Assembly: GCF_027942865.1 (NCBI RefSeq)
Contig: NC_134507.1
Span: 33,462,447 to 33,526,446, forward strand
Length of the DNA: 64,000 bases
DNA from: Odontesthes bonariensis
Taxonomy: Eukaryota > Chordata > Actinopteri > Atheriniformes > Atherinopsidae
Reading direction: 5' to 3'
Below are positions 1 to 64,000 of this stretch, piece after piece; the first letter of the stretch is position 1, and each line of letters opens with the position of its first letter. The position numbers and the translations under genes are program-made. The notes below the pieces were generated by a model. The model was not told the DNA's origin and made no database searches. It saw only the letters and a list, made by a program, of their open reading frames with translations.

Positions 1-847
1 TTAGCCTGCTTAGCTGCCTTTTCCCTCAGTGCAGCCATGACGTTTGGACTAAAATGCGTTCACACATCTGATTCCAACACAACAGACATTTGAAAGAGTT
101 TCACAGCTTGAAGTTGAGCCTTGTGCCCTTTTAGTGTTGGAACAGCCTTAACTTTCAGCTTCAGTCATGAGCATCATACAGCTGTCTGGGAAGTACAGGG
201 AACAACTCCAAACCTTTTCCAGACTGCGTTAAAGTTTCTGGGTCTTTGGGGAAGATGATAAGGGTCAACTTTCCCTCGTAACGAAACACACATTGTCTTC
301 AAAAATATTTGTGTAGCAAGAACAGGAAAAGAATGAGAAAAGTTAACATCTGACCTTTAATGAAATGCAGAACAATGAAATACAGACGAGTGTAAAGCTT
401 GACTTCACATCAAACTGAAATGAAATATTGCTTCTTCAGATGTTTACATAAATACCCACAGCTGGTGCAAAGCTACTTTGTGGATCTTAACTTTAAACAA
501 AACAAATATGTTCAGTATAACAGAATAAACATGTTTCTACTTTCAAACAGACTGCATTTTGTTCTGTCCATCAACTCACAATTGATGCCATGTTTGTCTT
601 GAATGTCACGAGATCCGTCCCCAGTTAAAGCAATCCCAACAAATTATAAAGCACTTTCAATGGTTCTTCAAACATGTGCTCCCCACAGAACATTCAGAAC
701 TAAAGTCCTGACAAGAGAAGGTGGTAATCCACAAAGAAGATTTTTAATCTGAACAAAGGGGCAAGGCTTTTGATTGGTAGTTCCTGTTGATGCTCTCAGG
801 TGAATGTTTGCTTATCTGCCGTGAAAATTGTTTTTGATTTAAGCCAA
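1..847. other. Flank downstream of the zinc-finger gene
   Basis: No supported gene. Because the zinc-finger gene runs leftward and stops at 848, part of this A+T-rich stretch is probably its 3'UTR. I saw no clear polyadenylation signal on the minus strand and no repeat that I recognise. Confidence 0.4.
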
Positions 848-1798
848 TCATTTCTCTGCAGTGTGAATACGTTGGTGTCTCTTTAGATGAGATAATTGAG
901 TGAAAGTTGCCCCACACTGACCACAGATGAAAGGTTTCTGTCCTGTGTGAATACGTTGGTGTCTCTTTAGAGTAGATAATTCAGTGAAAGCTGCCCCACA
1001 CTGACCATAGCTGTGTGGCTTCTCTCCGGTGTGAATGCGTTGGTGTGCCTTTAGATGAGATAATGTAGTGAAAGCTGCCCCACACTGACCACAGCTGTAT
1101 GGCCTCTCTCCTCTGTGAATACGTTGGTGTGCCTTTAGATGAGATAATTGAGTGAAAGCTGCCCCACACTGACCACAGCTGAAAGGTTTCTCTCCTGTGT
1201 GAATACGTTGGTGTGCCTTTAGATTACCTAATTGAGTGAAAGCTGCCCCACACTGACCACAGCTGAAAGGCTTCTCTCCTGTGTGAATACGTTGGTGTGT
1301 CTTTAGATTACCTAATTGAGTGAAAGCTGCCCCACACTGACCACAGCTGTAAGGCTTCTCTCCTGTGTGACTACATTGGTGTGCCTTTAGCCTAAATAAT
1401 GCAGTGAAAGCTGCCCCACACTGACCACAGATGTATGGCTTCTCTCCTGTGTGAATACGTTGGTGTCTCTTTAGATGAGATAATGCAGTGAAAGCTGCCC
1501 CACACTGACCACAGCTGTATGGCTTCTCTCCTGTGTGAATACGTTGGTGTGCCTTTAGACTAGATAATGCAGTGAAAGCTGCCCCGCACTGACCACAGCT
1601 GAAAGGCTTCTCTCCTGTGTGAATGCGTTGGTGTGTCTTTAGATTACCTAACTGAGTGAAAGCTGCCCCACACTGACCACAGCTGTAAGGCTTCTCTCCA
1701 GTATGAATTATCTGATGATACCTCAGACGAGATCGTTTGATAACTTTCCCACAGTCCTTACAGCAGTGCCATCTGGATCCCTCTTGGGCTCTATGTTT
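848..1798 (-). CDS. C2H2 zinc-finger protein, last exon (11 fingers)
   Basis: Poly-zinc-finger protein, presumably a nuclear DNA-binding regulator. About 316 residues hold 11 C2H2 units joined by TGEKPY/F-type linkers. Finger 1 (CKDCGK..H..H) is divergent; fingers 2-11 are nearly identical copies of CGQCGAAFT-x-L-xx-L-K-x-H-QRIH, seen at DNA level as an 84-bp tandem array. Contact residues at helix positions -1/3/6 vary (QNT, ASA, AHR, ARA, QNT, QNA, QHA, THA, ETR, QHR) while the scaffold is constant. In finger 10 the first zinc-binding Cys is Tyr, so that finger is probably dead. There is no ATG at the left end of the open frame; a good splice acceptor (TGTCATTGCAG) precedes codon AAA at 1798, so I treat this as the last exon of a longer gene. 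Upstream exons (KRAB-like or other) are not visible because LINE sequence starts immediately beyond the acceptor. Confidence 0.88.
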   Translation of the reverse strand, partial: KHRAQEGSRWHCCKDCGKVIKRSRLRYHQIIHTGEKPYSCGQCGAAFTQLGNLKTHQRIHTGEKPFSCGQCGAAFTALSSLKAHQRIHTGEKPYSCGQCGAAFTALSHLKRHQRIHTGEKPYICGQCGAAFTALFRLKAHQCSHTGEKPYSCGQCGAAFTQLGNLKTHQRIHTGEKPFSCGQCGAAFTQLGNLKAHQRIHTGEKPFSCGQCGAAFTQLSHLKAHQRIHRGERPYSCGQCGAAFTTLSHLKAHQRIHTGEKPHSYGQCGAAFTELSTLKRHQRIHTGQKPFICGQCGATFTQLSHLKRHQRIHTAEK

Positions 1799-1815
1799 CT
1801 GCAATGACAGAGAGG

Positions 1816-2410
1816 AAGAAGACTTAGATCCTTTTGAAGTTGTGTTTTATGATAATCTTCAGACAATCTTAAATCACTGCAACTCGAAAAAGGAAATCAT
1901 CCTACTCGCTGATTTTAATATCAACTGGGACATCAAGTCAGGGAAAAAATTAAACAGCTGATGGATGAGTACAATTTGACACAAATTATAAAAGGACCGA
2001 CAAGAATAACTAATACATCAAATACAACAATTGATCTAATATTTACTAATAATCCTGAAAGAATCTCTGAGACTTTTAATCTATTATCAGGCCTTTCAGA
2101 TCACAACTTGTGCTCATGGAAAATTAAGAGGAAGCATTTAATGGCATCCACCAGAGGTCACCAGTTCTATTTCATACCCAAAAGCCAGCAACAATTCCTG
2201 AATGAGGAAATCCAAAATCTAGAAGGTCTAATATTCTGGAAAATAACGACATTGACGCTAGCTCAGATGCTTTATTAAAAAAAGTCAATGATATTATAAC
2301 GCACTTAAAAAAAAAGGGGTAAATCCAAGCAACATAGAAATAATCTACCTTAATTGAACAATGAAATTATAAAATGAATGAAAAATCGAGATAAAGTCTT
2401 AAGGATTACC
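1816..2410 (+). mobile_element. LINE fragment A1: apurinic-type endonuclease domain
   Basis: Decayed non-LTR retrotransposon. The frames encode the endonuclease motifs LLADFNINWD (about 1900-1930), then TTIDLIFTN and GLSDHNL (about 2025-2112), which are the D-x-N, D and SDH motifs of APE-type LINE endonucleases. One stop or frameshift occurs near 1959, and coding quality decays after 2280. The fragment has the same orientation as the RT fragment at 3690-4146 and the C-terminal fragment at 16196-16620, and I infer one original element. Confidence 0.75.
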
Positions 2411-3689
2411 CGTAAGGTGAAAGCAGATTCTATATTGAGGCCATAAATGGGGCAAATGGCAATTAAAAGCTAATATGGAACAAAATTAATAATATTAAAC
2501 TAAACTAGAAAAAATAGTAACGTTGAGTCGTTGTATCGTTGTAAAATATAAAGTTGAGTCTACAGTCATAAACTTTGAATGAGGTCTCTGTGACATTGTA
2601 TGGCTAAGTTATGATGCCTCCAAAATAGGGCAGTTTTTGGCTCGTTAAGCGCTTTTCAATGCATTTTCCCATTGCATTGTGGGTCATTTCAAACTTAACT
2701 TAACTATCAGTTTAAAGGAGAAATGCAGATCAGATTTATAACATGAAGCTGTTATAATAGGGCAGCCATCTTGGCTCTGCCCTCATAAGCAGTGTCAGAA
2801 CAGTGCAGGCTAACAAGGCGTTGCCCCGGTAACAGGAGCAGGTGCGGCTCGTCTTTGTCACTGACATGTACGCTCACTATGGCTTCTTAAAATTGCACTA
2901 TAATTTTGACTGCAGTCGACTATCTCGACCAAACGGTCACTGTTCGAAAAGCAAAAGTCATATCCGAATAATTCTTGAACCGTCAGCGCCCCAAGAGAAG
3001 GCAGAAGCCAGCGGTGTAATTTTAGTTCGGCTACTATGTGTGGCTCGTTTTTTATGGCAGTTTTAAAATCATTTTCACCTGAATTTTCTGATTTTAGGCC
3101 TTTATAATGGGTGGAATGTCAGCTGGAGGGCCGACTCTCTGGGCTCAGAGGCAATTTGTGATAAAAATGCCGTTTTGAAGTAAAATTTGTCCAGATCGGG
3201 CAGATATTTTGGACATGAGAGACATTTGTTTGAGGAATTGGTGCAGTATTACATTCAGAGTGAGAAACATAGTGGGAGAGACACCTCAGCTGAGATGTAG
3301 TCTTCCTAAAACTTAAACCGCCGTTGTGTCAAAGCTGTATAATATATATACAAACCCTTTGATTCAGTTAAAGCCGAGAGTCTCCTGTCACATATAAACT
3401 TTGAATGAGGTCTGTGTTATGCTTTATGGCTGAGTTATAAGGCCTCTAAAATAGGCCATAGTACTCGTTAAGTGCTTTTCAATGCATTTTCCCCATTCAC
3501 AATTTTCCGACTTTTTCCCATTTTGTCGGAATTCCTTTAGACAAATGAGAGCCAAACATAATAGCATACCATTCCCGATCGATAAGCACGCAGGCCGGTC
3601 GGACCATCGCTGCTAGACTAGTAGCACGCCGAACTTTAGGGCGGAAACGGGAGAATAAAAAGTCTGGCAACAGATTAAATATGTCTAAT
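2411..3689. other. Non-coding stretch with a ~105-bp direct repeat
   Basis: No gene. A segment beginning ATAAACTTTGAATGAGGTC occurs at about 2568-2675 and again, diverged, at about 3394-3498, both ending in the run TTTTCAATGCATTTTCCC. It separates the endonuclease and RT parts of LINE A, so it probably belongs to an element inserted there. I could not define its termini. Confidence 0.45.
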
Positions 3690-4146
3690 GCCTTCGGCTG
3701 GCGCCCATAATTATTTATCTCCCCATCTTAGTGGTCTACAGCTCCATGTAAACGATGAGCTAACTGAACAACCTGGAGATTACTGTGAGTTATCAATAGA
3801 TTTTTCAGTTGAGGAACTTGCGAAGCCCTTTAAATGCTCACATATTTCATCTCTAAAAAGGCCAGAGATTCATTTGGTCTTACTAGTGACCTTTTAAAGA
3901 CCAATAAACAGGCTCTTGCTGACCCAGCTGCACATCTTGGAAATGTGTCCATAAAACAAGGAACGGTATTATCGACGTCTTTAAGGCCGACAAAATCTAT
4001 CGACCCATAAGTATTTTACCTGGAATTTCCAAAGTAGCGGAGAAATGGGTTACCACAGAACCGATTGAACACTGAAATAATGGCCATGCCACTCTTCATC
4101 CAATGCAGTTTGGATTTAGGAAATTCCATTCAGCAGAGACAGCAAC
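3690..4146 (+). mobile_element. LINE fragment A2: N-terminal reverse-transcriptase region
   Basis: Translations in shifting frames give the RT entry region of a fish LINE: a segment before the fingers (RDSFGLTSDLLK-like around 3860-3900), then MQFGFRKFHSAETATCYFLE at 4103-4162. Frameshifts and stops are frequent. The catalytic part of this RT is missing: the text switches directly into an L2-type LINE, so the L2 insertion was accompanied by loss of the middle of this element. The C-terminal end reappears at 10984-11022 and 16196-16620. Confidence 0.7.
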
Positions 4147-4438
4147 TTGTTATTTCCTAGAAAACTTAAAGAAGCCCAGGAAGAAGGAGGCCTTCAGGGC
4201 AGGAGACAAGGCCCAGATGAGGAGCATCCAGCACGACCTGAGGGACAAACTGCGGCAGTGCAAGGACTCCTACAGGAGGAAGCTGGAGGCCAAGCTCCAG
4301 CAGAACAACACCAGAGATGTGTGGTCGGGGATGAAAGACATAACCGGCTTGAAGGTGAAAGGCAGACAGACTGTGGGCACCCTGGAGAGGGCTAACGAGC
4401 TGAACACCTTCTTCAACAGGTTCAGCTCCCCACCCTCA

Positions 4439-5138
4439 AGCCTGATTCTTACTCGGCGCAACCGCGCAACTGTTCTGGCTCGAGAACCATTAATGACGTC
4501 ATCGAAAGCGCCAGCCCCTTCACAGTTCCTTCAGCTTATAAGCGCAGTTTGCGCCGAGTATGCGTTACAGTTCTCTCCAGACCAGCTGGCGTCACTGTTG
4601 AGGAAACAAGCTGAAGAACCGGACGAAGAAAAGCATACACAATGCCACCTGTGGTGTCACGTCAGCAGAGGCTGGCACATCTGATGGAATGAATTTACTC
4701 TGGGTCTAGAACTGTATATGTATCTCAGAGCTAAGCGGTTGCGGCAAAAACAGAATGCACGGATGCATTTCCATGTTTTCTTCACCTCCACCACCGACTG
4801 CCCCAGATGCCTGCCAAATTCCCCCCAGGAATTCGACACTGCCGTGTTGTCCCAGTGTAACTTCATAGACGTGTCGTACAGATGTTTGTAGAGGCGCACC
4901 CTCTCGGTCACCGCGGTCTCTGCAGTGTTCATGTTTCCTTTCTCTTGGTCAGCTGTTTCCGGTTGAGCTCGCGTGAAGTCAGAAAAAAAGTTGTGTGCGC
5001 GACCTTGCGACGCGCGAGGATTTTTTAGCTTGCGACGGGGGGCGTGGCGGAATTTTGGGTCACGTGACCGTTTGCGCCATTTGCAACCAGCTAGTAAGAA
5101 TGGGTCAAAGCGAGGTTGCGCCGAGTAAGAATCAGGCT
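4439..5138. mobile_element. PIF-Harbinger element (700 bp) with MADF-type gene
   Basis: Boundaries are read directly: 25-bp perfect terminal inverted repeats (4439-4463 and 5114-5138, starting AGCCTGATTCTTACTCGG) flanked by a 3-bp duplication TCA (4436-4438 and 5139-5141). A 3-bp duplication and the protein content fit PIF-Harbinger. Removing the element rejoins the L2 coding sequence. No transposase catalytic domain is present, so it depends on a helper. Confidence 0.88.
4657..4935 (-). pseudogene. MADF (Myb/SANT-like) domain of a Harbinger accessory protein
   Basis: On the minus strand the element encodes a MADF domain: VRLYKHLYDTS, then KLHWDNTAVSNSWGEFGRHL and VKKTWKCIR, with the regularly spaced Trp residues of MADF/SANT three-helix domains. 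PIF-Harbinger elements carry a second gene with such a DNA-binding domain that works with the transposase. The reading frame continues both ways through terminal-repeat sequence, so the true start is unclear; a Met before NTAETAVTERV (about 4932) is the likely start. About 90 residues remain, and the end of the domain runs into unrelated sequence. Confidence 0.6.
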
Positions 5139-6536
5139 TCAGCTGTCTCCTCCACTTCACACCTCGCCCCCCCACCACACATCCTGCGGACATCAACCCC
5201 CGACTGCTCTCAACGCCTTTGTCCTCCACTTCTCAACCCCCCCTGCTGAGTGCATTGGACTTCAACACCTCTCCTCCAGACTGCTTTTACCCCACTGAGG
5301 CATCAACCCCCCTCCCCCGCCTGATGTGAGTACTGGCCAGGTGAAGAGACAGCTGGAAAGACTCCACCTAGGCAAGGCTGCAGGACCTGATGGCATCAGC
5401 CCCAGAGTTCTGAGGACCTGTGCCAGCCAGCTGTCTGTTTAACCTGAGCCTGTACCTAGAGAGGATCCCAGCACCATGGAAGACGTCCTGCGTGGTTCCT
5501 GTCCCGAAGAAGATGACACTATTCTGGACTCAATGATTACCGACCAGTAGCTCTCACATCTCATGTGATGAAGGTGCTGGAGAGACTGGTCATGACGCAT
5601 CTCAGACCGCAGGTGGCTTCTTCCCTTGACCCTCTACAGTTTGCCTACCAGCCTCACCTGGGGGTGGATGATGCTGTTGTTTACCTGCTGCAGCGTGCTC
5701 ACTCGTACCTGGATGGATCTGGTTGCACTTTGAGAATCACATTCTTTGATTTTTCGAATGCATTCAACACAATCCGGCCGGGTCTACTGAGTGACAAACT
5801 GCAGGTCATGGGGGTAGACACATCCATCATCTCCTGGATTGCTAACTACCTGACAGACAGACCACAGTATGTCCTGCTGGGCAGTGTTCTGTCTGATGTG
5901 GTGGTTGGCAGTGCAGGAGCTCCTCAGGGGACTGTGCTGTCTCCTTTCCTGTTTACCTTGTACACCACAGACTTTAAATACAACTCAGAGTCATGCCACT
6001 TGCAGAAGTATTCAGATGACTCTGCAGTTGTTGGGTGTATAAGGGATGGACAGGAGGGGGAGTACAGAGCGCTGGTAGAGGATTTTGTGGATTGGTCTGG
6101 CAGAAATCACCTGCTTCTGAATGTGGCAAAGACCAGAGAGATGGTCATTGACTTCAGAAGGAGGAGGACGGCTCCAAAACCTGTGCGTTCTGGGAGAGGA
6201 TGTTGCAGTGGTGGAGGACTACAAGTACCTGGGCGTGCACCTGGACAACGGACTGAACTGGAGGACCAACACCGATGCTGTCTACAAGAAGGGAATGAGC
6301 CGACTCTATTTTCTGAGGAAGCTGAGATCCTTCAATGTGTGCAGCAAGATGTTGGAAATAGGGCTGTCGCGATAACCGCAAAATGTAATCACCGCCGTGC
6401 TGAGAGGACCTCCGCGTTGCATGTCCAGGCCACCGCCACCACCGCCCACCGCACGCCCCCTTGCGCGCGCAGAACAACTCGAGAAACTAAAAGAGTTTTT
6501 AAGAATGCACAGTACATACAAAGCGACTGACAGAAC

Positions 6537-7223
6537 TAGGGGTGCAACGGATCAAAAATCTCACGGTTCGGATCGTTCCTCGGATCAGAGTCACGGATCG
6601 GATCATTTTTCGGATCAGCAAAAAAAAAAAAAAAAAAAAAAAAACATGTTTTGTCTTTTTGTTTATCAACACTTTTAAATTATTAAATTGAGATATATAA
6701 AATCAACTTAAAGAGCGCAATTAACATCTTCTTTTCAACATAATCAAAGAAAAACAACTTAAAGTGCAACATAAAAACACACCGATAGTGTTTGTGATCG
6801 CTTTAGCCCGGTCAGATTGTGAAGGAAGGGGCTGCCTAAATGCCGCGGTTGTTCACCCGCTTTCGGTTTCACTCCTGTCAGTGAAACACCGGGGTGATGT
6901 CGCTGCAAAGTCTGCACCGAAGTCTAGCCTACTTTTATTTTCCATGCCCACTGTTCTACATGTTTTACGCTGAGGACAATAAATCACAAACGAGCCATAG
7001 GACTGTTTGCTTATTGAAGAGGGAACTGTTGTAGACTTTTACCCAGAGCGTGGAAAGTAGCTCTGTCCCTGGAAACTAGCAGGAATGGTAACAGCTGTGT
7101 GAGGACTGAACATGCGCACAATTTTTTTTTTTTCCATAAAGCAATCTGCGGATCATGTGTGTGCCGAACCAAAATAATTGATCCGAACGGATCACGGATC
7201 AATGATGATCCGTTGCACCACTA
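6537..7223. mobile_element. hAT MITE B (687 bp)
   Basis: Ends TAGGGGTGCAACGGATCA and its inverted partner (TAGTGGTGCAACGGATCA), with a perfect 8-bp duplication GACAGAAC at 6529-6536 and 7224-7231. Repeats of GGATCA/GATCCG near both ends are subterminal motifs. It contains a poly(A) run at about 6620-6643. No transposase. Confidence 0.92.
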
Positions 7224-7769
7224 GACAGAACTGATACTTTTTTTAAGCCAGCACAGTAATAATGATAATGAGTGTTTGTAATCTATCTCCGGGTGTTCCC
7301 TCAATAAAACACACATGCACCATCATTGCATAAATTGGTCAAGGGCCATGCTTTCCAGTAGGGCTGCAACTAACGACTATTTTAATAGTCGACTAGTCAC
7401 CGACTATTGAAACGATTAATCGGATAATTACTAATTTTTTCTTAAATTTAGGATGAAGTTGCTTTAATTATGTGGCAAATGATAATAAACACAAGAAAGA
7501 TGGGTACTTCAATGAAAAATGCATCTTTTATTCAACTTTGCTGCTGATTCATACAAAAAGTAAATAAAAATGTCCTATCTAAAACCAATTAGGCACAGTG
7601 CTCGGTCAGTATAGACATAAATCCATAAATAAATAAACCTCTGTCCATTTTTTAAGGACAGGCAAATGTGTTTTATAAAAAATAAATAATTACAATCAAG
7701 TAAACATTTTTTTCCTGTAAACCAAGGACAGGCTCGTTAGCAGCAGTAAAACAGTAAATAAAACAAATA

Positions 7770-8193
7770 TTAAAGCTGCGGTCGGCAACTTTTTTTTAGT
7801 CATATTAGCTTGAACTGTCATGGGATTCTGGAAGTAGAATATTAAATAGGCTGTTTAGGAAAAATAACGAAATCTGTAGCTCCCTCTGAAGCCTGTAATC
7901 ATGCTTGCAAAAACCGAGCGCTCCCGGCTGTTTTTAACCAATCAAGTTAGGGTGGAGGAATCCTACCTGTCAATCACAGCTTGTGCACACGCTGCTGAGC
8001 ATGAGTCTGCCCCAGCTTGTGTGCGCTCACACTGGTGTGAACTCACGTGCACCACCTCGTCCACAGAGGGGGAGGGGTTTGGGGGGCGATTCGGAGCTTG
8101 TTAGAGGTTGGGGGAGGGACCTGAAAGTTGTATCAGTTCGAATTTTCCGACTTTAGACTCGCAATTTTGAAAACCTGCCGACTGCAGCTTTAA
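7770..8193. mobile_element. TTAA-type MITE, full copy
   Basis: TTAA followed by AGCTGCGGTCGGCA at 7770-7787, with the inverted partner TGCCGACTGCAGCT then TTAA at 8176-8193. The TTAA target fits piggyBac or Kolobok families. A diverged second copy in the other orientation lies at 33030-33420. Short ORFs inside are not coding evidence. Confidence 0.8.
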
Positions 8194-8361
8194 GTGCATT
8201 TTGTGAAGTAAATTCAGTGGTCAACTGCACAGTCTGTTTCAAAAGAACTTTACAATTCTCCGCTTTTAACAACACAGCTGAAAATAAAGCATTCAGAGTT
8301 GTCCAAAATCAAGTAAACATGGACTGTGTGATACAACCTGGACACAAACCTGTCATGGTGG

Positions 8362-9179
8362 GGGGCGGTCGGTGGCATAGTGGGTTAAGCAGCCGCCCCA
8401 TGTACAGAGGCTTAAGCCTGGTTTATAGTTGGTAACGCAAGACGCAAAGCAAGACGCAAGGAGAAACGCAAGCCCTTGCGCGGTTGCAAGCCCCCCATTG
8501 CGAGCTTGCGTGTGTCACCTCATTTTTCTAAACTTTACGCAAGAAAAGACGCAAGCCTACTACTTGAAAACGGCATACTCATCGATCTGACAGTATGCAG
8601 AGCATTTACACACAGTGCACTTCACTCCTGCCAGAGTCGAAATCAGCCGGCCTGAAAAGCTGATTTCCCTTGAGCTATAAACTCTGTAAATATATAACTT
8701 TAGCAACATTTGAAACATTTTCAGGCAAGAAAGTAGTCGTTTAGACCGCCAAGGTGTTGAAAATCTGACAAAATACCGGCTATTTACAAGAAGAAGAAGC
8801 ATGACTCCACTTGAAGAGGTCCTGGCGGTGAATTTCCTTTCATCGTAGTAGGCTTGTCATTGAAAAAACCCGCTACTCCACCTACTGTCCTGGCGGTGAA
8901 TCGCCACGCAGCACACGCAAGCGCCGGCAAAGCTAAATGAAGTATAAACGTCTCGAGCCATTTACATAAACGCAAGAAGAAAGCGCAAGGGCAGTAAAAA
9001 GAAGTATAACTCAGCCTTTAGTCCTCGATGCAGCGGGCCCCGGTTCGATTCCCGCACCAAGCGGCCCTTTGCTGCGTGTCTTCCCCATCTCTCTGCCCCC
9101 TGCTTCCTGTCTCTCTCACACTGTCCTATCATTAAAGGCATAAAAAGCCCAAAAAAATACTTAAAAAAAAAAAAAAAAA
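8362..9179 (+). mobile_element. tRNA-derived SINE, interrupted by a Harbinger MITE
   Basis: Pol III type SINE with a tRNA-like head: box A-like GGCATAGTGGGTTAAGCAG at about 8372 and box B GGTTCGATTCC at about 9042, followed by a tRNA-unrelated body and an A-rich tail (about 9163-9179). A 13-bp duplication CCTGTCATGGTGG flanks it (8349-8361 and 9180-9192). The two halves (8362-8414 and 9018-9179) are separated by the MITE at 8415-9017, which parts box A from box B and should have inactivated it. Confidence 0.88.
8415..9017. mobile_element. PIF-Harbinger MITE (603 bp) inside the SINE
   Basis: Ends AGCCTGGTTTATAGTT and AGGCTGAGTTATACTT (inverted), with duplication TTA at 8412-8414 and 9018-9020, the classic Harbinger target. 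Many ACGCAAG subterminal motifs lie near both ends (about 8445-8475, 8530-8550, 8970-8990). The first bases AGCCTG are shared with the 700-bp element at 4439-5138, suggesting a related family. No protein. Confidence 0.87.
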
Positions 9180-10983
9180 CCTGTCATGGTGGACCGACCA
9201 GGTTTAAAATCAACATGAGTCTCAGGCTATGTCGTTCAGTTTGTTCATCCTAAGAAAAGTCAGCATATCCACATGCTCTCGTGTGAGGCTTGCTCTCTTC
9301 TGGGAGCAGATATTTCCTGCTGCTGAGAAGATTCGCTCTGCCGGGATGGATGTTGCAGGAATGCACAGAAGAGATCTTGCTAGGTTTGACAGTGTGGGAA
9401 AATGCCTCTCATTTTCTCTCCACCATTTTCAACTTACCGAGGCGAGTCAGACTCCGTTTCGTTTAACTGCCCAACGTGCTTTCTCTTTAAATGTTTGTGC
9501 ATCACCGAGGGTCTGCTTTGCAAACCTTGCAAGTTATCTTTTTAGTCGCCGTATCCAGGCTAAAATGCTCCCGAACTTTAGAAGTTTTGGCACGCATTAG
9601 CTAATGTGTTGGATGCCGCCATTTCTGTGTACATTACCGCTCGACAGAGACGCATGTGAGAGTGCATGTGCGACTCTCGGAAGAGATTGTAATTAAGTGA
9701 GATGCCTCACTCTGTTTGAAAAACACGTCTGGCGACAATAGTCGACAATGGAATTCATTGTCGACTATTTCTATTATCGATTTTTGTCGACAACGTCGAC
9801 TAATCGTGGCAGCCCTACTTTCCAGGAAACATCGGTGAGTAACTTGATATCAGTCATGTTCCTTAACTTTTAAGTTTTAGGGCCTAGGTCTGTAGGCCTA
9901 TTTAAAAAAAAAAAAAAAAAAAAAAAATTTAAAAATGTGCCGGGCCAGAAATAAGCTCTAACAACTTCGCGGAAACAGTTAAAGTTCAGCTTGGGTTGGT
10001 TGGACGGCGGGAAGTCTGTTAAAAAAAAAACTGTATCCCGGACACGTGAGCTCAACTGCTGCACTGATCTGCTTCGTTTTGCTCCCTCATAACTAAACGA
10101 AACGTGCGCAGGTCTGCAACAATGTTGATATTTGCCATGTGGCACTGGCAACAATGCAGAACTGGGGTATGCGCTGCTTGATCTCCGCTATGTTGGTCTG
10201 TGAGCGAGTAAATGACAGGCAAAGCAAAGTGAAATGTCAGAATCGCTGGGAAAAAAAGACGGATTATGCGCTCGATTTTCATCTAACATTGCGTGTCGTG
10301 GAAAGTAGCCTAATGAACAAAAATGCGATATCACCGCATACCGCGCTGTTGAGCGGCTATGAGTCACCGCGGTGGGAATTTCCTCACCGCGACAGCCCTA
10401 GTTGGAGATGTTCTATCAGTCCGTTGTTGCCAGTGCACTCTTCTTCGCTGTGGTCTGCTGGGGGAACAGCATCAGAGCCGGTGACACCAGCAGGCTTAAT
10501 AAACTCATTAAGAAGGCTGGTTCTGTCATCGGCTGCAAACTGGACTCATTTGAATCGGTGGTGGAGAGGAGGACACTGAACAAACTGTTATCCATCATGG
10601 ATAACCCCACCCATCCTCTCCACCAGCTGCTGGTTGGACAGCGGAGCTCCTTTTCCAACAGGCTCATCCAGCTCCGCCGTCACAAGGAACGATTCAGGAA
10701 ATCCTTCCTACCAGCAGCCATCACCATCTACAACACCTCCCCTCTGGCTGGAAGAGAACTTCAAGCTCAATAGGCCTGAAGTCTCTCCTAAAAAACAATA
10801 ACAAAAAAAAACCTCTTCATACTGTAGATTTGTACATAGCTAATATTTATTCACTATTTTTATTTTATTTTATTCTATTTGCTTGTTTTTACTTTAATTG
10901 TTTACATATCTTTTACTGTATGCTGCTGCAACACAACAATTTCCCAAATTGGGATGAATAAAGTACTTATCTATCTATCTATT

Positions 10984-11022
10984 ACAGGATTTCATAAAGA
11001 CAGAATCCTCTAGAGTAAACAC
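10984..11022 (+). mobile_element. LINE fragment A3, sliver between L2 and Harbinger
   Basis: Forty bases that read in frame (FIKT.SSR) as the stretch before the C-terminal region of LINE A at 16196. It shows that both the L2 copy and the 5-kb Harbinger landed in the same older LINE. Confidence 0.5.
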
Positions 11023-11440
11023 CAGGGGCCTCATGTACAAAGCGTGCGTACGCACAAAATAGTGGCGTACGCACCTTTTCACGTCAACGATCAGATGTAC
11101 CAAGAACGAAAAGACCGTGGAAACGTGCGGTGCCTCACGGCAGCTTCAGGGCTGGCGTACGCACATTTCTGCAGCCGTTGATTCTTTGGCGACACCTAAT
11201 GTTGGGTGATGTTGGGAAACTGTTATAATAAATAAATGTGAAAACAATTAGTCCTCAGACAGTGATGTGCACATTTGAGATAGATGAACAATTAATACTG
11301 ATAAACAATTAATACACCCATGTGTCTCCATTTGCATGAGTGGATATGAAAGCAGCGCAAAGTGGTGCAATGCATACCATTAAAAACAATGGCTGCTTTA
11401 GCAAGGCAAGGCAATTTTATTTATAGAGCACAATTCATAC

Positions 11441-12220
11441 CAGTGACGCGCGGAATGTGAACGACGAAAAAAAACATCCCGCAACCGACCGCTTTGTCCA
11501 CTAACCCGCCCGTTAACTCAGACCGCAAGAAATATTTATGAAAAAATGTTGACCCGACCCGCTTCCCGTCCCGCTTTTAAAAAAAGTAGCAAATGGTCTT
11601 AATGAACATCCTAGCGTCATTGGCAACGCACAATGGACCTCATATAGCCTACCTGCATTCATTTTTAAGGTGTTAAAATTGTAAGATTGCATTGCTTATA
11701 AGTTTATGTTGACAAACTTGCCCCGCTTCAGCATTCAAAAGTTAAATTAGCGCTCAGCATCTAAAAGAATACAATAGAGGTAGCCTTCCCACAACAATTT
11801 GCTATAGGCAACTTCGCCACATGGAAGAATAACATATGCTCTCACATCACATCTTTTGATGATCTCGGCGAATGAGTCCCAAACCTTACTTTTTCTGCGT
11901 GTGTGTTTGCGGAGCTTCCACTCTCCCAACTTGACCTTCTCTCTTGCCGTCTCCATACCTACTGTACTTCTGACCACATACGTCATCTCTGCGGAAGTTA
12001 TTCAGCCGATAAAGTGTATTTATTTAATAGAACATTGTGTCTACTGTTTGAATTACAAACGTTTACCACGTTATTTTTTAATGTTTATCTCAAACGACAA
12101 AACGACCCGACCGATTGCAACCCGAATATCATTAAAAATATTTTTTTATGACCCGCAACTGCGGGTGACTGCGGATGCCTGCAGGTGCCCGCTGGCTTCG
12201 AGTCAGCCCGCGCATCACTG
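11441..12220. mobile_element. hAT MITE D (780 bp)
   Basis: Ends CAGTGA(C/T)GCGCGG inverted, with 8-bp duplication ATTCATAC/ATTCATAA at 11433-11440 and 12221-12228 (one mismatch). The repeated words GACCCG and CCCGC near both ends are subterminal motifs. It sits in the 3'UTR of the Rex1-like LINE. No transposase domain. Confidence 0.88.
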
Positions 12221-12602
12221 ATTCATAAACAAAGCAATTCAAAGTGCTTCACAGCTATATAAAATCACAAGAAGGCATAAAAAAGAAATAAGAAAATATA
12301 AAAATAGATAAAATCAGAGAAATAAAAAGCATTTAAATTGTAAACAAAAAGAAAGAAATAAGAACAATATAAAATCAGTAGTTAAAATGTGATTAAGTTT
12401 TGAGCTTTATTCAAACGCAGATGAAAATAGGTGTGTCTTCAACCTGGACTTAAATACACTGAGCGTTTCAGCTGATCTGAGGCTTTTTGAGAGTTTGTTC
12501 CAGACATGTGGAGCATAGAAGCTGAATGCAGCTTCTCCATGTCTGGTTCTGACTCTGGGAACTGATAGAAGACCGGATCCAGATGACCTGAGGGGTCTGG
12601 AA

Positions 12603-13493
12603 TAGAAACCGACCGATCGATCGGCCAGCCGATTTAATCTTATAAAAAATTAAAAAAATGATTTCATTTTTTTTTTTAAACCGAAGTAATAATGCTTTGC
12701 CAGGCTCAGACATTAAAAGACACCCGACGGAACGCTATCCGCGCAAAACCCCTGGTCCCGGCTGACGACTCACCACCTTGACTAAGCAATTTCCTGCGGG
12801 AAATACTGTATAGTAACAATAATCTAAGTGGAAATATAACAAAAAAGAGGACGCTAATCTAACATGTGAATGCTTTATAACATTGTCATCCCATGTCCAT
12901 TTGTTTTCAACTGCATTGGAGTTGAAGAAGAAATGAAAGTTGCTTAGCGTTGTGGTTACAAGTGCGTTGGGAATGCGCCGACTATGCAAGCCCCCTCAAC
13001 GCTGGCTCTAAATGAACACCAGCCAAATGCTGGTGAAAATTCAGTTTGGCTGGTAGAAAATAAAACTTACTAGCCACTTCGACCCATTAGTGAGTGTGTG
13101 TTTGGCTAGAAAGATTAATATCCACTAGCCATTTTGGCTGGAAGTGTAAAGAAAAAAAGTTAATTTAGAGCCCTGCTGGGGACTGCTATGTTACGATCTA
13201 AACTGAAGTAACGGACAATCTAAGTGAAATATTAACAAAAAGAGAACGCACAAATAACAAGTGAACGTTTTAAAACATTGTCATCCCATGTCCATTTGTT
13301 TTCGCGATGCATACATGTTTGAAGTTTACAAGTGTTGTGCCTTACTAGTATGTTTTATTTGCATGCCAATTAAGGATAATATGATAGCATAAAAAAAAAA
13401 GAAAAAAAACGGCAGGTCACATCGGCCATCTGCTGACTCTGACCGCTAAATATCGGTATCGGCTTTAGAAAAACCCATATCGGTCGGTCTCTA
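12603..13493. mobile_element. hAT MITE E (891 bp)
   Basis: Ends TAGAAACCGACCGAT and TAGAGACCGACCGAT (inverted), with a perfect 8-bp duplication GTCTGGAA at 12595-12602 and 13494-13501. It interrupts the C-terminal codons of the Rex1-like LINE; the codons resume exactly after removal. No transposase. Confidence 0.92.
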
Positions 13494-15303
13494 GTCTGGA
13501 AGGTTCATACTGGGTCAGGAGGTCACTGATGTATTTTGGTCCTAGACCATTCAGAGCTTTATAGAGCAGCATCAGAACTTGAAAGTCTATCCTCTGATGG
13601 ACAGGCAGCCGGTGTAAAGACCTCAGAGCTGGACTGATGTGGTCCACTTTTTTGGTCTTAGTGAGGACTCGAGCAGCAGAGTTCTGAAAAAGCTGCAGTT
13701 GTCTAACAGACTTTTTAGGTAGACCTGTAAAGATGCTGTTACAGTAATCAAGCCTACTAAAGATGAATGCATGGACTAGTTTCTCCAGGTCCTGCTGACA
13801 CATCAGATCCTTTAACCTTGATATATTCTTAAGGTGATAGTAGGCTGACTTTGTTACTGCCTTAATGTGTTTTTCCAAATTTAGGTCTGAGTCCATCACT
13901 ACACTGTAATCGTTTCTCTTTGGCTCCAAAGACAATTACCTCAGTTTTGTTTAGCTGGAGAAAAGGTCTCCTGGTGACATTGTAATATATATCTGCGTGT
14001 CATCTGCATAGCTATGGTAGTTTATTCTGTTGTTTTTTTATAATCTGTGCCAGTGGGAGCATGTAGATGTTAAACAGAAGAGGTCCCAGGATGGAACCTT
14101 GGGGAACTCCACATGTGACTCTTGTCTGCTCAGATGTAAAGTTACCTATTGACACAAAGTACTTCCTGTTCTCCAAGTATGTTTTGAACCAGTTTAGTAC
14201 AGTTCCGGAAAGACCCAGTTTTCCAGTCGTTTCAGTAATATTTTGTGGTCAACTGTATCAAATGCAGCACTGAGATCTAGTAAAACTAAGACTGACATTT
14301 TTCCACCGTCTGTATTCAGACATATGTCGTTAAACACTTTGGTCAGAGCAGTCTCAGTGCTGTGGTTCTGTCTAAAACCTGACTGGAAGGTGTCATAGCA
14401 GTTATTTTGTTTAAAAAAGCAATTAAGCTGTTGAAAATCCGCTTTTTAAATGATCTTACTTGAAAATGGGAGATTTGAGATAGGCCTGTAGTTGTTCATT
14501 TGTGTCTTGTCAAGATTGTCCTTTTTCAGCAGAGGTTTGATTACAGCTGTTTTTAGTGGCTCTGGAAACACACCCGACATTAAAGACAAGTTCACAATCA
14601 GTAACAGGTCTGACTGCAAAATCTTTGAGACCCTTTTGAAAAAAGCTGTTGGCAGGATGTCTAAACAGCAAGAGGAGGAGTTCAGCTGACGTAAGATGTC
14701 CTCCAGGTCTTTGCTGTTAATGGGTTGGAACTGTGTCATGGTGTTTAAACGGGTTTTCGGTGGAGACGGTACATATGCTGAACCTGCTGCTGATGTACCA
14801 ACTGCTTGTCTAATATTTTGGATTTTGTCAGTGAAGAATTTGGCAAAGTCATTGCAGGCCATGGTGGAATGAAGTTCAGTTGCCACTAACACAGGAGGGT
14901 TTGTTAGCCTGTCAATTGTAGCAAATAAGGCCCGAGCATTATGAGCATTATGATGTCAGAGAAGTAGGACTTTCTTGCATTCCTCAGTTGTAAATTATAA
15001 GAGTGAAGTTTCTCTTTATAGATGTTATAATGAACCTGGAGATTTGTTTTTCTCCATCTCCATCTCTTTCCGACACTCTCTTTTCCCATTTTTCACTAGT
15101 GTGGAATTTCGCCATGGAGACTTCTTCCTTCCAGAGATAACCTTCACCTTAATGGGAGCAATAGCATCCATAACATTTAACATTTTAGTATTGAAGCTAC
15201 TGACGAGCTCATTGACTAAAGCCCCGGACAGGGCAGGTGTTAAAGAGAAGACCTGGTTAAAGATCTCACTACTGTTTTCAGTTATACACCGTTTTGAGAT
15301 CAC

Positions 15304-16105
15304 AGCTGCAGTATTAGAAGACTTTGCAAATGGTGCAATTCAAAGAGAGCGTGTGTTCAGAGACAGAGAGGATTAGCTGGCATATGATGGCGACTGACTC
15401 ATTAGCCGTTTTGAGGGAAATCCTCCTAGAACTGTGCGCAGAGCTGCGGCCGGCGTTGGAGCGCAACACAGTGAGGAGCCATGCGCTGCCTGTGCCCACA
15501 GGTGATGTGCACACTGGGGTTCCAACCGGGGCATTCCAGAGGTGATGTGCACACTGGGGTTCCTATAGCAACCGGGGCATTCCACAGGTGATGTGCACAC
15601 TGGGGTTCCTATAGCAACCGGGGCATTCCACAGGTGATGTGCACATTGGGGTTCCTATAGCAACCGGGGCATTCCACAGGTGATGTGCACACTGGGGTTC
15701 CTATAGCAACCGGGGCATTCCAGAGGGAGCTGGCCACCCGATTGGGACTGTGCCAGTCTACCCTGAGCCGAGCCATGCCAGTCGTGTGGGACAGAATTAT
15801 CCGCATCTCAGTCAAATTCCCAACAGGGAATTTAAAGCTCAATTTGAAGCGAGAGCCGATTTTGTAATCGGAGCTATCGACTGCGCACACATTGCTATAA
15901 AAGCGCCATCACATGATGAATTTGTATGTTAACAGGAAACATTTCCATTCGATCATGTACAGATCATATGTGATGCGTAAATGCAATTAACCAACATTGT
16001 GGTGAGGTGCCCTGGTTCAACGCACGATTCATACATTCTGAGTAACAGCATTGTTGGGAACAGACTTACAGGGCGGAACTGTGCGTGATGGTTGGCTTCT
16101 TGGTG
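15304..16105 (+). pseudogene. HARBI1-type transposase remnant (copy 1)
   Basis: Frames give VLEDFANGAIQRERVF, then after a repeat expansion FQRELATRLGLCQSTLSRAM (about 15717-15776) and IGAIDCAHIAIKAPSHDEFV (about 15868-15927), the first catalytic Asp region of Harbinger nucleases. The sequence ends at DGWLLG followed by a splice-donor-like GTGAGT (about 16103), so the exon with the other catalytic residues (normally beginning DSGY) is absent. Stops and frameshifts abound. The copy at 44.9 kb breaks off at the same point, so both come from one deleted subfamily. Confidence 0.75.
15501..15724. repeat. 46-bp minisatellite (5 units) inside the HARBI1 remnant
   Basis: Five tandem units starting GGTGATGTGCACACTGGGGT: 15501-15540 (40 bp, lacking TATAGC), then 15541-15586, 15587-15632, 15633-15678 and 15679-15724. 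Unit 4 has one change (GCACATTG). The related copy at 45041 has one unit, so this is local expansion after divergence. 46 is not a multiple of three, so each unit shifts the frame. Confidence 0.93.
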
Positions 16106-16195
16106 AGTAACTTCATTCTTGTAATTGTCCTAATATTATTCCCCGTGACGTGCATTGAGTATGTGCGCCGCAAGTCTTTGTACATGAGGCCCCAG

Positions 16196-16620
16196 AGCAC
16201 TAGAGGAGACTGATGTGCAATGATGCAGGACTAAGTTTGGCCAAATGGTGGAGTCCATCAGAGGAACAGTGCTGGAACACACTGCCAACTCGTGTTAGAA
16301 ACTGGGACAATTCCACCACCTTTAAAAAAGACCCTTAAACAGTGGTTGAAAACAGCCAGAGCTGCTCTCATGGGTCACCTCTTCGTCTTTTCCCTTTTGT
16401 GTACGGACTCTTAACTTTGATGTGAATCTTTCAAAATATTTTCTGTTTGTTTGTTCTTTAGTTTTTTGTCATGGTGTATTGTCTGTATGTTTTTATGATA
16501 CTTGCCTGACGACAACGGATGAAATTTAGCAACTGTGCTAACTCCGGCATATTTACATAGATGCTTTGCTGATATGTTGATTAATGTGCAGTGTCCTAAC
16601 CAAATAAATAAGAAATAAAA
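16196..16620 (+). mobile_element. LINE fragment A4: C-terminus and 3'UTR
   Basis: Continues LINE A after the Harbinger: STRGD, FGQMVESIRGTV, WNTLPTRVRN, STTFKK and a Cys/His ending (SCSH) at about 16370, the usual C-terminal end of fish LINE ORF2 proteins, in more than one frame. The 3'UTR runs to a weak AAATAAATAAGAAATAAAA tail at about 16602-16622. Confidence 0.65.
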
Positions 16621-16692
16621 TAAAAACCTCCTCCACACTGACCTGTGGCCCGGTGGACCCAGAGGATGAGCGGGCTCGTTTCCTGGTGGAGG

Positions 16693-17015
16693 GGTTCAGC
16701 TCCTGGTTCAGCTCCTGGTTCAGCTCCTGGTTCAGCTCCTGGTTCAGCTCCTGGTTCAGCTCCTGGTTCTCCTCCTGGTTCAGCTCCTGGTTCTCCTCCT
16801 GGTTCAGCTCCTGGTTCTCCTCCTGGTTCTCCTCCTGGTTCTCCTCCTGCTTCAGCGCCTGGTTCTGCTCCTGGTTCAGCTCCTGGCTCTCCTCCTGCTT
16901 CAGCGCCTGGTTCTGCTCCTGGTTCAGCTCCTGGTTCTCCTCCTGCTTCAGCGCCTGGTTCTGCTCCTGCTTCAGCTCCTGCTTCAGCTCCTGCTTCAGC
17001 TCCTGGTTCAGCTGC
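16693..17015. repeat. 12-bp minisatellite, about 27 units
   Basis: Units are variants of GGTTCAGCTCCT (also GGTTCTCCTCCT, GCTTCAGCGCCT, GGTTCTGCTCCT) in a mosaic, suggesting unit-level conversion. Because 12 is a multiple of three, several frames on both strands stay open. On the minus strand the frame reads (N/K)QEL, a charged coiled-coil-like repeat, preceded by RTRMEQLNQELKQ and followed by TRKRARSSSGS. I cannot show that any of these is a gene. Confidence 0.92.
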
Positions 17016-17189
17016 TCCATTCTGGTCCGACTGATGGACTCTGCAACTGTCAGCACATACGATAAGATCCAGCTGTGGCGTGCAGCGGGTTAAACCACAC
17101 CCACTTTTCTTCTTCTCTTGATAACCTTTCTGCACAGTTTTTAACCATCCAGTCACATTCCATTAAGGCGAGACACGCCAGGCAAAAAC

Positions 17190-17695
17190 ATTGATTTTTC
17201 ATATACTTACAAAATCTCTCTGCTCACCTTCCACTGCCTGCATGGTAATGCTCCATCTTACTTAAAAGACCTTCTCAACCTTCACTGTCCTTCACGCTCT
17301 CTCCGTTCCTCCAACACCAACCTTCTTCACACTCCCAGAACCCGCTACCGCACCATGGGAGACCGGGCCTTTACCTGCGCTGCCCCTCGGCTGTGGAACG
17401 CTCTACCTCCACATCTGAGGGCTCCACAGACTGTGGAACACTTTAAAACAGGCCTGAAAACCTTTCTTTTTACCCAATGTTTTAATAATCTCCCTTTGAA
17501 TGCTCTGTCCTCAATTTATTTCGTTTTTGCATTTAAACGACTCACTACTTTTATTTGTGTATTTTATTTGCATTTTACTGTCCCTGCTTTTGAACCTAAT
17601 ATTTGTCTTTTATCCCACTGTAGCACTCCGAGATTTTATTGTAAATGTAAAGTGCGTTATAAATAAAATTTATTATTATTATTATTATTATATGT
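17190..17695 (+). mobile_element. LINE 3' end (L2/Rex1-like), C-terminal ORF2 fragment
   Basis: Encodes the C-terminal signature of fish CR1/L2-type ORF2 proteins: HGNAPSYLKDLL, SLRSSN, TRYRTMGDRAF, APRLWNALPPHLR and FKTGLKTFLF, then a 3'UTR with GTTATAAATAAA and an (ATT)n tail at about 17669-17691. Strongly 5'-truncated. Confidence 0.85.
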
Positions 17696-18019
17696 GTTCT
17701 TTAGACCTGCTATAAAGAAAACGTTGAAAACATAAATTCAAATGTTTATTTTCTTACATTTTGTTAACTAGCACGTTTCGCCCGAATTTACCAAAAAGTT
17801 AGCATTCCAACGCGCCATGCCGAGCTTTGTCTATTTACTGAAGTCTGTCATAACCAGTATCGCTGTAAAGCTCTGAGTCTCCTACAAAATTATGTCACCC
17901 AAATAACGGCACTTCCTTTCTATCAGTAACCAATCATGGATGTCTAAAGGCGGATTTATAGCTAATGACAGAATCTCATTGGCTGCTGCTTGTTTCTGCT
18001 AACGTGATTTGCTCAGACG
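17696..18019. other. Unassigned spacer
   Basis: No gene or recognisable repeat. It ends with CTCAGACG, the target duplication of the hAT at 18020. Confidence 0.4.
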
Positions 18020-19331
18020 TAGGGCTGTCACGGTTACCGGTGTACACGGTAACCGCGCTAAAATATTTTGACGGTGAGATAACCTTCTGAACTTCAAAAC
18101 ACGGTGTTATCTCGGTGGGTTACCTTACCGCACACCGTTACACCGGGAGAGCTTTCATTTCCCTAATACTCCCACGGTTACACTGTATTACACTGTTACT
18201 GCGCTAAATACTTTGCATTTCAAAACATAATGTTATCTAGGTGCGTTACTAGAGCTCTACACCACACACGTGACACTTTCGAACGTTCGCGGGCGCCACT
18301 AGTCCGAGGTTCTTTTCTCACACTCTCTCACTTTAAGCATGGCAGCAGAAGAAGCGATGGTACCATTTTTCCACCTTCTAAGCGCACAAAATCGGAAGTG
18401 TGGTCCTACTTTGGATATTTCAAAAACTCTGAGGGGCAACTGGTGGAGGACGGTGCCCCCGTGTGTAGGACATGCCGGCGGAAGGTATCCGCGAAAGGGA
18501 GCAACACATCCAATTTGATCACTCACCTACGAGACCATCACCCGCAGCTGCACAGCCAGTGCAAGGTATATTTGTTATATTAACACATAGTTTTAGCTGA
18601 AATGCTCGAAATAACTTTTGCCTTCGGGTAAAGGGGAAATGTAACAATTATATCCGACTGTCAATAATGTTAAATCGTGATAATAATCATTTACATTTCA
18701 TTAGCAATGCACCTGCTCTAGTGTGTTCACCATTCTTAGATGGGCGCTAAACGCCATTCTAAGCTAAGTTGAATAGCTAAACTTTGATATGCCATGAGAC
18801 AGTGAAAATAGTGCAGTGAAACACATTAATGATTAAGTTACTTCTGACTTTGGGTCAAGGGAAAATGCAACGATATACCCGATTGTCTATAATGTTAAAC
18901 CTTGATAATAAATGTCAGTGTCGAAGCACGCCCACTGCTAGCATTTAAAAAAGCATCCTACTGCGGTGCCATGCTCTATTCGTTGGTAGCTAGTGCACTA
19001 CTAAACGCCATTCTAAGGCGCTAAACAGCTTAGTTCTCATACAGTTCTGGCTTCTTGCTTACTCGCTCATGGAACGTTCGCTAAATGTTCCCGCGGGTTT
19101 AATTGCCATAGCTTTCAAATGCACTGTTCCTGTGTTTATTACACCACGTGTATTATAAATGATTGCGCAATGTAAGACAACGTTGTTGTTCGAGGTCTTC
19201 GGATCGGTACCTGGTCACCTTAATGTTAACACTAAAAAAAAAAAATAATAATTACCGAGATAATATCGTAAACCGTGGTAATTTTGGTCACAATGACCGT
19301 GAGCCGAAAATTTCACACCGTGACACCCCTA
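18020..19331 (+). mobile_element. hAT element F with a BED-finger exon (1312 bp)
   Basis: Ends TAGGG(C/G)TGTCACGGT inverted, with a perfect 8-bp duplication CTCAGACG at 18012-18019 and 19332-19339. It keeps the first coding exon of a ZBED-type hAT transposase but has lost the catalytic part, leaving about 750 bp of A+T-rich filler. Confidence 0.92.
18329..18565 (+). pseudogene. BED zinc-finger exon of a hAT transposase
   Basis: The frame gives SEVWSYFGYFKN, then VCRTCRRKVS and SNLITHLRDHHP: aromatic residues, C-x2-C and H-x3-4-H of a BED finger, the DNA-binding domain at the N-terminus of Ac/Tam3-type transposases. A good donor (CAAG|GTATAT) follows at about 18565, so this is a true exon of a split gene. 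The catalytic exon is missing inside the element, so only the DNA-binding part could be made. Confidence 0.75.
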
Positions 19332-20309
19332 CTCAGACGCATCACGTGGTCGACTCTGACACTTCTGTGTTTAGCTTTCGCTGAATCTCTGAAAATGTCC
19401 CGTAACACCGCAACTTTCAAAGAAGAGAAAGCAACAATTGCGCTTTGCAAGATGCAATAAAAGAAAATGACGGAGTTAATGACGGTGCCTGTGCGACACA
19501 GCAGTGGCACCGTCATAATTCATACATGTCGCACGTCTCAATGAATTGATATGCCATCTTTTATTGTTTTGAGCATGTATTATTTATTATTATGATTATT
19601 TTATTCAATATTAGTATTACTAAGGGCCTGAGCATTTATTCTGTTTTTGAGCAAATACAAATGCATTGAATCCCCCTATTTAAATCTTTAAATGCCGTTT
19701 TCTCAAAATCAGTTTTTTGTATTTTTCCAGTATCAATATCTCAGCCTATGGAGCACCTACTAACACCAAACTTTCCAGTGATACACGTAGCAGTATTCTG
19801 AAGATATTTACAGAACGATTTGTTGATAAATAATTCCTGGCCTGATTTATATGACATTACAATACAAAAAAATAGGCAAAAATCGATGTTTTTTAGACTA
19901 TGGACAGTGTATTTTGATTTCCTAGGAAATCAAAGCAGATATCCCGAAATCCCTTTGCACATGGCTTTATCATATGTTCAGATCTATCTTCTGGAAATAT
20001 ATGCAAATGTGCACATATTTAATGAGATAATGACGAATTTGCATAATAAAACATACACATTTCTAAAACTTGTAATACCTTTTTTTTCATACTTGTATAA
20101 GTAATCAACTGAGGAAGTTTCATGGTGATATTTAAAATATTACCCTATTCACCTGTAGTGTCTCACCTTAAACTCATTACTGTGTTTTTTATTTAAATCC
20201 CTGTGAACTTTAAAATGCTTCTTAAAAGACCCATTAAGGTCACAGTTCAAAATATTTGTAGCTTTTTGATCAAATTTAGAAAAAAATGTAATAATATACT
20301 CTGTAGACC
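19332..20309. other. A+T-rich spacer
   Basis: No supported gene. A 94-codon open frame at 19820-20104 has no recognisable domain and A+T-rich composition, and I regard it as chance. Confidence 0.4.
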
Positions 20310-22918
20310 GCCACCCACTGTGTGCAATATCCTTGTCAACAACAGATGGTGTCACCCAGGACATGTTACTGTGAAGAGTCGTCTCTGCAGTCCTGACATT
20401 GAACTATTGGCAGTAAGTTTTCGTCCATATTATTTGCCAAGAGAGTTCACCAGTGTTGTTTTGGTGGCTGTTTACATTCCACCATCAGCTGTTGTCGACA
20501 CTGCTTGTGATGTCATCAGTTCCGTTGTTGCTCAGATACAGACACAACACCCCAATTCTTTTGTGGCAATATCTGGTGATTTTAATCATGCCTCACTCTC
20601 TGCTACACTGCCAACTTTTCAAAAGTTTGTCAGCTGCTCTACCAGAGAAAACAAGACATTGGATTTGTTTTACACAAATGTCAAGGATTCATACATTTCC
20701 AAATCAAGGCCTCCCCTGGGAAAATCAGATCACAACCTTGTTTTTCTCTGTTCAGCATATAAACCCCTTGTCCAGAGACTACCTGTCACAAAAAGGACTG
20801 TTAGAAAGTGGTCAGAGGAAGCTGAAGAAGCCTTACAGGGTTGTTTTGATGCAACCAATTGGATTTCTCTTTGTAAGCCACATGGAGAGGACATTAATGC
20901 CATGACTGAGTGTGTGACTGACTATATAAACTTCTGTGTGGACAACACCATCCCCACCAGAACAGTGAGATGCTTCCCTAATAACAAACCCTGGATCACC
21001 AGTGAGCTAAAGGAACTATTGAACAGGAAAAAAAGAGCCTTTAGGGAGCGAGACAGGGAGTTACTGAGGAGTATACAGAAGCAGCTCAAAGTCAAGATCA
21101 GAGAGAGCAAGGAGGTGTATAGAAAGAAGCTTGAGAGTAAAATGCAGAGGAACAATATCAGAGATGTGTGGTCAGGAATGAAGAAGATCACAGGCCTCAA
21201 GCAGAGGGAGGATCAGATGGATGGGAGTCTGGACAGAGCAAATGAGCTGAACACATTCTTCAACAGGTTCAGTTCAGGAACAAGCTCACCATCCTCCCCT
21301 CCTGTTCCCAGCCAAAGAGACATCCCACCCTCCTCTGACCCACAGCTTTCCTGTAACATCTCCACCTCCACCTCAGTCATGGATTCTTCTGCTTCCACTA
21401 GTTTGTCTTCAACCCAATCAGGAGATGCTGCTGTCCCCTTTGCCTCCCCCTCCCACTTTTCTGTTTCTAGAAGTCAGGTGAAGAGGCAGTTGGAAAGACT
21501 GAACCGGAACAAGGCTGCAGGTCCAGATGGTATCAGCCCCCGAGTCCTGAAGGCCTGTGCAGAGCAGCTCTGTGGGATTCTGCAACACCTTTTCAACCTT
21601 AGCTTGACCCAAGAGAAGGTACCACTGTTGTGGAAGACATCCTGTCTGGTTCCGGTACCAAAGAAAACTCACCCTTCAGACATCAATGACTACAGACCTA
21701 TTGCACTGACATCCCACATCATGCAGGTCCTGGAGAGACTCCTGTTGACCCACCTGTGTAAGCAAACCAGCACATATCAGGACCCCCCGCAGTTTGCTTA
21801 TCGCCATGGAGTTGGAGTTGAAGACGCTATCATACACCTGCTTCAACAAACCCACTGTCATCTGGATAAAGCAGGCAGCACTGTGAGGATCATGTTCTTT
21901 GATTTCTCCAGTGCATTTAACACAATCCAGCCTGATCTGCTTCGTCTGAAACTCCAGAAGACTCAGGTGGAGGCCTCAACAATCACCTGGATTAATGACT
22001 ACCTGACAAACAGACCACAGTTTGTCAGACTGAAGAATTGTGTGTCTAACCAGGTGATCAGCAGCACAGGACCACCACAGGGGACTGTACTCTCACCATT
22101 CCTTTTCACTCTGTACACTTCAGACTTCCAGTACAAGTCAGACTCCTGTCATCTACAGAAATATTCAGATGACTCTGCAGTAGTCGGGTGTATCAGATGG
22201 ACAAGAAGCTGAGTACAGAGAGCTGGTGGACCGCTTTGTGGCATGGTGTGGGAACAATCATCTCATCTTGAATGTTAACAAAACAAAGGAGATGATTGTA
22301 GATTTCAGGAGAAACAAGGTCAGATCAAACCCTGTTTCCATCATGGGAGAAGAAGTGGAGGTGGTTGAGGAATATAAATAACTTGGTGTTCATGTGGACA
22401 ACAGACTGGACTGGAGACACAACAGTGAAGCAATCTACAAGAAAGGACAGAGCAGACTGTACTTCTTGAGGAAGCTAAGGTCCTTCAAGGTTTGCAACAA
22501 GATGTTGCAGATATTCTACAAGTCTGTTGTTGAGAGCGTCATTTCCTCTTGCGTCATCTGTTGGGGCAGCAGCATCAGAACCAGGGACCTAAAAAGACTC
22601 AACAACCTGATAAGGAAGGCTGGTTCTGTTCTGGGGACGACTGTGGAACCTCTGGAGACAATAATGCAAAGACGGATTTTGCATAAAATCAAGAGAATTA
22701 TGGACAACCCTGAACATCCTCTCCATGAGACTGTTATCAGAAAACAGAGTCTCTTCAGTCAAAGGCTTCTTCAGTTTGGATGCAAAACGGACCGCTACAG
22801 GAAATCTTTCCTGCCCACAGCCATCAGCATCTATAATAACTCTTTGATTTAACTGAGCTACATCAACATTTAATTTCCCTCTGGGATAAATAAAGTATTT
22901 TTGAATTTTGAATTTTTT
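20310..22918 (+). mobile_element. L2-type LINE copy 2, nearly complete ORF2
   Basis: Encodes part of the APE endonuclease (VNNRWC, VAVYIPP, ISGDFNHA, DLFYTN, KSDHNLVF), the linker (RDVWSGMKKITGLK), and RT motifs NKAAGPDGISPRVL, NDYRPIALTS, FFDFSSAFNTIQ (A), PPQGTVLSPFLF (B) and YSDD (about 22160). One frame is open to 22212; a one-base frameshift there and a stop at 22379 (YK*LGVH) separate the thumb and C-terminal part (22394-22852). The 3' end GGATAAATAAAGTA is followed by a TTTTGAA-type tail (about 22896-22918). The N-terminal quarter of the endonuclease is missing. Confidence 0.9.
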
Positions 22919-22972
22919 GAATAAATCTCATCTGAGTCAGTGGAACACCATCAACTTAAATCATTTTACTAC

Positions 22973-23705
22973 CGTATTTTCCGCACCATAAGGCGCACTT
23001 AAAAGCCTATAATTTTCTCAAAAAACAAAAGTGCGCCTTATAACCCGGAGCGCTTTATATATGGATTTATTCTTGTTAGCTTACGGACCCCGAAGCGATT
23101 TTGTGTGGTACACGGCGCTCTGTCAAAATGTTTTTGTAAGACTTTGGTAAACTACAAAGCCGCACCGCAGCATTACGGCTACAGTAGTCATGAGCGTAGC
23201 GGAGTAATATCTATTGTGATTCACCATAATAATAACAAAATTGAACAGTGGGTTATTGAGCAGAGAGCAGCGGGTAGAAGCGTCTCTACAGTCTCTATTC
23301 GACTGAAGGCAACAGCGTTAGCACGGGACATGAATATCAGTGTCAACAGGACGTTCAAAGTTAAACTGCGAGCTGCGTGGGAGCAGGGGATGACAGAAGG
23401 CGAACACACATTCACCAAGGGAGGGAGACAGCGCCGGGCGACTTTCGCTACTATCTGCCAATGGATCGTGGATGCCTGGGCTAAGGTATCAGTCTCAACT
23501 GTGGTCCGAGCTTTCACGAAGACCGGTGTTCAGTCGATTTGTGCTACTTCTCGAGAATTGCTACTTTGTGGTTTTGCGCATGCGCCGAGACGATTTTATA
23601 AGTTTCGTTTTCGAATCATCACTGAACTGCCAGATAACAGCAACGACACTGTTTTGTTTCGCTTAATGCGCCTTATAGCCCGGTGCGCTTTATATGTGAA
23701 AATAT
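22973..23705 (+). mobile_element. pogo/Tigger-like transposon remnant
   Basis: Starts with the terminal motif ACCGTATTTTCCGCACCATA and AAGGCGCAC repeated in inverted orientation (AAAGTGCGCCTTATA at about 23027). The internal frame retains a CENP-B-like helix-turn-helix region (IEQWVIEQRAAGRSVST, RLKATALARDMNI at about 23240-23340) and the C-terminal end of the DDE domain (ICQWIVDAWAKVS.STVVRAF at about 23450-23515). The catalytic core between them is deleted. The right end (GCGCCTTATAGCCCGGTGCGC, about 23668-23690) is incomplete. Confidence 0.68.
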
Positions 23706-25040
23706 ATTGTTGATTCGTGGATAAAAGAAAATATTGGATATGTAAAGGAAAGTGAATAATGAAGCTTTCATGAGACACTTCTGAAGAGGACATTCAGACT
23801 GTCTTTTAATGGGCTGATACTGATACTGATACTGTGGAGAACTGGATTTCTGCTGCTCCTGTGATACTTTCCTGGATCACCCACAAGTCTTTATAATAAT
23901 GCTATGACTCCTCTTCACACAACTTAAACTCTTCATGTAATTAAAGTATTTATATTGACCATAAGTAAGTCCTATTTTAAGATCTAATCATGAAATATGG
24001 CATATTGTGTACGTTAAACACATCAAATCACATGTTTTGGCTGCACATTTCTATCAAAAAGCCAAATGATACTCAGATAAGTCTGGAAAGAACCATTCTA
24101 CATTTGACATTGATCATCAAACTTTTTAAATCACAAAATATTTCAGCAAAACTACAGAAAGAAGTTAAGAAAACTGCAGCTTTAGTGGAAAATGTGACAG
24201 GATGGTCAAAAAGTGCCCCAAAAGGTTAGAAAAGAGGAAGAAAAGGGCCCAGAAGTATGTTTCACCCACAGCTAAAAGGATAAAGCTCCATTTTATTTGG
24301 CCATCTGGCCGGCTTATTGAAAGGTTGTGTTTCTGGGATCTGTAACGCTTTAACGGTTAGCGTTAGCATTAGCAGGCCGGGCTAACTGTGAATAGCAGCC
24401 AGGTTATCTCACCATTTTACTCTCTGCTGCATGTTCTGACTGCCCGTGTCCAGGAGCAGGAATCAAACCAATGACACAGAGCACTTTGAAGACATTTCTG
24501 CTAACGTCTGACCGCTAAATTCATTCTTTTTCTGGACTCACCTGCTTGTAGCTTTCTGTTGCTAACTACCAGATGTTCCGAGATGAGCCGAGATGAGCCG
24601 AGGCTTCGCAGTGTGTGTCGGATAATGGGCCGTTTCTCAATGTGCGTATTTTAGGCCGTAAGGTGAACCTCGAAAACTCCTTCAGAACACCAGGCTTGTT
24701 CCACGCTCTCCGTACCAAACACGCTTCAGCTCATAAAAAGATTGAGTTATGTTGAGGTTTAAAAAAAAGTTTCGCCGCTCAGAACACAGTACTTTTTTAG
24801 TTCGCAACGTTTAAAGGAATAACTAGTGCCTGGCAAGGCGTATGTACATTTTCGGCAGGCGTAATAACAGTTTGGCTCGCGAGAGGTGCCACGGTTGAGA
24901 CGTCATCAGAATGGACGAATCGGATAGCTGGTACGTCAGCTGAGCTGGTAAACAGAAGCAGCACCGCAGTAGCAGCGCGATCATCCAGCAGTACCGAAGT
25001 AGACGAAATTTCGACCGAAAGATTTGTTACATGCACATAT
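23706..25040. other. Spacer without recognised genes
   Basis: No gene that I can support. There is a short direct repeat CTGATACTGATACTGATACTG at about 23814-23832 and a GATGAGCCGA duplication at about 24583-24602. Confidence 0.4.
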
Positions 25041-26101
25041 CTTCTGTTAAGCATGAGGAAATTTCACTTGCACAAGGTGGAATGGAAGGAATCAGAAGGA
25101 ACAAATAAAGAAGCACTTGCTGAGTTCTTATACGATGCGTGGCCACATGCTGATCTTACAGCAGTGGGAAGAAACCTCAGCTTGTACATAGCACATCAAC
25201 ACCAATGTCACTGTGTGACTGTACTGGAAGGTGTGCAGTCTGTTCATGCTGTGGAAGACCTGCAGTGTGACCACGAAGAATGTGACACTGGTGTTTTTGC
25301 ATGCACAACATGATGCACAGGAACATAAGACTGTCATTATTAAGAGCCCTGACACTGATGTAGCAGTCATTGCTGTGAGTCTGCAGAAAGATTTGCCATG
25401 CAGCTTGTACTTCTTCACAGGGAAGGGCAACAGAACACGCATAATGGACATTACCAAGGTGTCATCAGCTCTCGGAGCCAGTGTGTGTTCAGCCTGGATT
25501 GGGATCCATACATTCACTGGGTGTGACTCCACAAGGTAAAAAGAAGACATTTGCTGTGGCATGCGAGAAAGATGTCTACCTGAAGGCTTTCAGAAATCTG
25601 GGGACTGAATTTAACTTGGACCAATCTACATTTGCATTACTTTGCAAATATGTATGCCATTTGTACGATCAGCCAACCGCAGAAAACATCAATGAGGCTA
25701 GGTACAAAGCTTTCTGTATGGCATCATCAGCCTTGCCAGAATTATCTATCCCCCCAACAAGTGATGCCCTCCACCAGCACTGCAAAAGGGCAAATTATCA
25801 GGCTAAAATAATAAGGTCATGTGTAAAGAAAAAGATTGGCGCTCCATCTCCCACTGGACATGGTTGGCATCTGGAAGATGGAAATCTTGAAGTGACATGG
25901 ATGACAAGAAATCCAGCCCCTGTTTTACATGTCATACACTGTGGTTGCAGAGGGAGTGTCTGTGAGACAAAGAGATGCTCCTGTTTCTCTGCAGGACTCT
26001 GTTGTACAGACTTGTGCAGGTGTTCCAGCTGTTCAAACACCACAAAGGAAACAGAGGATAAAGAAGATGACAGCTGCCCTGACACTGACAGGGGGGAATA
26101 G
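25041..26101 (+). pseudogene. Decayed multi-copy gene with nuclease-like acidic motifs and a CXC domain
   Basis: Successive frames give one protein with at least two frameshifts (near 25290 and 25538). Motifs in order: an acidic start (EECDT), KSPDTDVAVIAVSL (about 25340-25382), FFTGKGNRTRIMDI, GIHTFTGCDST (about 25500-25535), a region LPPTSDALHQH/KRANYQA, and a Cys-rich C-terminus CGC-x3-VCETKRCSC-x6-CCTDLCRC-x2-C (about 25945-26035). The D-x-D and GCDST motifs resemble PIN/FEN-like nucleases, and the Cys cluster resembles a Tesmin/TSO1 CXC DNA-binding domain. I recall such proteins as repeated, probably transposon-linked genes in fish and invertebrates, but cannot name the family. Its 3' flank is the target of the REL LINE. 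Confidence 0.6.
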
Positions 26102-26178
26102 TGTGTGTGTGCGCGCGTGTTTTTTTTAACCTCTATTCTATTCTATTCCATTTGTATCATTCCTTTTATTATTTATTT

Positions 26179-26261
26179 ATTATTCACTGAGTCTGGTCCT
26201 TTATTTTATTTTATTTTATTTTTATTTTCTTTAGCACAAGTTTCTTGTGTTTATATTGAAT
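26179..26261. repeat. 83-bp target-site duplication, left copy
   Basis: Base-for-base identical to 30790-30872 over 83 positions, starting ATTATTCACTGAGTCTGG and ending TATATTGAAT. The flanks differ immediately outside, as expected for a duplicated target around an insertion. Confidence 0.93.
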
Positions 26262-26512
26262 CCAAATCTAGCCTAGCTAGTGACTGTTGTGAATAGGGCA
26301 GCTGACAACAAGGGAAAGACCATGTGACAGATTGGAAAGACAGCTGACAGGAGGCAAAGACCCCAAAGGTGCTGCCATGGGCTAGCAACCCATGGTAGCA
26401 GTAGCGAGGCCTAGCCGCTTTGTTACAACCAGCATAAGCTACAGAAAGATTAAGGAGAATACCCCTAGAGTCAGCGAGAGCAGGGGCGGAAGATGACTCA
26501 CTGGCAGACTAC

Positions 26513-29500
26513 ATGGCAACTGACATTGGAACGAACATGACTATGAGGTGGATACGCGACTCAGTGAAGGATAGGGGCACGGGCCTATTCTCTAGTGCTA
26601 GAATTGACCAGAATAGTTCTCAGAGGAAAGAGAGCGTAAATAAAAGTGGTAGACTAGAGGGAAGTAAGCTTCAGGTTTGTCCTTGTGGCTGGCAGAAAGT
26701 AACATCAGTTAGAGGCCTTAAAATGCATCAGGGAAGAAAGAGATGTGTGGTAAAAGAAGGGCAGTGTGGCCGCATCGATCAGTACTTTTTAAGAAGTCAA
26801 TCGAGTAAGTCGGATGAAGTCCAGCGGCAGGTAGAAAACCACAGTCCGAAGGATATCAATAACACAGCTATGGAGGTGGATGAGGAGGTTCTAAGAAGGG
26901 ATGTAGCTGATACTGAGGTGAACAGGCCAGTTAGAGAGAGAAATATGGAGCAGAAAGCTAGAGTTAAGTGGCCTAGGGCAAATAGTTACAAAGAATGGGA
27001 GGCAGTCAATAAAGATTTGTCAATAATATTGGGTAGGTTAGGAGGAAATGCAAGCGATAGGCTAGAGAAGATGGGAGATATAATTTATTCCTATGGTGTA
27101 GAGAGATTTGGGGTGCAAGATAGAAAGAGGATTGAAACAGTACATTTAGGTAAGTCAAGACGGCAAAAAGAGATGGAGAAATTGGTTAAGGAAAGAAGAA
27201 ATTTAAGAAAGCAGTGGAAAAAAGCTACAGAAGAAGAGAGGGAGGGAATTAATGTTTTGCAGGAAGAACTGAGAGGCAGGCTAGCAATACTTAGAAGGGC
27301 TGAATGTCTTAGGAAAAAGAGAAAGAAGAAAGAATATGTTAGGACGGCATTTTATAGGGACCCGTTCAAGTTTGTTAAAGGGTTGTTTAACCAGGAAAAG
27401 GGAGGGCAGCTTAAGGCAACAAAGTTAGAGGTGGAAGAGTATCTAAGAAATACATATTCAGATCTTGAGCAGCGTAGAGTAGTAGGCCTTCCACCTGACA
27501 TGCCACCGTTAGGAGAGATAGCTCATAAGATGGATGTTAGACCACCTAGGTGGAAGGAGGTTGAGGAGGTAGTCAGGCGTGCAAAGGCTTCGTCGGCCCC
27601 AGGGCCAAATGGAGTCCCCTACCGGGTTTATAAAAGTGCACCTGATATCCTAAAGTTTTTGTGGAAGCAATTAAGAATAGTTTGGGAGAAACAGGTTATT
27701 CCTAGAGCATGGCGTAGGGCAGGAGGCGTTCTTATTCCAAAGGAGAAGGAGTCCTCGAACCTGAGTCAGTTCCGGATGATCTCTCTCCTAAATGTAGAGG
27801 GGAAGATTTTCTTTAGTTTGGTTGCACAGAGATTAGCTAGTTATTTAGAAAAGAATAGCTTAATAGATACTACTGTGCAAAAGGCAGGAATACCTGGTTT
27901 CGCAGGGTGTTTAGAGCACACTAGCATGATTTGGCATCAGATTCAGACAGCCAAGATTGAGAAAAAAGACTTGCATGTTATATTTCTAGATCTAGCAAAT
28001 GCATTCGGTTCAGTGCCACATAGCCTTATTTGGGAAGCATTTGAGTATTTTAGAGTGCCTGTAGTAGTGGTTAACTTAGTAAGAGCATATTTTCAAGATA
28101 TTAGACTGTGCCTAAGTACAGCAGGTTTCACAACAGGTTGGCAGAGGCTAGAAATAGGCATTATGGCAGGGTGTACAATTTCTCCATTAGCATTTACAAT
28201 GGCCATGGAGATAATTATTAGAGCGTCCAAGTGGGTTGTAGGAGGAGAGAGACGTCAGGATGGCATGCGCCTTACGCCAATTAGAGCATACATGGATGAT
28301 ATGACGTTAGTGACTACAACAGTACCATGTATGAAGAGAATACTTGAGAGACTTGATAAAAATCTAAAGTGGGCTGGGATGAAAATCAAACCTACTAAGT
28401 CTAGAAGTATCTCAATAAGGAGAGGGAAATTAAGTGATAGAAAGTTTGTAATAGATGAAGAAAGCATTCCAATAATAAGGGAAAAGGCAGTGAAGAGTTT
28501 AGGCAGGTGGTACCAGGCAGACATGAATGATGGAAAGCAGTCAGTGCAGTTTCGTGAAGATGTTATTGAGGGACTGGATAGAATAGATAAATCAGAACTT
28601 CCAGGAAAGTTGAAGCTGTGGTGTCTGCAGTTTGGATTGTTTCCTAGGTTGATGTGGCCACTGTCCGTGTATGAGATTACATTATCTGTTGTGGAAAAAA
28701 TGGAAAGATTAGTTAGCTTTTATATTAGGAAGTGGCTAGGTGTTCCTAGATGTTTAAGTACTGTGGCACTGTATGGGAAAGGCATACTCCAGCTCCCAGT
28801 GTCTAGTCTAGTAGAGGAGTTTAAATGTACTAAAGTTAGGACAGAGCTCCTGTTAGCTGGGAGTAAAGATGTGGTAGTTAGTAAGGTGGTTCCAAACCCA
28901 ACCAAGGGGAGGAAGTGGAAACCAAGAATGGCAGCTCAGGAGGCAGAAGCAACTCTTAGACATACAGAGATTGTGGGCAATGTGCAAATAGGCCGGGGAG
29001 GCTTGGGGCTTGGCCCAGGCAAACTAGTGTGGAGTAGAGCAGGTCCTAAGGAGAAGAGAAAGCTAGTTGTTGAGCAGATTCGTAGACAGGAGGAAATGTT
29101 AAGGGGTGCAAAGGCAGTGGCTCAGGCTAAGCAGGGACGGTGGGTGAACTGGGAAGGTGTAGAAAAGAAAAAGCTTAGTTGGAAAGAACTGTGGAGTATG
29201 GAGGAAAGGAGTATTAGATTTTTGATAGGGGCAACATATGATGTATTGCCTACTCCCCAGAACCTAAAACTCTGGGTAAATGGAGACCCGTTATGTTCGT
29301 TATGTTCAGGTACTGCAACTCTAAAGCATATTTTGTCAGGTTGTAAGGTTAGTCTGTCACAAGGCCGGTATACATGGCGACATGACCAAGTATTAAGAAG
29401 TTTAGCTGCAGGTATTGAAGATAAACGAAGGCAGGTAAACTTAGGAGGGTCCAAGGCACAGAGAGTTGCAATTCAGTTTGTTCAACAGGGGGAGAAAGTT

Positions 29501-29965
29501 AAAAAGACGATAAGGAGGCACGGCAGCTTGGAGGATGCTTGTGATTGGGAGATGCAGGCAGATTTAGGAAATAAGCTTGTTGTTCCCCAGGAAATAGCCT
29601 CTACAAACTTAAGGCCTGATATAGTCTTGTGGTCTAGGAGTAGAATGAGAGTCTATTTCATAGAGCTGACTGTTCCTTGGGAGGAATTGGTAGAGGAAGC
29701 ATATGAAAGGAAAAAGCTTAGATATGTGGAGTTGGGGGCAGAAGCAGAGCAGCGAGGATGGAAGGTTAGAATTTGTCCAGTGGAAGTAGGATGTAGAGGA
29801 TTTGTTGCAAAGTCTGTTGTCTCATTGTTGAGGGAGCTGGGTGTAACTGGACAGAGTGTGAGAAAAATAGTGCAGGAGGTTTCAGATAAAGCATTACAAT
29901 CCAGTCAGTGGATTTGGATAAGAAGAAGCAATAGCAGCTGGGGGCCCAGCAGGGGGAGCACTTAG
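26513..29965 (+). CDS. LINE polyprotein: zinc finger, reverse transcriptase, CCHC, REL endonuclease
   Basis: 1150 codons, uninterrupted, beginning at ATG 26513. The protein would nick target DNA and reverse-transcribe its own RNA there. Domains: Cys/His finger CPCGWQKVTSVRGLKMHQG...C at residues about 57-80; basic Lys/Arg-rich linker 210-290; RT with SSAPGPNGVPYRVYK (about 362), RMISLLNVEGKIF, motif A FLDLANAFGSVPH (about 489-501), motif B MAGCTISPLAF, catalytic YMDD (about 593-596), and a thumb region SLGRWYQADM; C-x2-C-x7-H-x4-C (CSLCSGTATLKHILSGC) at about 927-943; PD-(D/E)xK-like nuclease with RPDIVL (about 1033) and FIELTVPWEE (about 1049). This order (N-terminal finger, central RT, C-terminal CCHC plus nuclease) is that of R2/R4/NeSL-type elements, not APE-type LINEs such as the L2 copies nearby. 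All visible key residues are present. Confidence 0.93.
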   Translation: MATDIGTNMTMRWIRDSVKDRGTGLFSSARIDQNSSQRKESVNKSGRLEGSKLQVCPCGWQKVTSVRGLKMHQGRKRCVVKEGQCGRIDQYFLRSQSSKSDEVQRQVENHSPKDINNTAMEVDEEVLRRDVADTEVNRPVRERNMEQKARVKWPRANSYKEWEAVNKDLSIILGRLGGNASDRLEKMGDIIYSYGVERFGVQDRKRIETVHLGKSRRQKEMEKLVKERRNLRKQWKKATEEEREGINVLQEELRGRLAILRRAECLRKKRKKKEYVRTAFYRDPFKFVKGLFNQEKGGQLKATKLEVEEYLRNTYSDLEQRRVVGLPPDMPPLGEIAHKMDVRPPRWKEVEEVVRRAKASSAPGPNGVPYRVYKSAPDILKFLWKQLRIVWEKQVIPRAWRRAGGVLIPKEKESSNLSQFRMISLLNVEGKIFFSLVAQRLASYLEKNSLIDTTVQKAGIPGFAGCLEHTSMIWHQIQTAKIEKKDLHVIFLDLANAFGSVPHSLIWEAFEYFRVPVVVVNLVRAYFQDIRLCLSTAGFTTGWQRLEIGIMAGCTISPLAFTMAMEIIIRASKWVVGGERRQDGMRLTPIRAYMDDMTLVTTTVPCMKRILERLDKNLKWAGMKIKPTKSRSISIRRGKLSDRKFVIDEESIPIIREKAVKSLGRWYQADMNDGKQSVQFREDVIEGLDRIDKSELPGKLKLWCLQFGLFPRLMWPLSVYEITLSVVEKMERLVSFYIRKWLGVPRCLSTVALYGKGILQLPVSSLVEEFKCTKVRTELLLAGSKDVVVSKVVPNPTKGRKWKPRMAAQEAEATLRHTEIVGNVQIGRGGLGLGPGKLVWSRAGPKEKRKLVVEQIRRQEEMLRGAKAVAQAKQGRWVNWEGVEKKKLSWKELWSMEERSIRFLIGATYDVLPTPQNLKLWVNGDPLCSLCSGTATLKHILSGCKVSLSQGRYTWRHDQVLRSLAAGIEDKRRQVNLGGSKAQRVAIQFVQQGEKVKKTIRRHGSLEDACDWEMQADLGNKLVVPQEIASTNLRPDIVLWSRSRMRVYFIELTVPWEELVEEAYERKKLRYVELGAEAEQRGWKVRICPVEVGCRGFVAKSVVSLLRELGVTGQSVRKIVQEVSDKALQSSQWIWIRRSNSSWGPSRGST

Positions 29966-30077
29966 GGTAAACAGACTTTTGAAAAAGCAAAGAAGAAGTT
30001 CAAGCTATTTAAGTGGTAGGTTTGGCACATGTGATCCTTTTGAAACCAGGCGGCCATTTTGGGTGAGTTGGCTTGGA

Positions 30078-30574
30078 GTGAGTTGTATGGATTTGTTTTT
30101 GCTGGTATTTTAGTGATTATAGGACTATTTAAGTGAGTTTGTCTGCTGAATCTGCTAGTGTGTCTTGTCCTTCCTCCACCTCTGGCACCCTCTATATTTT
30201 CACTACCCCTACCCGAACCAGGGTTTGAATCCCATTCCTGCTTTTCTTACCTCTTTTATTTCTTCCCCCTACCCGAACCAGGGTTTGCATCCCCACCCCG
30301 CTGTGACTGGTGTGCAGTTGGTGAGAGTGAGTTGTATAGATTTGTTTTTGCTGGTATTTTAGTGATTATAGGACTGTTTAGGTGAGTTTGTCTGCTGAAT
30401 CTGCTAGTGTGTCTTGTCCTTCCTCCACCTCTGGCACTGTCTATATTTTCATTACCCCCTACCCGAACCAGGGTTTGAATCCAATTCCTGCTTTTCTTAC
30501 CTCTTTTATTTCTCCCCCTACCCGAACCAGGGTTTGCATCCCCACCCCGCTTTAACTGGTGTGCAGTTGGTGAG
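30078..30574. repeat. Two 249-bp tandem units in the LINE 3'UTR
   Basis: Unit 1 begins at about 30078 (GAGTGAGTTGTATGG) and unit 2 at about 30327, offset 249 bp, with few differences. Each unit contains two copies of the motif CCCTACCCGAACCAGGGTTTG, one followed by AATCC and one by CATCCCC. The 3'UTR of such LINEs normally carries the structure bound by the RT, so this repeat may be part of that signal. Confidence 0.88.
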
Positions 30575-30789
30575 AGGCTGAGGTAGATTATGGTCGTTGT
30601 GGTGTGAGGGGCAGTGTTGGCTGGCATTAGGGGGGTGACTCTGGGACGCCAGTGGTCATTGTCTAGCCTCCTGGAGGTGTCGTGGGCCCAACTAGACGAA
30701 ACACTGATGAAAGGAGGTTCCCACCTGATGACCCCAATGATATGTTGGTCAGCACTGCTCATTGATCTATATAATACGGAGTGTAGGGA

Positions 30790-30872
30790 ATTATTCACTG
30801 AGTCTGGTCCTTTATTTTATTTTATTTTATTTTTATTTTCTTTAGCACAAGTTTCTTGTGTTTATATTGAAT
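30790..30872. repeat. 83-bp target-site duplication, right copy
   Basis: Identical to 26179-26261. The sequence after it (GGTTATGTATATAAG) is the original continuation of the target locus. Confidence 0.93.
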
Positions 30873-31935
30873 GGTTATGTATATAAGTTTATGCCGGTTG
30901 ATGTAAATGCCGGTTGATGTGTATGCCCTACTTGTTTTGATTTTGTTATGTGTTGTATAGTTATTAGTGAATACATCAGTAAATGAATACCTGAATGGTC
31001 CTTATCATTGATAATTAGAATTATTTCCATTCATTAATAAAAAATGACAACATGAAAAGGTAACCTTATCATCCACTTGCACAATAGTTGTTTGTACTAC
31101 AAATAAAGCACTGTTTGGAATCAATTTAGCCCACGTTACAAACACGTGGATGGTTATCAATAATTATTGGAATTCCATTAATTGATCAAAATGACAACAT
31201 GAAAGGTCACTTGCATAATTGTGCTTCGTGCTGTAAATAAAGCACTATTTCGAATTTATTTGGCTCAATTCAGAAATACATGAATGAGCATTATCGTTGA
31301 TAATTATTATTTTATGTTCACTTTAAAATGATATTTTGCGAGATTCCTTTCTGTAGGTTAGATTTGACAGCACCTGGCAGGTTGTCATTTTTCCAGTTTG
31401 TTGTCGTAAATCGGCAACGTGATTGGTCCAGCACGGTCATGTGGTGTCTTGTGACATCAAAATCGTCATTCAGCCCTGCGGAAAATATTTCTTCAGAAAA
31501 CGTCTCGGTTTAAAAAAAGTACAGGATTCTGTGACGCGAAACTTTTTTTATATGTGCAAAATAACTTTGTCATTTTTATCAGCGAACGGGCATGTAGTTC
31601 GGAGAGCACGGAGCGAGCCTAAACGAAAACGGGGTTCACCTTTACGGCCTAATATAAAGGTTCTAATACTTGGCACCAAACCTGGAACCCCAACTCTAGT
31701 TTGATGGATTTGAACATGTGTGTTTGATGGATGTAGGACTTAGTTTGTTTCCATAGAAATTATCTCTTCTTCTGTTACTTTACAAAACAAGACGGAGGGT
31801 TTGTGATCTTTGCTTATTATTTATGTTCATATACTGTCCTCAGTGTATTTTAAATCTATTTATTAGTTTTAGTTCCAGATATTTAGTTTAAATGGTTTAG
31901 ATTAAATTCAACATGGGACATTTTGAGGTGATCAC
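30873..31935. other. A+T-rich spacer upstream of the NLR gene
   Basis: No gene seen. Short A+T-rich segments with CAAATAAAGCACTGTTT and GTAAATAAAGCACTATTT repeat at about 31101 and 31233, with similar flanks (AATTATTGGAATT, TTGATAATTA), so this is an old diverged duplication. The missing first exon of the NLR gene could lie here or further left, but I could not recognise it. Confidence 0.4.
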
Positions 31936-32455
31936 TGTGATGGAGTGACCATCACTAGGGTTGTGGGTGTGTTCTGATTGTCATGCCAATGAGCCTGGCT
32001 CTTTGGTGTAGTGGTCAGAGCCCCAGTTTTGTACCCAGAAGGCCAGGGTTCGAGTCCTGGCGGGGCAACTCTACTCCCCTTCGCTACAAATGGTGTCAGA
32101 AGTGGGATGGCTACCGTGAGGCCATCGGAAGCATACCCATTGTGTGTAAGTTGTAATTCCATGTGAGGGACCCCCAGGATTGGTGACCCCGGTGCGAGGG
32201 ACCCCAGTGATGGGTGAAGCATTGATGATGGGGCACACTGGATGGGAGAAGCATGATGGGCCTCTGCGTGAGGGACACCATGAGTGTGTGAAGCGCACCG
32301 GTGCGCTTCCCGAAGGGGAAGGCAGTGTGATGGAGTGACCATCACTAGGATTCTGTCATGCCAATGAGCCTGGCTCTTTGGTGTAGTGGTCAGTTTAGTA
32401 CCCAGAAGGCCAGGGTTCGAGTCCTGGCGGCGCAACTCTACTCCCCTTTGCTACA
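31936..32455 (+). mobile_element. Miniature LTR retrotransposon (TRIM-like) with tRNA-like LTRs
   Basis: Two direct repeats starting TG and ending CA: 31936-32088 (153 bp) and 32326-32455 (130 bp), flanked by a 5-bp duplication ATCAC (31931-31935 and 32456-32460). Two bases after the left LTR is TGGTGTCAGAAGTGGGA (32091-32107), complementary to the 3' end of a tRNA-Leu including CCA. Directly before the right LTR is a purine stretch GAAGGGGAAGGCAG. The 237-bp interior has no open frame. Each LTR contains a tRNA-like unit. This is an LTR retroelement in organisation but far too short to be autonomous, so it must be moved by a helper. Confidence 0.9.
31997..32068 (+). ncRNA. tRNA-like unit inside the 5' LTR (Pol III box A and B)
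   Basis: Reads GGCTCTTTGGTGTAGTGGTC..., with a box A-like TTTGGTGTAGTGGTCAGAG and a canonical box B GGTTCGAGTCC (32048-32058) set in a paired arm CCAGG/CCTGG. Spacing matches a tRNA gene. The matching unit in the 3' LTR is at about 32366-32432 but has lost 8 bases between the boxes. The cloverleaf is imperfect (the T-loop is one base long), so I call it tRNA-like and not a tRNA gene. Confidence 0.7.
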
Positions 32456-32573
32456 ATCACCTTCTGAGTTCTAAACAGGATTGGGTATTTGCTTGTTCAG
32501 ATATATGAAGTAAACGTTCCTCCTGACTGTGTTTTGGACGCAGTGCAGATTATAATCTATGTTTTTTAATCAG

Positions 32574-35500
32574 GAGGAAGCTGGAGAGTGCTGAACCTAG
32601 CGGGGTCTCCATGAAGAATCCTCCCATATCTGACAGATATGGATACCAACAGGTAGCACAGAGGTAAGAAAGATTATTAAAATCATAACAAAGTGCTGCA
32701 TGAGATTAATTTAGAGAACTTTCCCCCAAAAGCTCGTTATATGTAAAACCTTCACAACTAAACACATCTGTGCTCACTACAGTTAGTCTTATACAATCAG
32801 GCACTGACCAGCTCCACTCCAGGGCCTTTGTTCATGTGTTCTTCAACTGGAAGGAAGATTGATCACTGGTGAGCCTTAAATATGTTGCTGTTAAACAAAG
32901 GCTTGTTCTGCCTCCCAGTCAGTCCAGAAAATTGTAAAAGATTTGCATCCTTCAGCATGTTGTCAAAACTCTGAGGTACATATCCTGTCAACAAAGACAG
33001 ACAGATCAAATCCAATATGGAAGTGTTGGTTAAAGCTGCCGTCGGCAGGTTTTCAAAATTCCGAGTCTAAAGTCGGAAAATTTGAACTGATACAACATTC
33101 AGGTCCCTCCCCCAACCTCTACCAAGCTCCGAATCGCCCCCCAAACCCCTACCCCTCTGTGGACGAGGTTGTGCACGTGAGTTCACACCAGTGTGCGCGC
33201 ACACAAGCTGGGGCAGACTCACGCTCAGCATGGTTGGTGACTGTTCTGCTCAGATAATAGATAAATAATAAACCTAACGTGATTGGTTAAAAACAGCCGG
33301 GAGTGCTCAATTTTTGCAAGCATGATTACAGGCTTCAGAGGGAGCTACAGAATTCGGGATTTTTCCTAAACAGCCTATTTAATATTCTACTACCAGAATC
33401 CCATGACAGTTCAAGCTAAAGGGAAATCGTGAACAGTCTTGTTGGGATTGGGTCTAAAATTCAAGTTGATGGTTTAGAAGAAGCTATTGTTGTTGTTAGC
33501 AGACCTAACAACAAGGGGAACTCAGAACAAACTGGTTGGGATTTTATACCTCATCTGGCCGGGGGACACCTCCAGGATCCCCAGGAGGAGCTGGAGAGAG
33601 TGGTTGGAGAGAGGGATGAATGGGTTTTACTGCTGGACCTGTTGTGTCCATCACATGTAAGATATGACAGCATAGTGGGTGTACCCACAGCGACTGTGCT
33701 CTTCTACCATATCAGAATATTGTCTAATGCATTAAAATATGGTTATATTAACAATGGTCCTGTGGAATTGTCTATAGCTGGTGACATATTCAAGCTCTGT
33801 TTAAAACAAAATAAGAAAGTCATGCACATGTTGAATGACTGATAACAACTTGTGAGAATATCTTGCTTGTCCGCAGCATTAAAAAGGTCAATAAAAGATG
33901 GAGGAACTTAATTAGTCAGGCTGATAAACCAACACAATAAAATGGAAGCTACTGAAGCTCCACTGAAATACAAACATAAATTATATTTCACTCTGTTAAT
34001 AGTTGTGAGAACAATCTTTGATAGAGTTGTAATCAACAGTCTAACTAATAGGACCTTCACCTTGTGTTTGTCTCTGTGTGGACAAACAGAATGTGAGCTC
34101 ATTCTTCATGATTCCTCCACAGAGTGGACCAGCAGAGCTCACAGGGTCCCAGTGGTCAGTCTGCCCAGCAGCATCAAACACAGCTGGACTCCATATTTAT
34201 GGTCTGTACATGTACAACAACTACTTTTCCATCTCACCTCCATGCTGCACTGTGTAGACCAGTGGGTTGTCAGTGTGTCCAACATGGATCTGATGTTTGG
34301 CTCCATGGTTTCAGTCTGATTGGCTCATTCATATAGTTGTCTGTTCCAGCTGCTGGAGGACAACATGCTCACTTTTGTGAAGGAGGAGCTGAAGAAGATC
34401 CAGAAGGTTCTGAGTCCAGATTACCCAGAATGCTTAGAGAGTCAGAGGGAGGGTGAGGATGAAGAGCAGAGGAGCAGCAGAGAGGCATTAGTGAAGATCA
34501 CAGTTCACCTCCTGAGGAGAATGAAGCAGGAGGAGCTGGCTGACCGTCTGCAGAGCAGTAAGAGGATTCCTCTAAAGATTTAACCTGCTGGATAAATGAC
34601 ACATTTACTGATGTCTCAGCACACAGAACAGCAGATATTCAGATACTCATTCTGTACAGGGTTTAAATGTCTGTTTGCAGATGTTATGTCTTGTCTTCAT
34701 TCAGATCTTTGTGAACGTAAACTTAAATGTGCTCTGAAGAAGAAGTTCCAGTGTGTGTTTGAGGGGATTGCTAAAGCAGGAAAGCCAACCCTTCTGAATC
34801 AGATCTACACAGAGCTCCACATCACAGAGGGAGGGACTGGAGAGGTCTGTGATGAACATGAGGTCAGACAGATTGAAGCAGCATCCAGGAAAGCAGGCAG
34901 AGCAGAAACATCCATCAGACAAGAAGACATCTTTAAAGTCCCACCAGGAAGAGATGAACCAATGAGAACAGTGATGACAAAGGGAGTGGCTGGCATTGGG
35001 AAAACAGTCTTAACACAGAAGTTCACTCTGGACTGGGCTGAAGGCAAAGCCAACCAGGACATCCAGCTCATGTTTCCATTCACTTTCAGAGAGCTGAATG
35101 TGCTGAAAGAGAGAAAGTTCAGCTTGGTGGAACTTGTTCATCACTTCTTTACTGAGACCAAAGCAGCAGGAATCTGCAGCTTTGAAGAGTTCCAGGTTGT
35201 GTTCATCTTCGACGGTCTGGATGAGTGTCGACTTCCTCTGGACTTCCACAGCAAAGAGCCCCTGACTGATGCTACAGAGCCCACCTCAGTGGATGTGCTG
35301 CTGACAAGCCTCATCAGGGGGAAGCTGCTTCCCTCTGCTCGTCTCTGGATAACCACACGACCTGCAGCAGCCAATCAGATCCCTTCTGACTGTGTTGGCA
35401 TGGTGACAGAGGTCAGAGGGTTCACTGACCCACAGAAGGAGGAGTACTTCAGGAAGAGATTCAGAGATGAGGAGCAGGCCAGCAGGATCATCTCCCACAT

Positions 35501-38500
35501 CCAGACATCACGAAGCCTCCACATCATGTGCCACATCCCAGTCTTCTGCTGGATAACTGCTACAGTTCTGGAGGATGTGTTGGAAACCAGACAGGGAGCA
35601 GAGCTGCCCAGCACCCTGACTGAGATGTACATCCACTTCCTGGTGGTTCAGGCCAAAGTGAAGAAGCTCAAGTATGATGGAGGAGCTGAGACAGATCCAC
35701 ACTGGAGTCCAGAGAGCAGGGAGATGATTGAGTCTCTGGGAAAACTGGCTTTTGAGCAGCTGCAGAAAGGAAACCTGATCTTCTATGAATCAGACCTGAC
35801 AGAGTGTGGCATCGATATCTCAGCAGCCTCAGTGTACTCAGGAGTGTTCACACAGATCTTTAAAGAGGAGCAAGGGCTGTACCAGGAGAAGGTGTTCTGC
35901 TTCATCCATCTGAGTGTTCAGGAGTTTCTGGCTGCTCTTCATGTGCATCTGACCTTCATCAACTCTGGAGTCAACCTGATGGGAGAAGATGAACGACCCA
36001 AGAGGCCTTCATTTCTTAAGAAACCAAAACTAATACAGCTCCATCAGAGTGCTGTGAACAAGGCCTTAAAGAGTCCAAATGGACACCTGGACCTGTTCCT
36101 CCGCTTCCTCCTGGGTCTTTCACTGCAGACCAATCAGAGACTCCTACGAGGCCTGCTGACACAGACAGGAAGTAGCTCACAGACCAATCAGAGGCTGCTA
36201 CGAGGCCTGCTGACACAGACAGGAAGTAGCTCACAGACCAATCAGGAAACAGTCGATTACATCAAGAAGAAGATCAGTGAGGATCTGTCTGCAGAGAGAA
36301 GCATTAATCTGTTCCACTGTCTGAATGAACTGAATGATCGTTCTCTGGTGGAGGAGATCCAACGTTACCTGAGTTCAGGAAGTCTCTCCACAGATAAACT
36401 TTTTCCTGCTCAGTGGTCAGCTCTGGTCTTCATCTTACTGTCATCAGGAAAACATCTGGATGAGTTTGACCTGAAGAAATACTCTGCTTCAGAGGAGGCT
36501 CTTCTGAGGCTGCTGCCAGTGGTCAACGCCTCCAACAAAGCCCTGTAAGTTACCATCATTCAAAAACACAGCTATCTTTTTAACAGGAGAAATAAATAAT
36601 GTATTACTTGTCACTTTGTTATTATTTGTTCAGGCTGAGCGGCTGTAAGCTGTCAGAGAGAAGCTTTAAAACTTTGTCTGCAATTCTCATCTCCCCGTCT
36701 TCCAATCTGAAAGAGCTGGACCTGAGTAAGAACGACTGTAGAGATTCAGGAGTGAAGCAGCTGTGCGTTGGATTAAAGAGTCCACGCTGTGAACTGGAAT
36801 CTCTCAGGTTAGGATGCTTTGCGACTGTCTGATTCTACATTATACCAGCTGATGGTGTTATAAAAGATGTAAATAAAGTTTAAATGAGAAAAATATCCAC
36901 ATAGAATAAAATAGAAACACATTAAACCATTTACCTTTCAGCAGCCTGTCAGTAATTGGGCATTTTAGTGTTGTCTTGGTGTCATTTATGGGTTGAGAAA
37001 CATTGTCCAGGCATGCTCATAGCTTAGCTAGCATTTCAGCCTCCTCTGACCATTTCTTCACTCTGTGTGTGTGTCAGCTGGATTAAATGGGTAGCAGAGG
37101 GGGTTTAAAGCCGACTGTTGTTGAGAAGATTGTTGAGTTGGAGGTGGGGTGGGTTAGATGACAGGAGCTGCAGTATGGTTGATCCTACTGGAGAAGGGGC
37201 ATGTGACTGATCAAACGTGCTGAATAAATGTTTAAATAATAGCAAATGTTTGGACCATATGTTTACCATTCTCTGATTATGATTGTTTATGCAGACTGAG
37301 TGACTGTAACCTCTCAGAGAGAAGCTGTGAAGCTCTGTCCTCAGTTCTCAGCTCCCAGTTCTCCAGTCTGGCAGAACTGGACCTGAGTAACAATGACCTG
37401 CAGGATTCAGGAGTGAAGCAGCTGTCTGTTGGACTAAAGAGTACACGTTGTAAACTGGAATCTCTCAGGTCAGAATTCATCATCAAATTGTACAACTTAC
37501 GAATACTGTAATTTTCATGGTCCTGGGAACTATGTTGTCAGGGGTGTTAGCCCTGGTAGAGCCTCCCATGAGAAATTGGTCCCAGGGGAGGGGTTAGACT
37601 AAGTGATTCAAAGACCTCGATGGAGTGGCACCAGAGGAAAACTTGTGGCCGAGCCTTGGCTCCTGGGATTCGGTCGGGCTTAGTCCAAAGAAGAATCAGG
37701 AAGCCACCTCCACGTGGACCTACCACTCACAGGGAGGAAATTTGAGGTAAGGTGCAATTTGATCTGGGCAGCAGGCGAAGGCGGGGAACTGGGTGTGCCA
37801 ATCCCCAGCAAACTGGCTCTAGGGATGTAGAATGTCACCTCATTGGCAGCAAAAGAGCTTGAGCTGGTGTGTGAGATGGAGCACCTCCACACAGAGCTTT
37901 GGCTCTGGAACCAAACCCCTGCAGAAGGTCTGGACTCTCTAATAGTCTGGAATTCCCCATGGAGAGAGGCATCAGGCGGCTGTGGGGATACTCACACGCC
38001 ACCGGCTGAACGCCTATACGCTGGAGTCCCCCCCGGTGAGTGAGAGGGTCGCCTCACTGCGGCTCCAAGACTTTAATCCCCATGTTGGCAATGACATGGC
38101 ATTAGTTGGAGAGATGTGATTGGGAGGAACGGCCTCCCTGATCTGAACCCCAGTTGTGTCTTGTTTTTGGACTGTGCGAGCCATGGATTGTCCATCACAA
38201 ACAGTAACTCTTCAGTAACTCTAAACTCCTTTCAATTAATCTTCTTCCATGAATCTAGTGGCAACTGAATAAGTTGGTGTCCTGTACTGGTTCCACTGAG
38301 AGGGGCCTGATAACTGAAGGCTCTGCCTCTGATTCTACTTTTAGAGACTCTGAGAGCAAAGTGCTCTGTTGGAAAAATATCCAAATAGATCTTTAAGATG
38401 TGATGGAATTCTTCTCCGTAGTCTCTCCAAATTATTTCCACATCCGAGTTTTAGCTTCAGCAACCACCAATGCTGCAGCCCTTTTAGCCACTCAGTACCC

Positions 38501-41500
38501 CCAGGACAACCAAGCCCGAAAGACTCCCTTCTTCAGCTTGATGGGTGCCCTCAACACTTGCATCCACAGGTCTTCCGGTTACAGCCACAACAGGCACCAA
38601 CAGCCTTAAGGCCATAGCTCTTGGAAGCTGCATCTGCAATGTAGGTCCTGAACATGCACCATTCTGATTCCATGTCTCAAACCTCTGAATTAACTTTAAC
38701 TGTTACCGTTCCATTGAGGTCTTTGAATCGCCCTTCGTCTGATCCCTCCCCTGAGACTAATTTGCCATAGGAGACCCTACGAAGGTTAGAAAGGATGGGG
38801 TGTACTGTTTAATTTTGTGCAAATATCAAATATATATTGAACCAGGGCTCTGTCTGTCACTTTAACAGCCATATCTGAAATATTCATGAGGAACATGAAT
38901 ATAAAAGTGACCCATGTGTGAATGGTTTAACACTGTCACTTTAACAGATTGATGAAGCTTTTAATGCTGTGTATCTCATGTGAAAACAGCTTCAGAGTTT
39001 CAGCCATGTATGTTGTTCTGTGTGTCTGCAGCATGTCAGGCTGTCTGATCACAGAGGAAGGCTGTGCCTCTCTGGCCTCAGCTGTGACCTCCAACCCCTC
39101 CCATCTAAGAGATCTGGACCTGAGCTACAACCATCCAGGAGACTCAGGAGTGAAGCTGCTGACAGCTGCAATGAATGATCCACAAAAACCCAAGTATGGA
39201 GAGGCCTGCTGCAGCATATTGTTATGTTACTTACTACTAAAACTGTTAACATTAATTTCCCCTGTAAATTGTCCTGAGGTGCCTTTTGTTGAGGATTTGT
39301 ATGATTCTTAAAGTATTTATATTACTTACTTGAGGATGGATGTGTACAATTACATAACCAAGGTACTCCACCTCAGTCTTGGCGATGTGACATTTGTGTG
39401 GATTGATGACTAATCCAAAAATTTGGATCTATTGAGAGACATCAGAGACATTATTAACTTATGACTGCATATTTGTTCTAATCCCACTTAAATGTTTAGA
39501 TAAAAACTATTATAAAATGCCAACACAAGCATACCTGGGATAGTAAATATGGCAAAGTTACAGTGGCAGTGCTAAACTAAAACAACATGAGCACATGTAA
39601 AACAAAGGTTAATGGATAAGATGTGTCAGGGAAAAGTGGTGAGTAGATGAGATCTCACACACTTTGTTACATTCAGTCAAGATTAAATTAAAAGAGTAAT
39701 TTTCAACTGTGCTCCATCCCAGTGGACGTGTCAAGAAAATAGTCACTGAATTATGCTGAACAAGAAAATACTTGATCAATTGAAGCACTGACGGTCCAGC
39801 TGCTGTTTCCACAACCTGCACATCTGTACTGGATCTCTGAGTTTCAAAATAATGCATCAATGAATAAAATGTAGATCTTTTATGATGACTATGTGCATTA
39901 CACTTTTCAAACTTATTAGAAAAAACTTTTGAATATTTCAGAAATAGCCAAGATTTAGGCTTTATGAAACCAACTCTGTTTATAATTCAAAAATAGAGAG
40001 AAAAAAACATCTCCTGCTGAAAAAAATGCTAATATAAAATAAAAAACTAGCCTCCTAGCGATTTACAGTCGTCCAGGATAGGTTACGGAGAGCAACAGAG
40101 AGCCCTCTCTGCCGTCGGAAATCCTCCCGGAGACGCTCTCCGTTGCTTTCGTGCGTCAGCCAAAATTCCTAACTATCCATCAAGGAGACGGAGACTCGCA
40201 GAGACCGCAAGGGTTGTGATTGGTCGGCTAACAACATAATTTCCTTCATTTTACTGTGTGCCGGTCAACATTTGGTCAAAATTATTTGCATTTCAATATC
40301 AATAAGCTCCAACTCCAACAAAAGTCTTTCTCTCTCGGTCGCCATCGTTCACTGTGAGCAGTGGAACGGATCCGGAAGGTAAACAATCAATCACTTTCAC
40401 GATAGACGTCACGAGATTAGGTCGTCTTGCGTAGCGACGCCTACTGATCGGGAGGTGAATTGCCTTGCGTATCCGACATCCCGATGGAGAACTTCGAAAG
40501 GTTTAATAGTCTCTGCGTGACCATGGAGTCGAATTGGCCGAAAGCTACGGAGTAGCATACCGAGGCCTTTACATTTACACCATAACACCTTAATAACACT
40601 TTTCCATAGTAGAATGAGTGTTTATGTTAGCCTTGAAGGCTAGCATAGAGTGTGTAGTTAATTACTACTTACTCTAACTTTTAATGTCTCTTTTCTTTTT
40701 CGGTGACATTTTCTATTTTTAAAGCAGAAACATGAGCAAAAATTTTGAGACCAAACAAAATATTAATGTGAGGATTTACTTTCATGATTTTGTGGCATCA
40801 AGCCTGTTTGCAACAGCCAGTCTGATATTTTACCGTCAATCCAGCGTCTTACAGCAACTCTGCCACACAGCACGTGTCCTTGTTGGGAGCGGTGACGAGA
40901 GGGACTGACCTTTAGCCAATGAAATTTTAGGCAGCATATCTAACCTTTGTTGCCATGCAAGTTACACTGAACATTGGGACGAGAGGGCCCGTTGGAAAAG
41001 TAGTTTTTTATAAATGCTTAATACTACGAATGACTTTGTGAAAAATATTATATTTAATGCATTATGTAAAAAAATATGTTATATTAGAATATTATTTAAA
41101 ATATTGGTAGGGACAACTCTGTCTTCCCAAAACTTTTGTTGTGACTTGTCCCTATGGTCCCTTTGCAAACTTATGCCCATGGTGTGTGTGAGAGCCATGT
41201 AATTAGACTGTGCTGCTCTGCCCCCCTTTCAGGGTGGAGCCTGCTGGAGAACGATGGCTGACACCAGGTCTGAGGAAGTGTAAGTGTGTTCTTAATCTGA
41301 TTCATGACATCCAACCATCTTCACACTGTCACATCACTCATTGATCAAAGTGAACAGATGATGGATCAGTAACTGCAGCTGGATTGTGTTTGTTCTCTCC
41401 ATCAGATTCCTGTCAACTCACAATCGACACAAACACAGTGAGCAGAGGACTGAAACTGTCTGACAACAACAGGAAGGTGACCCATCTGAAGGAGGTTCAG

Positions 41501-41962
41501 TCATATCCTGATCATCCAGACAGATTTGACTGGTGGCCTCAGCTGCTGTGTAGCAATGGTCTGACTGGTCGCTGTTACTGGGAGGTCGAGTGGAGAGGAG
41601 CCGTTTATATATCAGTGAGTTACAGAGGAATCAGAAAGAAAAGAGACAGTGATAACTGTGTGTTTGGATGGAATGATCAGTCCTGGAGTCTGAGCTGCTC
41701 TGATGGAGGTTACTCCGTCTGTCACAATAAGAAAGAAACGATCATCTCCTCCTCCTCCTCCTCCTCCTCCTCCACCTGCTCCTCCGTCTCTAACAGAGCA
41801 GCAGTGTATGTTGACCGTCCTGCTGGCACTCTGTCCTTCTACAGAGTCTCCTCTGAGACACTGATCCACCTCCACACCTTCAACACCACATTCACTGAAG
41901 AACCTCTGCATCCCGGATTTGTTGTCTGGTTCAAGCCTTTTTCCTCAGTGTCTCTATGTTGA
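32574..41962 (+). CDS. NLR receptor, FISNA-NACHT-LRR-B30.2 type (fish NLR-C/NLRC3-like)
   Basis: Cytosolic pattern-recognition/inflammasome-type receptor of the family greatly expanded in teleosts. Exons that I can join with matching phases: 32574-32663, 34123-34201, 34350-34557, 34705-36544, 36634-36807, 37295-37468, 39032-39193, 41233-41279, 41406-41962, giving about 1109 residues with no stop. All junctions are GT-AG; exon 39032-39193 uses a weaker donor (AA|GTATGG) chosen because it alone restores the frame into [15 protein letters not shown]. The N-terminal part ([40 protein letters not shown]) is the linker common to these genes. A first exon with the usual start was not found, so the 5' end is open. 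Polyadenylation signal AATAAA at 42237. The gene looks functional although its introns are full of transposon debris. Confidence 0.9.
33030..33420. mobile_element. TTAA-type MITE, truncated copy
   Basis: Starts TTAA-AGCTGCCGTCGGCA and matches, in reverse orientation, the element at 7770-8193 over nearly its whole length. The right terminal repeat is missing: similarity stops after GACAGTTCAAGCTAA at about 33420. Confidence 0.82.
33540..33660 (+). mobile_element. Tx1/L1-like LINE, C-terminal scrap
   Basis: Frame reads [23 protein letters not shown], the characteristic end of a fish LINE protein family (GERDxWVSLLRLL). Only about 40 codons remain. Confidence 0.55.
34705..36544 (+). CDS. NLR exon encoding FISNA, NACHT and the helical region
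   Basis: Central exon, 613 codons. FISNA region: [20 protein letters not shown] and [17 protein letters not shown] (first 70 residues). NACHT ATPase: Walker [15 protein letters not shown] (about 34985-35026), Walker [18 protein letters not shown] (about 35195-35245), sensor-type [14 protein letters not shown] (about 35335-35375). Winged-helix/helical part continues through [16 protein letters not shown] (about 35900). The acceptor TTCATTCAG at 34696-34704 and not an in-frame ATG upstream defines the start. It includes a 54-bp tandem duplication at 36129-36236. Confidence 0.93.
36129..36236 (+). repeat. 54-bp in-frame tandem duplication in the NLR
   Basis: Two 54-bp units (36129-36182, 36183-36236) encode [18 protein letters not shown] twice, followed by a third partial TNQ. 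It lies in the helical linker between NACHT and LRR. The frame is kept, so the protein simply gains 18 residues. Confidence 0.93.
36634..36807 (+). CDS. NLR leucine-rich-repeat exon 1
   Basis: 174-bp symmetrical exon, the standard LRR module of these genes: [14 protein letters not shown]...[16 protein letters not shown]...LESLR. Bounded by TTGTTCAG and CAG|GTTAGG. Confidence 0.9.
37295..37468 (+). CDS. NLR leucine-rich-repeat exon 2
   Basis: 174 bp, same phase: [18 protein letters not shown]...[19 protein letters not shown]...LESLR. Bounded by TTTATGCAG and CAG|GTCAGA. Confidence 0.9.
37540..38220 (+). mobile_element. Tx1/L1-like LINE endonuclease remnant in NLR intron
   Basis: Decayed frames show [20 protein letters not shown], then HVGND (CCCATGTTGGCAATGACATG, about 38079-38098) and NGLPDLNPS...[10 protein letters not shown] (about 38130-38200), the middle of an APE-type endonuclease of the fish Tx1-like family. 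Many stops. Confidence 0.6.
38221..39031. other. Rest of NLR intron
   Basis: Unassigned repeat-like sequence. Around 38440-38600 two frames read [18 protein letters not shown] and [13 protein letters not shown], which look like residues of an old repeat, but I cannot name it. No NLR exon seen. Confidence 0.35.
39032..39193 (+). CDS. NLR leucine-rich-repeat exon 3
   Basis: [18 protein letters not shown]...[19 protein letters not shown], the usual last LRR of this family. It is 162 bp and not 174: the expected LETLR end is replaced by DPQKPK and the donor is AA|GTATGG at 39194. The phase matches the next exon. Confidence 0.78.
39194..41232. other. Long NLR intron (2 kb)
   Basis: No exon seen. 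A G+C-richer block at about 40060-40570, with AGAGACGGAGACTC- and GGAGACGCTCTCCG-like words, contrasts with A+T-rich flanks and is probably an old Harbinger-like MITE, but I could not match terminal repeats. Confidence 0.4.
41233..41279 (+). CDS. NLR short linker exon
   Basis: 47 bp encoding [15 protein letters not shown], the conserved bridge from LRR to PRY-SPRY. Bounded by CCCTTTCAG and AGT|GTAAGT. Confidence 0.88.
41406..41962 (+). CDS. NLR B30.2 (PRY-SPRY) exon
   Basis: Last coding exon, 185 codons. [94 protein letters not shown] (TCC)n run at 41746-41772 makes a nine-serine tract in a variable loop. It ends at TGA 41960-41962. Confidence 0.93.
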
Positions 41963-42236
41963 ACATGTCTGTCTGTCTCTGTACATGTCTGTCATGTCTG
42001 TCACATGTTCATGTCTGTGTCTTTCACTCAGAAACAGCTTTTCAGATTCATGGATTTAGTCAGTTTCTGTTTGAAACTCTTCTAAATGATTCCGTGGAAA
42101 CTTCTTCCACTTCCAGTCCTTGATGGAAGCTGCCATTCTTCCAGGATGTTGGAAAAGAGAACCGAAATTATCCTATACAAACAATGTGGACTTTAAAAGT
42201 TGACAACACTTGCTTTGGATTGAAAGTTTGTGATCA

Positions 42237-42242
42237 AATAAA
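42237..42242 (+). promoter_or_regulatory. Polyadenylation signal of the NLR gene
   Basis: AATAAA about 275 bp after the stop; a plausible single 3' end. Confidence 0.6.
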
Positions 42243-42529
42243 AATGCTATCAATTATTCAACACAATGATAATAAATAAAGAAAATATAAATTCAAAATG
42301 TTTCATTTGATATTATCCATTTTACCATTCTTTTATGTTGTACTGGAGACTCTGGAGAGTTGTATAGTAGTTGGATTGTTCCAGTATTGGAGGATAATTT
42401 ATGCTTTAAGAACCTGTGACGTAGAATTTGTGAAAGTGATAGATAAATCCAATCATTTAAATAAAGGATCTACACTTTTCAATGACTTTGTAGTCTTTCT
42501 GTAATAAATGTCTAGTTTCTCTAGTTCAA

Positions 42530-42652
42530 GCTCTTGGAGTTGAACACGCCTGAACATGCCTGATCTTGTCCAATCTCAGAAGCTAAGCAGAGTTGGGCCT
42601 GGTTAGTACTTGGATGGGAGATCGCCTGAGAATACCTGGTGCTGTAAGCCTT
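42530..42652 (+). pseudogene. 5S rRNA pseudogene
   Basis: From AACACGCCTGAAC (42543) to GGTGCTGTAAGCC (42650) the text follows vertebrate 5S rRNA, including the internal control region AGCTAAGCAG-AGTTGGGCCT-GGTTAGTACTTGGATGGGAG. The first 13 or so bases are unrelated to the normal 5' end and there are several transitions (GTCCAATCTC, GAGAATACC). Followed by TTTT. It may be a dispersed 5S copy or the head of a 5S-derived SINE; no SINE body was recognised. Confidence 0.85.
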
Positions 42653-42899
42653 TTGTCATCTCTACAAAAACCAAAGAGGAAGCTGCTGTCTCATCAAACT
42701 TCAACGTCTTCAAGATCTAAAAAGTCCAGCTGGCCTTATTCAAGCTCTTATGAATATTTTCTATCATTATATTATATTTATTCTGGCATTCAGATTTTCA
42801 TAGCACATGCTGACTGTGTTGAAAATGGCATCAGATGGACCGTGATGTTTTCAGAGCACAGTCACGTTGAAGTTCATATATTAAAGCCACTTTTTCTCT

Positions 42900-44535
42900 C
42901 ACGTTCATCCATCTGTCCAGATGAAAATGATGCAGTCTGACGGATTTCCTGTTCTGTTCTGTTCCACTGAGCCCAGCGCTTGATATGCTTGACGTGTGAC
43001 TACCAATGAACATTTTATTTAACTTGAGATTCCTCCGGCTTGTTCTTGAGCTGCCATTGAAAGAATCGATCTAACAATTTGGTGCCATGACCTGGCGTGG
43101 CAGATTCTAAGGGGCCCGGACATAAGGTGAGCAGAAACCCTCTTGTATAAATATTAGGGCTGTGACTCGATTAAAATTTTTAATCGTGTTAACTACAGGC
43201 TTTGAAATTAATTAATTGAAATGAATCGCATTTTAATCGCATGTACTTTATCCTTTAGAAAATTAACATTTTCAACAATATTTCAACAAACACAGAACAT
43301 ATCCCTATTTGAAATCTGAATGTAGCATGCATGAAAACACAGTATATAGAATCTTGGATGTTAAGCTGCGTTGGGCCCCCGTTAGCTTCCACGCTAGCTG
43401 CTACATGTTTAGCGTTGAGGTGATATTTGAGGCTTGATACGCTGCGGTGATACGCAAATTCCTTGTTGCATAATCTGCACAAAACCTCGCTCTTGTTGAC
43501 GCTTCCATCCGTCTGTATTTAAAAAAACAAAACAAACAAAAAAAATTATAGTGTGCGATTAAAATGCTTTTATTTTTTAACTCGCTAATATGTGTGTAGT
43601 TAATTAATCGAAATTAACGCGCTAAAGTCCCAGTCCTAATAAATACATGTGAAATTTCTCCACATTGGTCAAGCTAAAATAAGTTGTCTGAATTAAGATG
43701 TCCTCTGATCATTAAATATTCAAGTATGAATTTACTGTCTGTTGGTCACATTGAATGCTGATGTGTAAAGTATAAACACATAGTCTCACATTCAGGGAAA
43801 GTAAATAAGTGTCCAGATAGGTTCACTCGAGCAAATAAAAGACAAAATACAAGGTAAGTCAAGCTTTTTAAAAATGCATTTAAAAACAGTGAGCAGAGAG
43901 CAGCTTGGTGAGAGACCAAAACAAAATAACTTGGTTTGAAGCTCTCCCTATTATGTTATTTAACCTAATATTTTATATGATATATAATATATGACCTATA
44001 TATGAATGTTGTCAGGTTGTCCCGCATGAGGCCTGGACGGGGAGAAAATACCCTGTCCACACCCTTTTTTTACGACAGTATGAGGACTTGTGTGAATGTG
44101 TGAAACAACTGAATGAAGTTAACAAACGTAATTGGTCCTCTCCTCTGTGGACGGGATCATACAAGGTAGCAGAAGCTACATCGGATTGTGTAAAGGTATG
44201 GTTGATAGGAGACAGACTGAGTAACTGGAGCCACCAGACTCACTGTACTCATGCTCCAGATCCCACCGAAAGAACACTGACTGAGGAACCTCACCCACTG
44301 ACAAAGATTAGATCACTCGGACTAAAACTCTGAACAGACCACTGACGATGAAAACAGTAAGAAAAACACCACTTTGGAGACTAGACAGTAGTACCACAGT
44401 GGCAGTAACATTACAATAACTCTGCTAATTTTCATTCTCTGCCTGGGCTGGGAGAGTCAAACATTAAAAGCTCAATAGACAAAGAACTACAACAGTAATC
44501 TGGACACAGCCTCTCTTCCCACCACTCCACACCAG
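42900..44535 (+). mobile_element. Endogenous retrovirus remnant, internally deleted
   Basis: Old proviral scrap. A probable LTR end (ATCTAACA, 43067-43074) is followed by TTGGTGCCATGACC (43078-43091), which resembles a tRNA-His-type primer-binding site. After the inserted hAT at 43155, a leader-like region contains a strong splice donor (CAAGGTAAGTC at about 43851). At about 44090-44335 a frame shows the end of an integrase C-terminal region (NWSSPLWTG motif), followed by the start of an envelope-like leader (about 44345-44460) before the sequence is cut by a Harbinger element. Gag, protease, RT and most of integrase and envelope are gone; no functional product is possible. Confidence 0.55.
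43155..43638 (-). mobile_element. hAT element G with BED finger (484 bp)
   Basis: Ends TAGGGCTGTGACTCGATT and TAGGACTGGGACTTTAGC (inverted), with 8-bp duplication ATAAATAT/ATAAATAC at 43147-43154 and 43639-43646. On the minus strand at about 43380-43500 a frame encodes a BED-type finger (VLCRLCNKEFAYH, SLKYHLNAKH: C-x2-C, H-x4-H). TTAATCG motifs near both ends are subterminal. Confidence 0.82.
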
Positions 44536-44889
44536 GGGCCTCATGTACAAAGGGTGCGTACGCACAAAATAGTGGCGTACGCACCTTTTCACGTCAACGA
44601 TCAGATGTATCAAGAACGAAAAGACCGTGGAAATGTGCGGTGCCTCACGGCAGCTTCAGGGCTGGCGTACGCACTTTTCTACAGCTGCTGATTCTTTGGC
44701 GACACCTAAGGTGATGTTGGGAAACTGTTATAATAAATAAATGTGAAAACAATTTGTCCTCAGACAGTGATGTGCACATTTGAGATAGATGAACATTTAA
44801 TACTGATAAACAATTAACACACCCATGTGTCTCCATTTACACGAGTGGATATAAAAGCAGCGCAAAGTGGTGCAATGCATACCACTAAA

Positions 44890-45480
44890 AACAATGGCTG
44901 CTTTAGCTGTATTAGAAGACTTTGCAAATGGTGCAATTTGAAGAGAGCGTGTGTTCACTACAACAGAGAGGATTTGATTTGCGGCCGGCGTTGGAGCGCA
45001 ACACAGCGAGGAGGCATGCGCTGCCTGTGCTCACAGCTGATGTGCACACTGGGGTTCCAACCGGGGCATTCCAGGGGGTACTGGCCAACCGATTGGGACT
45101 GTGCCAGTCTACCCTGAGCCGAGCCATGACAGCGTGTGGGACATAATTATCTGCATCTCAGCCACGTATATCAAATTCCCAACAGGCCAACATTAACGCT
45201 CAATTTGAAGCGAGAGCCGGTTTTGTAATCGGAGCTATCGACTGCGCACACATTGTTATAAAAGCGCCATCACATGATGAATTTGCATGTTAACAGGGAA
45301 CATTTTCATTCGATCGATGTACAGATCATATGTGATGCATAAATGCAATTAACCAACATTGTGGCGAGGTGGCCTGGTTCAACGCACGATTCATACATTC
45401 TGAGTAACAGCATTGTTGGGAACAGACTACAGGGTGGCACTGTGCGTGATGGGTGGCTTCTTGGTGAGTAACTTCATTCC
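44890..45480 (+). pseudogene. HARBI1-type transposase remnant (copy 2)
   Basis: Same gene as at 15304: VLEDFANGAI, then LANRLGLCQSTLSRAM, AGFVIGAIDC-like first catalytic Asp region (about 45215-45245), and WLLG before GTGAGT at about 45464. Stops and deletions throughout; the later catalytic residues are missing. Confidence 0.75.
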
Positions 45481-45719
45481 TGTAATTGTCCTAATGTTAT
45501 TCTCCGTGATGTGCATTGAGTATGTGCGCCCCCAGTTTCTATCCCGTCTTCACAGCATCATAGTCGGTGGTTAAAGTTAGTTTCTTGCTGTTTTTTGCTG
45601 GTTAAACTTCAGTTTAAGATCTTTCTAACAAGCCCCTGATCGTCTCTGTGGGCATATATTAATAACCCCGTGCGTAAAGTGTGAAATGTCTCAATCAGCC
45701 TCACCTTTTCCCCGGCGCA

Positions 45720-46140
45720 CTTCTGCACGTTACTGTATGAACACGTTGTTGTGAGTTACACAAAAACATCGGTATTTAGCTTGGGGGTAATCAGTCCCCC
45801 ACATGAGCTCCCACCACCCCAAAGAGAGCAGTGTCACCCATAGTTGCGCCGACTCTCTGTTCAAACAGAGTCGGTCACCCCCCCACCTGTTTTGGCCACA
45901 CTGCGGCGGTGGGCAGCCAGTCTCCGCTTCACATCCACCTTAATGTCGGACCACTTCTTCTTCACCTCTGCTTGTGAGGCTTCTCAGACCCCACAGCATT
46001 GACACCCTCGCACAGGCTCTCCCACCCACTCCTCTTAGTTTGCTGCTTATGCCAGAGGACAGCGTGCCAAAGAACACTTTTTTTCGGGCCTCCTCTTCAG
46101 AAAGTAGCACCGACATCTCGCTTTCCGTGAAGTTCTTCTT
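45720..46140 (-). pseudogene. Myb/SANT-like accessory gene remnant of Harbinger
   Basis: Minus-strand frames give LLSEEEARKKVFFGTLSSG, VNAVGSEK, KKWSDIKVDVKRRLAAHRRSV and VGDTALFGVVGAHVG, matching the order of the Myb_DNA-bind_5-type protein that accompanies HARBI1 (nuclear-import and DNA-binding partner). Frameshifts and stops are scattered. Convergent to the transposase remnant, as in autonomous PIF-Harbinger elements. Confidence 0.6.
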
Positions 46141-46267
46141 TTTCCCGTCTTATTCATTCTTTTTTCTTTATTTTCTGACCGTACGCAGAGGGGAATCGCA
46201 GGTGCAGGGCTCATTTAAATATGATTTGAGTATTTAAGTAGGGGCGTGGACAGGGAGGAGTCGTGTA

Positions 46268-47549
46268 ACCCAGAAGAGAAAACGTCTGTCAAAGCACTTG
46301 CGCTCTTTTATTTAAAAAACAAGCAAAGCTTTTATTTTGAAAAGAGGAAGTGTAAGCCTCTCCTTCTAGCTTTATTTCCGGTTGAACAGGAAGTGCTGTC
46401 TCTTTCTTTTTAACTTTAATGTTATTTCTGTTAAGATATGATTTCACCTAATAATATTTAAGTTATTTTTGTACTATTTTTTTTAGTTGAACCCACTGGT
46501 TGATGATGTTAAATGTATCTTTTATTTGTTATCGAAAGGAAGTTTATTTCTGTAATGATAAACCCATTAGCTCGGAACGGGTTTTGCTGATACAAAAGAT
46601 GACTAAGGGAGAATATTGGAGCTAACCAGACTAAATGCTCCTTGGTAAAGTGATAAGTGATTGGTAATTCATGTTATAATTTACACAAGTTTAATCGATT
46701 ATTTAATTGGTTAAAAAAATACTAACCATAATTTTATGGTTAAAAGAGAATTTCATTTATTTGTTTCATGTGGTTAAAATTAATTTCATGCACTACAAAG
46801 GATATTTTGAGTTAAAAGAAACATGCATGTAAAGTATTACTGTGGTAATATGGAAATTGAAGATAAAAACTAAGCTATAGCTGTGAGAATGGATAAGGAA
46901 AAATGATTATTTAGCTGTATACAGTAATATCATTATTGTGTGTAGGCTAGGTTTCTTTTGCTGATTAAAGGGGAACTCCAGGGCATTTGAAGCACAATCC
47001 CATTGCTAGAGGTTGTCAAATACTGACAGTAGGACACAGACTGGTGCAAATCGGCGCTCCCTGTGCGGCGATTGCGCTGTTTGCGCAGCCTGTCATGCTA
47101 GCCAAATACGTGGTGGCCAATGGGCAAATTCTAAACCTTCCACGTAAAACAACAACTTGCACACTGCAGAAACGTCACACCACTTTATAAACCATCCGAC
47201 AATAAAGTCACAAGCCTTACCATCAAAACCATATGCATGGTTCTCACATTACTGGCATGGGGACGTTACAAAACAACTTTATAAACAGCATGTCACTTAC
47301 CGGTTGTCGGTATGCGCGCGCATGTGAAAGCCCAAAAGAGTCGATGGACGATACTCCCGTATACAAAGCAATTATCTTCTCTAGAAAAACTGCGTTCAAG
47401 TATTTAAAACTTTACAACAATACATGCCCAGTAATATAATAAAACCAACAGGTAAGTATTGCATTTTACATGGATTGTTTCTATTCCCACTTGACATGTC
47501 AATAAGGGCATACAGTAATGCATATGTTGATTTTTTTTGTCCCTCTAAA
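46268..47549. other. Spacer with a truncated MITE
   Basis: No gene. At 46964 TTAAAGGGGAACTCCAG looks like the left end of a TTAA-type fish MITE running to about 47200; I found no right end. Otherwise A+T-rich. Confidence 0.4.
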
Positions 47550-48618
47550 GAATACAACGTCTTCCTCCCTCTGGGGGAAGAGGAAAGCTCCTCAATAATG
47601 ATCAAGAGCTTGCCATTGTAGAAATGGTTGTTACAAATAATGCAATAAAACTACATGAAATTCAAACTAGAATTATGGAGGACCATGATATATTTGACAA
47701 TATCGATAGCATCAGCCTCACAACCGTTACACATACATTGTCCAAACACAGAGTGCGGATGAAGCAGCTCTACACTGTTCCCTTTGAGAGGAACAGTGAG
47801 AGAGTCAAGGCGCTACGACAACAATATATCCAGGTATAGTACTGTATATTCAATTCAATGTCCAGTTCTATAAGCTTTGCACTTTGCAAGTAGGTAACCT
47901 ACACAGTAATAGGTTACAGTACAGTATGGTATACAGTAATGAGATTTACATAAACTTTGTTTCAGAGAGTTTTGGAATTGGAGGTCAACCAGACCCCTCA
48001 TGAATTCATATACATAGATGAGGCAGGATTCAATCTGGCCAAAAGGCGTCGACGTGGACGAAATGTAAGTGGAAAAAGGGCCACAGTTGATGTGCCAGGT
48101 CAGAGAGGGGCAAACATTACCATGTGTGCAGCAATTGCAAATGCAGGATTAGTCCTTCACAGAAGCCAGGTTGGACCCTACAATACCGAGCGCCTCCTGC
48201 CTTTCTCAATGATCTCCACCAGCGCCTGGTTCCAGAGCAGGATCAGCAGGGTGAAAACATGAGGACCTTTGTAATCACCTGGGACAATGTGGCTTTCCAT
48301 CATTCGCAAGCAATAACAATATGGTTTGAAGTCCACCCAAGACTGGTACGTCTCTTCCTTCCACCCTATTCACCTTTCCTCAACCCCATAGAGGAGTTCT
48401 TTTCTGCATGGAGGTGGAAGGTTTATGACCATCAGCCACATGACCAGATGTCCCTCCTTGAAGCCATGGATGCTGGCTGCAGGGACATCACAGTTGATGA
48501 TTGCCAAGGGTGGATCCGACATACCAAGCGGTTTTATCCCAGGTGCATCGCCTTGGATAATATCAAATGCGATGTTGATGAAAACATGTGGCCTAACCCT
48601 GAAGATCGCAGAGATTAG
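47550..48618 (+). pseudogene. IS630/Tc1-mariner-like transposase gene with one intron, frameshifted
   Basis: DDE transposase. Exon 1 about 47551-47833: SGGRGKLLNNDQELAIVEMV, a helix-turn-helix region (THTLSKHRVRMKQLY) and VPFERNSERVKALRQQYIQ; donor CAG|GTATAG. Exon 2 from 47966 (acceptor TTGTTTCAG): RVLELE, catalytic FIYIDEAGFNL (first Asp, about 48008-48040), RGANITMCAAI, then a one-base frameshift near 48200, WDNVAFHH (second Asp, about 48282-48305), PPYSPFLNPIEEFFSAWRW (Glu, about 48361-48417), DENMWP end. Intron about 132 bp. Only the frameshift prevents a full product, so it died fairly recently. Terminal inverted repeats were not located. Confidence 0.82.
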
Positions 48619-50525
48619 ATACAGTAATTTTGTGCTTTTTTTAGTTCCCCCCCTTTTTATCTGGGCTTTTTGCTGATGTTTTTTTGTTCAGTATGCTTTT
48701 GTGTGTTTCATGGATATTTTGTTCACTGTAAGTGAACTGTTTTCTGTTCTATCATATTGTAAACAGTATTTTTACTGTACCTCCTGTAGTAAGCAGTAAA
48801 GGGAAAAAAAACTTATTTGCTTTTTACTGGAATGCCTTTGAATGTGAACATTACATGTGGACATACAGTTCCCAACCAAGAAATTTAGTGAAAAAACGGT
48901 GGATTTCATGTTTTGCATGCAAATACCTGTAAAACTGAAACATAAAAGTCTATGCAGTTTTTGTAATGTCAACAATAGCCAGTATTTTGAAACCTGGTGT
49001 ACTTTGATTGACTGCATGTACCTTGTGAAGTGTAAACAAGTGTTATTCTTTGACAGAATAATTTCATTTTGAGTCAGATTTCCAGTGTTTTGGTAAAGTT
49101 AATGTGTGCAGAGAAAGATGTGTTCTATTTTGAAATGAAGAGTTATTATATATTTAACTAAATGTGTTTTTGAGAAGAAAATTGTCCATTTGGCCAATTG
49201 TGTTTTGTAGGTGTGAGTCTGTGTTAAGAGTTTAGAAAAAGTATCTGAAGTATGGGTAAGCGCTTGTTAGCCATTGAAAAAAAACTGTAATCTCATTCTC
49301 AACAGTGACAGTTAAGGAGTGTCATCAGATGAATGAGAACAGCTCAGTGATGAAAACACAGTTTACACTATATACAGTCTGTGGTTTACACAAGCCTCAG
49401 TGAAAATAAATACAATTATTATTCATAATATCTTGGTGGTTTACATTGTTGCACATATTTTACACACAGTCATCATGTGCTATGAAAACCTGACTGTCAG
49501 AAATAAACTGTGTTAGCTGAATTCTTTCATTGGAAGCCAAGCTGGAGAAATCCAACTGAAGTTTGGTGGATTAAAGCCTGCTGTTTAAAGCACAGAGCAA
49601 CGTCACCTCCCAAAGCCAACCCTGTCACTGGCTCTAAAGGAGAGGAGCCTGTTAGCGGAGGGCCCTGCTCAGAGTCCTGCTTTAGTGAACTACAGCAACC
49701 AAGTAAACCTGCGAGACTTCTGTTGGGATCAGACTGATCTATGAGGGCTTAAAGATTCAACAAAGAGAAACATGCAGCTGAACCCAAATAAAACTTGAAC
49801 AGAGAACTTACAGGAGAGGTTTTTAATGCTTTTATGCATCAATCTTTACTTCATTGGCTCCCTCCATGGGATTCAAATTTGGAACATTTTTCTAATAAAA
49901 GAAAAAGATGTCAAGGCTCAGAAAGCACCTTTATCATTGTTTTACTGTGTAATATGTAGGATCCATAAACTCATTTATTACCAGCTCTATCAGCATGGAG
50001 AGAATCCCCTTTTCTCCCAAAAGATCCCAGGTGCTGCTCCTGAGGTGTTTCTGTGAGTTTATCACACCAGCTGGTGAAATGATATGAGTCCCTCTACAGT
50101 TGTTGTAGATATCAGCTGAGATTCAAACTAAAAGACACATTTTGTGTCTGAAACTGTGAGAGACTGTTCAAGTGGGACTGAAAGCAGATTCAGAGGGTTG
50201 TGATGTATGTTTTTCCACCCAAATGATCTGATAACTGTCAGAGATGCAGCAGTGCTATGAAATCCACTTTAGAAGCTGCAGTTATTGGACACAATGAAAG
50301 CTGACCATCTCTGTGGCTCAGAGGAAAACTGAGCAACAATATATGTTATATAACTTATATATTATTTATATATTTATATAACTTACAAATGAGGATATAA
50401 CGATGCAGCTAACAATAAGCTACATAGAAGGAAAAGCATCAGCCAGGCTCTGTCAGAGGTGACAGTGCAGAAACAGAGTGCAGGCATAGAGGGAAGTACA
50501 GGTTAAGTGGGAGATCACATTTCTA
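48619..50525. other. Spacer
   Basis: No gene recognised. The first several hundred bases are probably the 3' part of the Tc1-like element. Several short open frames lack coding features. Confidence 0.4.
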
Positions 50526-50598
50526 CACCTGAACAGGGACTTGAACCCTGGACCCTCAGATTAAAAGTCTGATGCTCTACCATCTGAGCTATCCAGGC
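50526..50598 (-). tRNA. trnK-UUU: tRNA-Lys (UUU anticodon)
   Basis: On the minus strand the 73 bases fold as a full tRNA: acceptor GCCTGGA/TTCAGGT (two G-U pairs), D arm with box A TAGCTCAGATGGTAGAGC, anticodon arm CAGAC-TTTTAAT-CTG with anticodon TTT, and T arm CAGGG-TTCAAGT-CCCTG. It closely follows vertebrate tRNA-Lys(TTT). No TTTT terminator occurs in the next ~40 bases downstream, so it may be poorly expressed or a recent retro-copy. Confidence 0.88.
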
Positions 50599-50704
50599 CC
50601 TATGAAAGTGTGTCTGAGTGATAGCTGACATCTGAAACACTTCCTGAGTCCAAAGCTGTGACGCTGTTTTCTGAACAAACGCCTGGTTGATGTGAACTTG
50701 TGTT

Positions 50705-51240
50705 GCAGCCACTGAGCATAAAGAAGAAGGCCTTCATGGAGGGAAACAGGGAGTTAAGGAGGAGTGTGAAGAAAAAAGGAAGAGAGCAAGTCGGTGGGAA
50801 ACTATCTGCACCAGAACAGTGTGAGGGCTGTGTGGTCAGGAATGGAAAAGCTCACAGGCTTTGGGATAATGTGGGATCAGACAGATGGAAGAGTTCAGAC
50901 AAACTCAGCATGCTGCTGCCTCCTGCTACAGACCTCACATCCTCCATGTACCAACAGCTTCCCTGTCACACCTCAGCACATCTACATGAAACTATCACAT
51001 CTATAGGAAAATAAACTATGGCCTCATCTGGAATACAAACAAAAGAGATGATTGTGGATTTTAGGAGGAGCAGCAGTCAGCTGAACACCGTCTCCATCCT
51101 CGGTGAAGAGGTGGTTGAGGATTACAGATACCTGAGGGTTCACCTGGACAGCAGACTGGACTGGAAATGCAACTCTGAGGCTGTCTACAAGATGGGACAT
51201 TCAGTAAACTATTCCTATAACTGTATATATGCTAACTGAG
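50705..51240 (+). mobile_element. L2-type LINE copy 3, remnant
   Basis: Frames show IKKKAFMEGNRELRRSVKKK (same region as KKRAFRERDRELLRSIQK in copy 2), a degraded WSGM segment, and after a deletion TKEMIVDFRRSSS, EEVVEDYRYL and LDSRLDWKCNSEAVYK at 51040-51200. RT core missing. Confidence 0.78.
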
Positions 51241-52680
51241 CTGGCATGGGTTGGTGCACTAAACACATGTTACAGAGTTTAATATTTCTGCATCTTTTAG
51301 TAAAAACAGGAAAGAATGAGTGTATATTTCCAGCCAAATTCCCAATAAAGCTGCTCTCATCCACATATTTTTCTGTTTCTTCTGTCAGACGGCTAAACTG
51401 AAAATCAGCCCATTAAGACTACGCGTCAACTCGTGGTCACTTAAAGCATGTCCAGACTGTCGCTCTGCTCTAATAAAATCCTGATTTTGTAACCGCAGCC
51501 TCATGTGAGAAAATCACCCTTCAGGTGACTTAAAGACAACATGTTGGCAGCGATTTCAGCTGCACTTACATGCAGCGTGATGTCCCACAGAGAAAGTTAG
51601 AGGCAGCAGAATGTCAGGAAGGTTTTCTGCACAGTCTATCCCGTGCATGTACGCTGGGACAACATGGTGGTCCAGTTAAATGGACGAGTACACCTGGAGC
51701 TGAAGCTGGACTTACCTGTGCATGCAAGCGTTCTGAATGTCCATGATCAAGATAAAAATATGTAACATACAGAACAAAAAGCATCCATCTCCAGCTGAAA
51801 ACATGAAACCTGTATCCTACAAATAAAATGTTCCACTGGGGAGACCCACCCAAGTTGGTTATTAGGAGGAAATTTCAGAAATATCCTCAAAAGCAGTTTT
51901 TCTCAGTGTGCAGACTTCAGCTTTTTGTTTTAAGTTTTGAACAAAGAAAATAGACTCAAATGTAACCTCTCTTCTATGCATATTCAGAACTAATTTAAAT
52001 CTCTTCCAGAAAAACTCTTGTTTTGATCATTTTCTTTAAAATAAAGATTTTTAAAAAGCTAACTGACCATGTGCTCTGTTTTACATATAACACCAGTTAT
52101 AGAGGTAAACACGCAAAGTTAACATATTGACAGGTTTCAAATATATGTTTCAGTGGCGGCCGTGCTTTGGCTCACTGGGCCTTCAGTGGGGGTTTACCGT
52201 CCATTCAGAGTCGCTATTTAAATCCGTCCTGAGTGCCCACATGGATCTGGATCTCACTAACCGTGCTCTATGCCAATAAACACAGAGAGACAGCTGCTAG
52301 AAGACTTTCTTCTGCAGGTTTCCTTCTGATTTATTTATTTTTAAACACATATTCAGCAGCAGGATTTTTATTCATCAATTAGCCTACTAATAATGAACTA
52401 TGAGAGACATTTCACGTGTTGAGAGCGACTTCCATAGTTATCGTTATTATTATCACGTATATCAGCAGTTCAGAACATTTGATCATTTATATTTATAATT
52501 TAATATTTATACATGTTAATAAAATACATGATACTCACAAGAGGTCCTGATTATTATCTATTTATTGACATAACACTGAGATGCTCCATATGTGAGTCCA
52601 TTGTTGCCAGTTAACTGCAGCCTTGCACCTTTCAGCAGCAGCTGTTACCGCTGAGCAATCAGTTCCCTCTGCACTGAGGA
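51241..52680. other. Spacer upstream of the secreted-protein genes
   Basis: No gene or repeat recognised. Confidence 0.35.
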
Positions 52681-52683
52681 AAA

Positions 52684-52712
52684 TATGAAAGCAGCTCCTG
52701 CAGCTTCAGGTT
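52684..52712 (+). promoter_or_regulatory. Probable core promoter of secreted-protein gene 1
   Basis: AAATATGAAAGCAGCTCCTGCAGCTTCAG: a TATA-like A/T block followed by a CAGCT-rich start region. The equivalent place in gene 2 reads AATATAAAGTCAGCTGCAGCCTCAG, so the two promoters are alike. Start site inferred, not observed. Confidence 0.5.
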
Positions 52713-52794
52713 AGTGTCACAGGGCTCTGAACTTTGTGTTAGTGCAGTTTGGCAGGAGCAGGTCCCAGGCAAGCTTTAATTATATTGCAGCAGA

Positions 52795-53525
52795 ATGAGG
52801 TGAGTAACTTCTAGTCTATCCCAGTGCTTCTAAGTGGTGGCACTGAACCTCTGCTGCCTTAAATGTCTGAGGCAAGCAGAACCTCATTTGGTCGCAGCAA
52901 ACACTATGTTTATACAGTTAAGCTCAACAGGACTGGGCATGTTAAGGGGAGGTGGTGGTTGGACCCCACTGGTCTCTAAATGTACTCAGAACTTCATATG
53001 AGATGTCCCTGTTTCTGCAGGGTTTTGTGGATTTCTTGTGTGCTGATTGGAAGCATCGCCTGCATTCCTGCACAAAGCGGTAAGCTGATCCCAATCACAG
53101 CTCAGCAACTAAAAACAGATTAAATTGACTTGAGGTGTAAATGGAAGGCTGATCTTAATTCTGTTTCCTCACCCATGTATTCAGTTTATGGACAAGATCT
53201 ATCTAAGCCAAGATATCAGAAACAAACTGGAACCAGTGGTTCTGGAGCACAGCAGCATGGTGCTCAGGGAGGTCAGTCTGGAGCTCCTGGCAGCAATTAC
53301 CAGTTTGAAGATGGGAGCTGGAGCCTTTCATCTGACACCAGCGGCGAGGACGAGCCAGTCTTCACTCCTGTGACCGACGAGGATCAAGTCTACGCTTACA
53401 AATCTCGGTCCCGCTACAACAAGAAGCGTGTGCTGTTCAGCCAGTTCCGCTACACCCCAACAGAATCTGAGCCAGACCACGGCAAAACATCTCAGCACAA
53501 GGTTCAAGTTCAGAGCGGCTTCTGA
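52795..53525 (+). CDS. Small secreted protein 1 (134 aa, unknown function)
   Basis: Exons 52795-52799 (ATGAG), 53021-53079 and 53185-53525, all GT-AG with matching phases. The joined start MRVLWISCVLIGSIACIPAQS is a clear signal peptide. Mature part about 113 residues: VYGQDLSKPRYQKQ, a Gly/Gln/Ser-rich segment (GSGAQQHGAQGGQSGAPGS), an acidic segment (SSDTSGEDEPVFTPVTDED) and a basic aromatic segment (YAYKSRSRYNKKRVLFSQFRY), ending VQSGF. No Cys in the mature part, no transmembrane helix. After the stop, an intron (53537-53609) splits the 3'UTR; AATAAA at 53649. The architecture is shared with genes at 57871 and 63532. I do not recognise the family; extracellular-matrix or egg-coat roles are possible but unsupported. 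Confidence 0.82.
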
Positions 53526-53609
53526 GGATCTTTCTGGTGAGGCTCATTTTACTCTGCATGTGTGCTCTCTGTAGCTGCTGGTAGGTGACTGACTTTCTTT
53601 GTCTTGCAG

Positions 53610-53670
53610 ATCTGCATATTCTAGAGGCATCGCTGCTGCTACCGCTTGAATAAATGGCTTTAACTTGAAT
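53610..53670 (+). other. 3'UTR exon of secreted-protein gene 1
   Basis: Follows acceptor TTGTCTTGCAG; contains AATAAA at 53649-53654. The separate non-coding last exon is the feature that ties genes 1, 2 and 3 together. Confidence 0.7.
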
Positions 53671-54589
53671 ACCTTGTTGCTCCATCAAATGGCTCCTAGC
53701 TGTCTCTGGGTCATCCAGTTGTGGGTTGGAGGGGATAGTTGAGGGCCTGACAGGTTGACATGACTTAATCCTATAAATAAGGTGTTGGCATTAACTTAAG
53801 GACAGTTTCTGCTCAAAGGTGAGCTTGTGAAGGTCTTGACGGCTTCAGCTTGGAATGCATTCCCAACTAAAAATGGCTGAAAAGCCAACTGCAGCTCTCT
53901 GACAGCAGTGGGTAAAGGTGTGGCCTTGAGCTCTATCAGAAGATTCCACTGCTGCATATTGTGCTGAGGGGGAAACCTTTCCACTCTGTAGCAGTCCTCA
54001 CCCTACAGCTCTGGGTAAGGGCAGACCCATCAGATGCTGGGGCCATGTGAAACCTGGACAGTAGTTTCTGCAAGTCCATGACCGAGGATGGCTTCATAAT
54101 ATCGTCTGTGGTTGCAAAGGTCTTGTACTCTGAATACTTGTGATGAAGCTTGTGCTACACAAATCAAAAGATGTGGCAGCTACTTTTAGTGAAGTGGCTT
54201 GAACAAAATTTATTGGCTCAATGTTGTCACTTACTCACTACCTGGAAGTAAGTTGGATCAGGTGGTGGGGGCAAACATCTAGTGGACCCTGTTCATGACA
54301 TCTTAAACACAAAGCTGAGTATTTTTATTAAATCTATACATTACCATTGAGGTTGGGTCATGGACACTGAAAGGAGCCTCTCAGCCTCAATTGCAGAGGT
54401 GTGGCCAGAAGGTCATCATTGCCTATCAGGACAGTAGCATAGGACCTGCTCGTGAATATTAGCATGTAGGGAAAAATTCAAACTGTAGAAAAAGGCCTTT
54501 AGTGTTGGGTTGTTCAGGAGGTTGACCTGAAGCGGGTACCAGGTGGCCAAAAGGGCTGCATCATCAGTAGCTGCTCAAGCTAAAATTCA
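53671..54589. other. Spacer
   Basis: No gene or known repeat recognised. Confidence 0.35.
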
Positions 54590-55075
54590 GGGATGGGAAG
54601 AATTTCTCATCTGGCTGCCTATAAGGTTCAGGATCCAGTTTAAAATTCTTATCACATACAAAGCCTTTAATCATCAGGCACCTGGTTACATCTGTGACCT
54701 GATCCACCCCTATTACACAACCAGGTCTCTTAGGTCCTCAGACCAGAGCTCATTGACTGTCCCCCGCTCTTGTCTAAAGACAAAGGGTGATCGTGCCTTT
54801 GAGGTATTGGCTCCAACTCTTTGGAACTCTCTTCCCCTATGTCTACGGTCTGCAACTTCTTTAGACATTTTCAAAAAGAATCTGAAGACCCACCTATTTA
54901 AAATAGCTTTTATCCGTTCTTAAAGTGCCCATCTGCTCTGTAGCCTCATGCTTTTCTGCTATTACTGTTTTCTTATGTGTGTGTATATGAAACGTTGACT
55001 TGCATCGTATTGTGAAGCACTTTGTGAATTTTATTTTCTGAACGGTGCTATACAAATAAATTTATTATCTGTTCC
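54590..55075 (+). mobile_element. LINE 3' end (Rex1/L2-like), C-terminal ORF2 fragment
   Basis: One open frame gives WLPIRFRIQFKILITYKAFN, APGYICDLI, RSLRSSDQ, KGDRAFEVLAPTLWNSLPLC and FKKNLKTHLF, the conserved C-terminal block of fish CR1/L2-type LINEs. The 3'UTR ends in TACAAATAAATTTATTAT at about 55053-55070. Confidence 0.85.
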
Positions 55076-55169
55076 CATTTCTTTGTATCTATAAAATAAG
55101 TTTGACATGCATGAAATGGCATTTTTGCAGAAACCAGGTAATTCCCTGAGAGATGCATCTGTACCTTCA

Positions 55170-55335
55170 GCTGATCAATGAAGCCTCATCAGAAATGGGC
55201 TCCATGGAAGGGTGGCTGTCAAGAAGCCGTTCTTAAGGAGGGGAAACAGGGAGAAAAGGCTGAGCTATGAAAAATGGCACAAGAAGACTGAAAATCAGGC
55301 CTGATGGAGGGACGAATCCTCCCCAGAGCCCGGGG
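55170..55335 (+). mobile_element. Possible Tc1-like transposase scrap
   Basis: Frames resemble the middle of a Tc1 transposase (GGETGRKG/RRGNREKRLSYEKWHKK, then a W..W-DES-like end). Too short and damaged to be certain. Confidence 0.35.
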
Positions 55336-56452
55336 AGGGTTAGAATAAATGTGTTAAATAAATTAATAAATCCAACAACTCTCATTGATTCTGTCCATTA
55401 CATAAGATTTTACAGATCAAACATCTATTTTGTTCTACATTTGGATGCAAGAAGGCGAGCCAGGTGTTGGAATATATTCAGTTAAGTCGTGAGCTGTACA
55501 ACCACACAGTGGACTGTGCACAAAAGCATTCACTATCCTGTCTGGAACATGAACAAACATGTCTGATTAATACTGGGCATTATGCAACAGCAAATGGTCC
55601 ATCTATATGTGAGAATCAGATGTCTTACCTGGTCGTCCCTGCAGCAAGGACACTGCCTGTGGGGACTACTTGCAGATAGTTGACATATATTGACTAATAA
55701 TTAAAAGAAAAACTTCTGTGGACTTGTTTCCACACTTTAAGTCACTCACATTGTAAACCTGCAGGTTGCAGTTTAAATATAAACATGATAAAGTTTGGTC
55801 TTTGTTGGATTTTATGAAAGTAATTATGAGGACAGATGATGTGAACTACTGTAACAAATGTTAGTTTTCAGAATTAAAACAATCTGGGCATATAAATATT
55901 CTCATTTTCATAAATAAATATGAAGTTCAGGTGTGCCAGCCAACATTTTACAGTAAAAAAAGAATTTCTCAGAAACTTAGACCCATATTAAAAAAGAGCA
56001 TTATTCAAATAGACGCAAAATGTAACTTTAACTTCAGTGTATTTTCAGTACAGTTCCACCTCACTGATGGCTGGTAAAGCCTCCACAGTACAAAGAACAG
56101 AAAACAGTCGCCTACAGACTATAAAGTGCTCAAATGTCACATTTCCCATGTTGGAAGTTTGCTGTGTCACAGGGAGTCTGTGGAAGTCTGTGGTTGTTCT
56201 CACAAGGCAACAAGTTTTCAGGAGGAATGATGGAAATCCACAGAAATCGTCAAGACAAATTTGAGAAACACTTCCAGATATGAACAAAATGAAGGCACAA
56301 GGTGCTTTAAACATTTAACCTCCGTTATGTCCTGTTTAATCAAGTTCATCTGAAATAAATCTAAGATCTCCTCCATATCACTTAATAAAAGAGCAGCTCT
56401 GCATCATGTTGTCTCACGTTTCTACATCTCAGCTCAGATATTAATCTGAGCT
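55336..56452. other. Spacer
   Basis: No gene recognised. Confidence 0.35.
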
Positions 56453-57130
56453 TTAAAGGAGCCATGGCATGAAATTTTCACTTTTTAAGGTTGTTTAACA
56501 TTAATATGAGTTCCTCTAGCCTGCCTGCGGTCCCCCAGTGGCTAAAAATGACGATAGACCTAAACTATGCAATGGAAATTATTTTCCGCCATTGGAAATG
56601 TGACCATGCAGATGGCCTGATCGGGAAAGCTGCCTCTTATGACGTGGAGCCTCATATGATGTCGAGGTTATTTCCACCCAGAGCCCATATATGGCTATGC
56701 CAAAACTGCCTTTCCCCGCCCACAGCTCTTTGGCCAGCTCATTGCGCTGTATATGGATGTAAATAATCTGTTTAGAGCTCCTGCATCAGAACCTCTAAAG
56801 AGCCAGTGGACAGATTTAGTTTTTTCTGGGAAAGTGACGGCAGAACCGAAGAGATTTGTGTATGTGTGCGCCAAACATTTCACCAACGAATGTTTCCACC
56901 CCCACCCTCCACTTTGCCCCGCCTTTCTCCCCCTAATTTGCATTTAAAGCTGCAGACCCTAAACAGCTCATTCTGAGGATCCTTAGGAAAGCTCATTTTC
57001 GGGACTGGCTGTAATTCTGCACCAAGGCAGAATTTTTGGGAAAAAAACTCAGATACAGTATAAGGGGACCACTAAAGCCTTTAAAAATATATAAAAACCT
57101 CCATTTATTTTCATGCCATGGCACCTTTAA
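56453..57130 (+). mobile_element. Kolobok-like TTAA element with THAP domain remnant
   Basis: TTAA at 56453-56456 and 57127-57130; inside them inverted ends AGG(A/T)GCCATGGCATGAAA. Internally CAVYGCK (about 56743-56763), then PASEPLKSQWTDLVFSGKV and VYVCAKHFTNECF (about 56783-56895) make up a THAP-type C2-C-H zinc finger with a frameshift after the first Cys pair. THAP plus TTAA target points to the Kolobok superfamily. The catalytic domain is absent. Confidence 0.72.
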
Positions 57131-57747
57131 ACATCTCAGAGGGCGCATAAGGCAGTTAGCGTGACTTTAGTAAGAATCCACCCTCTGCTATGTTCCAAAC
57201 ACATCCATGCTTCTAGATCCTCTGCATGAGAGAGCTGCAGTGCTCCTTATTCCTGCCAAGGAGTCAACATTATTTTAGAGTTATTTCCAGAACTCAGCAG
57301 GCTAACTTACTAAGACTCCAGTCTTATGTCACGCTGAGCTCACTTTTTTCCCTTTGAAACCCAACTAGCAGCTCCCACTAGTGAAGTGGACATGTGATGT
57401 GTTGGACCCCAATTTCATGACTGTGACGTGTTTGTGACGTATTAGAACCGAGGTTATAACCTGGAGTCCTTCAGACCAAATCTCTGTCACTCCCCTCACA
57501 CTCCCCAGCCAGAGATTAGGGGCCCACAGTGATCTGCAGGACTTTGGTCCAGATGTTTAACACCGTATCTGACCAAGCGGAATTCACCTTCTTTAAAACA
57601 TCCCATGTTCATTCCTCACATGTTGCAACAAACCTTTTTAAATGGGATGTCAGAAGTGTTCATTATCTGAGCTGAATTGAATGCAGCACGATCTGACTGG
57701 GTCCCAGGTGAGGTTTATGAGTGTAATCAGAGCAGGTAGAGCACCAA
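57131..57747. other. Spacer upstream of secreted-protein gene 2
   Basis: No gene or repeat recognised. Confidence 0.35.
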
Positions 57748-57780
57748 TATAAAGTCAGCTGCAGCCTCAGATGAGTTACA
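57748..57780 (+). promoter_or_regulatory. Core promoter of secreted-protein gene 2 (TATA box)
   Basis: TATAAA at 57748-57753 followed by GTCAGCTGCAGCCTCAG, matching the promoter of gene 1; transcription would begin near 57780, about 90 bp before the ATG. Confidence 0.6.
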
Positions 57781-57870
57781 GCACAAATCTTCTCTCAACA
57801 GCAGTCACTAGATTGCTGTTTTTGACCAGTTTTATCTGAATTGTGTTGCTGCTGTTTTGTCTTGTTCAAC

Positions 57871-58803
57871 ATGTTGTTTAAGGTTTTCTTCAGGTGAGTC
57901 TTCATGTTTAATGGTTTAGGTTTTTGTTCTCCTATATACTAAAGTTTCTTTCTTTTCTTTTGAAATCCAAACAGGATTTCCTGGCTTTGTGTCCTGCTCT
58001 TCAGCATTGGAACATGTTATCCCCCCCAGAAAAGCAAGTATATCAACATTTAGGTGCAGTTTATATAAAGGCAGCCAACATGGGAAGTTGTTTAGGAATG
58101 AGAGAGAAGAGGGTCTGCAACTATATTAATCATGCAGCACCTAATCTTCCAATATATTAGACTTCAGGTTTAATGACCCACTTGAACTGCAGATACTCCT
58201 TTAGCTTTGTTTCTTGTTACTAAACATATTGGCAGTGATACAGAGGCTACTGACAGCACGGCTAACCATGCTGTCATACTTTGCTTCAACTAATTTCTTT
58301 GCTCAGGTCAAAACAGTGGATCCTCTGGCTCTGGTAGTAGCACGTCTGGCTACGGCAGCGGCGTCTCCTCTGGCTCTGGCTACGGCAGCGGTGGCTCCTC
58401 TGGCTCTGGCTACGGCAGCGGCGTCTCCTCTGGGTCTGGCTACGGCAGCGGCGTCTCCTCTGGGTCTGGCTACGGCAGCGGCGTCTCCTCTGGGTCTGGC
58501 TACGGCAGCGGCGTCTCCTCTGGGTCTAATGCTGGCTTTACTGCGCAGGACGCAGACTTTGCCCGTTTCCTTGCTGCCCTAATGAACTTGAAGATCGACC
58601 GTTCTTTCCCACAGTCTGCCTGGACCTCCGACCAGGTCCCTAAGGACACATCTGAGATGCGCGCTGTATACCCTTCATCCCACGTCGTCCAGTCCAGCAG
58701 TGGCTACCAACGAGCCCGCGACTCCAGTTCGTACGCCAAATACTCCCAGGATGCTTTTGACCACTTTGATGCCAAGACTGGGTCTAAAGGGCAGAAGTTG
58801 TAG
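57871..58803 (+). CDS. Small secreted Gly/Ser/Tyr-repeat protein 2
   Basis: Exons 57871-57893, 57975 to about 58038, and 58307-58803. The start MLFKVFFRISWLCVLLFSIG reads as a signal peptide, in the same two-exon layout as gene 1. The main exon encodes six 10-residue repeats GYGSGVSSGS (58348-58527), then a non-repetitive C-terminus (AGFTAQDADFARFLAALM, SSHVVQSSSGYQRARDSS, YSQDAFDHFD, GQKL). Problem: with the only good donor (GCAA|GTATAT) exon 2 enters exon 3 in the wrong phase; a C run of seven at about 58022-58028 would need one base fewer. This could be a sequencing error, a polymorphism or a true frameshift. A separate 3'UTR exon with AATAAA follows. Function unknown. Confidence 0.7.
58348..58527 (+). 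repeat. 30-bp coding minisatellite (6 units)
   Basis: Units start GGCTACGGCAGCGGC at 58348, 58378, 58408, 58438, 58468 and 58498. Later units are nearly identical (GTCTCCTCTGGGTCT), so expansion is recent. Confidence 0.93.
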
Positions 58804-58876
58804 TAAGGTAAAGCTGGACTAGTGTCTGAAGTATTGAGACTCCTGTATCAATACTGACCCCTTCTGTTTTCTGCAG

Positions 58877-58955
58877 GTGACTCTCATGGACACTTCCATG
58901 GAGATTCCAACATGTGGCTGAGCTCTGGCAAAATAAACTTGACCAATAATACGTG
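58877..58955 (+). other. 3'UTR exon of secreted-protein gene 2
   Basis: Follows donor AAG|GTAAAG (58808) and acceptor TTTTCTGCAG (58876); AATAAA at 58932-58937. Confidence 0.7.
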
Positions 58956-59735
58956 GTCTGTGTATTGAATACTTGATCTCAAGGTTTGTTTTCACTTCAT
59001 AGAAGATTTGAGTCTTCACCACACCCACTGAGGCTGACTCTGCTTTTGAAGGGCAAACTGAATACTTCTGCTTTAAATTCTACCACTACATGTTTCCTTC
59101 TCCTCATGGTTGAATTGCATTACACAAACCCAGACCAAAATAACTTGAAGCTCAATACAGTGGCCCTGCTTGCCCTTGTACCACGAAGGTGCCTCGGTTA
59201 AATCTGCACTCGCTGGGCTTTTCCAAGCTTTAATTGCATGTGACTCATTAGCCTCTGCTACGTAGCTTTGCCCCTCCTCTGCTTGGTGTCTTCTGTGTGC
59301 CTCCACAGAGCCATACATCCCTTTTAACCAACTTTGTCTCGACTTGCTCTCTGTGTGTGCGGCCTTTATTCATCTCACCTGGGACACCAGCTGGAGGGCT
59401 CATGACCCTGTACATATTGCTTGAAATACTCTTCACACCCCCATTGCAACCAATTAAATTTTAGTGGCCTCTTGGCACAAACAATCCAGGAAAAAAACTA
59501 TCCAATCATATTGAACGGACTGTTAACGATGATTGCGTTCTGATGCGTCCAAACTGCAATCTGCTCCTCCTTCCCCTTGTGCGCGTACCCTTCGTGAACA
59601 AATTACGTATGCCCGGAAGCTAAACTAGAGCCAGCTTGGCTAGCATTATTAAACATAGTTAGCATACTAAATACAGCAACGATCGACGCTTGTCAGAACA
59701 GCGCTTGTGCACCTTCGTGCTCATGTACTCTAGAG
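58956..59735. other. Spacer
   Basis: No gene recognised; ends with the CTCTAGAG target of the hAT MITE. Confidence 0.35.
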
Positions 59736-60026
59736 CAGGGGTTCTCAACCTTTTGCAAGCGGGGCCCCCCCTAAGATGGTTCATTGCAGTTGAGGGCCCC
59801 CCCCCTTCACAGCCCCACCCCCACGACACGTGACGTGATGTTGCAGGCTAAAAATACTACCCCCTGTTAAATTTGAAATGAAACTAGTCAAACAATAGTC
59901 CAACTTCTTGCATTTTTGAGGAGGGAATTTTCGTGATTTTTTTTAAATTTTTTTTTTCCCTCATCCTGTAGTCTACTCGCGCCCCCCTGTGAGTGTGTCC
60001 GCGCCCCCACCGGTTGAGAACCACTG
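59736..60026. mobile_element. hAT MITE H (291 bp)
   Basis: Ends CAG(G/T)GGTTCTCAACC inverted, with a perfect 8-bp duplication CTCTAGAG at 59728-59735 and 60027-60034. Charlie-like terminal sequence. Non-coding, with C-rich runs. Confidence 0.93.
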
Positions 60027-60218
60027 CTCTAGAGGCGTGCCTTCGGGGGGAAAGTCTGAAGAAAGGGGTTGGGACTTTTGACCTGTGTATTTTCAAAATG
60101 CAGCTTCACTGGACTCAAAATCCAGGATCTCCTACCCTACCTTTAATACAGGCTCGGTCCTGAATATGACATCATTGCATCTTCCCATGTTGGGATTTTC
60201 ATCGTACACAAGACTTAA

Positions 60219-61836
60219 AGGAGACATATTTTACCTCTTTAAACAAGTTAGAATTGGTCTATGGGCTATACAAAACATGTTCATGAAGTTCTTTGCACAA
60301 AATCACTCTAACAAAGAGATTTCACCAGCTCTATTCTTGCCATTTTCAGTCTCTCCCAAATTGAGCCGTTTAAAGGGCTCTGTCACTTTTATGCAAATAA
60401 GCTGTTGCTGGCCACGCCCCGCCCCTCTCATGAGTAGCCTCTGGCTGCGTGTACTGTTTACCCTTTTGTTTTGAGGGTCCAAAAGGTACATATATGTACA
60501 CTGTAAACCCGGATTTTGTTTTCAATTAAACGTTTTAGTGTTCATTACTTATTCTATTATGTTTTGTAAAAATCTATGTAATTACTAAATCAAATTAGTT
60601 CTTTGGATTAGAAATTTGAAAATATACACTGCAATGATCATGTTAGGCAGAGATTACATATAAAGTTACGTTCTGAGGGAAAGGCGGAGCCTATTTGAAG
60701 TTCGACAGAGTCAAGACCTGTCCTGTGTGAGAGCGTGACCTGCTCGATTTTTGGAGAAAACTGAATTGTGTATTTAAAAATAAACTGTGGATGTTTTAAA
60801 GTAGTTTTAACTACACTAAGTAGACGGAAGAGCGTGTAAAGCAATTATTAAGATCGGTTTGGTTGCTAAACGTTTGCTAAAGGTTAGCTTAAGACTGCAC
60901 CAGTCTTAATTCATTATTGCTGCAGTGAATTATTTGTGTTAATTGTTAATTTCAGTGTTTTCTGAAATAAAAGAACTTGAACAATTTAAATGTATTTTTT
61001 AATTTCTTCCTTCCCATACAATTTTCTTTTTAAACAATATATTGTGGCGTGCTGTGGGTGTGTTGCCGCATTGCATTATGGGTGCTCTCTGTTCCCCGTT
61101 ATGTGCTGTATTTAGTGCTGTGGTAGAGTTTGTATGGGTTTATGTTTATGTTCTGTACGCAGTGACGGTGTAGTACAAGGTTTTTGTTCGTGTTGCATTT
61201 TAACTAAATCTGCACCATAACTGAAAGTGGTGAGACAGAAAGTTACCACCACTTGTTCGAACATATGTGAGGTGATTGTAATTTACTATTTATCTTGTGA
61301 ATTGTTTGTCAAGATAAATGCGCTTGCTGCACAAGAAAGTCTGGACTGAGACTTTTCCTGTCTCCACCTCTACCATTGCTACAATATTTTATACAATCTC
61401 TAAATCAAAACAGTATCATTCATTAGTTAAATTGGAAGACAATACATTACTTATATTAACAAATGATGTTAAGTGTTGCTTTTATACATATTTATGTGCA
61501 TTTGACTTAAAATGATTGGCTAGACTTCAGAAAAGAGATAAGTTATGTGAACTAATGGTTTTGAGTAAAGACTACTAGTGTAAACTTGAATATGTCTAAG
61601 TTATCTATGCCAATACAACTTAAAAGGTTTAGTTTCATGTTTTGTAAAAACTTAAACGGGATAAGGCAACGGGTTTCCACGCGATTTTCTAGTAAACTCA
61701 ACTAGTTCGGGTTAAGAAGTGGTAAAAGGTACACATATGTACCCTTTTTTCTACATGCTGGGGTATAATAGACAGTCTGTGTTAAAAACGTAGTTTTATG
61801 TGACTTGGGAGTCAATGTGTTAACATTATGTCCCCT
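60219..61836. mobile_element. TTAA-flanked element (1.6 kb), unclassified
   Basis: TTAA at 60215-60218 and 61837-61840; inverted ends AGG(A/G)GACATA. The interior has GGTACA(T/C)ATATGTAC near both ends (about 60483-60498 and 61728-61742), which may mark a further insertion. No transposase seen. piggyBac- or Kolobok-type by target site. Confidence 0.6.
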
Positions 61837-61840
61837 TTAA

Positions 61841-63385
61841 GATTTTCTCTGAGCATCTCAGGGATTTGCAGGGCTTGTGACTTTATAGAGCATTTTTCAA
61901 GCAAAATGTAAAACAATGTTTGATATAGCAATTAAAAAGGACAAACATGGAATGAAACAAAATACAAGGATTGTAAAATGACCACACGAATAAAAGCATT
62001 TGCAGAAAACAGTAAAATATTAACTCAGCAATAAAAACAAACCGTGTACAAGACATGAAAAGAGCACATTAAAACAAGGCAAACAGGCCAATTGAGGAAT
62101 CTATGGAGGATTAAAATTCAAAAGATAGTTTTCATAGACAAACCAGTCTTCAAATCAACTTTATTTTTCTTAAATGGCATCAGCAACACATCCTCTCGCT
62201 TAGAGTTGCTCCAACATCTTTCCTGGACCACTTATGAGCACAAACTGCTGGATAGAAATTTGAAAGCTGGATGAGGAGCTGGGTACTGGGAGAGCACCAT
62301 TAGTTCTACCAATACTTTGCTCAGTGAGTTAGAGCAGAATAGCAAATGAAAGATTTCACGTTTACTCAGTAAACCATGTACACTTCCAACTGTACAAGGA
62401 CTGGATAAAGCTTACCCAGGATACCAACTAGGAAATCTGACTTCCCATCTAGAAGTTGTAAATTCAGAGGATCAATAGGCATGTTCTGGCATAACTGCAG
62501 AACCTGCCATTACAGAGTGGAAAGGCAACAAGTTGCCTATTAAAGCACAATAGTAGAGTGGTACAGGGTAGGGTTGTCAAAGAATATTCTAAATTTGAAT
62601 AGGTTTTACAGACAAAGGTGAAAATTAATAGTCAAATGTGGAAAAACATCTGTGCAGCCGCTGTCTGCATTGAGTCGGCACACTGCATGACGGGGTCAGG
62701 GACAGGTCACAGGAGTCACTGCTGAAAGTTGACTTATGTAAAAAGCTACGGTTAGCTCATCATTTGACCACCATTAACATGAGGTTACATCTTGAAAATG
62801 TGCACCCAAATGAACATGGCATAATATTAAACTCAAATATGTTTAAACTGTCATTAGCCACTGGCTTGCGATTACTTTAGCATTCCATCTGCAGGGAATG
62901 GGGGAAAAACCCATCACATGACACTGCTAAAGACAGCACTGGCTGTGGTTTAATTGCAGAATATTTAAGGAGTAACCAGCCAGGTATTTCAAGCAAAATG
63001 TTTGTTTGGCAAGCCTTCAGGTTGGCTACCGTGCACTCAGCAATCTTTGCCCGGAGTTACGTGGTGGCACAAAGTTGTACCAATTTGAAGCATGCACTGC
63101 ATAGAAGGGGTTGTGTCTGGCTGCCATGTACAGGTGTAGAGAAATGGCTGCAAAGGATGCTGTAGCTGATCACTATAGTCAATTGAGCAAAGGGTGCAAC
63201 TATTTAACACCTTCATAGCAATTCCTCTCAAGATGCAGAGCTTTGAGAAGCCATGTTTGAAACCAAAAGCAGAACGTCCTAGTCAAATATGACAGGTGAT
63301 GCCTGCCATTTGCCTTGAACCCAGATGGTGTACATAGGACATCATTTCCCTTAGTCAATCATTCTGAAGCTAGATCATTTGACAA
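61841..63385. other. Spacer downstream of secreted-protein gene 3
   Basis: No gene recognised. Confidence 0.35.
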
Positions 63386-63442
63386 GACTTTATTCAAAGA
63401 CTAAAAAGAATCTTCTTATAACGTTGGTTTCAGCTTTTCAAT
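63386..63442 (-). other. 3'UTR exon of secreted-protein gene 3
   Basis: On the minus strand, acceptor TTCTGTTTCAG precedes ATTGAAAAGC at 63442; AATAAA lies at 63394-63389. Intron 63443-63509 with donor GTATGT. Confidence 0.68.
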
Positions 63443-63531
63443 CTGAAACAGAACCAGATTAGTTAGAGCATTGAGATAAAGACATTTGCAGGTACCACTT
63501 TCAACATACCCTCTGCACATCATGTTCAGCT

Positions 63532-63968
63532 CTAGCGGGCACTTGGGATGAACTTTTTCTGCTGCCCAGAACCATGGCTGTCAGTAATATGCTCCTTCAA
63601 GTAGTGGACATCCTGAAAGTAGTCTTTGCCCTTCTCATGCTGCTGGCTGAAGGTGCTGTAGGTTCCAGAGGGGTACAAGCCGTACAAAAGCCTGTAGTCA
63701 AAGTCAGGAGATCCACCCACACCAAAGCGTGGCACCAGTACGGTTGCGGATCCCGGTCCAGACCCTTGGCGTTCATCCGGGTAGCCGAATTCCTCCGTCT
63801 GCTGCTGGTAATTCCCGAGTTCAGCTTCCTTCGTGACACTGGAGGTCTCCCCTGACTGGAGGACAGGGCCAGGTGGTGACAGGGGGGCTGCAGGGAGAAC
63901 GTCAGTGAGGCTGAGGGCTTGGGCTGACGCATCCTCAAAGACTGAGGGAGCAATAGCCCACTGGGTTT
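63532..63968 (-). CDS. Secreted-type protein 3, last coding exon (partial gene)
   Basis: Open for 145 codons from acceptor CTCCACACAG (63969) to TAG at 63532. It reads TQWAIAPSVFEDASAQALSL, a Pro-rich stretch (PAAPLSPPGPVLQ), TKEAELGNYQQQTEEFGY, a central FGVGGSPDFDYRLLYGLYP, and a charged C-terminus (HEKGKDYFQDVHYLKEH, QQKKFIPSAR). Stop in this exon and a separate 3'UTR exon match genes 1 and 2 in layout, though the sequence is unrelated at first sight. The signal-peptide exons would lie beyond the right edge of the window. No Cys, no membrane helix. Function unknown. Confidence 0.75.
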
Positions 63969-64000
63969 CTGTGTGGAGACATTTCACAATTAGTCCTTTT

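Follow-up and report, generated by a model that had tools for sequence, protein, structure and literature searches.

How an LTR retroelement of only 520 bp, too short for mobility proteins and carrying what looks like a tRNA-type promoter in each of its LTRs, could be transcribed and moved is the question raised by this locus. The element occupies positions 31936-32455 of the window (the whole 64-kb stretch of DNA that was analysed), as defined by direct reading and by a repeat search. The window includes a fish NLR gene region, with a FISNA-NACHT NLR exon at 34596-36545 and a PRY/SPRY exon at 41354-41959, both on the plus strand; the fish-specific FISNA-NACHT sequence indicates a teleost. Other features on this strand are a 5S rRNA match (42532-42650; 61.4 bits), the sole one in the window, and a stop-to-stop frame of 1175 aa (26438-29965) with a reverse transcriptase domain (RVT_1), apparently the long open frame of a non-LTR retrotransposon.

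The element lies on the plus strand between two copies of the target-site duplication ATCAC (31931..31935 and 32456..32460). Its 5' LTR is 153 bp long (31936..32088, TGTGATGG...GCTACA) and its 3' LTR, defined by the repeat search and by LTR alignment, 130 bp (32326..32455); each starts with TG and ends with CA, and a perfect inverted repeat, GTGATGG-AGTGA-CCATCAC, is found at the LTR start (31937..31955). The difference in length corresponds to two deletions in the 3' LTR (23 alignment columns), a form that is unique to this LTR among the 33 that were aligned; the 3' LTR of another copy, L007, has a different deletion which overlaps part of the same stretch. The internal region of 237 bp (32089..32325) contains a primer-binding site (PBS), TGGTGTCAGAAGTGGGAT, two bases past the 5' LTR (32091..32108), which we take to be of the tRNA-Leu type (TGGTGTCAGAAGTGGG) by comparison with the 3' sequence of tRNA-Leu. 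At its other end, a polypurine tract (PPT), GAAGGGGAAGGCAG, abuts the 3' LTR (32312..32325) and is immediately preceded by a perfect 20-bp palindrome, GAAGCGCACCGGTGCGCTTC (32290..32309). The marks of an LTR retroelement listed in the original prediction, namely the two LTRs with their TG and CA ends, the ATCAC duplication, the PBS and the PPT, were thus all recovered. The longest frame across the unit is a stop-to-stop frame of 172 aa on the minus strand. With two LTRs, a PBS, a PPT, a total length below 1 kb that leaves no room for mobility proteins and a target-site duplication within the 4-6 bp range, the element has the features of a TRIM. A scan of IMG/VR with the LTR end gave no match.

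The presence of a box A and a box B in each LTR, also put forward in the original prediction, was confirmed as well. In the 5' LTR, box A (TGGTGTAGTGG) is located at 32004..32014 and box B (GGTTCGAGTCC) at 32047..32057, corresponding to LTR positions 69-79 and 112-122; a motif search placed the same two boxes of the 3' LTR at 32379..32389 and 32414..32424. Box starts are 43 bases apart in the 153-bp LTR (LTR positions 69 and 112), a spacing expected for a tRNA having a short D loop. When both strands of the 64-kb window were searched, the A/B pair occurred at two places only, one per LTR, while it was found in none of 60 shuffled windows and, when the LTR itself was shuffled with its dinucleotides preserved, in one of 20,000 trials; this motif test is partly post hoc, as a stricter 12-base box A yielded no A/B pair anywhere, the element included, and the pattern was then widened to the short D-loop form. 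Neither ARAGORN nor the Rfam tRNA model called a tRNA in the window element, and none was called by ARAGORN in 19 other loci of the family or by Rfam in the five loci tested, so that the cloverleaf of a tRNA gene was recognised by neither program. In the 27 LTRs that are exactly 153 bases long, 3-5 of the 7 acceptor positions pair. The term "tRNA-like" is used here on the basis of the boxes and of their spacing, which suggest descent from a tRNA.

Further copies of the element were looked for in the 945.4-Mb assembly, of which 24 chromosome-sized contigs make up 937.5 Mb. At least 26 places match the 520-bp unit, at least 34 the LTR and at least 13 the interior, with the 13 interior matches all falling within TRIM copies or within a chimera located on contig C6 (see below). 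The 26 places comprise nine two-LTR copies including that of the window, 12 solo LTRs, one fragment (L026), two loci with one complete LTR (L010 and L012) and the chimera, which is represented twice (L011 and L025). The PPT GAAGGGGAAGGCAG is identical in six of the nine two-LTR copies, and the 20-bp palindrome is exact in six of the nine and in the chimera. Both LTRs are identical to each other in three of these copies (L002, L004 and L008); the LTR pairs of the other six display 4-6 substitutions and some are also gapped.

Target-site duplications were compared in the 21 copies having both outer ends, leaving out L010, L011, L012, L025 and L026 in which an outer end is missing or which are chimeric. 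A perfect 5-bp duplication was found in 14 of them (L007 included) and a match at four of five bases in five (L016, L018, L019, L021 and L024), with L003 having a 4-bp repeat and L017 no duplication. An automatic tally, which scored 21 loci (L011 and L012 not being valid) and left L007, L010 and L023 unscored, returned 12 perfect 5-bp duplications, one perfect 4-bp and no perfect 6-bp duplication. That the two repeats could instead be independent SINE-like insertions, each with its own duplication and with the LTR layout arising by coincidence, may be suggested by the SINE-like box A/box B units that they contain. This is extremely improbable and is refuted by the structure of the family: the repeats of the window share a single outer 5-bp duplication, as does each element, the LTR-interior-LTR layout recurs at nine loci including that of the window with a PBS and a PPT at the junctions, and the 12 solo LTRs have duplications of their own, perfect over 5 bp in six and matching at four of five bases in five. 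The further copies anticipated by the original prediction, with the same layout, TG and CA ends, 5-bp duplications and an invariant box A, therefore do exist elsewhere in the genome.

The view that such an element has no described counterpart in fish does not hold, since Kojima, in 2024, gave the name Helenus (TRIMp3) to TRIMs whose LTRs are tRNA-like, zebrafish and other fish families among them (PMC10886601). As far as the available text of that article goes, vertebrate Helenus families comprise LTR-11_DR in zebrafish, others in Ostariophysi, LTR1_LCh and LTR2_LCh in the coelacanth and families in sturgeon and paddlefish, with tRNA-His, -Leu or -Lys as primers; they were proposed largely from consensus sequences, and animal Gypsy helpers were inferred from primer-site similarity (PMC10886601). 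Set beside these published families by description, the present family fits the Helenus definition: it is a short TRIM with a PBS and a PPT between its LTRs and with a box A and a box B at tRNA spacing inside both of them, and its PBS, taken above to be of the tRNA-Leu type, falls within the vertebrate primer range (PMC10886601). It differs by its 5-bp duplications, those of animal Helenus being given as 4 bp, which is not a defining trait, by its copy number, in the tens versus 5575 LTRs for LTR-11_DR (PMC10886601), and by the occurrence in the present genome of a chimera with a probable helper. Two other TRIMs described in the same source can also be compared (PMC10886601). Cassandra, in plants, also has the promoter of a small-RNA gene within its LTR, but this is that of the 5S rRNA, in another host and another lineage, and Pol III transcripts have been reported for Cassandra whereas the present TRIM is known from its sequence. 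Ajax, in nemerteans, has 5-bp duplications and a tRNA-Leu primer as found here, but its unit is a partial promoter derived from 5S rather than from a tRNA. Among the matches listed in a search of titles and abstract starts of open-licence PMC articles, no other vertebrate tRNA-type LTR and no Helenus-helper chimera were found.

The sequence of the LTRs bears on which polymerase may transcribe the element. All LTRs that reach 100 bases, 33 in number, were aligned, remnants of 25 and 67 bases in L010 and L026 being left out. Box A is invariant (0/363 minority calls) and LTR positions 1-24 nearly so (2/792), as compared to 104/4966 minority calls over the whole LTR; box B has 11/360, mostly CpG-type changes. 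Box A and the terminus thus appear conserved and box B no more so than the rest of the LTR, in a comparison that is weak because the aligned copies are closely related. Neither AATAAA nor ATTAAA occurs in any of the 33 LTRs. Runs of four T are found in two of them, the 5' LTR of the window and the LTR of L017, and the interiors of the nine two-LTR copies contain neither such a run nor AATAAA. In the window, the TTTT lies between box A and box B of the 5' LTR (32027..32030) and represents a putative Pol III terminator, which is likely to cut the transcripts short and probably makes this particular copy a poor template. For the family, Pol III transcription is plausible, given the invariant box A and the absence of AATAAA and ATTAAA from the aligned LTRs. 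From a start near box A of the 5' LTR, Pol III would continue across the interior as far as the 3' LTR; as the TRIM has no evident stop signal for this polymerase, the RNA would terminate at a weak one or in the DNA beyond the element. Such a read-through RNA would be compatible with LTR-type copying because strong-stop DNA needs only a matching stretch of the 3' LTR.

Alternatively, the TRIM could be transcribed by RNA polymerase II (Pol II), as in ordinary LTR elements, in which case the tRNA-like unit would be an inactive leftover from the capture of a SINE or tRNA. The changes tolerated in box B, including in L004 whose LTR pair is identical, and a unit with no recognised tRNA fold and an acceptor pairing of 3-5 of 7 would fit with this situation, which is nevertheless unlikely, although it is the one to be kept in mind most among the alternatives: none of the 33 aligned TRIM LTRs has an AATAAA or ATTAAA motif, whereas the helper-type LTR of the chimera carries both an AATAAA and a TATA-like match, and box A does not vary, with the reservation made above for copies so closely related.

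How the TRIM is mobilised is best addressed through the chimera, which constitutes the new element of this study in that it joins a TRIM to the LTR of its probable helper family. It occurs as a single copy on the minus strand of C6 (4023315 to 4018379) and reads, in order, GGGCG, a 5' LTR (TGTGATGGCAAGCC...CCTGCACA), TT, the PBS followed by the TRIM interior, the TRIM 3' LTR and again GGGCG. Its 5' LTR is complete, with 674 bp, belongs to a Gypsy family and is unlike that of the TRIM, the junction between the two being at the primer site. A nested insert of 3.87 kb, which is flanked by CCCCCAGG and has inverted ends, interrupts the interior. That this locus could be an autonomous element with a TRIM interior was considered and rejected, since the 3.87-kb gap corresponds to the nested insert; of the 11 coding frames listed near the locus, the five that were searched gave no family above the cut-off. 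The chimera would be the expected product of an intermolecular plus-strand transfer via the shared primer site, and, inserted inside one matching 5-bp duplication, it is the strongest evidence for a helper. A DNA-level event, in which ectopic recombination between a helper and a TRIM took place at the PBS, would be silent on co-packaging and could have made use of the 18-21 bp that the TRIM and Gypsy elements have in common at the primer site; it is rather improbable given that GGGCG occurs on both outer flanks, whereas the flanks left by two separate insertions would match by chance about once in 1000 (4^5).

The family to which the chimera 5' LTR belongs is dispersed, at least 42 places being matched by it; of the 71 candidates, 40 were scored. 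Two of the matching places are the LTRs of a full-length Gypsy element (L086, C27:7847400-7853000), identical to each other over 425 bp and flanked by the target duplication GTTAA. This element corresponds to the full-length LTR element with the same PBS and ends that the original prediction proposed to look for: its 18-nt PBS is identical to that of the TRIM, the first 8 LTR bases, TGTGATGG, are common to both, and its purine tract, GAAGAGGGAAGGTG, is similar to the GAAGGGGAAGGCAG of the TRIM and occupies the same place. Beyond the PBS, these 8 bases, the CA end and the similar PPT, nothing is shared, and no match beyond chance was detected at the DNA level between the TRIM and the L086 coding region. 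When compared to the 674-bp LTR of the chimera, the C27 LTR matches positions 1-22 at 100% and positions 264-674 at 96.6% but lacks the ca. 240 bp in between (positions 23-263); because of this missing middle stretch, the C27 element is regarded as a shorter-LTR relative of the helper involved in the chimera, possibly from another subfamily.

The coding part of L086 has a SCAN domain and a protease in one frame and, in another frame, an integrase and then the reverse transcriptase (RT) and RNase H. An integrase located before the RT is the gene order of Gmr1. SCAN domains are described in Gmr elements (PMC4131045, PMC3406341; available text). By gene order and domains, L086 would thus be a Gmr1-like Ty3/Gypsy element, from which the TRIM differs by its LTR and by the lack of any DNA match to the coding region above chance. 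The C27 family is the probable helper of the TRIM, based on one chimera and on what both have in common, namely the LTR ends, the PBS, a similar purine tract and 5-bp duplications.

A search of the genome for the exact LTR-end/primer-site pattern gave three matches, the C6 chimera, the C27 element and a site on C20 beside the TRIM LTR of L017. At this last locus (C20:35363770-35364701), a TRIM LTR is found in opposite orientation directly after a helper-type LTR, a primer site and ca. 120 bp of interior; this TRIM LTR has no target duplication of its own and the whole is possibly the product of autointegration or of rearrangement.

Another Gypsy element (L085, C25:14644500-14650800), suggested as a helper by a match at the PBS junction, has both LTRs, with 4 differences in 686 matched bases, a SCAN domain and an integrase before the RT. 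It was rejected in this role since its LTR is unrelated and does not share the TRIM LTR ends. Other helpers are nonetheless possible because its 18-nt PBS is identical to that of the TRIM and because the LTR-end/PBS pattern, when two mismatches are allowed, recurs at 24 further sites, one of them being the TRIM copy L002. While these two observations would be in line with a TRIM moved mainly by some other Gypsy family having the same tRNA-Leu site, and not by the C6/C27 family, we judge it an unlikely situation, slightly more so than Pol II transcription: L085 lacks the TGTGATGG start, while the C27 Gypsy shares the start, the type of PPT and the 5-bp length of the duplication, and it is an LTR of the C27 kind that is found in the chimera.

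Taken together, the sequence data favour a Helenus-type TRIM in a teleost, transcribed by Pol III and mobilised by a Gmr1-like Gypsy of the same genome, a reading to which we assign a probability of about 70%. In this scheme, Pol III would start in the 5' LTR just upstream of box A, at about LTR position 57-62, and would transcribe the whole interior and part of the 3' LTR or more. The resulting RNA would be packaged by the Gmr1-like Ty3/Gypsy element, reverse transcription being primed by tRNA-Leu at the PBS and the second strand at the PPT, and the helper integrase would insert the copy upon recognising the shared TGTGATGG...CA ends. In the event that gave rise to the C6 chimera, plus-strand strong-stop DNA made from a helper copy would have been transferred to a TRIM copy, at its PBS, within the same particle.

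These data would have several implications for elements of this type. The 5-bp duplications widen the record for animal Helenus. Within a single genome, identical LTR pairs are found both in TRIM copies and in a full-length member of the probable Gypsy helper family, and a chimera unites the two kinds exactly at the primer site, so that the question of the helper of Pol III-type TRIMs becomes directly testable. Finally, we see an even chance that the Gmr1-like Gypsy packages and copies a Pol III-made TRIM by recognising nothing but the PBS, the PPT and the terminal bases of the LTR, with the C6 locus as the fossil of an intermolecular plus-strand transfer involving a Pol II-made helper in the same particle; if true, this would mean that an element can be mobilised in trans with no LTR homology other than at the tips.
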